From: Tubiluchus corallicola
Taxonomy: Eukaryota > Priapulida > Priapulimorpha > Priapulimorphida > Tubiluchidae
NCBI GenBank assembly: GCA_030141605.1
Contig: JAQGDQ010000046.1
Location: forward strand, 62,001 to 126,000
Reading direction: 5' to 3'
DNA length: 64,000 bases
The stretch's first letter is position 1. Every line of letters starts with the position of its first letter. The position numbers were made by a program, and so were the translations under genes. The notes under the pieces are model-generated. The model saw only the letters and a program-made list of their open reading frames with translations. It was not told the DNA's origin and searched no databases. Of this stretch, positions 1 to 64,000 are shown one piece after another.

Positions 1-209
1 TAGATTAATCTGATTATAATCAACAAGACTTTGGACGTATTTGTTGATAAATAGTTTCTGTCAAACCTCTTTTTATTGAGATAATTTATGTAATTTGACA
101 TAAAATCTTTCCATTATCAGATCTAAGGATGTATTTACACAAGTTTGTAAGAGTTTGCTTTAAAATCTTATGAAAAGTATCATAATTTTGCTTTTTCTCT
201 GCCATACAG

Positions 210-15163
<14,954 letters not shown>

Positions 15164-18100
15164 ATCTTAATTCTATTGTAGAATCAGAGGAAAGTTTTTC
15201 TGCATAACAAACTAAGATTAGGGTGCAGTTTCCTTATTCATGCTTTAAGATGCACATTAATCTCCCTATACAGTGGAATTTGGATTATGTGGACAATTCA
15301 TTATTCAGAAAACCCAAATGGTCTAATGTGGGCTATCTGACTTGCCTAATTAAGTGGTGAAATAAGTATCATCTTTATTGCTGCTCATACTTGCTTTTCT
15401 AGTGTACGTATTGAAGAATAGTTGTACTTCAATAAGAAATTTAACAAAAAAGTTTCAGTTTCAGTTTCTAATAAATACACAGCCAGGAATAATGTGTAGC
15501 ATATTTGCTGGCATTCCAGAAGCAACTTGTAATCAGCACATGGGGAAACAAAAGAGATTTCTTAAACTCAAAAAATAGTGATGGGTTTTGTCAAAAGAGT
15601 GTAAAATGGTTCATCAGAAAACAGGAAATCAAGCTTACATAAAAACTTAACCAAAAAAGTGCTGTCTTACTGAAAATAATAGCAGAAGGTTTTGCATGCG
15701 ATGTTTGGTTACAATTGTGTTTAGAATTTAATTAGCTAACTGCAGTGCTAGGACCTGATTATGTAGTTTTGTCTTTCCTACAAGGCACATATGCAGATAA
15801 AATGTACCTACAAAGTGAAACTACCACTTATAATTATGTAAATGAATCCAAACGAGGTTGTGCAAACGATGTCATTTTCCAAATAACTTTGTGCAATAGG
15901 TTACCCCCAGTAATGTCATATTTTGTAGGTGGTTATGTCCATTTGTGCAATTGTAAAATTCTTTAAATGTGCATTTTGTTAAATACAGTAAAATGCCACG
16001 TTGAAGTGAAAGAATTGTGAAACTGCTGTCTTTTGTACTTCCTAAAAGTTATAAATACATAATTGCGACTATTTTAAGGCAAAAGATTTTCAAGGTGAGT
16101 AATCAGTACTTATGGCTGAGCACTGATAGTATTATGGCTATTGTTAAGCAAAGCGTAGCTCGCAAGTAATGCAGCATTTCTTACCAATAAACTCTTATTG
16201 CTTAGTTTTTGCTTTTCTAAGAAGTGTACACGGGCTCAGTACTGTAATATATATTCTGTAATAAAAACGCTTGTGTGTATTAAGTGAAACTCAAGTTATT
16301 TTGCTCACTGTTGCTACTATATAGATCGATATACATACAATATTTTTCTTTTTACAGAGAAATTATTTAAGAGCTGTAGAACTGAGAACAGTGGAACTTC
16401 TGTTTTTTTTTTCAAGTTATATAATTATAAATAAATCATGAATGCCTGATATTCATACATGATCTTTACAACTCTGATGTGACTTTTTATTTTGAGTTTT
16501 GATAAAATTGCTGCTTCATCAGTTACAAGCTATTAACCAATGCTTTGGGGAACAGTTTGTAAAATGTTGTAATTTTTAGTATAAAAATTACTGATTGCAT
16601 TGAAAATTATGTTATTTCTTACTGATGATATTTTATTAAACAAGCATGACTGAGTTTTGTTTTCTAACAAGCTATGTTTGTATGGTATGTTTCATTTGAT
16701 AAAATATATAATTAGTAGTGGTCAAGGCAATGAACAAACTGTTTTTATGCTAAATATAACAGTAAACATTCTGAGCTGCTACTACCTAGCACTGGTTATA
16801 AACCATACTGCAGTGGGTTAAAATTGTGGTAATCCTCGTCCAATGCTACATAACTTTTATAACACCCAAGGTTTTTGTGAGAAAAGAAATAATTTTTTCG
16901 TACAGTCATGTAGTTAAAAGTGCAAATAGCCATAACTCAAAGCCTGTAAAAAACTGCTGCTAAACGCATAATACTATCATGCATTTCACAAGAGATACAA
17001 CAAGATACAATTCAATCTTAATATTAATAATCGCAGTCGTTTATTATAAGCGTTGATTTGGCTCATTAATTGATCTTGTGGATTTCGAGTTGGCAGCTAA
17101 CATAAACACCTAAACAACAGATTCTAGGTCAGTTTCTTTTAAAGTACGCCTAACACTCAGTGAATATAGTATTGTACAGTATTGCACAGAAAACATTTTG
17201 TGTGAATAATTTTTATGACTCACAATTCTTTTTTGTGGTGCCCTAGATATTGTTGAAATAAAATGCTAATCTAAAGTTGTGGAGTCATCTGTTTTGTTCA
17301 TTTTAAAATCTAAAGCTAAAGTAGAAAACCAGTAGACATGTTTTAAAAATTCCAATAATTATTATTATATTATTGCTGTATATGCTTAATCTAGTGAAGT
17401 TATCCTAAAAAATTATTGTGAGACTTACTAAAAATTTAATAAAGAAATGAGTACGTTTTGTAACATCGACTTTTATTGGTGCCCAAATGTTGGCAAGTGT
17501 CCCCGTGCTTACTTGTCCTATGTCCTATGCCAAAATCACGTTCCTGCATCGCAATGCTGTACAACCTATCAACACCGCACACACGCACACATCTACACCA
17601 TATCCAGATTCAACAGAAGGAACCTGAGAGGATTCCTAGCTACTTAACTAGGCAAGATGTGGGAATCCTGTGTAAGCCTGTAGACAGGCCTACTGAGTGA
17701 TAACTGGTTGTTAAACCTGAACATTAATCTCGCGCAGCAAAGTATCATAAGCTCCGGTATGGGGGCACCCGCACTGCCCGTCATACATCCAACAAAAATG
17801 ATTTCCTATAGCGAAAGCACGACAGCATGTGGTCGGATAGAGATAATGCACATTGCTAACGTTCGGGTAGTTACCATGCGATCAGCTGACGGCTGCTTCA
17901 ACCATGGCTCTTTTTTGGTTAGTGTGACGTGTCCACTAAAAATTATAATTTCTTTTTTGCAGATAGCTTGCTGGTTAGTGTGCTGTGGGAAAGTATTCCC
18001 AATAAGTTATTAGTTGATATTCGTGTTTTACTTAATTTACATACAAATGATATTACATACCTAAGTAATACTAGTACTAGTAGTAGTAACTAATATTACT

Positions 18101-18499
18101 AGTAATAGTAATTTTTAGGGTCATAATTTTGTTATTGTTTTTTAATTTGGACGTAGGCACAGCCATGCGCCGATTAGACTCTTACGCCATGCAAACTAGT
18201 ATTATGCGTGAGGTCTAGGCATTTGTCAATGATTGGTCGCCCGCTGAATTCAAAGCCAATTGGCAATACACTTAATCTTGCCCCAAATTTACCGTTACAG
18301 CACCACTTATTATATTTTAGTTTATTTTAATTACCATTTTAACCAGGCACGCCGGACTCGACTGTATTTATGTAATATTGTGCCTTTTGTTCTAAACTTG
18401 CTCACTTTAAATAATAAGTAGACTTCTTTTTATTTCATAGAAGTTAATAAAAGAAGTACCGATTTGACTTCCGACCTAAACATTAGACAATTAAATTTT
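15164..18499. other. TSC2 3' UTR and intergenic region
   Basis: There is no recognisable gene here. A likely TSC2 polyadenylation signal AATAAA lies at 15470-15475, with further AATAAA copies near 16189 and 16259. The 17.4-18.0 kb part is less AT-rich and has short open frames without family similarity. A run of ACTAGT/TAGTAA low-complexity sequence lies near 18061-18115. The promoter of the downstream gene should be in the last few hundred bases, but I cannot place a start site. Confidence 0.6.
15470..15475 (+). terminator. Putative TSC2 polyadenylation signal
   Basis: First AATAAA hexamer after the TSC2 stop codon, about 307 nt downstream. Later hexamers near 16189 and 16259 could also be used. 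Confidence 0.45.
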
Positions 18500-18834
18500 A
18501 TGGTGCCTGTAATTTTAACGTCTTTATTTAGGAACTGTTTTGTGTTGCTTCTTATCGACACCGTGGTTGCTGACGTCGTTACTGAACCTCATCTGCATGT
18601 TGATGAATGCTTGTCAGAACCTTGTCTGAATGGCGGCACTTGTTTAGATGGCACAAATGTTTACGTATGTGTATGCCAAATTCATTATACTGGTGTTCAG
18701 TGTGAAACGCATAATGAATGTTTCTCAAGCCCTTGTCGAAATGGAGGGACATGTATTGATGGTAGAAATAAGTATGAGTGCAAATGTCCTCAGGATTACA
18801 CCGGCAAAAACTGTGAATTGCTTATTAAGCCTGG
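18500..18834 (+). other. Signal peptide and two EGF-like domains of the giant protein
   Basis: The signal peptide occupies roughly residues 1-23. The EGF domains begin DECLSEPCLNGGTC and NECFSSPCRNGGTC and each ends in a YTGxxCE/YTGKNCE-type segment. The first starts D-E-C but lacks the full calcium-binding consensus that I can verify. These are the only EGF modules in the protein and all lie in exon 1. Confidence 0.9.
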
Positions 18835-21800
18835 CAGGTGTCCTGAACCAAAAAAATTGGGTGGTGATGACGTGTGTCCTGTTGACTTATGCAATGCTGA
18901 CAGTGACTGCTCAGATGAAGAAAAATGTTGTAAATTTGAAAAGTGTGGACCAGTTTGTGTTACACCTTTATTAACAGTCTGCGAAATTAATCGAGCCAAC
19001 TTCAATTTACAGCACGTTTCCAGTCTATCAAGCAGTGGGTATACAGATCATTATCCACAGTGTATGGCAAATGGTGAGTACCAACGGCATCAATTTGACA
19101 TTAATAATGGTTATTCGTGGTGTGTTAACAAAACTGGTGAAAACATTCCAGGATCAAAGAGGTCATTGTCAGCCCCAATAGCTAACTGTGATGAGCCAAT
19201 CTTACAGGTATGCACCATGTATAATTTGATTTTAGTGTGTTCTATTTGCTAAACTCCTTCGACTTTACTCACTATTAAAGTTTAACATTTTTAATCAATG
19301 CATCCTTGAAAACCAAAACATGTTTTTGGCGTTACAAGAAGTGTGCTTACTATGGCAATACAGTGTCGATATTTTTTATTATTGCAGGAATGTGAATTCA
19401 CAAAGGCTAACTGCCCATTGAAATGTGTTCATGGATTTGAATCTCATCATGATACGCTTTGCCCTTTATGTAAATGTAAACTTTCACCATGTGAACTTGT
19501 TAAATGCCCTGGCTCTACATACTGCAAATTCTTTCACGTAGACTGCGGTCATTTTCATTGCCCAAAACTTGCCAAATGTTCTAAGACTGATAAGCTTGGA
19601 CACTGTCCTTACATTACTGAGCTTAACATGATGCGATGTCCTCCTATTTCATGCAGATATGACACAGACTGTGTAGCAGAGGAAAAATGTTGTTATTTCA
19701 CTGCATGTGGACATACCTGTATCACACCTATTCTAACGGCTTGTCAAATCGAGCAAGTAAATTTTGACCTGAAAAGCTCATCAAGTAACTTCAGTGCTAT
19801 GTTTGGCTTTCATCGACCCCAGTGTCAAAGCAATGGTGAATATAATCCCTCGCAAGTTCACATACATACTGGCGATTCATGGTGCGTTAATAAAACTGAC
19901 GGCTCAGAAATTCCAGGAACTAAACGGAACAATGATCTGCCAGTGGCAGATTGCAATGCATCTTCTACTAATCTGTGTAAATTTAACATAAATGTGTGCC
20001 AAACTAAATGTGAGTATGGATATTTGGTTGATGAGGTCACTTTATGCGCTACTTGTAACTGCAAAGCTTCTCCATGTATGGGGGTTTACTGTGCAAGTTC
20101 ACAGGAGTGTCAACTAAAAGAAGTAATGTGTCGTACCAACAATTGCCCAAAACTTGCAAAATGCCCTCACATAGTCAAACCTGGAATATGTAAATATACA
20201 GATTTGTTTACCAGCAGCAAATGTCCAACTCGTTTGTGTGTTTACGATAATGATTGTCCTGCAGAACTAAAATGTTGCAAGTTTTTAAAATGTGGCAAAG
20301 TTTGTTCTGCTACTGTCTTAGGAGCATGTCATCTCGAGCAAATGAATACTAATAGTCGCATTTTGAGTTCACATCCAGTAAGTGTCGGTGCCTTTCTTCC
20401 TCAATGTTACAGTAATGGTACGTATAAAAGCACACAAATTCATGACAGCTTTGGTTATTTGTGGTGTGCTAATGAAACAGGTCATGCTGTGCCTGGAACA
20501 AAGCGGCTTGCTGCCGAAAGTAACTTTTGCACACATTCAGCTGTTTTGGGACAGCTTAGTTGTGAACTAAGCTTAGAAGACTGTAAAAAGAAATGCCCTT
20601 TTGGATACAAAACTGATAACATGACTCTGTGTCCAATTTGCGATTGTAAACCATCTCCTTGTAATGGTGTTCAATGCCCAGGTCTACAAGAATGTCATTT
20701 GATTAGTGCTGAGTGCTCTGATGACCATTTTTGCCCTAAACTTGCAAAATGTACAGACCTTTATTTAAACGACAATGGCACTTGCATTGATATGAAAAAT
20801 GCCACACATACCGAATGTCCAAGCAAACTCTGTGCTAGTAATGCTGATTGTCAGACTGGTCAAGAGTGTTGTCATTTGTTAGGCTGTAATAGCATGTGTG
20901 CTGCTAAGCTATCATTATGTCAGAGAGAACAAGCAATTGTTGATTTGAAATTGTCAAGTGTCAATCCAGCACTTAAAGGTATTTACCGCCCGCGCTGTCA
21001 AAATAATGGTGACTACCAACCTTTACAGTTTCTTAACAGCACTGGCACAAGCTATTCATGGTGTGTTACTCCAGAAGGTAAGCCAATTTATAAAACATTA
21101 ACACAGTCAGCTTACAGAGACTGTGCATCAGTGCAAAATAAACCTGGAATCTGTCAGAATTCTACCGCATTTCTAAAAAGAAACTGCCCCCATCGGTCAT
21201 GCAGAAGAGATTATGACTGCCTAGCAGAAGAAAAATGTTGTGATTTCGACAATTGCGGGAAAGTTTGTATTACTCCAGTATTAACTGCATGTCAAATTGA
21301 ACAAGCAAATTATAATTTGGAAATGTCTGACAGTAATTCAAACTCATTTGTTGCTTTTCATCCTCTGTGTACTGGCAGTGGTGAATATCAACCCATCCAG
21401 TATGACCCAAAGGACAATAGCTTATGGTGTGTTTCTCAAGATGGTCAGCCAGTTCCAGGTACTAAGAGATTTCCTCTTTCTAATCCAATAACATGTAAAG
21501 CTGCGATAGAATGTGAGGGTCAAAAGAGTAAGTGTCAAAGAAAGTGTGCATATGGACATAAACTTAATAATAAAACATTTTGCCCTACATGCGAATGTAA
21601 ACCATCTCCATGCAAACACATTAAATGCCCCGGTATTCTAAAGTGTGAAATTCTGCACTTGGATTGTGGCTCAGCTTTTTGCCCTAAATTAGCAAAGTGT
21701 GTAAAAACAAAAAGTTCTGGTGTGTGCCCTGAATCAAGGGAATTTCATGAAAATGAATGTCCGGTTAATAAATGCAATTCAGATTACGATTGTCCATTTA

Positions 21801-24800
21801 ATAAAAAATGTTGCAGCTTTGAAGACTGTGGAAGAATCTGTTCTATTCCTGTGTTGGACGCATGCAGAATTGATCAAATAAATGCAGAACTGGTAAATTC
21901 TAAAATTCGTTTACCTCAGTGCACATCTAGTGGAGACTACTTACCCATACAGTTTGACGAAACTTATAGGTACTCATTTTGTGTTAACCAAGCTGGAAGT
22001 CCTATTCCCGGCACAAAGCACTATAAAGATAAGTTACCTACAGTTGACTGCTATGCCATAATGGAAAAAATAGGGCATCATCTCATATCTCTAAATACTG
22101 AAACTAAAAAATGCCCTCCACAGGCATGCCGTTACATCCGCAATAAGGCTGCAGCAAACAGCTCAAAAAACTGCAGTGATTACATTTATAACAGTACAAG
22201 TTGTAAGCAATCTTATAATGCTAGATCTGAGACAGGGGTAGAGCAATGCCACTTAAATTTGTGTAACAATACTTACTCTTTCTCAACTACAAACAGATTA
22301 TATGAATGTAGGAAAAATTACTGTCCTTTAAAATGCATTTATGGGTATGCAGTCCACAGTGAAACTCTTTGTCCTATGTGTCAGTGTAAGCCTTCGCCAT
22401 GTGAAGGTGTTGTGTGCTCTGATTCTCAAGTTTGCCATGCTGTGGACATAGATTGTGGAATGGAAATTTGTCCAAAATTAGCAAAATGTATTTTAAAACA
22501 GTGGTTTCATTTAAAAAGTATTGGATGCTCAACTCATATTTGCAAGAAAACTGGTAAGTGGAAAACTTGGATGACTTCTTGCCAGATAAGTCAGAAAAAT
22601 GCAGACTTGTGCCAGGTGACTCACTCAGGTTTTGGAGAAATGTACCATCCTCAATGTACAAAATTAGGTGAATATGAAAAGAGACAGTGGGATGCAACCA
22701 GAAGTTTTTCTTGGTGTGTTACCAGCAATGGCATTGAAATTCCAGGAACACTGCGACATAAAGACGAGAAACCTGCTGACTGCTACGCAATTGGGGAAAA
22801 AGAGGGTCTATGTCATGGCTTTGGTGAATTTAAAAATGCTAAATGTCCACAGTTGATGTGTAGTAGCGATAGTGATTGTCCGTTTGACGAAAAATGTTGC
22901 AATTTTGAAAAATGTGGGCAAGTTTGTGTCAGTCCTGTACGAGAACTAAATAGGCGGGGTATTTGTTATGATCCTAGTTACTATGAAAATGTCACAGTGT
23001 GTCCAACTCAGTCATGCAAAACTGATAATGACTGTGAAGCAGAGAAAAAGTGCTGCCCTTTTACTGCATGTGGAAATGTTTGCACTGCGGCTTTGATGGC
23101 AACTGTGAGCAAACCTGGGGCATGCTTAGACAATAATGAATTTGCCAAAAAAGAGTGCCCGACATCATCCTGTACTGTTGACATCGACTGCCCATTGGAT
23201 AAAAAGTGCTGTCAATTTGAAAAATGTGGAAGAGTGTGCTCTGACCCACTGTTACTGCAAAATGAATCAATCATTTGTCCAAATCCAAAGATGTTCATCA
23301 ATAGCCAATGCCCAGCTGAGACATGTAAAAATGATAGTGACTGCACGTTAAGTAAAAAGTGTTGCCACTTTGATGTGTGTGGACAAGTTTGTTCGAGTGT
23401 TGATTTTGTTCTAAATAAGCCAGGACATTGTTACATACTTAACAAAAATGATGCCCAGAAGTGTATAAGTTTACCTTGCCAGTCTGATGCCGAATGCCCA
23501 GGTGATAAAAAATGTTGTTTTTTTCCAGATTGTGGAAAATCCTGCTCCAAACCAGTACACTTGTCAATACAAAAATCAGGTATTTGCCCAAACACGTTTA
23601 AAGGTCATAAATGTCCTAACCAGAAATGTAGTGATGACATCGATTGCAAAGGAAAGGAGAAATGTTGTTATTTTCTGAACTGTGGTTACGTTTGTTACTT
23701 GCCAATTATTTCAGGTTTGCAAGTATGTAATGTTAGCACCGGCGATTGTCAGGTGAATTGCACTCATGGGTATATTATTGATAATGAATCTATGTGTCCC
23801 ACATGTAAGTGTAAACCTTCACCCTGTGATGTTATTCACTGTCCAGATAGGCAGGACTGCGAACTGATGACCATTGACTGCGAAAGTGACTTCTGCCCTA
23901 AACTTGCTAAGTGTGTGGAAAAAAGTAAACCGGGAAAGTGTCCTTCTCGTTCTCTCTTTGACATAAAGTTTTGCCCACACCAGCTTTGTCAATCAGACAG
24001 TGATTGCCCAAGAGAAGAAAAGTGTTGCCAGCTAGATGTATGTGGATTGGTGTGTCTTACTCCAAAATTAACAAATTGTCAAATAGAACAAGCTAACATA
24101 AATTTGTATTTGCTTAGCATGTCAACGGATGTTATAAAACCTCATTTTCCCAGCTGTTTTATTAATGGTGAATATAAGCCGCTGCAATATAACATCGCTG
24201 CAGGTTATTCGTGGTGTATTAACAAAGACGGCTTTGCAATCCCGGGTACAAAACGGCTTCTTGGATCATTGACTCTTGATTGTGATGTATTTACAAGTAA
24301 AGCAGGGATATGCCATAATGATATAGAACTTCAAAAAAACAAGTGTCCTCGTTTTTCATGTAGCAGTGACTACGATTGTCCAAATTCTGAAAAATGCTGT
24401 TTGACTAAGACATGTGGTTTTATTTGTTATCCTCCAATATTTTATGAATCAAAACCAGGAGTTTGCTATGACTCACGACATTTCGATGCACTTTACTGTC
24501 CAACAGAATTGTGTAATAATGATTTTGATTGCCGTGCTTCTGAAAAATGCTGCATGTTTTTGGAATGTGGCAGTGTATGCTTTCCACCTGCTTTGCCTAT
24601 AACCAAACCGGGAAATTACCAAAATCCAAAAAACATTACACATTACACACTAAATAGATCTAAACCTGGAATATGTCACCACCCAAACACGTTTAATGCC
24701 AGAAATTGTCCCAGCGTATCTTGTGAAAATGATTACAACTGTCCTGCAGGAGATAAATGTTGTTTTTATGATGCATGTGGAACTGTTTGTTCAGCACCTT

Positions 24801-27800
24801 TATTATCAGCAAACAAGCCAGGTGTATGTCATCATTCAAAGTTATTTAAATACAAAGATTGTCCACCTGTGCCATGCTACACTGACATAGAGTGTCCTTC
24901 AGATGAAAAGTGTTGTTATTTTGAAAGATGTGAAACTGTGTGTTACACACCAATAGTATCTATAACTAAACCCGGTGTTTGTCCTGAAATACTTGGTTAT
25001 ATCATGTGTCCCAATGAATCATGTAGTGATGATATCGATTGTCTGGAAAACAAGAAGTGCTGTTACACCATATCTTGTGGAAATGTGTGCTTAACACCAA
25101 ATGAAAGGAATTCTGTTGCATGCAAAGACTGCCACTTAAACTGTGTTTATGGATATGAAATTGATTTTGAGACTTTATGTCCAATCTGTAACTGTAAAGC
25201 TTCTCCATGTGCAAATGTGCAGTGTCCTGGAACGCAGCAGTGCAGAACAATAGACATGGAGTGTGGCTCCCATTTTTGCCCAAAACTTGCCCAATGCATG
25301 AAAACAAATAAACCAGGAAAATGCCCAACTTACTATGCTTATGACAGACATACATGTCCAAATCAGTTATGTAGTATTGACGATGACTGTCCAATGGAAG
25401 AAAAATGCTGTTATTTTGAACCATGTGGAAGTGTGTGCTCAACACCAGTATTATCAGCATGTCAGATAGAGCAAGTAAACTACAATCTGAAAAAATTTGG
25501 TAGTGAACAAATAAATACAGAAAACACTCAACCGCAGTGCTTAAGCAATGGTGCGTATAGTCCAGAGCAGTCTGATATGAGTACAGGTTACTCGTGGTGT
25601 GTAACTCAAGATGGAAATCCTATTCCAGGAACGAAAAATTCGACAAACACTTTACGGCCTAACTGTCACGAAGTGGAGCAAAAAGCTGGAGCATGTTATG
25701 ATTTAAATACAACAGAAATAGAAGTGTGTCCTTTTCACTCCTGTAAAGGAGATTATGATTGTTTGGCTGAGGAGAAATGCTGTTACTTTTTAACATGTGG
25801 CCGAGTTTGTTTCAAACCATTGTTACAAATTAACAAGCCAGGAATTTGTCCTCATTCCAGTCACTTCAATGTTAGCACATGCCCCCTGCAGAATTGCAGC
25901 AATGATATCTTCTGTCCTGCTGAGCAAAAGTGTTGCAGATTTATTGATTGCGGAAATGTTTGTACTACACCTATTGTGTCTAGAAACAAGCCTGGTTTGT
26001 GTTATGACACTGTTCACTTTGAAAGCAAGCTATGCCCCAAAACAGTATGTCATAATGACATTGACTGTCCACTACAGAAAAAATGTTGTTATAGCAAGAC
26101 ATGTGGACATATTTGCGTCTTACCAAAAAGTTCTGGCAGAAAGAGGGGCTTGTGCTTAAATAGTGATCACTTTGAATATAAAAAATGTCCACACCTGTCA
26201 TGTAGGAATGACAATGACTGTCCAGCTAGTGAAATATGCTGCAACTTTAAAAATTGTGGTAATGTTTGCTCTAAACCAATTTTATCTGTAAATAAGCCAG
26301 GAATTTGTTATGAACCAGATAAATTTCATAATAATGATTGTCCAAAAGTTGCTTGCATGAATGACATTGATTGTCCTTTTGAGGAAAAGTGTTGTCAGTT
26401 CTTAAAATGCGGAAATGTGTGTTTTAAGCCTGTGCTATCTATTAACAAGACTGGTACTTGTCCCATAAGCTTTAGTTGTGAAGAATGTCCTCATCATTCG
26501 TGTGATAATGATATAGACTGCAAAGGTGAGGAAAAATGTTGCAATTTTACATGTTGTGGAAAAACCTGTACTGCTCCAGTCGAAAAAAGTTTTGTAACTT
26601 GTCAAAATAACACAGTAAATTGTCACACGGAATGTATTCATGGATATTCAGTAGATAACGAAACTCTTTGTCCTACTTGTAAGTGTAAAGCTTCCCCTTG
26701 TGAAAATGTAACTTGCACCGGAACACAAATGTGTGAAGAATTAGATGTGCAGTGTGGAAGAAGTTTTTGTCCAAAGCTAGCTAAGTGTTCCAAAGTCACA
26801 CGACCAGGAAAGTGCCCTGACCCTAGTAAAATAATTAGTGGTGGACTGTGTACACATGATACCTGCAGCACAGATGCTGACTGCCCTGCTAATACCAGAT
26901 GTTGCTACACTTCAGCATGTGGCACTGTTTGCATTACTCCAATTTTAACAAGATGTCAGGTAGAGCGAGCCAATATTGATTTTAAGATGAGATTTGGAGG
27001 CCTAGCTTATTTACAGATTTATCGCCCCTTGTGCAAAAATGATGGCATGTATTCACCTTTACAAGTACAGAACAGCAGTAGCTACCGTTGGTGTGTCAGC
27101 CCAGATGGTCAGCCAGTTCCAGGAACAAAGAGACCACTGAGTGCAGTGCCTATTGATTGTGACATTTTACAAGGGAAACCTGGTATTTGTCCAGACTCGT
27201 ATGAGTTTGAGGATGGCAAGTGGCCAAGTCAAACTTGTGCTGCAGATCACGAATGCCCAGGTGATGAAAAATGTTGCAATTTTGCTTCACACAGAAAAAC
27301 TTGTACTCCTGCATTGCTGTCATTGAACAATCCTGGAAGTTGTCCACCTACCAATTACTTTAATGGTAGTTCGTGCCCCAAACAAGCTTGTACAAATGAC
27401 TTTTACTGCGAAGTTGGCCAAAAATGTTGTCGCTTTATTTCCTGTGGAAATGTTTGTTCACAGCCTATAGAAAATATTAATGAAAGAAGTGTATGTCAGT
27501 TTGAAAATAACATTTCAATATGTCAAAAAACTCAGCCATGTAATAATGATAGTTATTGTACATTTGCACAAAAATGCTGCTTAACTAAAGCTTGTGGAAA
27601 AGTTTGCTTGCCTGTTACACAGCCAGTCAAATTCGGAGTTTGTCCTTATTTTGACAAGTTTCATAACAAAAACTGTCCTAACCATTCATGTAACCATGAT
27701 ATAGAATGTTTAGCAGATAAAAAATGTTGCAAATTTCAAGGCTGTGGAAATGTTTGTTCTGATCCGGTACTTTCTGGAACAAAATCAGGGATTTGTCCTA

Positions 27801-30800
27801 ATGACTTTCTTGACTTGAAATGTCCTGAACAGACTTGCAAAAATGATATTGATTGCTTTGGTACTGCAAAATGTTGCAGAACAAAGTTTTGTGGTGCAGT
27901 CTGTCAAGAACCATTGGCAGTTGGTCTGCAAATATGTGACAACAATAATAAAACAGATGGCCATCTGCAATGCATCCATGGATATTTAGTTAATAATGAG
28001 ACACTTTGCCCAGTCGGAGAGTGCCCATTTTCCCCATGCCAAGGTGTTACATGCCCAGCAACTTATCAGTGCAAGTCAGTAGATGTAGGTTGTGGCACCA
28101 GTTTCTGTCCCAAACTGGCAACATGTTCGCGCATCAGTAAACCAGGAAAATGTTTACCAACAAGTAAATTTGATGGTTTAACATGTCAAGGTTTATCATG
28201 CAAAAGAGATGCTGACTGTCCTGAAGAAGAAAAGTGTTGTTATTTTAAAGCTTGTGGAAGAGTGTGTCACACTCCTACTTTAACTTCATGTGAAACTGAA
28301 CAAGCTAATTTCAAATTGCTGTTTTCTTATAATGTCACAACTGCTGACATCTCTCCGCAGTGCCTTGAAAATGGGAACTATAGGTCATTGCAAATTGACA
28401 CTGGTTTGGGATATTCCTGGTGTGTTTCTCAAGAAGGCTATCCTCTTCCTGGAACAAAGAAACAATCAATATTGGAATCCAGAAACTGCACAGAACTAAT
28501 GGTCAAGCCTGGAGTTTGCCATAGTAATCTATTTTTCAAAGATAGTAAATGCTCTAAGCAAAAATGCATTATGGACCATGATTGTGAAGGAATAGAGAAA
28601 TGTTGCACTTCTGCAGCATGTGGTAATGTCTGTGCCACTCCTATCCTATCTGTCAACAAACTGGGTTTGTGTCATGATCCTAAATATTTTAATAACAAGA
28701 AGTGTCCTTCTATGTCTTGTACTAATGACCATAACTGCATGTCAGATTTTAAATGCTGCCACTATGTTGCTTGTGGAAGAGTATGTTCTTCGCCATTGTT
28801 ACTTATGGATAAACCAGGATCATGTTATCATCCTAACACATTAAATGGAAAAGGTTGTCCACGTCTGTCATGTCATAAAGATGATGACTGTCCAGCAAAA
28901 GAAAAATGCTGCCCATTTGATGGATGTGGTAATGTATGTTTTACACCAAATTTAGAAGACAGCAAACAAGGTTTTTGTCCTAATCCTAGTACAATAACAA
29001 ATAGTAAATGTTCAAGTCAGCCATGTGAAACTGATACTGATTGCTTGGGTGATGAGAAATGTTGTCATTTTATGCTGTGTGGAAATATCTGTTCAGCTCC
29101 TGTGTTATCATTTAACAAACCAGGGCTTTGCAACAACTCCCTCATATTTGGCAGTAACAATTGTCCTTCTCAACAGTGTTACAATGATATTGAATGTCCT
29201 GGGGAGCAGAAGTGTTGTTATTCTGAAAATTGTGGAAGCATTTGCTCTACTCCCATTTTGTCGGTGATAAAATCTGGAAGTTGTCCCACTGAACCAGACA
29301 TCACAAACTGTCTTACTCAAAAATGTTCTGATGATATTGAATGCAAGGGAGAAAAGAAGTGTTGCAAGACTGAAGCTTGCGGAAATGTCTGCTCAGACCC
29401 TGTAGCAGCAAACATTCAAAAGTGCAAAATTAATGTAGAAAATTGCCAGAGGAAATGTGTGCATGGCTATGTGATGCATCATGAAACCCTTTGCCCCACT
29501 TGTTGGTGTAAGCCTTCTCCGTGTGAGAAAGTTAAATGTTCTGGTTTACGTACTTGTCAAACAATAGATATGGCTTGTGGCAGCATTTACTGTCCAAAGC
29601 TTGCAAAATGCAAGCATGGCCATGATTCTGACAAATTAGGTGTGTGTTACTCTGCCAATAAGATTATAGCTCCTGACTGCCCAGAAAAGGGTTGCATTAA
29701 TGATACCAGTTGTCCAGCAGAAGAAAAATGCTGCATGTCTAAAGCATGTGGTATGGTATGTTCAGTTCCATCACTAACTAACTGCCAAACTGAGCAGATA
29801 AATGTTGATCTACAGCTGTCAGGCAACAACTCTATGAAATGGTCTATAATATCAGGAAGACATAGACCTCAATGTTTGGAAAATGGACAATATCAATTGA
29901 AGCAATTTCATATTTCAAAAGGATATTCATGGTGTGTCACTACCAAAGGCCAGCCAATTTCAGGAACTAAGCAACCACATCATGCAAAACAAATTGACTG
30001 TGATATGAAAAGCCACAAAATAGGGATTTGTGATGATTTTAATAAATTTAAAGGCAAAAGGTGTCCAAGTCAACTGTGCAAGAAAGATAACGGATGCCCA
30101 GGAGAAGAAAAATGTTGCAGTTTTGAAGGTTGTGGCAAAGTGTGTTTTGCTCCAATATTATCTGCAAACAAACCAGGCCTTTGTCCAGAAGCAGGCTATT
30201 TTAATACAGACAGTTGTCCAACTAAAATATGTAGCAATGATATTTATTGTCCAGCAGAAGAGAAATGTTGTAGATTTGCTGCTTGTGGAAGCGTATGTAC
30301 AACTCCCATTTCAACGGTGAACAAGCCAGGAATATGTCTTTTTCGCCTCAAAATGAAAAAAGAAGAATGTCCCACATACTCTTGCAAAAATGACAATGAC
30401 TGCCCAACTTTTGAAAAATGTTGCCACTTTAAAGGATGTGGGAAAGTATGTTATGAACCACAGCTTAATGCAACGAAGCGTGGAACTTGTTATAATCCAA
30501 ACAAGCTTAAGAAGGATGCTTGTTCTCCATTAACCTCATGTGAAGCTGACAATGATTGTCCTGGAAATGAAAAATGCTGTTATTTTGAATCATGTGGGTA
30601 TGTTTGTTTTAAGCCCATAATGTCAGTGAACAATCCTGGCATTTGCTTTGATGCCCAAAAATTTGTAGGGAGAAAATGTCCTACCGTTATGTGTGCCAAT
30701 GACATAGACTGCACAAAACATGAAAAATGTTGCCATTTCCAGGGATGCGGGACTGTGTGTTTCAATGTTATTTCTGCAGGTCCAGAAGCGTTTAGTGAAA

Positions 30801-32668
30801 AACCAGGAATATGCATTGACACATTTCACAGCAATAACTGTCCCACTCAGAAGTGCAGCAGAGACAGCGATTGTGATGGAGCAGCGAAATGTTGCCAGTC
30901 TGCATCATGTGGTAACATCTGTTCCGTGCCATTGCTATCCAGTTATGAAATCTGTAGGCCTAATACAATTGCTTGTCAGAGGGAATGTCATTATGGGTAC
31001 CTTACACACGACAAAACTCTCTGCCCTACTTGCATTTGCAAAGCATCTCCATGTGAAGGCGTTAAATGCCCATATCTGCAGGAATGTGGAACTATCAATA
31101 TTGAGTGTGGCAGTACATCCTGCACAAAACTAGCAAAGTGTGCTTACCCTCATGGAAATAAACCTGGTAAGTGCCCCACTTCCTGGGAATCTGGTGCCAA
31201 AAGTTGTACAATTCCAGGTAAGTCGTGCAAAATAGATAGTGAATGCCCGGCAGAAGAGAAATGCTGCACACATAAAGATCGGATGGTATGTTTGACTCCA
31301 AAATTAACATCCTGTGAGATTGAACAAGCAAATATTAATCTTCAGCTGTCTCGCACTTTCCATATTTCAAAAGTTGACAATGTTCAATGCATGGATGATG
31401 GGCAGTATGAACCAATACAGTACCATAGCAGCAGTGGCTACTATTGGTGTGTGACAGAGAAAGGTGTTCCAATTCCAGGGACAAAATTATATTTTGAATC
31501 ACCACTTGCTGATTGTAACTCAGCCAGAGAAAATTCCAAAATTTGTATAAATCTGCACAAGCATAGTGACACTCAGTGTGCTAGTCTTAAATGTAGCAAA
31601 GACAGCGATTGTAGATCAGGACAAATGTGTTGCAGGTCGATATCTTGTGGTAGAGTCTGCTCAACTCCAATAAAAGTAGGCCTCCAACTTTGTGACCTTA
31701 ATATTACCGAATGTCAGCAAAAATGTAATAACGGCTATCTAATTAACAGTGAGACTCTTTGCCCTACATGTGAATGTAAGCCTTCTCCTTGTCAATATGT
31801 TGAGTGTAATGACACGCAGCAGTGCAAAACACTGGACTTGCCATGTGGTTCAACATCATGCCCAAAACTCGCAAAGTGTTGTGGAAAAAGCCAAGCACAG
31901 CTTATCAAACCAGGAATTTGTCCTAATTCAAGTACTTTTGAAACTTTTGAGTGCCCACGGCAGAAATGTAATTCCGATTCGATTTGTCCTGCAGAAGAAA
32001 AATGCTGTTTTTTTCTAGCATGTGGCAAAGTATGCGTAACACCCCGCCTAACAGCATGCCAGATTTTGCAAGCAAATTTCAAGCTACATCTTTCTAATGC
32101 TCACTTAAAAGCAACCGCTGTCTACCATCCACAATGTACTGACAGTGGTGACTATGAGCTTATACAATTCAACGGTACCACAGGTGATTCATGGTGTGTT
32201 ACTCCCGAAGGTCACAAAGTGGCAGGCACAAAACTGCCGCTTGAATCAGTGCGTGTGAGCTGTACTGCTTCACTGACATGTAAACCACACATAGAAGAAT
32301 GTCCACATGAATGTGACCATGGCTATAAAACAGATAACGAGACATTATGTCCTACATGCGACTGTAAATTGTCACCTTGTCATGAAATTGTATGCAATGG
32401 CTCACAGAAGTGTGCCTTATTAAATATAGACTGCAGTATGAAAGAATGCCCTTTACTTGCAAAATGTCAATCAACTACTGATGATGTAAATCTCGAAGAA
32501 TTAACAAATGGGATAGCCACACTTGGCACTGTTTGTGTAGGGATCGTTTTTGTTGCAGTGCTTCTGCTTGCATTTGGCTTAATTTATAGACAAAGAAATC
32601 GCCGAAGGAGAGACAGAAACAGAGATGAACATATTGTCTCACTTTATCAATCCGAAACAGGTTTGTGA
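18500..32668 (+). CDS. Giant membrane protein with EGF, WAP, thyroglobulin-like and antistasin-like modules
   Basis: Two coding exons: 18500-19207 and 19388-32668 (donor GTATGC, acceptor TTGCAG, phase 0), about 4662 residues. I chose the ATG at 18500 because it starts a clear signal peptide (MVPVILTS..., hydrophobic core, then A-D-V). Two EGF domains follow (about residues 36-108), then WAP and a thyroglobulin type-1-like (TY) module. The large exon repeats antistasin-like half-domains, each continuing into a SPC...CPKLAKC segment, then WAP (KPGxC...EKCC...CGxVC), TY (PxC...GxY...SWCV...PGTK) and further WAPs. I count about 48 WAP, 14 TY and 13 antistasin-like modules. A transmembrane helix spans residues 4611-4636, followed by a basic stop-transfer (RQRNRRRRDRNR) and a short tail ending ETGL. 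WAP and antistasin families mainly inhibit serine proteases, and TY domains can inhibit cysteine proteases. A surface-tethered multi-inhibitor or adhesive role is inference. I know no named orthologue. Confidence 0.95.
22300..30940 (+). repeat. Six higher-order repeats (antistasin-WAP-TY-WAPx5-6) in the giant exon
   Basis: The antistasin-like modules start near 22300, 23710, 25115, 26595, 27925 and 29410, with the next near 30940. Each unit of about 1.3-1.5 kb encodes one antistasin-like module, one WAP (eroded in the first unit), one TY module and then five or six tandem WAPs (6, 5, 6, 5, 6, 6). Before and after this block the units are shorter, with no or one extra WAP. The units are diverged, with no long nucleotide identity, so the amplification is not recent. 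Confidence 0.85.
32510..32665 (+). other. Transmembrane helix and cytoplasmic tail of the giant protein
   Basis: Codons 32510-32587 encode 26 uncharged, mainly Leu/Val/Ile/Ala/Gly residues. They are followed by a strongly basic run and 26 tail residues in total, ending SETGL. The last residues T-G-L fit a class I PDZ ligand (S/T-x-hydrophobic). The orientation is type I, judged from the N-terminal signal peptide and the basic residues after the helix. Confidence 0.85.
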
Positions 32669-34479
32669 TTTATGAAATTAGTGTCACACCCCTTTCTAAC
32701 GGAAAGTTATCACCCTGCAGTGGCTCTGAACTACATATTAATGATTATCTAATAGGTTGTTTTGGATAATAGGAACACTATGCCCGTTGCACTATAATTA
32801 ATAGAATATGCATACAATATCCAAGAAATTGGATAGTGGCTGCTTAGTAAAAAGTAGTAACTGCATCCAAAAGCTGACACACTTTGTAGGAAAATCATGT
32901 GACAAGCTGGTGTTAAAAAATGGTAATTTTAAAACAATTAGGGAGTTTCCTGAAGTAGATACTAGTGAATTCTTATTATGCAGAAAATGAATTATGAGGA
33001 AGAAGCTTATATTTGCAATTTTAGAATCTCAATCTCAACTGTTGTTACCAGTAAATGACTTTGTAAGGCATTTAAATGAATGTCTGTAAGTTCTGTATTG
33101 CTTTAGAAATGAAAGGCGTAATAATAATTAATACGCTTTACAGAATTCTCTTTTCCACAAATGCTCTGTTATACAGTCTGAGAGAATGCAAAACCCTACA
33201 GTGTTAATTTCATCAGAAATTTTCGGATTTAATCTTACAAAAAGTTGGAGGACGCATCTTAAATGCATAATCTTAGACAACTGCTCGAAAGACTGCATTT
33301 TTACCAGCATTTAGGAATACCATAGTATTGTCTTTCTATCTGCTCACAAACTTGAAATTACACATTGAAAACTTAAAATAAGTAATAACCAATTAAATGT
33401 GTGCAGTCGACATACTGGGATAGTTATTTGACTCTGTAGTTTGACAAAAGAAGTGCACAACGAGAAACTGCAGATTTCAAAAAAATGTGAATAAATTTTT
33501 CATGTTCGTCTAGCCTAATTAAGTTGCATCTGAAATATCTGGGTGCAACTATACTTCATTATGGAACTAACTGTGTCTTCCTTTATGAACATCATGATAA
33601 TTCTGATTCGTTTGAGTTGTACAAATTTAAAGCGTATTACATGTGATAATATCATTGAACTGAGTAACATTAAGAACTAAGGGAGTAATTTACCTTTATG
33701 TAATTGCAGCAGTCACGAAAACTGTTTCAAAATGAACTCAAACAGTAATCATGTAAAATATTATGGAAATACAATATTAGTATAGTGGTGAATAATCTTG
33801 CTTGATAATGTATTATCAGGTTGATGTTTTGCTGCTAGATATTATTGTATGTACCCTGCCGCTAAAAGTTCTGAAATGATCGCCACTGTCATTTTAATAG
33901 GTGGTGATCTAATTTGCCGGACATGGATGCCTAAGACAGCATATTTTGGAATCAGAGGAACAAGTGACTAAAAAACAATAAGCTTATTTATAAAAATTGA
34001 TGTACATATGCATTAATAACAGTCACTTGTGAATACTGCTGTAAATAAGTGTCTCACTGCTACTGCATGTTTAAGAATGGTATACTAAGATGCCTAACTT
34101 TAGGTTTGTCACTGTTGTGTTTCATTTGTTATCGATTCACTTATTATTATTATGCTTATCATGTGTTTCTAATCAGTCAGCTTTGATCAACTCATATCTT
34201 TGCGGGCTAAAGAAACCACAGATTAACCAAGTGAAACCAGTGTTTGTTGTCATGTTTGTATACATAGAAGCTTACTGTGAAATGTTAAACAAAGAATTAA
34301 TAACGGTAGTCAAGCAGATTTTTAAATTCTTCAGTAGTTTAATGTTGAAACTTTTGATGTATTTGATAATTTATTACTCATTGGTCAGCATACTGCATTG
34401 TTGTTAATGTGTTTCTGTAACTTGTAAAGTGAATTGTAAGTACTGCTTTGTTTTTTCCTGCATTCCTCAACAGCTATTT

Positions 34480-34485
34480 AATAAA
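34480..34485 (+). terminator. Putative polyadenylation signal of the giant gene
   Basis: AATAAA in a TTTAATAAAACTGC context about 1.8 kb after the stop codon. An alternative AATAAA lies at 33490-33495, about 0.8 kb after the stop. Confidence 0.4.
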
Positions 34486-35237
34486 ACTGCATAAAGTATT
34501 GCTGATATAAGTCTCTAACTGTAACTGAAGCAACAATTGCCAGTAGCATAATAATCTTGCTTGCTTACTTTGTTTTTTCTTATTCGTGATTACCATTCTA
34601 AACTTACAAGTCTGTGGCGACCGAGGAACCAGGGTTGCTGAAATGTGGCAACCACTTTCGCTATCATCCTACTGCTGATTAATGAATAATAAAATATCAC
34701 AGATTTTTAAAAAATGGATGACTACTGAATTCAGTTTGTGTTGATTTGCCCTAGGATTTTTGCCAAAACATCAAAGAAAATTATGCAACTTATTTAACCT
34801 AAAATGGACGTGTTGTTATTTTGAAGGTAGCTCGAATCTTACATTTCAAGGTATTAAATGCTTATTTAAAACTGACAGAACCGCAAAAAGATGTAATAGA
34901 AATCCAGTAAAACCTTTGCTTTATCGGTACCGACTACAGATATCTTGCAAGTAATTTCACTTGTTAATTAGCACTGACAAAGTATTTAAAATATGACAGT
35001 AACACAGAAAAATGACTGCTTGTTTATCAAGCACAAAGTTTAAAATCTTTAAAACTCAGAAACTGAAAATGATGGGACAGTATTTATAAAATGCCAATTC
35101 AAAGACTGCCTTGCATACAGGAAATGAGACTTATAACACAAAAACATGTCAGAGTTGAAAAGTGATTAGTGCATTCACAACCAGAGACAAAATATGAAAA
35201 AGGATAAAAAAGCCAGTTAAGAATACTACAGAAAAGT

Positions 35238-35243
35238 TTTATT
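35238..35243 (-). terminator. Putative EIF3B polyadenylation signal
   Basis: TTTATT on the plus strand (AATAAA on minus), about 357 nt after the EIF3B stop codon. It is the first such hexamer I find downstream. Confidence 0.45.
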
Positions 35244-35599
35244 GTTAAAAAGTCGTATCCTGTATGGAACATGATACAAACCTGAAAAATGAGTATGAAG
35301 CAGAAGATGCAGTTGCTGATTGGACAAAATAGAATTCCCACATAATTTATCTAAGTGCTGAGCCACTAAAGCTGCAAGAAATCTACAAAAACATGTGAAA
35401 GTCATTTCCAATACTACCTTGTATACAATGCCCATTGTAACTTGTATACTGCAACTTTACACAAACGTGTAAAAGAGCAGCATACAAAGATGTTATAAAT
35501 AAAGGAAAAACTTCACAAATAGATAAAAACTTTCCACGTCAGTGTATCAAGATCGTCCTTTGATTCCTCTACTTGTCGTGTTGATGATTCCCAAGGCAA

Positions 35600-38500
35600 C
35601 TACTCTTCGATTAATTTTTCTTCTTCCTTAATAAAGAATTCAACAATTTCCTCCTCCAAATCTTCTACATTGCTCTCCAGAGTATCAGTATTCACACCTG
35701 CAAAAATAAAGGTACAACTTTATTTCAAAATGCAGAACTGCTATAAAATGCCACCTGGGAGAAAACTGTTTGATAAGGCAACTAAATGGCCATCTTCAGA
35801 GAACGATCAAGTAGAATACCAGTTGTCATAATAAGTTGCATACCAGTTGTCATAATAAGCATGTTTTGAAATTGGTAAAATAAAAAGCCGAAAATGTGTA
35901 CCTAATACACAGATCTGCAGACTAGATTAGAGTTAAGTTAATTCAAACAATCAACAAACTGATTACTTGAACAAGCAAGGACTGTTTAGAGTATAGTCAA
36001 CAGAATTGTTAGCATTATATCATAGCAAATCATCGAGAAAAATTGATGTATATCAATTTATCAACTACTGTTATAATTACTGAAACATAATCACCTCTGC
36101 GCATCTCTAAGCGCTTTTCAAAATTATTGTTAAAATTTTCTTCGGCTTTCTTCTTAAAGGCATTGAATTCCTTCATCAGAGCTTGACGTTTTTCAATCAA
36201 TTCCTGTGAAAGAAATTCAGTTTACTCAAAAAATTATCTGCTGTTCAGTACAATAAACTACTTAACAAAACATCTATTAAATATACAACTCTATTCGGTG
36301 CTTGCACGAATCCAGATTGAATACAGCAGCTTAGAGAAAAAAAGTTTACTACTACAAAATAAAACAGTTACCACCAAACAACAACAAATACAATACAGAC
36401 CTAGCAAAAATGTCTATTTTATTCATCGTACCTTTGATGCTTTAGACTGTGACATTTTATCTTTCAATTCAAACTGAGCCTGGTACTTCTTCAAATTCTT
36501 CTTAATATCCTTCGTCTGCTGAGTTTTAAGTAATGAAGGTGGACGTGGCCGCCATAACAACTGGCAGAATCGCTCTGGACTATGTCGTTGCAACAATTTG
36601 CCTTGAAAAGTCCAGATCCAATAAGCATTGTCCACCTAATGTGAAAACACAAAAAAAAAACAGATTTGGTTACTTACTTTAAAAAAGCAACAATAAAATT
36701 CTGTAAATACTATACACCAAATAAAAATATTTTACTGCCATTTCTTAAGTTCTACATATTCTGCTCTTTCACTCAAGTGTACACTGCAACACCATTTGAT
36801 TAAAAAAATTAAGTTACAGCAGAATCTAAACTAAATCTGGTATATTCAACTAAGAGAATGATTTGTACCTTATGGGTCCACCAGCTAACCATGGAAATAA
36901 CGTAGCGTCCAGTCGGATCCCATTCTACATCTGTAGCCATGTAATGTTCTGCTTGATTCATTATTGTCATGTCATGAGTGTCAACAAACTCAAGAACGCC
37001 ATTCATACTGCGGAGACCAGCAAGCACACAAAACTGTCCAGTGGGAGACCAAAACAGCTTGTTAGCAGCTCGCTTCTCAAAAGTTTCTGTAATCATGTCA
37101 AACAAATGCTTGCAGAAAATCAAATAATATAAAATAATGCATAAACTGTAATTTTACTATTACAGAAAAAACCAGTAAACATGAAAAACCCGTTGAACAA
37201 ATGTAAAAATGTTTTACATATTATGACTGAGGCACACAACTTTTCAGTTGTTACACTAATGTACTGGTTTCAAACACACGCAGGCAGTATTGTACATGAT
37301 AATGTTTAAATTTCTAGTTTGATGTAAATATCTTTCCTAAAAAAATCATGGTAAAAAATTATTAATCGAAATGTTTTTTTTCCAAAATCTTATACTACAT
37401 GGCACAAAAAATCATTGTAATTTGCAGGCAAGAAACGATATTGACTGTAATTTCAATTTTACTATCACACGTGAAGCAGTATTTGAAAGTGAAATTACAG
37501 TTTTTTTTATAAAACTTGAAAAAGGTGTGGAGTTCTCACTTTCAGCTAGGGCAAAGTAAATTTGGATTTCTTACTTCATGTTCTAAATAAAAGTCAACAG
37601 ATATTCAGGTATTATGCTTTTTGTGTGGCAAATAATTCAAGTCAAAAACTTGCAAATACCAATGTCCCATAATAACTTACTGTCTAGCGTAACTTTAGCA
37701 CCAGACTTGATGGCATAAAAGCTGACACTTATGCGCGGTGACTCTCCATGGATTATTCCAAATTTGTTTCCAACAGGTTCCCAGGCAAACTCAACAATGG
37801 GCTCTGAAATAAAATGCAAAAAACATATCCTGTAGCATCACTGACAAAGAAGTTCCAGAATTAAATTTACGTTAATACAATATTCACTTCTATCAATCTT
37901 AGAATAATTTATAGCTGTAAATGGCGGAACCAGCATGCGGAATCTGATGTGTGAAATAAAATTCATAGTTCATAGCATTATAAACTCTATGCTATCCAGT
38001 GCCGCTAAAGAAGCATAAGTAATGTTAGTCTAATAAAATTTTATGAAACAGGCTTCTGAACAGTTAATGGTTCACTAATTCAGAAATCCTCTCACTGTTA
38101 GTTTGCAAGCAAAGAATTATGTGAAATTTAACATTGAAGATAATTTCACATCACATGCTTACCCTTTTGCTCTACAACATCAACAGGAATTTGCTTCTCT
38201 CTGACGTGGAAGATCTCAAAATTGTAATAAAGACCCTACAACAAAAATGGCTTATTTGGAAAGCTCATGTTTGAAGATGACAGTAATTCTTTTCTGTTCT
38301 TATGGCACAACTAAAAAGCCTGAGAAAAAACTAACAAAATTTCCTATATTGTACTTAGTTGAGACTTAAAAACATAATTCTCGGCTACCCAGTATTAAAA
38401 TTCTTATAATAAGACATTCGATGGACAATTCTGTAAAACTTACAAAAACACACTTGCATTTACAAAAAATCGGCGTAACTGTATAATTTACACAAAAGAA

Positions 38501-41500
38501 AAATAATTCTATTTTTAACCTACAGCAAACTTTGATTCGCCTTTTTCATCTTTACGAATTTTAGAGTATCGGTCTACTTTGACAGCTAAGTAGTCGCCAG
38601 TCTTTTGCCAAAACATTTTGCTGTCGCAGACATTAAAGAGGTTCTTCACACGCAGTTCTCTCCTGTAAAGAAAGAAATCACCATTGGAAGTGGATGATGG
38701 TTATTAATCTAATGTTTTAACTCTATGCAAGCTGGTGCATGTCAGTGTCAATTACATGCATGGACAATCAGGTTGTAACAACATTTTAATAGTGACTATT
38801 ATTTTTAACTTTAACATTATGTAACTTTACAATAAGTTGCCAAACTCTAACAAATACTAAATGATAAAATTAATTACTATTTCTAACCACTAAGGTATTA
38901 CACAACAATATGAATACTGGATCGGAAAATGTTTTAGCAAAAATTTTATCTAGCAGTTACTTACAAATAACCTAAAAAGGCTACGTGAGAAACAACTTAT
39001 CGTGCTGGATGGCAATAAATTAGTTCCTACACTACATAACGAGGCAAAAATAGGCCCTCAAAAGTTTCTAAACAAATCTTACACAATCGGCATACAGACT
39101 TTAAAGATCATACTGGAAGTTCTAAAGTCTTTGTAACAAAACCAGACTCTTCTCATGCTAACTAAATTAATTACACCACAAAGACAAAGACTACTGCCAA
39201 TTCATTCTTGCATTTGGCAGACTTTGAAGAAAAGGCACCCTTGTAAGGATTTTAAAAATAAATTGGAAACAACAGTGTCTTTCTTTGACTATTTTATTTA
39301 TGGGTGCTTCAATTTCTAAAATAAAAAATATATCACCATGCCCAAGTAGCTAGCGTTACAAAGAGATAAGTACTGCAACAAAAGAGTGAAGTTTCGCTAC
39401 ATTATCAAAAAACAGCAAAATAAAAAAATGAATAAAGGCACACACATACCGGCTTGGTATTTCTACGAGTACAACACGAGCGGGTACATTGTCTTCTTCG
39501 GCTACCCAATAGGCGACTATATTGTCTGACGGCGACCATGTGAAATCCCGTAACTTGGGAATCTTTAAACTTTTCTTATCCAAAAGGCCAAATGACTGTA
39601 AAAAATATATGAGATTCCACTATTTAATAATGAGGCACAGTTTCAAACATTTTTGCTACTGGCAAAAATCAAATACATAGCAAGAGTGACTGTAGGTCTC
39701 TCTCTGCACCCCATTATTCTGGAAAATAACTTCTCATAAGTCAAAACTATACCTAAAGCTTATTTGTCTGGATATAGTGCTCAAGGATGAATGTGCTAAA
39801 ACTACTAATGCTGTGTGAATTCATGATAGCTTGTGAATAATACTGCTGGCAAAATCTCCAATGAGTTTACCAAGTGCTTTAGCTCACAATCAAAATTTTG
39901 TAAAAGTAATCAACGTAAAACTGCTTAAATATAGAAAGCACCTTGCCTAATAAGAAAACAAACACAGGTACCAAAAGAACATAATGTGGCGGCAATGTCA
40001 GACTTTGGTATTATAAAACACAAACACTTACAGGAGTTTCATATATAGACAGCATATCCTGGCCCATTCGAGCGAAGTATTTTCCATCTGGACTCCACCT
40101 GTAAAAAACAAATAACTTACATTTTGCAGCTAATGGTACTGAATGAAGGGTACTAATAGATGTGGATTGGGAAATATGCAATGACAGTTATGCACTGAAA
40201 CAAGTAGCAAATTGCATTGGAAACTGTGCACCAGCAGATATAACAGCAGCAAAAACAATGATGGTAACAAAGTTAACAGCAACAGTAGCAATGACTATAG
40301 TGGCAACAGGAAAAATAAAAGCAGTTTTATCTTTTCATATAACTTTTCATATTTAAAACATCAATTAAAATCCTAAAATTATGCAACTTCCAGAAAATGT
40401 TACGCAAATTTCACTTTGTGTTTCTGATACACATTTGACTGTGCATAGTACGTAATCTCGATGTGCGGGTTTCTTTCAGTGTGAATTTCTTGGTGCGTAG
40501 TTGACGGTGTATAACTACTAGTGCACAATTACCACACACCCATTTTCAGTTCCTAATTTATTAAAGCAATATTCATAAGCAGAAGCAGCAGCACAACCTC
40601 ATATACATAACTCAGCAAAATAATTAACCTTACTTGAAAACTGGCCATGCAGTAGCAGTTTCGCAATGAAATCCACGCTTTTTCTGACCAGTTCGAATGT
40701 TCCATATGATAATGGCTTGAGGGTCGTCCTTATTATCAGGCAAAGGACTAAATGTAACTATGTATCTGCAAAGCAAAGCAAAAATTGTTAATGATATTTT
40801 GCAAGTATTACTACAATGAAATAAAGAAATTAAAATGTTTTGCCGAAAAAACTCATAAGCCAGCCAATCAGTCAGGTTATTTCACCCAACATCCTGCTCT
40901 TTTCACAAGTTTTCTTGGAGGAGCTTACAATGAGGCTTGAAAGCAAACACCTGCCAAAAATGGCGAGATGCCCAACTGCACATGTTTACGTGTCTGTATG
41001 TCCACCCACAACATATTTCAAAAACATATAATCAAAATATAATTAAATTAAACTGCTGCATTTCTATTTGCAGAGTTCAATGTTACTTAGGAAACTTACA
41101 CAGTTCACATATCAGCCCACAAATTATCTTAAAAATAAGTATGAGTAAAATAAAATTCTAAATGATTTTTCTTAAAATTCATTAGAATGCTATGTTACTG
41201 AAGGCAAAGGTCGACGTCACAGGACAAAACGGTAAATTTTTCATTCAGCAAGATCACCGAACAAAGTGGTAAATCTTTCATTAATTACCTGTCTATGCAG
41301 CAACAATTAAATGAATTGAAAGTTGTAAATTCCTTTATTTAAAAACACAACAAATTTATTTCTTTAGTACTTTCATCAGGATGCTGACTGGCATTTGGAT
41401 GACAAAATTGGAATGATTTAGCAGCACGTCCCAGTTCAACTCTTTAAGAAATTCTTTAAATCAAAACTCGTAATTCTTTAAGAATTTCTGATGTTGTGGA

Positions 41501-44500
41501 AAGGTTTTCAAATGTTAATGAATAAAAAAATTAATAAACACACCTTTCACATGGAGAAAAGTCTATGAGCTGCACCCCAGTATGACCAAATTTCATTATC
41601 TGTTTGAAATTGTCGCCTCCCCATAATGCAATGCCTCGCGCATGAAAAGTGGCTAAATAAGTTCCTAGAGGTGACCATTTGACATACGTCTCTGTCCAGC
41701 GCTATAAAGAAATTAAGACATGAAGTAATACAACAGTTGCTTACTTACTGCTCAACCCCTTTCACTCACCATCATACTATAACAAACAGTACTATTCATT
41801 GATATGCCAATGAATACAAAAAACACAACTAGTTCCACAGAAATGAAAAAACACAAGTTGATTCATTCACAGTTGTACTTTTTTCTGTTTTGTCTACCCT
41901 TAACACAGTAAGGTAAATTTTAATGTGTAATCACTAACTTTTAGCTTAAGTTGCTAAAATTTACTTTTGACAATTGCAAATTAAAAACTTTTATAAAATA
42001 AATTTATGAAAATTACCAAGTTAATACTAAGCCAAGTAGTTTTTTTGCATTAATTTACATACTTATTTAAAAGTACAAAGTGGTTAATGAATGAGAAAAC
42101 TGCTTAATTCAAGAATTTTCGATATAAGTATTATAGTTAACACTATTCGCAACCACTACAAAGGCAATTAAGTAAGATACAATTGCAAATGTAAAAAGAA
42201 CCATTACCTGCTTAAGCATTGTAATAGCAAATGAAATAGCTGATGTCAATCCAACAGATTATGTAAGAACAATAAGAACACAGCTTAAAATAAGCTAAAA
42301 AATGAGACGACTAGCCAGACATAACTTACGCAAGCAGAAAATTGTGAAGAGAAAACACAGTTCTTTCATGCACTCCAGGTGTCAGATTAGAAGTTAAATA
42401 GAAATGAGCAGCATCATTAAAGATTTTAAAAAGGGGTCATTTTGTGTATTTATCTTCTACCAGATTCCTATGACAAATATTTCTGACAAACCTTCCTAGT
42501 TTATAGCCACTGATGCCAAAAACAGCATCTGCAACAATTAATGCTCCATTACGTTGTACTTGCTGAATAGATGCGACACAAGCTTCGCTACTATTATCCC
42601 AAATACAATTATAAAAGTCTAAAAGTGGCCGTACAAAAGTCTGGTACAAACAATACAAAGATCTTTTGTCTAAGAGAAATTTAAATTTACATATAGAATC
42701 TAGGCGCTTAGCTAGTATTTGGGTAATATATCTCTTCCACGTAAAATTACTGACAAGTAATAAACGTAGGGGTTTGTGCTGAAGGTAATCACCAATTTTA
42801 ACACCGCCAGGAAAAAGATCAGGATGAACCAGAGGATGGATTTTCCTTGAAAAAACAACAGATTCAGTTTTATTTGCATTAAAAAATGCAAGCCACAAAT
42901 CAGACCAGACATAAATTCAATTTATACCTTGCTGTGAAATGGTTGCCGAGGTTACATAGTTCTCTACAACTTAGTTCCTACAAGTCAGCAGTCTAGTGTA
43001 ATGCATGTTTACAAATTTGTCCATGTGTGCACTGGCACATAACTCATTTCCCATTCACCTTTGCATGTTTGAAATCTGACACTTGCAAGCAGCCTGTTTT
43101 GGCATACTTCGTACAATACATGATTTAAATATGGCAATAACTTTGACCTGTGAAATGTGACTAATTGAACAATTAATTTCCAAACACTATCCATGAACAC
43201 GACAGTCTTGAAACTTTTTTCTCTTTCTAAAAGGATTCCTGAGTCACACTGTTTAAAATAGTAAATATCTTAAAAGATTTCAACACGTTTGGCCTCAACT
43301 GTGAAAATTTATTAGCAGTTACCAACTACTTTTTAGAAACGAAAAAATAAAAAATCAATAACAAATGAAGGCTTACCACTCTTTCTTCTAGTTTTTTAGC
43401 CTCTTGAGGTGTATTAAGGAATATACAAGTCTTCTCTCCCGCATCAAAGATAACACTATACTGATCATAACAGTCTGGATCCAACAACCACGACCGCAAA
43501 TTACCCTGTATATTTAAAAAACAATTACCAGTAGGTAAAAATCACGAAAATGCAAGAGTAGAACAAAATTACCTGCTTTTGTGTATGTACACCAATTTAC
43601 TAAACTTGGTATGGCAAACAAACCCGGGAAAATACTATGAAATTTACCATAAAATACAATACTTACTGGATCCTTGTAAGGCTGAGGTTCTGGGGGCTCC
43701 CATTCTTCGGGAATATTTGAATATCTGCAAAAATATACGTATTCCACATAAACATGTTTTATAACAAAATTTAAAAGAATTCTGCACTTGTAAAGACAGC
43801 AAGATATATGCAATATGCAAGATACATGCAGATATATTGCAATATATGCAATAAACAATACAGGAACACACTTGGTTTTTCAATCAAAAATAAGCATCGT
43901 GAACATCATATCCTGGAATAGTAATGTCAACTTCAACAAAAACAGCTCCAACCAACTATACTTATTATTTCTACAGTAATTACATAAAAACAATTTACTT
44001 ACTTTTCAAAATCTGTTAAAAGATTTACATCAAACGTGTGAAGCTTGTCCAACTTGTATCCATTACACATTTTCACCGCTTCTTGCGCACTTCCAGGTGC
44101 AGCATATTCCAAAAACATGTAGCTATGCATATGAAAATGAAGTAATGTAAAAATAAACTATCAAAAAAGTAATGAAGTTGATACCGTGACTCAAATTTTA
44201 TTAAAATTCATTGCTATTTGATGGAGACAAAATGCTTTTATTTTTACATTGCTAAGTATATTAATTAAGAATATGTCTAATATTTAATGACATGGACACA
44301 AAATTTTCTAAATCTAATGACCTGACTTGATATTCAGCTAAACTAAAAATGTAAAATCATTGGAGCGAAAAATAACAAAAGAGTGAACACTGGATTCTAG
44401 CTTGCAGCCAACATATAAGACCGACTTCTGTTTCCGTCTAATCGTCCGAGTACTATTTTCTATCGCACACCCAGCCGGGAATTTTCTAATTTTTTTGTAC

Positions 44501-47500
44501 GTTCATATAGTTAGTTACCTGCTGCAGTCATATAAGAAATAATTTTTTAATTTAAAACGTAAAATGCAAAAATTATAATAAAATCGTTGTTCTGGCGAGG
44601 ACGCAGCCATGTTTTACTGCAGCTAACTTTCGGTCAGGGTTGCCGCATTGTATGATCAGCTGGCGGCTAAAAAGCACCGCGCTTTCAGCTAAATCATTGT
44701 ATTAACGACCGAGTAGTGTTGCCGCTAATACCTTAATTATCAGAGCATACATTCATGCCATACAAAAAGAGAATATAGTAAAGCGAAACAAAAAAGTAAA
44801 AAGCAATCCGTGAAAAAATGTGCATTAAAACATTACTGCTAGCCAGTGGGAAATAAACAAACTTTGATTTCAACTGATTTTAAATATTCTACGATTCAGC
44901 TTTAAACATTCACAAAGCTTTAAAAAAATTTTGCAAAAAAATGTTTTCCTCCCTCCCTCCCTACCTGACATCTTTTGAGCTCAGGAGGTAATATAGAAAC
45001 AAATTCTTTTTGTGGCCGGCTTAAATAAAACTCAGAAGTGTCTCAGAAAACCAGCCATAATATTATTAGCTCATGAGATTTCATCTTCTCATATTTAACA
45101 GCCAATTGACGTGCCTTTCTTGGAAACACTTCGTGTTAGCACAGTTTCAGCTTCAGTAGAAAACAGTGCTCAGCATTATCGCTAAAAAGTCAGATTTTAA
45201 CCTTTTCCCACCCCGCCTCAATCCACCTTGCTTATAGATTGCCAAACTTCTTCTATGCACAGTTCAATTCTTCTTCATGTGAGCTTTTCAAGTAATACAC
45301 TACAACACAAACTTTGCAACTGCAACCGTTTAAATGCTAACTGGTGTAACCATTTAAAAAATCTCTAACCATTTAACCATCACTAAGCCAACTTTTCTAT
45401 GTATCAGTATTATTGAAGTCTTGTATCTGAGTTGGTTAATGCAGATAGCGATGTCCCTCTTACATAAAATTGTACTATTTACACATTGTTTCAATTAATC
45501 TGGTTGCCTAAGCGTATAACAGTAAATTGTAAAAACTTTTTTACTCGCGTATGTTACGAGAATGCCGCCATTCTTGATGGTGCATGCTAGATTCGAACTG
45601 CACCACTTACAGTTTTTCTGGTGTGGTGATTCCATGATGTGTGAATAAATCATTTAAGCATGGCGTGATTCTGGGGCGGTAACTGCGTCGCAAGTATTTC
45701 TTTATAAATTGAATTTTGTTGTTCAAAAACACTCAAAAGGGTTCAAAATTTTTTCACCTGCTGCAGAAATACGAACTTGAGTGAATTTCAATGATTATAT
45801 AATGGGGTAGGTTATTTCTTCATATTAGTTCGTCATATGTATTCAATAATTTGTTCTATGTATGACGGCATCGGAAACAATTAATCGGTTGACCGACGTA
45901 ATTATAAAGCCTAAGCGTCTCGGCCCTACTAGCTACATCTTCAGACCCACCCACATACTGGCAATGTTCATTTCATTCATCACAACAGAATTTGTCTTAT
46001 GGCATACTTTTAAATGCAAATTACAAGAAACACTTTCCATATTTCCAGTCAAAAGTCACACACCTAGCACGTGTCTACCTCCAACCTACCCACACTTTTC
46101 CAAAATTCATTTTATATGTCTTACCACAAGCTTTCAAATTATATACTGCACTAGGTAGTTGCATACTTTTTTAACCAAAAATTACATTTTATAGACCCAG
46201 TGAGATTTCTCCTTCCATAGCCTCACCCACTTAACCAAAGTAAATTCATTTTCTTCCATGCACTAGAACTGCACACCCTCTATCACCCACCTAAGTTTCA
46301 GCAACCTGCTATTAAAAGCTCAGGAGAAGATAGTTTCCAAAACTTACGACAAAAAGAGATGTTTGACCTTGAACCACCCACCCAAGGTCACCAAGTATCC
46401 AAAAAGTCATTCACCCAGCCGAGCCTATTTATAAGCTTACGAAGTTCCTTTTTTCAACTCTTTATAGTTTCCTAGTTATTAAACCCCAAATAAAAGCCAA
46501 AGCAGAAATAAATAAACATGAAACTTGGGCATCCAAAAGCAAAGGTACATGAAATTTCATTTTTAACATTAAAATATCAACTACACAATAAAAAATCTAC
46601 TAAAAACAACAGGGTTATAATGAAAAACTGTTATGCACATATGCATCAGTGCTCACTGACAAAAAGGCATGAAATGTTTAGCGTCATTAAAGCGAAATTT
46701 CGTTAAATGGGGAGTCGTCACAGGAGGACTTACTGTAATTAAATTCATAAATTTCCACCTAACTAATTCGTGAAACTTATATGAAAGACTAGTGATGAGA
46801 CAAAGAATACAAGGTGCTCCAATTGCTTTAGGTTTAAATAAGAAAGACAAACCCTTTTGTCTTTCCATCAGCCTGAGGAAAAAACTCATTCACAATCTTT
46901 CCAAATTTAGAAAAGATTTTCCGAAGCACAGTTTGCAGCTTTTCTAATCTTTCTGGTCCAACTTGGGGTATATTGTCTACGACAATGCAAGATTCGACAC
47001 CATCTGTTTCTTTGGGCTTCTTCTTCAGCAAATCACCTAACAACTCTAAAAACGAAAACGAAAAGATTAAACTTTGACCAAATATCTGGCATAATCAAGG
47101 ACTACTATACACAGGACGTGCACGCTCAGATCTCTGATTCCGCCAGCGGAGGCGATCAATACTTGTATGAACGTAATCTAGAAATAGTGCGCTTTAGAGA
47201 GCAGTGATCTTGGAAATTAAAGAATGGGCGGATCGGTAGATAGCGAGTATTATTTTTCATTTAATTGGTTCTTTACATTACGGGAGAAAAGTACCAATTG
47301 TTTATTTTATGTATCAAAGGAAATTAGTGTTCATTTTTACTTCTTAAATAGCGCACTACTTTAGGCGTAAGTGTGTTTTTTTTGGGAAGGGGGGTATCAT
47401 AGGTACCACTGTTTTTAAATTACTAGATGAATGAGGAATATGTTCTATGTGTATTGTGGCATGCTATAGGTCACCATGGGGGGTAAATATGTCCAAATTA

Positions 47501-49732
47501 TTAGCACTAAATGTTAAAAATAGATCGCCTCCGCTAGCCGAATCAGAGATCTGACCGTGCACGTCCTGTTGTATAGTAGTCCTTGGGCATAATATATATA
47601 TATATATTGTAATAAATGTTGTACTAAATTATTTACAATAAATCTATAAAAAAGACATTGACGAATTGGTATTAATATATTTAGAGCATTATATTATTAT
47701 TTTATATTCTCTACTTAATTTTGTCAACTTTGCAAAAATGCAATCAAGAAACATACTTCATAAAACATATAAAGTCATAAAAAAAATAACAACTCCAGAT
47801 TTTGCTATTTTGTGAAGGGTAATACTGTGATAACAGTTAATATAATTCCTACCATAATTATTATTTCAGTCCAGCTGACCAATGATATAAATAAAAACTT
47901 AAAAACTTGTAACAGTAAGCACTAAAGAACAAAAATGCATGCAATTTTATAAAAACTAGGACTTCACTAAAAACTAGGAGTTCTAAATCAGGTGGTGAAA
48001 GTGCTATAATTAAACTGGTAACATAAAATATTTGGTCAACAAATAACTGCGATTTAAAACATTAGGTCTACAACTTCAGTAATGGTAACTTGTAAACATT
48101 TGATAAAATTAGGCCTTGTCGATAGCCAGTGTTATCTGGTACTACTTGTATGTGGTGTTCCAGAAGTAAAAAATCTAACATTGTCAGACAAATTCAATTT
48201 TTTAATATAAAAATGAATAGAGCATCTGGATACCATTTAAAACAAAAGTCTTACGATTTAACTGTGTGACAATTTTAACAAAGTTAAAACAGTTCATAAA
48301 CATATATTATATAATACATGCATTATACATACAATATGTTATAGTCTCTGCATATATGTGGGTCACATAGGCCTACTTCTGTCAAGACTGAGAAAATGCA
48401 GCAATCACTTTAAAATTGTCATGCTGGCAATAAACTAGCTAATGCTCACAATTTCAGTTCTTCTAATAGAATTTATCGTGAGGCTTCTTTTTTACAAGAT
48501 GTGCTTTTCTAACATAGGCACAAAATTTTTAGTTGTAGCCACAACTTTAAACAAGTCTTGCAGGTCTACTCTATTGAAATGTAGGTTTACAGATCTATTG
48601 AAATATACTATATCCCACTTCTCGTGCAAGTTTGGTTAAACCATGTGAATGACCGCAATTACACTTTTGCACCGCCTAGTTTTTTGTAGGTTATTACTCG
48701 TTTCTAGGCTCGTACGTCATTATTCTATTATTCTCATGTCATCAGTGAATGTTTCCGCTAATCTCGTGGAAATTTAATCATATATTTAGGTATAATTACC
48801 AATAATCACGTTGTATTCACAGTTCTACACCTATACAGTTTGTATGACCATCTTGTTTGTGTGTGTAGTCACGTGACGAATTTTGTACTAGTTTATGCAT
48901 TATCAGGGCCTAGCTTAAAAGCACGTGACACACTTTCATCTTCACCGCATTTACGAAATAAAGGAAAAACCTTTACTTTTTTTATAATCTAATAGTAATA
49001 ATACTACAGTAATAAATAAAATTAATGAAAATGATAAATAACTGCAATGGTCTAAAATAATTTCCCGCGATACGATACAAACTCCCACTGCAACCCTAAT
49101 AATCATAAATTATGCAAAGAAACTAAAAATACATGTTAAGGGCCACATCGGTTATTCACATGGAGCTTTTTGCGTAATAATATCCCACTTATTCACGTTG
49201 CCATATTGCGACGGTAAGTAATGTATGATTTTAATCTGGAATTATAAAGCCTAAAAACCAATAATATTATGGGAATATGGTGTATATTAGTATTATTACG
49301 CCTGTTGGTCTGCTTTCTGGCCTGCAGGCGTGAAAACAACCAATAGGCCAGGAAAAACTAGGCGGTGTGAAAGTGTAATAGCGCCGCGCAATTGTACTGT
49401 GCTAGTTTTGATATTTTCACCACGAGAAACGTAAAGCGCGGTGCATGGTATTTCCCACGAGATACAAAGTTAATTACTCATTAATTACAACGCTTTACTA
49501 ATAAACTTTCGCTAAATTGTTCACACGTAAGTGAACTACAAAACAAGTTAAAACTTGACTTTCGTGATTGCGAAACACAAGCGCGACTTACTGTCTTAGA
49601 AGTAAAAATTAAATGTTAATTACCTTCATCGCTAATATCGTCAACAAAATCTTCACTGTCGCTAAAATCTTCTTCGCTATCGCCTTCATAGCCGTGGTGA
49701 TTTAACCCGTCAAAATCCACTATATTGTCCAT
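35600..49732 (-). CDS. EIF3B: Eukaryotic translation initiation factor 3 subunit B, complete, 16 coding exons
   Basis: eIF3b is a core scaffold of the eIF3 complex on the 40S subunit. Coding exons in transcript order: 49624-49732, 46853-47045, 44003-44122, 43667-43724, 43377-43505, 41544-41701, 40634-40765, 40032-40098, 39450-39595, 38524-38662, 38163-38235, 37681-37803, 36869-37086, 36432-36635, 36095-36203, 35600-35697. All junctions are GT-AG and in phase, giving 691 residues. The start is the ATG at 49730-49732 (MDNIVDFDG), followed by an acidic stretch with [18 protein letters not shown]. The RRM follows ([23 protein letters not shown] across the exon 2-3 junction), then the beta-propeller ([35 protein letters not shown]) and a C-terminal acidic helix ending EEEKLIEE. 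Human eIF3b is 814 residues; the difference is mostly the missing Pro/Ala-rich N-terminus. Its introns host a LINE fragment and a MITE. Confidence 0.98.
42437..42912 (-). mobile_element. Non-LTR retrotransposon (LINE) reverse-transcriptase fragment
   Basis: A minus-strand frame of 153 codons inside EIF3B intron 5 carries hallmarks of the C-terminal part of a Jockey/CR1-like reverse transcriptase. These include [14 protein letters not shown], a later W-K-R-Y-I-T-Q-I segment and [19 protein letters not shown] followed by [12 protein letters not shown]. The catalytic palm motif and the endonuclease are absent, so this is a dead 5'-truncated fragment in the same orientation as the host gene. Confidence 0.8.
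47088..47593. mobile_element. hAT-like MITE with 8-bp target-site duplication
   Basis: A 490-bp element (47096-47585) in EIF3B intron 1 has about 62-bp terminal inverted repeats starting CAAGGACTACTATACA and containing GGACGTGCACG and CAGATCTCTGATTC. The two ends match with only a few differences. It is flanked on both sides by the same 8 bp, GGCATAAT (47088-47095 and 47586-47593). There is no transposase inside. An 8-bp duplication with CA-starting ends suits the hAT superfamily (P-like elements also make 8-bp duplications). Confidence 0.9.
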
Positions 49733-49999
49733 AATGACAGATTATTTTCGAATTTAGAAACATCAGCATGTGACACGTTCAGCCGCCATTATCGCTACTT
49801 CGTATGTGAAATTTTCGAGAAAGGCGCACTATTTGAAGTATGACGTTCAATTCATTGGCGTTTTTTTCTTATCGTATTTCGGCATCGACAAGCTAAGACA
49901 GGTAACACTTGGGATAGTTTACTAACACTACGTAGTCATTTCGAACGCACTCGGTTATTCGGAATTAGTGCCCTTTGTGTGCCAGACTTAAAGTTTGAG

Positions 50000-51115
50000 T
50001 TCTCAACTTCATAGGCAGAATGATACTTGCTCCCCATAAGGCCAATTGTCCAACGATGCACATCCTCCAGCTATGGGTGAATAGCTTTTGCAGTTTTCAA
50101 ATTTGACAATGTTTATACCAATTCTACCACACCACAGCTCTTCATCAGAAACTGACAATTGTACCACTTCCTTAGTTGTCAATGCATTAGGCATTGCTTC
50201 ATCTGCAATGAACTGCACATACTCGTTTGCACCATGTTTATGATTACTGGCTTCATCTACCTTTAAAAGACGCAGAGTGGATCAGCCATCTTCTGTTGTC
50301 CTAGTACGTAAACTATTTATAGTCATATGGTTGCAGTCGAAGTACTCAAAGTTCTAGCCATGCACAAGGTTTTGATCTAGGTCTGCAAATAGTTTGCAAA
50401 ACTTTTTACCCATTAACATTTCAATTTTGTGTCCATGTAACTATGCATGGAATCGTTCACTTATAGTCCGCAAATAGTTTGCAAAACATTTTTCCCATTA
50501 ATAGTTCAATTTTGTTTCCATATACATATGCATGGAATCGTTCACATACCCTGACTAGTGCTAATGACTCTTTCTCCATTTGCGAGAATCTACTGTCACA
50601 AACTGTCAAGCCACTACTTACATAGTATACTGGTTGCATTTTACCATCCTTTTCTTAGATCAGTACAGCTCCAAGACCAACAGACCCTGCATCAGCTATC
50701 ACTTGGGTGGGCATATTTTTATCGTAATAGGCCAATGTAGCAGTTTCTGCCAACCTCTGTTTCAGTAACTTGAATGCTTATTTCTGTTCTGGTCCAAATT
50801 TAAATGGCTCTTCTTGCTTGCAAGTTAGCTTGTGAAATGGTTCTAACGTAGTAACGAAATCTGGGATAAATCAGCTGCTAAGTCTTAAAAAGCTACGAAC
50901 TTTCAATGTAGTTTCCGGCTCTCGAGTATCTGTGATACCCCGTACTCACCCTTCAGTTGGACCTATACCTTTCTTGGACAGAAGTATCCCCACGAAAACT
51001 AAGTGATCCATGATGATAATACATTTGTCTGGATTCAAGGTCAAGCCAACTTCAGACAATTTCTGCATGACAGCCATCATTGTCTGTTTCCTCATCTGGA
51101 CCATGTACTAAAGGT
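50000..51115 (-). mobile_element. Decayed Ty3/gypsy LTR-retrotransposon pol fragment
   Basis: Minus-strand frames show, in order, the end of reverse transcriptase (GLTLNPDKC; an FVGILLSKKGIGPT segment), the RT-RNase H connection and RNase H (VGLGAVLI, SQMEKESLALVRVCERFHAY). Then come the segment before integrase (FIADEAMPNALTTKEV) and adjacent sequence. It is broken by several stops and frame changes and by an internal tandem duplication. The protease, the N-terminal RT, the integrase core and LTRs are not found. Confidence 0.85.
50383..50545. repeat. Tandem duplication inside gypsy RNase H remnant
   Basis: Two copies (50383-50460 and 50468-50545, offset 85 bp) share GCAAATAGTTTGCAAAAC, CAATTTTGT and GCATGGAATCGTTCAC with a handful of differences. 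The duplication is local to the dead element. Confidence 0.88.
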
Positions 51116-53030
51116 TTATGACATTTCAGCATAATATATTACTATCTATGTTCGTTGTGAACCCCCAATCCGTTATTCAACAAGTCTAAATATCAGATCC
51201 CGAAAATAAAAATTCTTGACCGTCTGTAATGCGCAATGGTTTTTGTTTCATATGAAAAAACTAATTTCTGAACAAACTTTTCTCAAAAGTGAATGTTTAA
51301 GACGTAAAGAAAATAGCCATGTTAACGTCTTCATAAGTATTATACTGATACTAAATATTTTTACACATGATAATGTAACCTCTCATCTAATACTAATGAC
51401 TAATACTCAAATGTAACCATTTAGGTATACACAAAATTAACATGCAACTGCCATTTAAGCCATTGTTTTTATTATTAATCATTGTTTCAAATTCATACTA
51501 TAAAAACGTATATATCCAAATACATATATATATATATACAAAAGATAATTCTCACAGAATTGGTTTATGTTAAATACGAAAATCACATGAGCTGACATAC
51601 GCGTAGACCTACTAATGCTGTACTCCGAAATTATAGTATAATTACGCCGTAATAAAATTCTAGCATTCACAATACAATAAACAATTTGTGTTATAATTAT
51701 AAACCATCAGGAAGTTAATGTTACGAAAAACTTATAAATGAAAAAATCACCGGCATTTATCACCTTATTATTGATATAGACGAGATTATACAGGCATGTT
51801 GTGAGCTTAAAAAGTAACGTTTGTCTAACTCTTTACATGCATCAGCATTATAATAGAAGAATATACATGCGAAATCAACAAATACTGATTCACATTGAAT
51901 TAATTTTTTCATAACTCATTAGAAAAAAGTGACCAGTCGCTATACGGTATCAATCACAGAAACAGCATGTCTATATCGAGACATGACTACTCTACAACTT
52001 GAAACTTATGTACAAGCAATAACTTTAATATCCTAATTTGTCTATAACATATTATTATTTATATTAATTTGTACCTTATTACTGTATGCGACCATAAATA
52101 AAATTGCTAATCCATTAATGATTATTACTAAAACGTTGCTAAGAAACATTTAAATTAGGAACTAATGTGCAAACAACACTTTCTTTGACAAAACAAATAT
52201 TCCTTTAAAAAATTTCACGGAGTAGTCTCAATCTACCATGTTCAGGGGATCGGGATTATAAATCTAATCGCTTCTACTATAATAGACTAAAACATGAAAG
52301 TGATCTAACTCAACAAAGTTAATATAGATACACCAAGAATGAAGTAAGTTCACTAAGTGGCAATCAAGGACTTCTGACCTACGGTTATCGCAACAATTAG
52401 GACAAATGTTATCAATTTACATCTAAACAAAATTCAAGTTAATTTTTTAGAAGAAGCACTTAAAATCATATATCGTGACAACAGTAGTCTGTCGAAACGT
52501 TTGGCATGATTTTAACTATGTAAAGTACAGGTTTTAATAAAGTTGTCTTGTTTTAACTATAAACAAAATTTAATACTGAAACTATACCATTTTTTAACAG
52601 TAATTGTTGTTTTTAGCAAATTTAAAAAAATTGATGCTCGTTTGGTGTATGCTGTTGATTGTAAGAATTAATAGAATAAATGGAAAACTACAACGCCCTT
52701 TCTTAACTAAACGAGACTATTGAAGAGACATTAGCCCATGTAATCTTTTCTTATCAATAGATGTCGCTATAAGCTTTGTATACAGTGTCGTGCTGACTGC
52801 TTAGCCTGCGCTTAAGATAGTGTTAAAAACTCTACTGAGCCAACTAAATAGAAATTAAGGTACATGTAACTTTAACTTATGGAGCCATTCAAGTTAGCCT
52901 GTATCAACATGAACATATTGCTCTGTGCTAAACTCTAACAATTTTGGAAATTTGGATACTTGTTGCTGTGTGCTTTGGCACTTTCCAAAACTAAGGCTTA
53001 TGTTTTATCTTTGCGAGGCTACTTATAAAG

Positions 53031-56000
53031 TCACTCTGCTTCTGCTTGACCAGCAGCTTCTGCGTCCGAAGATTCAAGTATTGAAGCGTCATTGTTTCCC
53101 TGAGCAGATCCAGAAGAATCAGATACCGGGAAAGTATTATTGTTTGCTCGTCTACGAGTGAAACTGGAACATATTCCTAGGACACAAGCCTGACAACCAT
53201 TACTTTCGTGAGCTTTTATTCTGTTACTATTCGTTGATAATCTTTTAGGCATCGTATTATGAGGTCTTCTCTTAAAAGTGCTTTGGTAGTAGTGCTGCCC
53301 CACCTCGCAACCAATATTATGAATAACCTGAAATAATTATTATAAATAGCTGAGTGTATTAATTAGGTAGTAACATAGTAAACTGTAATATTTCACTTAC
53401 ATGTTCCTGCATTATTCTGCATTATGTTCTTTCATTGGTAAATGCCAATGAAATTGACTCTCTGACATCGCACACTATATATAGTTCGATACAGTGGTTT
53501 TAGACCATGCAGTTTGCAAGGCAAAAATCAGATTCATTTTAACTTTTTTATGCAAACACTCAACGTCAAAATTCAAAGTGTAACGGCAATCTATGTTGTG
53601 AATTTTCCGTAGTAGTTGTCAAGATTTAGCAATTAACCAAGTTCCATCTACACATGCAGCTGGGCTAAGGTACAAACTATACAATCCACAAAAAAACGAG
53701 AAAAGCTTCTTTTATACCATAAAGTTAAAAAGAAACCAATAGAGAACACTGGAAATGCATCGTACATAATGCTTGCCTCAAAAATTTAAAATGTCGCCAC
53801 CAAAATGCAGGCAAAGTACGATTTTGGGGGCGACATTTTAAATTACTTCTGAGGCAAGTATTATAACTTGCCATTAGTTTACATATGGTATCACCTAAAA
53901 AAAATTTTGAAATATTTGTCAGTAGCAATTCGTAACCGGAAGTTGATACTGATGCGACGGAAGTTTTTACGGTGTAAACTTACCCTGTCCACCTCTTCAT
54001 GGTACCACATTGCATATTGAAAGTCTCTGCTCGGACATTTTGAACATTGTTGTCCAAACAATTTGAACATAACATAACCAATTCTTTCGTCACTTCTATT
54101 CAGAAGTTTGTAATAAAAAACCATAGCGCCTCTATAAGACGTCCAGTCATTTCCGCATTTCTGGAACATAAAACTTTTAATCAGAGACTTGACAAAACAT
54201 GTATATACGCTCTACGAACTGAAAATGAAATACTCAAACTGAACTTTTATAGTGATCACAACATAGACTGAAATAGTTAAACCGCAAAAGTTTCACCAGT
54301 TGGAAAACTTCAGTGAAGCTGAAAACAGCTGTGTAAATTTATATGTTTGATGAGCTGACTGAAATACCATTTATTGAAATTAATAAAACATAACAAAAGT
54401 TGGAAATGTTCAGTAAAGTGCTTGATAATTGTTTTTGAAATGCCTCATAATTCACAATGTGAAATTTAGAAAAAAAAAGAAAAATAGCGAAAGCATCCAC
54501 ACTGGCCAGATAATGTTCAAAAAAACTTGATTACCACCAAAGAAATTTTTTTAGTTAATCATAATTTACTGCACATGACGAATGGCATATAGAAGAGGAT
54601 GCACCTTTCGTACAATCTGTGCCTTCACCTCACATTCTAAATGGCCAAACGTGCATGTAATTGATGTTTGTAGTCAAAAACCACCAAAAAGTAAAAGCTA
54701 ACTTAGTATTGACTCAAGCAAAAAACCCAGTAGAACAAAGTAATAATCATGATGAATATGTTAAACAGCTTAAATAGAATCAGTGGCTCGTTATTAATTA
54801 TCAGAATCCAAGTATAGTAATAATGTACGAAGCGTCGTAGCTCGGTATCAGTAATAGTGAATGTGTTCTTTGAGTGATGTAGTTGATTATCGATTGTAGA
54901 CTTCTCTTAGAATAAGCACTATAATTATCGTCAGGTGTTGAAGTATAAAACACGAAGTCTAGTTTAGCATATGTGATCGTATAGTATATTATGTATAAAG
55001 TACACTAACGAACATCCACAATAATTCCATGAGGGCAGAAAAACGCCTTGTGCAGAGTGTATAGCAAAGCACTTGAGTCTACAAACTGACTGCTTTCCAG
55101 CAGATAATGCTGGTCTGAGACCCAATTCTGAGGCTAAACTTAGTTAACTTATGTCACACATCTAAAAATATCTATCCTTAGCAACACCTAACAACGAGCC
55201 TCTGCTGACCTGCCACCATAGTAACGTCCTCTGCTGCCGTGTCACAATGGAGACGGGCACTGGCACTATTTCTAAGTTACTGATGATTTTCCTTTAGGCC
55301 CAGTAATATAAGACATATCTCAATACACGTATGATTGGATAGTGTAACAGCTTCTAGCGTACTTCCGGTTGTAGGGTCACTGACTCTTAACCTTAAGTAT
55401 TATAATCTCACGCCAGCAGAGCGTTCACAGGCAGTTGCTCTGTGCACTTGGCGTATGTCCATAAGATACAGATGCAAACAGGCAAGCAGACTACGCAAAG
55501 CGTTTACAATACTGAAACGTTTGGCTGTTACTTCTTCAAAAGCTTTCATCAATACTTACGTTACATGTAAATCGGACCTTGGCATACTCTGGCTTAGGTC
55601 TCTTGTTCCAGCTTTCTCTGCTCTGGCCTAAATCTGCGCACTTGTTCGCTATATCAGACTCGCTCATGCTGGAGTGGACAGGAATCAAGTGCCACTGATC
55701 TGGGAACTGGGAAAAACATTTACTGAACTTCTGGTTCCATATATAACTCAGTTCCCTGTGAAAAATATTATTGGATTGCAGTGATGAAACAGACAGACAG
55801 AAATTTAATTGAAAAATAGCCGGGCTTTGCATTACGGATAAAATTTTCATTGCCAGCTACGTAAAATTTCAAAGTTGAAACGAAAGAAAAAAACTTGCTT
55901 ACATAAACAAATTAAACAAATGATAAAAACAGAGATGGGATACCGTACAAGATTCTAATTAAGTGATGGCCATTAATTACAACAATGCTGATTACGATAA

Positions 56001-57913
56001 ATGTCCAGTCAGTTAGCCTAAAAAGGGGACTGATTGGAAATAGCTACCAAACTTTCAGGAACGTTTCTTTAGGCCATTTTAACACCGTTTTGGACATTGT
56101 TATAAAATTTCGCATTTTGGCTCGCTGTCCCAGGAAACTAAAAGGTCACGTAACGGTCCTGCACTTTGGAGGCTTATAACTCCAAAACGTTCACAGACAG
56201 ACAGTTGGGTACTCTTAGCAGGTATGAATAGAAACTTATATGTGGGCTTTCATTTGGTAGTACAATTAGTGATCTGGGAACACAGAAAGCAGCCAAATTA
56301 TGTTATCAGTACCCTCTAACCCTTTCACAAAATCAAATATTTATACATAACTTGCAAGCGAAGTCACAAAATGTAACGAAATGTATTATGGACCAAGAGG
56401 AAATCAACCATTTGCTACAAGAATTTTGAGTCTAAGTTGTACGCCAGGGGCAGTGATGACGTCATCTACACCCCTGTCCCATGCACCAAATTTAGATAAT
56501 CTTATTTTTTGTCATGCATGTCATCTACAATAGTCATGCAAAGTGTGTTAATTATCTACACTAAGTAGGTTACATTCAGTCTGGGTGTGAGTCCCGTGAA
56601 CTGCATCATCAGCACCCTGTCCCAAACATCAGGGCTACTGTACTTGTAAATTTAATGGCCAGGTAACCGTTAATAATCATAAAATACATCAAATGGTAAT
56701 AAAAGAATGAAAAATTCGTGCCCAGCTTTTTTGTCCAATAGCTAGTTAGCATCGTGACATCATTAAAGGCTTTATTGTTAGTTATGGCAAAAATACTAAA
56801 ATGTTACAAGAATAGGCAAAATCACTAACTAATTACTCATGTGAAAAATGTATTTTATGCAGATGACCTACTCAGGCCATTAATTTCGCGAGTAAAGTAG
56901 CCTTGATGTTTGGGAAGGGTGCTGACGACGTCATAGTCCCGTATGGTCGTTCGCAGGACACGCCATCAGACTGAATGTAACTTACCTAGTGCAAGTAATT
57001 AACACACTTTTATGAATATAGATGACATATATGACAAAAAATTACTAAATTTGGTACATGGGACAGGGGGGTGCAGATTACGTCATCGCTGCCCCTCGCA
57101 TACAACTTAGAACCAAAATTCCTTTGATTTCCTATTGGTCCATAATACATTTCGTGACATTTTATGGCTTCGCTTGCAAGTTATGCACAAATAGAGGGTA
57201 CTTATAACGCAGTTTGGGTCACTTCATGTGTTCCTAGGTCACTTATCGTACTACCTAATGAAACCCCACATATAACTTCTTATTCGCCTCTGCTAATAGT
57301 AGCCATTTGTTAAACCAGCAGCTGTATCCAGTCAGTCCCCATTTCATCAAATTTTTTTAACAGATCGGACTATAATGAATAATGATAGTGACGATAAAGA
57401 AGTGATGATTATATGGTGATGATAAACAATGAAATTAAAGCACCAGCAAGCGCCCAGCACGTACATTATCTGTACGTACTTGAATTCATTCTTTATTTAA
57501 CTATAAAACATACACGATTTCATTTTATATAGTTTTCGTAAGTTAATTATTAATAATAGTAATAGCAATAATAATAACTTATAACCTAGATGAAAGAGAG
57601 GCTGCGATATGTTAGAATAAATAAACTAAACTAAACTATACTAATGTTTACTTGTCAGGAATACAATACAAGGTATCGAAAAAAAGAACAACTTTCTCGA
57701 AAAACAATATCTAATTTCTATTCTAATTCACATTTGTTGTATATATATGGTTAATAAGTTTATATACTATAGGTTTATATTATTATGACACTAATTTTCA
57801 AAGTAATGTCGTGTTGAACACACATATATTGGTGCATTATGTATTAAATCTATATTTTTAAACTAACCTTATTTATTTAACCCATATTGTTATTGTTTTT
57901 CTAATCCTTGTAC

Positions 57914-58010
<97 letters not shown>

Positions 58011-60275
58011 TCATTATCTGTTGCTCGCATGTACATAAATAGCTAGCAACTAACAGCATTGTTATTAAACAAGAGGTCGCTGCTTTTGAAAAAGGAAAGA
58101 CAATACAGTTTAACCATCCTCGCGAAGTTAGCTATATTTATGAACTTTGACAACTTTCTGAAATTAATACACGGATTAAATGCATTTGTGCATAGCTTCA
58201 GGACTTTGTACATGTACATCGATGTCCGTTATTTGTTCAACGCTAATTAAGCTGTATTTGATGTTTTCTGTTGTTTCAATATTGCATAGATACAGCGATT
58301 GATAAATGACATGGAGTCACAAGTCAGTGTAATAGTTCCCTCACAAAAGTCTAAATATAACACGCTTGTATAATGTATATCTTGTGCGAAGTTTCAAAGC
58401 GTAGGCGGTTTAAAGATATGAACCACTGTCAATTCTAAAGTTCACTCTCTTACACCACGTCATTAATTCTTGTTTGTGTAAATGATCCGGTAATAAAGTT
58501 GCGTGCAAATCACTGATTGGCTAAAGAAATAACCAGAGAATTTTGATTGGCTAAAACATAGCCAACAAAGTTTATCAATAGCGTATAGTTATATAGAATT
58601 TTGGTTTCCCAACAAAACAATTGTTTACAGATAGACAACTACAAAAACCTTCACACCTGGCGTGCAAGCAGTACTAAGTACAAAATACTCATGTTTTTGC
58701 ATCTAGAATCAAAAGTTTTAAAGGCATTATGCAATTTTATCGTAGGTCTGCTTTAACTTTCAATAATATCTTAAACTAGATTAATTCGTTTTAACTGCTG
58801 TAACTATAACAGGTCTACATATTTCATGTCGACCTTTGCTTCAAATCCTTCAGTCACTTCCACTGTGTCAGCGGTAAGGGCAATGCAGCTGTCTAGCGAT
58901 CCGGTGGATTGTTTAACTGTTTTATTTAGATTAATTTTGCCAAACACAAATAAAAACGCAGTGCTATGCTGTGTTCTTAGACGCATTTTCCAAATTGAGA
59001 AATCATTAGTTTTGACCCAAAGTTTATACTGTAATTCTGTGGAGAGATGCTCTCTCACAGTGATACAGTGATTATCATGTGATACTGTTTTGACTACTGA
59101 TTGGCTGAATTCCATGAGTTAGTTTTAAGACAACTTTTGTCTTGGTAGCTGTCTGACACAGCTTTGTTTGTGGACTTCGACATTTATAACTCCGCATTAT
59201 CCCATAGATTCACAGTTGGTCTTATACTGGACTAAACAATGGATAAATGGCTTTCCAGTCAGAAAATGCAAAAATTTCCATTTTCAGGGAAAATGTTACT
59301 CAATCTTTTTTGCCTTGGGACAGTCATACGTACTGCCTTCGCAATAACTAATTATAACGTTAACGTGAGCACTTACCGCGGGTCTTGGTTCGCCCGAGTA
59401 GGAACGATCAACAAAAATTCAGGAGTGACAGGTAGAGTATGCAGAGCAGGAACTGAAGGGGAATGTGGTAACTGGTTGACATTCGACTGTAGTAATGGCG
59501 TTTCTCCAGATGGTGGTGGTGGTGGCACATAAGATATAGACTGAAGGTTATGTAACCGTATTGGGTATACAGGTTCTGTAGAAACGCATATAGGTGCCAT
59601 ATGATTGAGTAACGACATTTGTAGGAAAGATTGATGTTGCTGAGGATACAGTTGTTGTGGATGAGGCATTGAGGGGAAAGGCAATGTTCCTTGGTAGAAG
59701 CATTGATTTCTATCCCAATCAGCGCCCAAACAGGTGCAATTGTTGTAGCAGCTACTGTTGAAATGACGTAGTCCATTTGTCCATTGTGTAAATGGTTGAT
59801 TCATCGAAACTATATGGAAGTTTTCTTGGTGTACAGCTTGTTGGGGATAAAAATACACTGCACCGTCACTGCCTCGAAATGAAACGATCTGTCCTAAAAA
59901 CAAAATTTGTGACATTAATCACTCAGTTCAAGACAAGATGGCGCTTTAAGTAACGTCTTTAATGTATTTATTGGGGCAAACTTTGCAACCAGTTTGAAAC
60001 CTCTTTTAAAGAATTTATTGATTTAAGAAAGGTGACACAGTCCCAAGAAAGAATTTACACTCTTGGCTCTGTGTCCACTCTGGCACCGTCTCCACTCTCT
60101 CTTTTCCTTCTTTTTCCCTCTCTTTCTTTCCCTCTTCTCTTGCGTTCTCTCTCCAATCCCCCCTCTCTCTCGCATCATCCATCCACCATCCTGTTGTTTT
60201 GTTTATTTATTAGCTAATTATCATACCTGCAGATTCCTCTTCATTGACGTGTAGTTTGCCGATGTACGGAGCCAT
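53031..60275 (-). CDS. 3CxxC zinc-finger protein (receptor-transporting-protein-like), 5 coding exons
   Basis: Assembled from exons 60227-60275, 59377-59893, 55560-55755, 53984-54160 and 53031-53327. All have GT-AG borders with matching phases, giving 411 residues. The start ATG (MAPYIGKLHV) sits 17 nt after an acceptor (AG 60293-60294), so there is an upstream non-coding exon. Residues about 17-188 are Gln/Pro/Tyr-rich without recognised domain. The C-terminal half is a zf-3CxxC domain. It shows a Trp-rich N-terminal helix region, FTC-N-KCGNDWTS split across an intron, LFGQQCSKC, EEVDRVIHNI and a HESNGCQACVLGIC knuckle. That arrangement is known from vertebrate RTP/ZAR-type proteins, where RTPs help receptors reach the membrane. 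I see no C-terminal transmembrane helix, so the membrane role of RTPs may not apply. The tail is Ser/Asp/Glu-rich. Exon assembly is by eye. Confidence 0.85.
53765..53864. repeat. ~100-bp hairpin (short inverted repeat)
   Basis: The arms are at about 53766-53806 and 53821-53864 and share GCTTGCCTCA / AATTTAAAATGTCGCC. They are separated by about 14 nt, with near 90% pairing apart from a small bulge. It lies in the last intron of the 3CxxC gene and looks like a tiny foldback or MITE remnant. Confidence 0.8.
56025..57345. repeat. 1.3-kb imperfect palindrome (foldback element or inverted duplication)
   Basis: The left arm (56025-56663) and right arm (56866-57345) are reverse complements at roughly 75-80% by eye around a ~200-bp loop. 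Matching landmarks include CATAACTTGCAAGCGAAG, TGTATTATGGACCAA, the GGGGCAG...GATGACGT segment, AAAGTGTGTTAATTA and GGTACATGGGACAGG. The left arm has an extra ~130 bp near 56075-56205. It sits in the long intron of the 3CxxC gene and has no coding capacity. Confidence 0.85.
57914..58009 (+). repeat. (AAT)n microsatellite
   Basis: About 95 bp of uninterrupted ATAAT/AAT trinucleotide repeat in the long intron of the 3CxxC gene. Confidence 0.97.
60080..60190. repeat. Pyrimidine-rich low-complexity tract
   Basis: A C/T-rich run (purine-rich on the minus strand) in intron 1 of the 3CxxC gene, between the coding exons at 59893 and 60227. No motif beyond composition. Confidence 0.7.
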
Positions 60276-61015
60276 AGAATTACTCAACTTTTCTGAAAAT
60301 ATGTTGCCATTAGTTTATAAAAAGCAAGTAAACGAACGCATGCATAAAACTGCGCTCATTATTCAATAATACTAGTCACCTTATGCTCTTCAGCTTACTG
60401 CAAACCGGAATCCAGCACCAAAAGGCAGTATCTACTCATCAAGACGTTTCTGGCCTGACTGAAACCAGGCTGATTATCAATGATAATACACCAAGTCTAA
60501 GATGAGCCACTAAACAGCAGCAGTATCTCAGCCATGCATGTTCGGAGGTAAACAGCTAAGATTTGCGAACGATACCGCCCAGAGTGAGTATTGAACCCAG
60601 ACAGCTATATTCCACTTGCATAAAGCGTCAGTCCACTCAGTTATCGCTATTAAACACTAAAATATGGTATGCAGACCTCAAATTGCTGATTGAAGTTACA
60701 ATACTAACAACATTTGTGACAATGACAATGACAATGACGATAACGATGCAACAGCAATAACGTAAATAGCTTAATGGTAAAAAGAAAATCAGAATTATCA
60801 AGCATCTTGGATAATTATTGTGTGGGGTTTAGACAGATGTCGCATAGTGAAAAATAAACTTATTCCACTCATGTAAATAAAAGCGTGTGCAGGTTTAAAA
60901 GGGTTCTTTGCGACGAACTTCTTACGAAACGTTCGTTGGACGCTTGTAATAGAAGACAACATTTTCCTTGAAGGGTCTATGTCCTTCGAAATTCATACAA
61001 CAATTACTTTTGCAT

Positions 61016-61620
61016 TTTTCCGAATCGGATGTGCCGTTAATACCGCCATTTTGAATTTAAGACGGCAAATCGAAAATTCAACCTGTGAATCCATGTAGAA
61101 TTTGTTCTTACAGTAGAATTTCATCTGTTGATCCGTTGCAAATTGGCAGAGCCTTAAGCTTTTCGCTAGAATGACATTGATGCCATCTAGAGAATTCAAG
61201 ATGTTAAAAATCCGACTCCATCATCGTCATTAAAATTTGTTTTATCACATTTCGATAAATTTCATGGTGATTCAAAGCTTTGTTCGAAAATGGCGTTATC
61301 ACTGACATCTTGAATCTGAAATTGTGGTCCCAATTCCCAAAATCTGACTCCAACAATCAGCATGGGATTCGTCTTAATATAATATTATTTTATACAAAGT
61401 TGCAAAGAGTATGGCAAAGCCATAGACTCTTTTCTTAAATTATGTTTTTGCCCCATCTTGAATTCAAAATGGCGATGGACGAAGCAGAATTCATTCTAGT
61501 ATATTTCATGATGATCCCTTTGTGAATTCGCGGAGCCTTAGACATTTTTGAAAATGACGTTATTAATGCCATCTTGAAATCAAAATGGCGGATAGAAAAT
61601 TTTACTCCATCAGTTGATGG
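61016..61620. repeat. Degenerate tandem repeats with ATGCCATCTTGAA / AAAATGGCG motifs
   Basis: Three diverged units of about 150-250 bp (around 61105-61205, 61246-61370 and 61500-61620) each contain an ATTTCAT...GAT segment. A GGAGCCTTA-like or AAAGCTTTG segment follows, then GAAAATGACGTTAT or its variant, a GCCATCT-GAA segment and an ATCTGACTCCA or TTTACTCCATC segment. Identity is low but the order is conserved. Confidence 0.55.
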
Positions 61621-61929
61621 ACGGATCCCCGTAGCCTACTTGTCTAGAAGATCTCTGTGAGACCAGGTCTGATGTTTCACTGATTAGTAGCATTATACTG
61701 GATGAAACCTCTATTACTCAGATGTTGAAGACATATAAAGCGAATACATAGGATAACTACTCTTGCAGATTCCCTAAAGGGTACAGCTAGAGCCAAGTGT
61801 GCTCTCAGCTTGTGTATGTCGTGCTAGCTTGAAACTTCATCCAGTGCAAATAAAAATAGTTTACAGCGGTGCATAATATAACAGGTAGTAATATCCTAAA
61901 TGTAGGGGAGTTCACACCCTACACCGCAT

Positions 61930-62655
61930 TCTTCACAGGGTGGATTACCTTGTTCCAGTTTAGATCGAATGTATGGCACTCCTGAATAAGTCGAGAGCGC
62001 CAAGCTGGACTGTTGACTCTGGTAGATAGTTCCATTCCCTTGCGATGCACGGGAAAAAAGAGTGTAGGTGATAATTGCAAGAAGAATATGGCATGTTGTA
62101 TGCAAATGAAATTTCTGTACGTGAAGGAATAGAGTGGCATTGTGGCTGGAGAGGCATGTCGAGCTACCAGGTGTTGTGGATTTTGTAAAACACTGCGAAC
62201 CTAGCCATCCTGCATCTCTTGGCTAGTGGGCACCAGTTCAGCTCTGTCATGGCAGTCACACTTGATGTTCTCCTATAACAGTTCAAGGTAAACCTTCCAG
62301 CTCTTCTCGGAACTGATTCCAACTAAACCGACGGTGTGTGGATCCCAAACAGTCTGGCTATACTCAAGTGTCGGGTGCACCAGGCTCATTTATGCTAATT
62401 CCTTAATTTGTATGTTATTAACATCAGTATTTTGTCGTGAAAAGCCAAGAGTAGGGTTAGCTTTAGATGTAATCCGATCTTCGTGATCAATCCACCTGAT
62501 ATCACGAGGGATATTGACTGAGTCCACATGCATTTGCAGATGTCCCTGAAGCATATATTGGTATCTCACTGGGTTCCTTTTCCTTGTTATACTGATGACC
62601 TCACACTTGTCACAATGAAATTCTATCTTCCATTTGCTTGACCAGACCATATCTT
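61930..62655 (-). mobile_element. Non-LTR retrotransposon (LINE) 3' fragment, frameshifted
   Basis: The minus-strand reading gives WKIEFHCDKCEVISITRKRNP, then IRWIDHEDRITSKANPTLGF, then HPTLEYSQTVWDPH, and near the end SFFPCIAREWNYLPES. This is the usual order of the thumb and C-terminal end of a Jockey/CR1/L2-like reverse transcriptase. Several frame changes separate the pieces and the catalytic palm is missing. It differs in sequence from the LINE fragment in EIF3B. Confidence 0.85.
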
Positions 62656-64000
62656 GGACATATCAAAAATGGTACAAAAACTACATAAGCCATGTTAAAT
62701 CTTACAAAATGCAAACTGATATTGTAATCATAGGTTGTTTCGAGCAATGCTGTATAATTTAGAAAAAAAATGCATTTTTGAAAAAACGCAAAAATGGAGA
62801 TAGCAGATTTCATCAGGAAGCCTACGTATTGTAACCTCAGCTTCTCCAGAGTATTAACTCTTAAGATCCTGTTGTTGATCAAATAATGACCGAAGTCAAT
62901 GTTTTCATAACTATTTTCCCAATCTAGCCTTATTATTGGTGCCATAGCGAAGATAAACAGTAACCTTATGGCAATCAATGCATGTGATGAACATTTATTA
63001 GGGTCTTTTTCCGTTACTGGCTCCATTTGGAGTAAACATTTTTTGATTTTCATGATGTGTAAAAAAATATGTGTGTGACGTCCGTGACGTCAGTCTGGAA
63101 TATAAGAACTACCGAGCAGCATTGGAACCCCTTCTAATATAGTTGAACTGTATTCTAGTATGATTTTGTTGCATTAATAGCTTAAGTTAGCTAATTACTT
63201 ATGTTAATTGAATGAGTCATTAGTTAATTACTCATTAAGCGAATTTACCTACTACAGTAAAGCAAGTTGTGACTGTACATATATGAGCATGCACATAGTT
63301 AGCTCTGGGAAGGGTCCCACCTCATACCTGTCCTAGATCTCCTTTACAAGAAAGTAAGTGATTGGTTATACGCTCAACTGAACAGGCTATCTGGCCAATG
63401 AATCGTCGTGTTAAAGGACAAGGTCATCCAGTTTTACCTGTTCTAGAAATTGAAACTAGGTTCAACACAGTGTGTCGAACGTGCTAAGCCAGTGAAGTCG
63501 TCGAATATGGCTTCCGACGAACACTTATTAACAATCGAAGTCAAGACTTAATTACTGTGGCGACAGAAAGTGATTAAAAGGGCACAGACACACCAAAGGG
63601 TTAGGTGTTCGAGCCGTGAGGCGGAAACACCAATAAACTGGCTGTTATTCGTTATTAGACGTACTGCTGTAAACGGAAATTCAGGAGATCCGGTGCAGAA
63701 ACAACCAGGTTATGACCAGACGTTGAACCAATGGTAGTTCCACGAGCTCCACGGGTCAGGACTCCACTGCACTACACTAGGATTGGTGAAGTAACCACTT
63801 ACGACTTCGGTACACCTGACAAGCATTGTAGAAGTGGCGACGTAAGATTCCACCCCCTGCTGAGCTTTGAAAGAGTAACTGCTCAAGATTCCACGAAGTT
63901 CGCATAACCGGTTAGTCACGTTATTCCAGCTTCCAGAGTGATGGAGAACGTCAAACGTTAGAATCCGACAGCTTCCGACTGCACTCACTACAACTGATAA

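Follow-up and report, generated by a model that had tools for sequence, protein, structure and literature searches.

The locus and the gene model

The window, the whole 64,000-nucleotide stretch of Tubiluchus corallicola DNA that was analysed, carries on its forward strand an open frame of 4452 codons without a stop (19310–32668), preceded by a further open frame at 18422–19252. With this base composition, a run of 4426 open codons would arise by chance with a probability of about 10^-134; of the remaining forward frames, one contains 170 stops and the other 520. But do the two open frames belong to one gene? Exon 1 ends at 19207 with a donor reading CAG/GTATGC, and after the acceptor TTATTATTGCAG coding resumes at 19388 with the phase unchanged. 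Across this 19207/19388 junction an antistasin-like module directly follows the first thyroglobulin type-1 (TY) module, the same order as in the other units of the protein. Joined from the ATG at 18500 to the TGA at 32666–32668, the product has 4662 amino acids, 617 of them cysteines. Splice sites and open frame thus agree with the gene model of about 4660 residues proposed in the first-pass annotation, and the membrane anchor that it described is borne out by a single strong C-terminal hydrophobic segment (Kyte–Doolittle 2.9 over 19 residues at aa 4617). Judged from the DNA, the predicted product is a real giant membrane protein. Its features outside the module array of exon 2 are as follows.

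18500–19207, + strand: coding exon 1, 236 aa, with a signal-like start, two EGF modules, WAP 1 and TY 1
18500–18577, + strand: putative signal peptide, about aa 1–26; aa 1–19 form the protein's second-highest hydropathy segment
18608–18703, + strand: EGF-like 1, aa 37–68 (Pfam PF00008 in two stretches; boundary taken from the cysteines)
18719–18814, + strand: EGF-like 2, aa 74–105 (Pfam PF00008 at 74–104)
18839–18958, + strand: WAP 1, aa 114–153 (Pfam PF00095, 8.5e-8)
18980–19189, + strand: TY 1, aa 161–230 (Pfam PF00086, 1.6e-9)
19208–19387, + strand: intron, 180 bp, phase 0, GT-AG, with consensus splice sites
19388–32668, + strand: coding exon 2, 13,281 bp including the TGA, with 47 WAP, 13 TY and 13 antistasin-like modules, the transmembrane segment and the tail
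32528–32587, + strand: transmembrane segment, aa 4617–4636, the protein's highest hydropathy, with a basic stretch next to it
32588–32665, + strand: predicted cytoplasmic tail, 26 residues, basic, ending in ETGL (last four residues at 32654–32665)

We take the ETGL end to fit a class I PDZ ligand motif. Just upstream of the ATG at 18500, a pyrimidine-rich stretch ending in CATAG (18422–18440) has the look of a 3' splice site; the gene may therefore have a 5'-UTR exon still further upstream. In the left neighbour (+ strand), which is presumably tuberin (TSC2)-like, one exon encodes a Rap/Ran-GAP domain (E 5.3e-12; a second piece, at 0.0022, falls below the cut-off). An exon of the right neighbour (− strand) matches eIF3B of solved structures at 7e-30. 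Such neighbours, together with the introns, suggest nuclear DNA of an animal. Repeats also occur in the window: a retroelement RNase H domain fragment at 50460–50654 (− strand; PF17917, 2.2e-10), overlapped by an 85-bp unit repeated 1.9 times with 88% matches (50381–50545); a 159-codon open stretch at 42440–42916 (− strand) that looks like the terminal part of a non-LTR reverse transcriptase, without a Pfam match; and long CT-rich and ATA microsatellites at 14012–14274 and 57914–58007.

Three families of modules

A Pfam scan of the whole protein reports two EGF modules, one WAP and one TY in exon 1 and 46 WAP and 13 TY stretches in exon 2, and no antistasin domain at E≤0.01. Counting by cysteine pattern gives 48 WAP, 14 TY and 13 antistasin-like modules, 75 in all, 73 of which lie in exon 2. 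Together, cysteine pattern and Pfam reproduce the earlier counts of 2 EGF, about 48 WAP, 14 TY and 13 antistasin-like modules; EGF, WAP and TY are recognised by profile in the joined protein, whereas antistasin gives profile matches when the modules are cut out singly.

Of the 13 antistasin-like modules cut out in this way, 12 match PF02822 with E≤1, the lowest value being 2.5e-5; five modules scored one by one all lie under the Pfam gathering score, so the match is weak. Twelve cysteines fall within 59–64 residues in 12 of the modules and ten in the remaining one. The PF02822 match spans the first half of the module, and the second half aligns weakly with the N-terminal half of bdellastasin (E 0.051), which on sequence grounds suggests that the module may be two antistasin halves in swapped order; modelled by itself, the antistasin-like module matched no structure. 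The module at aa 3086 has lost both its second and its fifth cysteine, which are partners in the antistasin disulfide pattern. The residue taken as equivalent to P1, which aligns to a Lys of bdellastasin, is K in 1/13 modules and Q, P or H in 12/13. Thus the Arg or Lys at P1 that marks antistasin-type serine-protease inhibitors appears once in the set, as Lys.

All 47 WAPs of exon 2, cut out singly, match PF00095 at E≤0.01, and 46/48 WAPs have the full set of eight cysteines. Their C2–C3 loop is short, with the C2 shifted: it has four residues in 45/48 modules, five in two and six in one, and a Pro directly follows C2 in 38/48. The C2–C3 reactive loop of elafin and SLPI has eight residues, so the window WAPs depart from the canonical WAP inhibitors, yet such short-looped modules may retain activity against some proteases. 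C2 and C7, one of the pairs in the described WAP pairing of 1–6, 2–7, 3–5 and 4–8 (PMC5691223), are both absent from the WAP at aa 2837. Because paired cysteines have been lost together here and in the antistasin-like module at aa 3086, module folding looks constrained, as far as cysteine patterns tell; against this stand the WAP at aa 4165, which has lost one cysteine only, a TY with five cysteines and two WAP remnants.

The TYs belong to the thyroglobulin type-1 family (PF00086) by sequence pattern and fold. The same four cysteines are kept in 14/14, a fifth being present in the one TY just mentioned. Both cysteines of the middle disulfide are missing in 14/14, which sets them apart from the six-cysteine (CWCV-containing), three-disulfide subtype. 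One unit was modelled and the model, of modest confidence (mean pLDDT 72.2, pTM 0.41, 11 sequences), shows a predicted TY fold whose matched structures include EpCAM and Trop2.

Order and age of the array

How are 75 modules arranged in one chain? With W for WAP, T for TY, A for antistasin-like and the number after W for consecutive WAPs, the order begins WTA WTA WTA WT WTA WTA T W6, continues A W T W5, A W T W6, A W T W5, A W T W6, A W T W6 and ends A W T W, A W T, A. From the start of exon 2 onwards it divides as follows.

19391–22051, + strand: N-terminal run A-W-T, A-W-T, A-W-T-W-T, A-W-T
22052–22306, + strand: irregular 85-residue linker with a WAP-like remnant (by eye), about aa 1125–1209
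22307–23725, + strand: super-repeat U5, A, decayed W remnant at 22490–22579 (by eye, about aa 1271–1300), T, W6
23726–25120, + strand: super-repeat U6, A-W-T-W5
25121–26599, + strand: super-repeat U7, A-W-T-W6, 46.5% identical to U10
26600–27934, + strand: super-repeat U8, A-W-T-W5
27935–29422, + strand: super-repeat U9, A-W-T-W6
29423–30952, + strand: super-repeat U10, A-W-T-W6
30953–32467, + strand: C-terminal run A-W-T-W, A-W-T, A

The six A-to-A units start at aa 1210, 1683, 2148, 2641, 3086 and 3582, are 445–510 residues long and share 35–47% identity by BLASTP; the first of them (aa 1210) is without an intact W between A and T. The array is most irregular at 22052–22579, where two decayed WAP remnants (by eye) flank the fifth antistasin-like module, and another long linker, of 31 aa, lies at aa 1968–1998. 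A short C1–C2 spacing of eight residues occurs in 7/48 WAPs and in all six of those that close the arrays (5.7e-7 for a pattern noticed first and then tested). This shared spacing supports duplication of whole units; for the other WAPs, slot-by-slot descent was not recovered.

The copies are far apart. Among 1128 WAP, 91 TY and 78 antistasin-like pairs, none is more than 69% identical in nucleotide sequence. Identity averages 41–43% at third positions, where unrelated sequence would give 30%, and 58–73% at second positions. For the 15 super-repeat pairs dS is uncomputable in ten and 1.9–3.7 in five, with dN of 0.47–0.58. Thus codon positions 1 and 2 are conserved and position 3 is saturated. 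Saturated divergence means an old expansion, and conservation of the first two positions beside it indicates that the array is old and maintained by selection on the protein sequence. No intron separates any of the 73 modules of exon 2 from its neighbour, so duplication probably took place inside an already intron-less exon, where the array, as its sequence reads, probably arose from an A-W-T-W(n) unit duplicated long ago. The suggestion that the gene grew by internal duplication in an intron-poor template is supported by the super-repeat plan, the shared C1–C2 spacing and the lack of introns between modules. A simple retrocopy is made less likely by the 180-bp intron. Given old copies that have not been homogenised, conservation of the giant exon is to be expected in related animals.

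What might the protein do?

The explanation we favour, with a probability of about 45%, is a type I membrane protein forming an armoured surface fibre with thyropin heads, the product of old in-exon duplication. Its ectodomain would string together 77 small disulfide-rich modules and would probably stand out from the cell as a long fibre that resists proteases. WAP and antistasin-like modules would mainly build the armoured stalk, and the 14 TYs spread along it would be the likeliest working sites, which by analogy with thyropins could insert into the active-site cleft of papain-like cathepsins. The ETGL tail might link the fibre to PDZ proteins. A narrower form of the idea, a membrane-tethered multivalent cathepsin trap with 14 thyropin heads on the disulfide-armoured WAP/antistasin stalk, is doubtful; if true, it would be an avid, protease-proof shield against lysosomal-type proteases from prey, parasites or damaged tissue.

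Is each module instead an inhibitor in its own right? The first-pass annotation had inferred, as one option, a broad-spectrum anti-protease; in such a protein every WAP, TY and antistasin module would block its own protease class at the cell surface. Inhibitors are found in each of the three families, mixed inhibitors combining these families have been described in insects (PMC3407033, PMC5309989, PMC3278429), and the cysteine frameworks are kept in 46/48 WAPs, 12/13 antistasin-like modules and 14/14 TYs. The inference is weakened, however, because the WAP loops are altered (four residues between C2 and C3 in 45/48, Pro after C2 in 38/48) and the basic P1 is missing from all but one of the 13 antistasin-like modules; on this loop evidence broad-spectrum inhibition appears somewhat unlikely, and less likely than the armoured fibre with thyropin heads. 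A purely structural, non-inhibitory protein of a matrix, adhesive or shell, comparable to perlwapin, the Lottia WAP-antistasin proteins or sea-star footprint proteins, is similarly unlikely. Lottia gigantea has shell proteins of about 85 and 103 kDa in which 8 and 11 WAPs are interrupted by antistasin domains (PMC3374290), and sea-star Sfp8 repeats WAP and antistasin domains (PMC9382459), but the word thyroglobulin is absent from the main texts of both papers (PMC3374290, PMC9382459), and the transmembrane segment and tail at the end of the window protein set it apart from secreted matrix proteins, unless shedding releases it.

The same anchor would be odd for a secreted precursor from which numerous small inhibitors or antimicrobial WAP peptides are cut after export, an improbable reading given dibasic pairs in only 5/74 linkers and 3/28 WAP–WAP linkers. 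Least probable are two genes, or an unexpressed relic, with a 180-bp gap that is not an intron: although the gene model is read from the DNA and two WAP remnants have decayed (by eye), the consensus splice sites in the same phase, the antistasin-like module placed after TY 1 as in other units, the conserved codon positions 1 and 2 against a saturated position 3, and 13.3 kb without a stop all speak against it. The window protein would extend a small known class of mixed inhibitor-module proteins to giant size, a membrane anchor and a clear higher-order repeat plan, and its 75 diverged modules offer a natural series for studying how inhibitor folds become structural ones.

Comparison with known proteins

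EpCAM and Trop2, which are single-pass membrane proteins, resemble the window protein in carrying a TY module on a membrane anchor; they have one TY each and are not known to carry WAP or antistasin modules. The thyropins saxiphilin (domain 2) and the p41 fragment share the TY fold with the window TYs, and saxiphilin domain 2 likewise lacks one disulfide, but saxiphilin and p41 have one or two TYs compared with 14 here. Dumpy-type giant fibres are built of different modules. They are, like the window protein, very long modular extracellular chains anchored in the membrane (PMC3278429). Nematostella NV2.11346, described as having extensive WAP/vWFA repeats, is also a long WAP-bearing array, with vWFA instead of TY and antistasin (PMC12549020). 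The shell-matrix proteins of Lottia gigantea and perlwapin share WAP arrays broken by antistasin domains; the Lottia proteins have at most 11 WAPs, and neither TY nor a membrane anchor is described for them in PMC3374290.

The nearest in composition are arthropod inhibitors. The combination of module families, unfamiliar to the first reading of the sequence at this copy number on one membrane anchor, is itself described there: thyropins associated with WAP and antistasin domains are called common to insects, crustaceans and mites (PMC3407033); PxSPI44 has three WAP, two antistasin and one Kunitz domain with TY and WR1, its authors classing TY as a non-inhibitor domain (PMC5309989); and BmSPI56 has one Kunitz, three antistasin and two WAP domains and a 'TSR' termed a cysteine-protease-inhibitor unit (PMC3278429), perhaps a TY by our own reading, as the word thyroglobulin is absent from the text of that paper. 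In the open-access literature searched, no description was found of a protein that joins modules in such numbers to EGFs and a membrane anchor. The arthropod proteins, compared here by description and not as orthologues, bring the same three families together in one chain with few modules, and their descriptions mention neither a membrane anchor nor a super-repeat. By its predicted modules the window protein is a large variant of this known mixed inhibitor-module kind; what seems unusual about it is its size, the ordered plan of its repeats and its one very large exon.
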